Below are positions 1 to 5,794 of a stretch of 5,794 nucleotides of DNA, piece after piece (positions within the stretch are counted from its first letter, which is position 1; each line of letters begins with the position of its first letter). The stretch is from Helicobacteraceae bacterium (GTDB taxonomy: Bacteria > Campylobacterota > Campylobacteria > Campylobacterales > Sulfurimonadaceae): contig DAOWOG010000102.1 of assembly GCA_030642185.1 (NCBI GenBank), positions 1 through 5,794 on the forward strand. The letters run 5' to 3'. The notes under the pieces are model-generated. The model saw only the letters and a list, made by a program, of their open reading frames with translations. It had not been told where the DNA came from and ran no database searches. The position numbers and the translations under genes are program-made.

Positions 1-1461
1 AACCAGTCTGACAAGCAGTTTGTCATTTTTGTCAAGTGAGTTGTATAGGTTGGCAATAAAAGGATCTTCGATGTTTTCAAGCGCTTTGTAGCATTCAACT
101 GAATGGATATCAACCGGATAGTCATGATAGCCGTCAAATTGGGGAAGATGCATCACTTTTTTAAAGGGGCTGATAAGCTGATGCAAAATACCTGCTCTGT
201 AAAAGAGGTGTAAAAATGGATAAAAATGTTCCCGCTCCAACAGATTTTTAAGTAATTTATAGGTTTTCGCACTCAAAGGCTCTTTAACGGTTGCATAGGT
301 GAACTGGCAGAGAAAACTCGGATCAAACCGCCACTCTCTGTCTTGCAATGAGTTGAGTAGTTCAAGAAGTTCCGTAACCGGTCCGGGTTCGGCCTTGTAG
401 GTTGTGAAAATACGGTCTTTCATCACATAATACTCAGGCGCGATGCGATTTTTTCTTAACTGTTTAATGTTGGAAGGCTGATAGAAATAGGGCCGTATCA
501 TCTTATTGACAAAGATCTGGGTGAAGTTATTGATACGCCACTGTGCTTCAAGTACTTTGCTGGCCATTTTACGTTCATCACTAAAGCCAAGCATACCGGT
601 AACTTGCGGCATATATTGAAAAATCAGCTGATCCTGCTGTTTGCCGGCAGCAAGGTGCAGGGCACTGCGTACACGATAGAGAAGTTCAAGGGCCACACGG
701 TACTGTCTGTAAGCCTCTTCACTGAAGAGTGTGCCGGCAAGATCTCTCAGTGATTGAACACCGTAGAGGGTATAGGAAATCCAGAAAAGAAGCTGTGAAT
801 CACGCAGCCCTCCGACACTCTCTTTAATATTGGGCTGCATTGAAGTCGGGTATTTGTCACGTCGGATATGGGCCTCGTCAATCTTGGCTATTATAAAGCG
901 CTTTGGATCATCATGGCGAATGGCAAGCAGTGCTCTTTGTGTGGCATGCCAGGTGAAAGTTGAACCTGTAATAAACCGTGACTCCATCATTGCCGTACGG
1001 ATAGTAATGTCTTCCTGTGACGCCTTGATGAGGTCGCCTGCTTCATGAACACGGTGACCCAGTTTGAGCCCTGCATCCCAGGCAAGATAGAGCAGTTTTT
1101 CCAATATCGCATCGGTGTTATACCCCTCAGTCTCTTCATAAACGAGCATAAGGTCGATATCGCTATGGACACACAGTTGCTCGCGTCCGTAGCTTCCAAG
1201 GGCAATGACGGCGATTGGAATGGAACTGCGCATCGGAAGATAGGTGCCAAACATCCGGCGTAAAACGGTTTTATACATACCATCAATGATCTGATCGATC
1301 ATTTTGGTATGTTTGACCAGAAAGTCTTTTCCCTGATTTCGTGTAAAAAGATCTTCGAGAGAGCTTTTATACTCGGCGATGGAAGCCTTGAAAAGTTTTG
1401 ATATTTCAAAGTCACTGGCATTTTTCGCAATAAGGTCTTCGATTTGTTCAGTGATATTCAT
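1..1461 (-). CDS. glnD: GlnD-type [protein-PII] uridylyltransferase / uridylyl-removing enzyme, N-terminal part (3' end outside window)
   Basis: This frame is open without a stop from the ATG at 1461 to base 1, giving 487 codons; the C-terminal part lies beyond the window. The family transfers UMP to the PII signal protein when nitrogen is scarce and removes it when glutamine is high, in the cytoplasm. Visible features are the nucleotidyltransferase motif LGSYGREQL...SDIDLMLVY, with G89-S90 and metal-binding D101 and D103, and PNIKESVGGLRD at 210-221, typical of the GlnD UTase domain. A helical stretch RVRSALHLAAGKQQDQLIF lies near 264-281. HDYPVDIHSVE at about 446-456 is the start of the HD (uridylyl-removing) domain. 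The rest of HD and the ACT domains expected in a protein of about 830-880 residues would lie left of base 1. A weak GGGG (1467-1470) sits 5 nt before the ATG, and a TATAAT lies about 26 nt upstream. The family call is firm; full bifunctionality cannot be judged from this part. Confidence 0.88.
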   Translation of the reverse strand, partial: MNITEQIEDLIAKNASDFEISKLFKASIAEYKSSLEDLFTRNQGKDFLVKHTKMIDQIIDGMYKTVLRRMFGTYLPMRSSIPIAVIALGSYGREQLCVHSDIDLMLVYEETEGYNTDAILEKLLYLAWDAGLKLGHRVHEAGDLIKASQEDITIRTAMMESRFITGSTFTWHATQRALLAIRHDDPKRFIIAKIDEAHIRRDKYPTSMQPNIKESVGGLRDSQLLFWISYTLYGVQSLRDLAGTLFSEEAYRQYRVALELLYRVRSALHLAAGKQQDQLIFQYMPQVTGMLGFSDERKMASKVLEAQWRINNFTQIFVNKMIRPYFYQPSNIKQLRKNRIAPEYYVMKDRIFTTYKAEPGPVTELLELLNSLQDREWRFDPSFLCQFTYATVKEPLSAKTYKLLKNLLEREHFYPFLHLFYRAGILHQLISPFKKVMHLPQFDGYHDYPVDIHSVECYKALENIEDPFIANLYNSLDKNDKLLVRLV

Positions 1462-1486
1462 AGGTGCCCCGTAATTAGTCTTCATT

Positions 1487-1492
1487 ATTATA
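1487..1492 (-). promoter_or_regulatory. -10 element of glnD promoter
   Basis: Read on the minus strand this is a perfect TATAAT. A start site about 7 nt downstream (near 1480) would leave a leader of roughly 20 nt before the glnD ATG. There is no recognisable -35, which is usual for Campylobacterota sigma70 promoters. The assignment is inferred from sequence alone. Confidence 0.5.
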
Positions 1493-1511
1493 GTATGTGA
1501 TTCTTTTTCTT

Positions 1512-1520
1512 TGTTATAAT
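1512..1520 (+). promoter_or_regulatory. Extended -10 promoter reading toward mqnE
   Basis: The sequence is TGTTATAAT, a perfect extended -10 (TGn-TATAAT), preceded by a T-rich tract as is typical of Campylobacterota. It is the best rightward promoter I can find before mqnE. Initiation near 1527 would give a leader of about 287 nt containing the whole 1542-1811 inverted-repeat element. It is divergent from the glnD -10 (1487-1492), so the two promoters lie about 20 bp apart. Confidence 0.55.
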
Positions 1521-1541
1521 GTGCAAAATTTTTTTGGATGG

Positions 1542-1576
1542 TTATTACTCCACTAACTAAATACGCTAATAAATAG
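1542..1576 (+). repeat. Left terminal inverted repeat of the dyad element
   Basis: These 35 nt are perfectly reverse-complementary to 1777-1811. The sequence starts TTATTACTCCACTAACTAAA and ends AATAAATAG. The match stops at both edges (1541 against 1812 is a G/G mismatch; 1577 against 1776 is A/G), so the arm has sharp limits. Its CTCC at 1548-1551 is the complement of the mqnE Shine-Dalgarno in the right arm. Confidence 0.9.
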
Positions 1577-1674
1577 AAGCATTTAGAGATGTGGGATTTG
1601 GTGCTAAAAGTTTGTAGGACTAACTGGTTAATTCAAAAGCTTTTAGCAACGAAGATTGCATCTCTAAATGTTTC
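1576..1674 (+). repeat. Left hairpin of the dyad element (23-nt loop at 1614-1636)
   Basis: The outer stem pairs 1576-1591 with 1659-1674 (16 pairs, one G-T wobble at 1579/1671). The inner stem pairs 1602-1613 with 1637-1648 (12 pairs, one T-G wobble at 1611/1639). Between them is an imperfect internal loop of about 10 nt per side. The inner stem closes exactly on a 23-nt loop (1614-1636, beginning GTAGGACTAACTGG) that is perfectly complementary to the loop of the right hairpin. Confidence 0.8.
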
Positions 1675-1681
1675 CCGCAGG

Positions 1682-1777
1682 GCGGTTCTCTTAAGCCCTT
1701 ACTCTGCGTTAAAGTTTCTTGAATTAACCAGTTAGTCCTACGAAGCTTTGCCTTGATTAAGGGCTTAAGAAAACCGC
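1682..1777 (+). repeat. Right hairpin of the dyad element (23-nt loop at 1719-1741)
   Basis: The outer stem pairs 1682-1701 with 1758-1777 (19 of 20, with a C-A mismatch at 1688/1771). The inner stem pairs 1711-1718 with 1742-1749 (8 pairs, one T-G wobble at 1715/1745). The loop (1719-1741, ending GTTAGTCCTAC) is 23 nt, the same length as in the left hairpin and its exact reverse complement. The stem sequences differ from those of the left hairpin although the layout is the same. Confidence 0.8.
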
Positions 1778-1811
1778 TATTTATTAGCGTATTTAGTTAG
1801 TGGAGTAATAA
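1777..1811 (+). repeat. Right terminal inverted repeat of the dyad element
   Basis: These 35 nt are the perfect reverse complement of 1542-1576. The arm ends two bases before the mqnE ATG and contains its Shine-Dalgarno. Its inner edge can also form a small local hairpin, CGCTA-TTTAT-TAGCG (1775-1789), which would compete with long-range pairing to the left arm. Confidence 0.9.
1802..1805 (+). promoter_or_regulatory. Shine-Dalgarno of mqnE, embedded in the right terminal repeat
   Basis: GGAG lies 8 nt before the ATG at 1814. All of it lies inside the 35-nt right arm, so pairing with the left arm in the transcript would bury it in a long duplex. No other Shine-Dalgarno serves this start. Confidence 0.7.
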
Positions 1812-1813
1812 GT

Positions 1814-2875
1814 ATGAATGTGATTGAAAAAGTACAAGCCGGTGAACGTATCGGTTTTGATGAGGCGTTAACGCTTTATGATCTGGATATTTTTACACTC
1901 GGAGAACTTGCTGATCAGCGCCGACAGGCTTTGCACGGCAAAAAAACCTACTTCAATATCAACCGTCATATCAATCCGACCAATATCTGCAAGGATGTCT
2001 GCAAATTTTGTGCCTACAGTGCCAGCCGCAAAAATCCGCAGCCCTATACGATGAAGCATGAAGAAATCATGGCGATTGTTGACGACATCGCTGCACGCGG
2101 TATCAAAGAGGTTCACATCGTCTCCGCCCATAATCCCGAGACCGGGTTAGACTGGTATACCACGGTCTTTTCAAAGATAAAGGCCAAATACCCGCAACTG
2201 CACATTAAAGCGCTGACGGCGGCAGAAATTCATTTTCTGAGTGAAGAGTACAACAAGTCTTATGATGAAATTATCGACATTATGATCGAAAACGGGGTGG
2301 ATTCGCTTCCGGGCGGCGGTGCAGAGATCTTTGACGAAGAAGTACGCGATTATATCTGTAAAGGGAAAGTGACCTCCGATCAATGGCTGGAGATTCACCG
2401 AAAATGGCATGAACGCGGACGCAAGTCGAACGTGACGATGCTTTTCGGCCATATTGAAAAACGCAAAGACCGTATCGATCATATGATGCGTATCCGCGAT
2501 CTTCAGGATCAGACGGGCGGATTTAACTGTTTTATTCCACTGGTGTATCAAGGTGAAAACAACTTTTTGAATGTCAAAGAGTTTATCACCGCGCACGAGA
2601 TCCTCAAAACGATGGCAGTCAGCCGCATTGTGCTCGACAATGTCCCTAATCTCAAAGCCTATTGGGTGACATCGACGGTCAACCTCGCTTTGGTCGCTCA
2701 GGAATTTGGTGCCAATGATCTTGACGGTACCATTGAGAAAGAGTCCATCAACTCCGCCGCAGGTGCCAAAAGTGCCCATGGTGTTGATCTTGAAGAGTTT
2801 GTAAACCTCATTAAAAACAGCGGATTCGAGCCGGTAGAACGCGATAGCCTCTATAATGAATTGAAGGTGTGGTAA
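1814..2875 (+). CDS. mqnE: Aminofutalosine synthase MqnE (radical SAM, menaquinone synthesis by the futalosine pathway)
   Basis: The 353-residue product has the usual MqnE length. The family joins the enolpyruvyl carbon skeleton of 3-[(1-carboxyvinyl)oxy]benzoate to SAM-derived adenosine, releasing methionine and bicarbonate and yielding 6-amino-6-deoxyfutalosine, an early step to menaquinone. The radical SAM cluster motif CX3CX2C is C59, C63 and C66, in the context HINPTNICKDVCKFCAYSA. Other marks are LPGGGAEIF at 165-173, TMLFGHIE at 208-215 and FNCFIPLVYQ at 237-246. The HINPTN lead-in and TMLFGHIE favour MqnE over its paralogue MqnC (dehypoxanthine futalosine cyclase). The ATG at 1814 is chosen because GGAG lies 8 nt upstream and N-terminal alignment looks complete. 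The gene appears to be transcribed alone; a 77-bp gap with its own promoter follows. Its leader consists of the inverted-repeat element, which is odd for a probably essential respiratory gene. Confidence 0.93.
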   Translation: MNVIEKVQAGERIGFDEALTLYDLDIFTLGELADQRRQALHGKKTYFNINRHINPTNICKDVCKFCAYSASRKNPQPYTMKHEEIMAIVDDIAARGIKEVHIVSAHNPETGLDWYTTVFSKIKAKYPQLHIKALTAAEIHFLSEEYNKSYDEIIDIMIENGVDSLPGGGAEIFDEEVRDYICKGKVTSDQWLEIHRKWHERGRKSNVTMLFGHIEKRKDRIDHMMRIRDLQDQTGGFNCFIPLVYQGENNFLNVKEFITAHEILKTMAVSRIVLDNVPNLKAYWVTSTVNLALVAQEFGANDLDGTIEKESINSAAGAKSAHGVDLEEFVNLIKNSGFEPVERDSLYNELKVW

Positions 2876-2927
2876 CAAGGGTGTTGATATGTAGTATTTT
2901 CTTCAATTAGCCTGAAAAAAACTGATG

Positions 2928-2936
2928 TGATATAAT
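2928..2936 (+). promoter_or_regulatory. Extended -10 promoter of the RelE/ParE-type module
   Basis: TGATATAAT is a perfect extended -10. Initiation near 2943 would give a leader of about 10 nt that holds just the Shine-Dalgarno AAGGA (2943-2947), 5 nt before the antitoxin ATG. I found no convincing operator palindrome and no -35. Confidence 0.55.
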
Positions 2937-2952
2937 TAAACAAAGGAAATTC

Positions 2953-3192
2953 ATGCACACGATGACTATTAATGTACAAGACACTGTCTATGAGCGTTTC
3001 TTGAAGTTTTTACAAAAAGAAGAGATACCAATTATCAAAGATGTTCGAGATGAAAATCTAAAATACGATCCTTATTTTTATGAACGTAAAGCACAGATAG
3101 AGAAGACAATAAAAGCGGTTGATGATGGCAGTATGCCAATGTATGATTTTAATGAGTCGATGGATAGTTTGATAGCTGATTTAGAAAAATAG
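2953..3192 (+). CDS. Putative type II antitoxin, partner of the RelE/ParE toxin
   Basis: This 79-residue acidic protein has the layout of small type II antitoxins. An N-terminal segment (MTINVQDTVYERFLKFLQK, 4-22) probably forms a strand and helix for dimerisation or DNA binding. A charged C-terminal part (about 38-79: YDPYFYERK..., DDGSMPMYDFNESMDSLIADLEK) resembles the toxin-wrapping tail found in this class. It is expected to neutralise the next gene's product and repress its own operon. The stop is 2 nt before the toxin ATG, indicating translational coupling. The ATG at 2953 is preferred over the ATG at 2962 because AAGGA lies 5 nt before the first and 14 nt before the second. The gene looks AT-richer than mqnE upstream, consistent with acquisition. 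The call rests mostly on size, order and the toxin next to it; the exact antitoxin family is not resolved. Confidence 0.72.
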   Translation: MHTMTINVQDTVYERFLKFLQKEEIPIIKDVRDENLKYDPYFYERKAQIEKTIKAVDDGSMPMYDFNESMDSLIADLEK

Positions 3193-3194
3193 CA

Positions 3195-3476
3195 ATGAAA
3201 ATTATTGAGACGAAACTTTTTGCAGGACAAAGAGAAGTCATTATTAAATTTATTGCTAAAGATAAGAAAAGTGCTGCACTGAATTTTGCAAGAGCATTGA
3301 AGTTAAGTGTTAACGACCTGATAAATTTTCCCTACAAATGTCGTCAATCAGATTACCATCACTCAAAACAGATTCGAGATATGACTTTTAAGGGCTATAC
3401 GATTGTTTATAGAGTAGACGAAACTGAAGAGATGATTGAAATTCTGGAAATATTTAACCGGAATAAACCGCTTTAA
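3195..3476 (+). CDS. RelE/ParE superfamily toxin
   Basis: The 93-residue basic protein fits the RelE/ParE fold. A helical N-terminal half (AKDKKSAALNFARALKLSVNDL, 21-42) is followed by INFPYKCRQS (43-52), as in the common NFPYMCRKS motif. Then come the strand block IRDMTFKGYTIVYRVDE (60-76) and a final strand IEILEIFNRNK (81-91). Members either cleave mRNA on the ribosome (RelE) or poison DNA gyrase (ParE); sequence alone does not decide which here. It is cotranscribed with the antitoxin 2 nt upstream in the usual antitoxin-first order. No Shine-Dalgarno of its own is obvious, so translation probably depends on coupling. It looks intact. It converges on cls with 33 nt between the stop codons. 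Confidence 0.83.
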   Translation: MKIIETKLFAGQREVIIKFIAKDKKSAALNFARALKLSVNDLINFPYKCRQSDYHHSKQIRDMTFKGYTIVYRVDETEEMIEILEIFNRNKPL

Positions 3477-3509
3477 GAAGAGCCCCATGATCCAAAAAGG
3501 CAAGCGCCC

Positions 3510-4904
3510 TTAAAGCTGTGGTGCCAGAATACGCATAAAATTCTCGGCGATACGCCGCGTATGTGATGCCTTGGGCATTATGGTCTCTGCATTGGAGATA
3601 AAGCCTTGCATCCATCGCTCTACTTCAGTGATAATCGTTTTTGAATAGGCAAAGCTGACCACTTCATAGTTAAGCAGCAGCGAACGGTTGTCGATGTTGA
3701 CGGAACCGATCATGGCAGCACTGTTGTCAAAAAGTATGGCTTTGGCGTGAAGCATATTGCCGTTATATAAGACAAGGTCTATGCTGTTTTCTGCAAGTTC
3801 GCGCATATAAGAGCTGCGGCTAAGATCGGCGATGAGATGGTTCGAGACTTTAGGAGTAATCAGTTTGACATCGACGCCCTTGTGTTTGGCGATCTTCAAT
3901 GCATGGGTCAAACACTCATCGGGTACAAAATAGGGCGTAACGATCCAAATACGTTCTTTCGCTGTGTAAATGGCACTGATAAGGGCTTCAAGCAGCGCAT
4001 CACCTTTGATATCCGGTCCGGAAGGCACTACCTGGATGTAGGCATTACCGTATTGCTCCTGATGAGGTACTGTAGCCTCGCGCAGTGGTTTGCCTGTCGC
4101 ATATGACCAGTCATCTTCGAAGATCTGGGCATATTGGTACGTAGCTTCCCCCTGGGTTTTAAAGAGGAGATCCTCCCATTGATCGTCTCTTTTAACAGGA
4201 CCCATGTACTCATCAGAAAGGTTCATTCCTCCCGATAGCAGGATCTTTTCATCAAAGAGATAGATTTTCCTGTGATTGCGCAGGTTAATGTAATTTTGGT
4301 AAGGCAGACGAAGCAGCGGCATAAAGAAGTGAACTTCACCTCCCGCTTGTCGCAGCTTTGTGAGGGAGCTTTGAAAAAAGTAGAGTGTGTATGAGCCGAG
4401 AGAATCGATAAGCAGTCGTACATGAATACCTTGTTCAGCTTTCTCGGTCATTGCTGCAAGAATCTGTTGCGTCATGGCATCATTTTTAAAGACATAAGTA
4501 CTTATACTGATGCTTTTTTCAGCTTTTTGGATGGCATCCATCAGTGTCTCGTAAGCTTTGACACTGTCGGTGATAAGCTCAAAACTGTTATGCTCACTCA
4601 CACCCGCAATACCATTCGAACGCAAAATCCCATCGATGCTGTTAACCTCAATAGTACTCTCACCGCCACTGCTTTTGATCTCAAGAGCTGATTTGTTGTT
4701 TTTAGTAGGCTGTTTACGCGTACCGATTAAAAAATAGAGTACAACAGAGATATAGGGGAGAATGATCATAAAGAGCAGCCATGAGATCATACTTGTCGGA
4801 GTACGTTTTTGATAAAGCATATAAATGAAAGTGGTGACGATGAGGATCTCACCGACAATAAAAACGCCATGGAGGATCAAAAAGTCTAAAAGATTATTTT
4901 CCAT
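3510..4904 (-). CDS. cls: Cardiolipin synthase (ClsA-type, phospholipase D superfamily)
   Basis: The product of 464 residues is close to the usual length of about 480. The family condenses two phosphatidylglycerol molecules into cardiolipin and glycerol at the cytoplasmic membrane. Two N-terminal membrane segments are seen (about 6-32 and 39-61, the second ending FLIGTRK). Two HKD catalytic motifs follow: HRKIYLFD (H211, K213, D218, then SGGMN) and HAKAILFD (H386, K388, D393, then GSVNIDNRS). Both are complete, so the enzyme should be active. The frame stays open upstream to an ATG at 5096, but the extra 64 residues have no family similarity and would overlap the divergent toxin gene. The ATG at 4904, just before the first membrane helix, has GGTGA 7 nt upstream and a TATAAT about 34 nt upstream, so I chose it. 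It is transcribed alone, opposite to both toxin-antitoxin modules. Confidence 0.92.
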   Translation of the reverse strand: MENNLLDFLILHGVFIVGEILIVTTFIYMLYQKRTPTSMISWLLFMIILPYISVVLYFLIGTRKQPTKNNKSALEIKSSGGESTIEVNSIDGILRSNGIAGVSEHNSFELITDSVKAYETLMDAIQKAEKSISISTYVFKNDAMTQQILAAMTEKAEQGIHVRLLIDSLGSYTLYFFQSSLTKLRQAGGEVHFFMPLLRLPYQNYINLRNHRKIYLFDEKILLSGGMNLSDEYMGPVKRDDQWEDLLFKTQGEATYQYAQIFEDDWSYATGKPLREATVPHQEQYGNAYIQVVPSGPDIKGDALLEALISAIYTAKERIWIVTPYFVPDECLTHALKIAKHKGVDVKLITPKVSNHLIADLSRSSYMRELAENSIDLVLYNGNMLHAKAILFDNSAAMIGSVNIDNRSLLLNYEVVSFAYSKTIITEVERWMQGFISNAETIMPKASHTRRIAENFMRILAPQL

Positions 4905-4911
4905 ATCCACG

Positions 4912-4916
4912 TCACC
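4912..4916 (-). promoter_or_regulatory. Shine-Dalgarno deciding the cls start
   Basis: On the minus strand GGTGA, part of the extended consensus AAGGAGGTGA, lies 7 nt before the ATG at 4904. It supports that start over the far upstream ATG at 5096. Confidence 0.5.
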
Positions 4917-4937
4917 ATCTCTTTTTTTTATGTAAAG

Positions 4938-4943
4938 ATTATA
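4938..4943 (-). promoter_or_regulatory. -10 element of cls promoter
   Basis: A perfect TATAAT on the minus strand. Initiation near 4931 would give a leader of about 27 nt ending at the ATG at 4904. It lies downstream of the alternative ATG at 5096, so a transcript from here could only use the shorter start. No -35 is evident. Confidence 0.5.
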
Positions 4944-5001
4944 ACCAAATCCGGATCTAGGAGTCTGTCGGATTAGTCTGATCGAAGCGAAAGTTTCAGC
5001 T

Positions 5002-5021
5002 ATTGACTCATATAACTCAAT
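5002..5021. promoter_or_regulatory. Imperfect 20-bp palindrome, candidate operator of the HigBA-like module
   Basis: ATTGACTCATATAACTCAAT matches its own reverse complement at 16 of 20 positions, with arms ATTGAnTnATAT and their mirror. It covers the -35 (5003-5008) and most of the spacer of the toxin promoter, a position suited to repression. The HTH antitoxin encoded at 5408-5737 is the natural candidate to bind it. The site is seen; the binding is inferred. Confidence 0.45.
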
Positions 5022-5031
5022 GTGATATACT
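5003..5031 (+). promoter_or_regulatory. Promoter of the HigBA-like module (-35 TTGACT, 17-bp spacer, extended -10)
   Basis: TTGACT (5003-5008) and TATACT (5026-5031) are 17 bp apart, and TG at 5023-5024 makes the -10 an extended one. This is the strongest promoter in the window by consensus. The start site would fall near 5038, which is the A of the toxin ATG, so the mRNA may be leaderless. Confidence 0.7.
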
Positions 5032-5037
5032 ATTTTA

Positions 5038-5418
5038 ATGAAAAGACTTAAGACAAAATGGTTTGCCAAGTGGGCAAAAAAGCAGGAGCTTTCCAATAAG
5101 GATCTTTTGAAAGCGATTGACGATTTGAGTGATAATCTTTCAAGTACATCTCTTGGGGGAGGTTTGTTTAAAGTCCGAATAGCTATGCAGGGTAGTGGTA
5201 AAAGTTCTGCTTATCGCAGTATTGTTGTTTATCGTAAAAATGATAGAGCAGTTATGGTGTATGGATTTGCTAAAAATGAGCAGGAAAATCTATCTAAAAA
5301 CGAGCTAAAAGCTTTTAAGATATTGTCTAAAGATATATTAGCCTTAAGCACACAGGCACTTGACGAATCTATTGAGAAAAAAGTATTTTTTGAGATTGGA
5401 GAAAATGATGAGAGATAA
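5038..5418 (+). CDS. HigB/RelE-like toxin of a toxin-first type II module
   Basis: The 126-residue product resembles the RelE-type toxins found before XRE-family antitoxins. It begins MKRLKTKWFAKWAKK, like the family's FKTKWF start. It then has LGGGLFKVRIAMQGSGKSSAYRSIVVYR (39-66) with the Y59-R60 motif, and AVMVYGFAKNEQENL (71-85), a family hallmark. A helical tail follows. Related proteins are ribosome-dependent mRNA interferases; that activity is inferred here. The start matches the family N-terminus, but no Shine-Dalgarno precedes it, and the promoter predicts transcription starting at the ATG itself. The gene overlaps the antitoxin by 11 nt and is divergent from cls. It appears intact. 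Confidence 0.85.
   Translation: MKRLKTKWFAKWAKKQELSNKDLLKAIDDLSDNLSSTSLGGGLFKVRIAMQGSGKSSAYRSIVVYRKNDRAVMVYGFAKNEQENLSKNELKAFKILSKDILALSTQALDESIEKKVFFEIGENDER
5398..5401 (+). promoter_or_regulatory. Shine-Dalgarno of the HTH antitoxin, inside the toxin gene
   Basis: GGAG lies 6 nt before the ATG at 5408 and 3 nt before the adjacent ATG at 5405. The spacing favours 5408. Because the toxin seems leaderless, this site would let the antitoxin be translated more efficiently than the toxin from one mRNA. Confidence 0.6.
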
Positions 5419-5737
5419 TATTAAAGAATCTATCGCTTCAACCGTGAGTGATATGCTAAAGGCGGAGATGAAAGTCTCTTTTACAAAAAAAGAGCTTGAT
5501 GATATGGGTATTGAGATCGCACAGGTCTCCATACAGCCAAACGAGATTCAAAAGATTCGTAAAACTCTTGGAGTAAGCCAGTCCGTTTTTGCCAAACTTT
5601 TAAACGTGAGTCTGTCGTCGGTCAGACAATGGGAACAGGGTGCTCGCAAACCAAGCGGTTCGACTATGATACTATTGGAACTGCTTCAAAGAGAGCCGGA
5701 AATTTTAGATTATCGTCTTGGTTTGAATGTGGCATAG
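5408..5737 (+). CDS. HigA-like antitoxin with XRE-type helix-turn-helix
   Basis: The 109-residue product (110 if the ATG at 5405 is used) has an N-terminal toxin-binding region. It includes helical IKESIASTVSDMLKAEM (5-21), then FTKKELDDMGIEI (25-37). A clear XRE helix-turn-helix follows at about 46-82: EIQKIRKTLGVSQSVFAKLL, then NVSLSSVRQWEQGARKP. It should neutralise the toxin encoded just upstream and repress the shared promoter, with the palindrome at 5002-5021 as the likely site. The frame is open back to 5360, but that earlier ATG lies deep in the toxin gene without a Shine-Dalgarno. GGAG at 5398-5401 supports the start at 5408, overlapping the toxin by 11 nt. It ends 57 bases before the window edge, with no terminator visible. 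Confidence 0.86.
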   Translation: MRDNIKESIASTVSDMLKAEMKVSFTKKELDDMGIEIAQVSIQPNEIQKIRKTLGVSQSVFAKLLNVSLSSVRQWEQGARKPSGSTMILLELLQREPEILDYRLGLNVA

Positions 5738-5794
5738 TGCAATGTAAAGGCTTTAACAGGTTGTAATAGGTTGGGGACAGTTGCGAGTTTTGCA

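Follow-up and report, generated by a model that had tools for sequence, protein, structure and literature searches.

MITEs are usually regarded as parasites tied by their ends to one transposase, and the members of a named MITE family are, to our knowledge, all bound to terminal repeats of a single kind. Interior sequence shared with a parent transposon is typical of many MITEs, though not required of all. Bacterial MITEs, such as QMITE2, NEMIS, RUP, Nezha and EFAR, are described as short, non-coding elements with terminal inverted repeats, target duplications and a stable foldback, likely moved in trans (PMC10969869, PMC3733652). TIMEs, which are Tn3-derived inverted-repeat miniature elements, likewise lack a transposase, and their simplest form is 262 bp long with 38-bp terminal repeats (PMC4133298). 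REPs are described as repeats of 20–40 bp ending in GTAG or CGTC, and it has been suggested that a wide range of transposases might mobilise the CGTC ones (PMC3733652). IS630 and IS5 elements code for their own transposase. Integron attC sites are imperfect hairpins with internal mismatches.

The sequence analysed here (the window) is a 5,794-nucleotide stretch of a Helicobacteraceae bacterium assembly, and it contains a 270-bp element comparable to each of these systems in part. Its family shares with bacterial MITEs all the features listed above but differs in joining one core layout to nine arm families at near-constant length. It is close to TIMEs in size, terminal repeats and the lack of a transposase; whereas TIMEs combine one Tn3-type end with varied inner modules, the present family varies its ends and keeps its inside. 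Opposed hairpins, multiple copies and an intergenic location are shared with REP, BIME and REPIN sequences, yet the present hairpins measure ~95 nt, stand inside 33-bp arms with IS-like target duplications and have no GTAG or CGTC tag at their foot, which sets them apart from REPs and REPINs as defined in PMC3733652. The terminal repeats of IS630 and IS5 are the tips of two of the arm families. From integron attC sites the element differs in consisting of two inverted hairpins inside transposon-like ends. No description of this element family was found in the open-access literature searched. We give a probability of a little over one half (roughly 0.53) to the reading that it is a gene-less mini-transposon of ~270 bp with a three-armed fold, whose swappable outer arm lets different IS-family transposases move the same core.

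The first-pass annotation of the window had described perfect 35-bp inverted ends enclosing two hairpins with complementary 23-nt loops, and a repeat search together with a direct check bore this out: the terminal arms are 100% complementary over 35 nt, the arms of hairpin A (1576–1613 and 1637–1674) 76% and those of hairpin B (1682–1704 and 1755–1777) 91%, and the two loops are exact reverse complements over 23 nt (Table 1). Within 1542–1811 there is no ORF as long as 50 aa, and a motif scan of 1400–1900 gave no sigma-70-like match; TATAAT is present at 1515–1520. Two short terminator-like matches, one per strand, both fall at the right-arm palindrome, and the view that the element is something other than a simple terminator was sound; it is a repeated structured element with strong covariation.

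Table 1. Features of the window element and its neighbour, IS5-family ends and the labelled arm families among 101 cores.
Feature	Position (strand)	Size or sequence	Evidence or number
Whole element: non-coding miniature transposon, predicted three-armed foldback	1542..1811	270 bp	same layout in 101 cores
Left terminal arm	1542..1576 (+)	tip TTATTACTCCACTAACTAAATAC	35/35 complementary to 1777–1811
Hairpin A	1577..1673 (+)		consensus helices 1–2, 96–98% of cells paired, n = 45 elements
Hairpin A apical motif, itself a mini-hairpin	1614..1636 (+)	GTAGGACTAACTGGTTAATTCAA	
Centre separating the hairpins	1674..1682 (+)	CCCGCAGGG	
Hairpin B, hairpin A design inverted	1683..1776 (+)		helices 4–7, 91–98% of cells paired
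Hairpin B apical motif	1719..1741 (+)		reverse complement of 1614–1636 in the window copy
Right terminal arm	1777..1811 (+)	GGAG at 1802–1805	pairs with left arm in predicted fold
mqnE (aminofutalosine synthase), beside the element, not part of it	1814..2875 (+)		NF006276, 649.6 bits, cutoff 560
Ends of IS5-family element		GGGCCTGTTGAC	
Arm family		tips like ATTACTCCAC/ATCACCGCAC	33 elements
Arm family		tip AACCTGAGTTCGA	26 elements
Arm family		tip GGGCACCTCT	14 elements
Arm family		tip GAGACCAC	8 elements
Arm family		tip GGGCCTGTT	6 elements
Arm family		tip AGTACC	4 elements
Arm family		tip GGCGGCGTC	4 elements
Arm family		tip GAACCCTCTGA	2 elements
Arm family		tip GACTTGTTGC	2 elements

The element ends 2 nt before the ATG of mqnE, and its other neighbour is a divergent glnD-like gene (partial, below curated cutoffs). 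Four related loci (L263, L264, L266 and L270) have, by eye, a short element-free gap between mqnE and the apparent glnD start, three (L265, L267 and L269) have a different neighbour upstream of mqnE, and in the sole genome from the same genus the mqnE match was a distant one (37%). In sequence terms, the window element is an insertion at the mqnE site. The Shine-Dalgarno-like GGAG of its right arm stands 8 nt before the mqnE start codon and may serve mqnE as a ribosome site; the predicted fold sequesters it against the left arm, which might lower mqnE translation. Elsewhere in the window, two small adjacent ORFs of 79 and 93 aa without an NCBIfam match (2953–3476) form what we take to resemble a toxin-antitoxin pair, and a second possible pair of that kind lies at 5038–5737, where a 126-aa ORF with no NCBIfam hit precedes an HTH protein whose MqsA/NadS-like antitoxin matches are below cutoff.

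The element region has 21 matches in its own genome, some of them overlapping or self-matches; those that were read comprise full elements, copies cut by contig ends and one version with hairpin B only, which sits in the same kind of arms. DNA matches to the element occurred in 6 of the 60 genomes searched, its own included. A structural scan that called for arms, the centre (one mismatch allowed), two foldbacks and a length of 245–300 bp, and made no use of the apical motif, gave 154 locus-level hits in 329 loci (1.40 Mb) and none in two dinucleotide shuffles. An earlier scan of fewer loci yielded 101 distinct cores, which are not independent because many come from the same genomes. The median element length there is 269 bp; 92 of the 101 measure 262–280 bp, a narrow peak that was not built into the 245–300 bp scan range, and arms are 30–36 bp long in 96. 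Several genomes hold more than one copy, among them G000, with five complete elements by structural scan plus partial copies, and G422. In the latter, the AP10.008 MAG, the arm tip AACCTGAGTTCGA is present in 175 copies in 1.7 Mb, with many of those listed lying near contig ends, and this abundance is a heavy amplification.

Departures from the common layout were also seen. Two loci (L003 and L128) hold single-hairpin elements, and two elements of G414 have an added segment between the arms (L292 1501–1850, 350 bp; L305 1501–1808, 308 bp), from which it appears that hairpin modules may be gained or lost. A 293-bp copy (L007 1053–1345) has extra bases in one hairpin loop and another tip abutting the element, and the element of L126 4106–4391, which is also the one in L255, owes its 286 bp to a tandem duplication of ~15 nt within a hairpin. 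Bare arm–arm' palindromes without a core were noted in G000 and G009 (L303 1501–1563, L296 1501–1559 and L300 1501–1547); they measure 63 bp in G000, 47–59 bp in G009 and 49 bp in G414, and are possible deletion products or arm donors.

The element is predicted to fold far more stably than expected for its composition, with an RNA MFE of −130.2 where shuffles average −59.9 (z −15.3; 0 of 200 shuffles as low) and a DNA fold at z −13.4 against shuffles. For comparison among copies, 59 elements were kept at first, of which 51 went on and 8 were dropped as false or irregular; the alignment (n = 50, after removal of one duplicate reading of an element) had four rows turned by eye, and the final 45 rows leave out four G414 rows and L199. 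The consensus of these 45 is a Y of 110 pairs, 98 of them with compensatory change, as predicted from the same alignment that was tested for covariation, and all share the outer arms, hairpin A, CCCnnnGGG and hairpin B. When the hairpins are taken without the arms, 96.3% of cells are paired and 65 of 77 pairs show compensatory change, with 0 of 500 shuffles as high and slid controls at 35–52% paired. The first-pass annotation was to be abandoned if relatives yielded neither copies nor covariation and probing gave no such structure; copies and covariation were both found. The aligned elements had been picked by the apical motif plus the CCCnnnGGG centre (at most one mismatch), so the conservation of both, including a CCC/GGG centre that is nearly invariant in the 45, is partly by construction, while the stems carry no such bias. 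The CCCnnnGGG centre was also read in Rhodobacterales copies located by the apical motif alone. Covariation of this kind need not reflect selection for a folded strand, since template switching alone can keep inverted repeats matched and create hairpin stems (PMC8794818).

The apical loops of the window are equal in length and complementary, as had been noticed, but neither is simply an open loop: both contain a self-complementary tip, CTAAC..GTTAA, with a mini-stem that covaries across copies (TAAC..GTTA, TAGC..GCTA, TACC....GGTA). A 23-bp loop–loop interaction or an alternative duplex had been proposed as the design of the element, and this we reject, because exact complementarity is found in only 2 of the 79 elements (the window and L042) whose two loops were readable among the 101; in most others the two loops have unlike mini-stems and, in many cases, unequal lengths. 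That the window's loops are equal and complementary follows from one motif carried by both hairpins in opposite directions. No apical motif was recognisable in 6 of the 101 cores, four of them from G429.

An RNA switch had been suggested. A structured RNA or RNA switch that acts on neighbouring genes and is spread by transposition would account for the very stable RNA fold and for the position of the window copy directly before a start codon with GGAG in its arm. It would also suit the excess of G.T over A.C cells across all predicted pairs of the hairpins (206:14 for hairpin A, 84:36 for hairpin B and 31:26 for the arms), although the structure was chosen with RNA energies, which favour G.U; when the count is limited to columns that are at least 75% Watson-Crick, the ratio reverses to 12:36 for hairpin B, with 67:13 for hairpin A and 27:22 for the arms. 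A simple ORF finder allowed the setting of 81 of the 101 elements to be scored (14 were incomplete and 6 too far); of these, 51 lie between co-directional, 18 between divergent and 12 between convergent genes, and the orientation at the 51 co-directional sites is evenly split at 27:24. Gene 5' ends face the element 87 times versus 75 for 3' ends. An even orientation together with all kinds of intergenic setting argues against a cis-acting RNA and for a transposon. Rfam gave no match in the window at E up to 1, and in five other loci two plant microRNA matches far below threshold, one of which (E 0.23) overlaps the element of L124. With loop–loop pairing not conserved either, we consider an RNA switch quite improbable.

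The ends of the element tie it to known transposons. The first 23 bp of the window arm are identical to one end of a complete IS630-type element in another genome (G038; L029 1501–2617), whose other end agrees with the window tip in 21 of 23 positions and whose 345-aa transposase is of the DDE_3 type; in G038 the listed matches to the complete window element are confined to the IS630 tips and do not reach the interior. For a second arm family, a Paracoccus plasmid holds an IS5-family element that carries TAGGGCCTGTTGACGTTC at either end, the two ends agreeing in 17 of 18 positions; the transposase pieces of this element match DUF4096 and DDE_Tnp_1. A matching IS is thus known for 2 of the 9 arm families; no transposase ORF was recognised by eye beside orphan tips in the loci examined, and no IS was found for the other families. 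Near one element, L237 holds a partial ORF (1577–1891) that we take to resemble an IS1-type transposase.

Target duplications were counted after omission of elements that lie close to a contig end or lack a recognised tip, and with one GGGCACC element (L040) wrongly placed among the IS630 rows. On this count a 3-bp duplication flanks 16 of 23 AACCTGAG elements versus 2.4 expected on re-pairing, and a 4-bp duplication flanks 5 of 10 GGGCACC elements versus 1.9 expected. TA flanks both sides of 4 of 5 GGGCCTGTT elements, and re-pairing gives the same; in the window's own arm family TA was seen in 26 of 31 versus 22.6 expected, where it is indistinguishable from the palindromic tip. Differing duplication lengths between arm families fit different transposases.

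The first-pass view that ordinary MITEs lack such a design was correct as regards the common core and exchanged ends, which are unusual, but not as regards the ends and target duplications, which are those of a MITE. It is possible to go further and regard the arm families as IS deletion derivatives, that is, ordinary MITEs, around an old passenger core whose fold and length have no function. The terminal repeats, the target duplications of two arm families, the multiple copies and the lack of coding capacity in 270 bp with perfect 35-bp repeats all sit well with this, template switching can create and maintain hairpin stems (PMC8794818), and arms mostly follow core lineages. We nevertheless consider it unlikely, since a single core layout is common to arm families with dissimilar tips and the interior is not shared with the one IS630 compared, that of G038, where the listed matches lie at its tips only. 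A neutral passenger would, moreover, hardly keep 262–280 bp in 92 of 101 elements, nor CCCnnnGGG in Rhodobacterales copies located by another motif.

All but two of the arms carried by the 101 cores, which stay unassigned, belong to nine families, labelled from patterns in the tips; that the tips are dissimilar is a judgement by eye. On a tree built from the core only (200 columns, quick method, several long branches), the arm label changes at least 14 times, where the minimum possible for ten labels is 9. At the same time, 25 of 26 AACCTGAG elements form one clade, and labels cluster far beyond shuffles, from which it follows that arms mostly follow core lineages and full swaps are rare: arms are inherited over long periods and replaced now and then. 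Three arm families occur in each of G000 and G249, and two in each of G009, G170, G300, G425 and the genome of L138, with cores there 50–80% identical.

The clearest case of an arm swap comes from an uncultured Rhodobacteraceae genome (G426), where the cores of L252 and L253 are 95.1% identical over 204 nt while only 9 of 20 tip bases are alike, other different-family pairs in the same comparison giving 6–12. By eye, the two diverge on both sides at the three-way junction, and keep their arm length, at 32 and 31 bp as counted to the same core base; the branch joining L126, L252 and L253 has a support of 89 and is not starred. A third core of this genome, L257, is 92.6% identical to L252, 94.6% to L253 and 87.7% to L255, whose core carries an insertion. 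Its arm (GGGCCTGTTGCC...) shares with that of L253 (GGGCCTATTGATAAC...) a tip of ~10 bases and differs in inner sequence; the inner arm still resembles that of L255, so some replacement is mainly of the outer part. The arm is likely an exchangeable adaptor.

The replaced arms of L252 and L253 could also be explained if the core were mobile in its own right, through an enzyme such as a recombinase on folded single strands, and inserted into the middle of existing arm–arm' palindromes. Bare palindromes of 47–63 bp with the same kind of arms occur in G000, G009 and G414, but they may be deletion products, the palindromes of G390 span 22–79 bp by tip positions whereas core arms are nearly constant, and no linked enzyme gene was noticed in passing. 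We regard a core with its own enzyme as very improbable. An Xer/dif-like site or attC, which the window element loosely resembles, is not favoured either.

Elements were found in Campylobacterota, Rhodobacterales and Bacteroidota MAGs. Across the order, 29 of 398 genomes, spread over 18 of 88 genera, contain the 14-letter apical pattern GGACTANNNNNNTAATTCAA, against a reversed control pattern with one hit in each of 6 genomes; at least three pattern hits (L039, L054 and L060) have no surrounding hairpin and look like chance. A scan of the genome collection with an 18-letter motif gave at least 120 stretches. Among the 80 matches listed, 69 are Campylobacterota (Hippea included), one is labelled only 'bacterium' and ten are others: six Cyclobacteriaceae, Lutibacter, a Dehalococcoidia that looks like chance, an uncultured Rhodobacteraceae and the isolate Pseudaestuariivita rosea. 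In wider samples the exact 18-mer was rare: a single genome among 395 Bacteroidota and another among 385 Alphaproteobacteria had it, in both cases the seed genome. DNA similarity extended to 7 of 198 genomes of the Rhodobacterales seed's family, the seed included and some matches weak. Plasmid records gave no match to the window element and none to a second arm string, while the Rhodobacterales element had one plasmid match, in Terrarubrum flagellatum, from which records of Rhizobium and Roseibium were reached. The layout is the same in the Terrarubrum and Rhizobium copies, though their apical tips differ, and in the Roseibium record the structural scan did not recover the arms. Although matches in MAGs could be misbinned contigs, the P. 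rosea isolate and the Terrarubrum, Rhizobium and Roseibium plasmid records are not explainable by misbinning. Viral contigs held no exact 18-mer and phage records gave no match, which rules against a phage origin.

Transposition and arm exchange are read here from comparison of copies rather than from observed movement, and how the arm is exchanged and what the core does we can only infer. For a mini-transposon with exchangeable arms, an IS630 transposase would move window-type elements in trans via their matching arms, and IS5 and other transposases would do the same for elements bearing their arms. Arms would be exchanged by template switching on the folded strand, with the bare palindromes in some of the same genomes perhaps donating them. 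The folded core would bring the two ends together whatever transposase acts, a role that would explain why length and fold are conserved rather than ends. The function of the core is probably one in DNA. Template switching alone could keep stems matched (PMC8794818) but would hardly hold the total length.

We see an even chance that these elements represent a class of mobile DNA defined by fold and length instead of ends, in which a two-hairpin core changes its arm, as one helical module, at the three-way junction. Carried by IS630, IS5 and further transposases one after another, such a core would have reached Campylobacterota, Bacteroidota and Alphaproteobacteria. The family also carries a warning that covariation in a repeat can come from a DNA transposon and not from RNA, and it turns what lies between the ends of a MITE, and why, into an experimental question. 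If the reading is true, elements of constant interior and changeable ends would parasitise transposons in general through adaptor swapping, which would explain how a gene-less element can outlive single transposon families and cross phyla.
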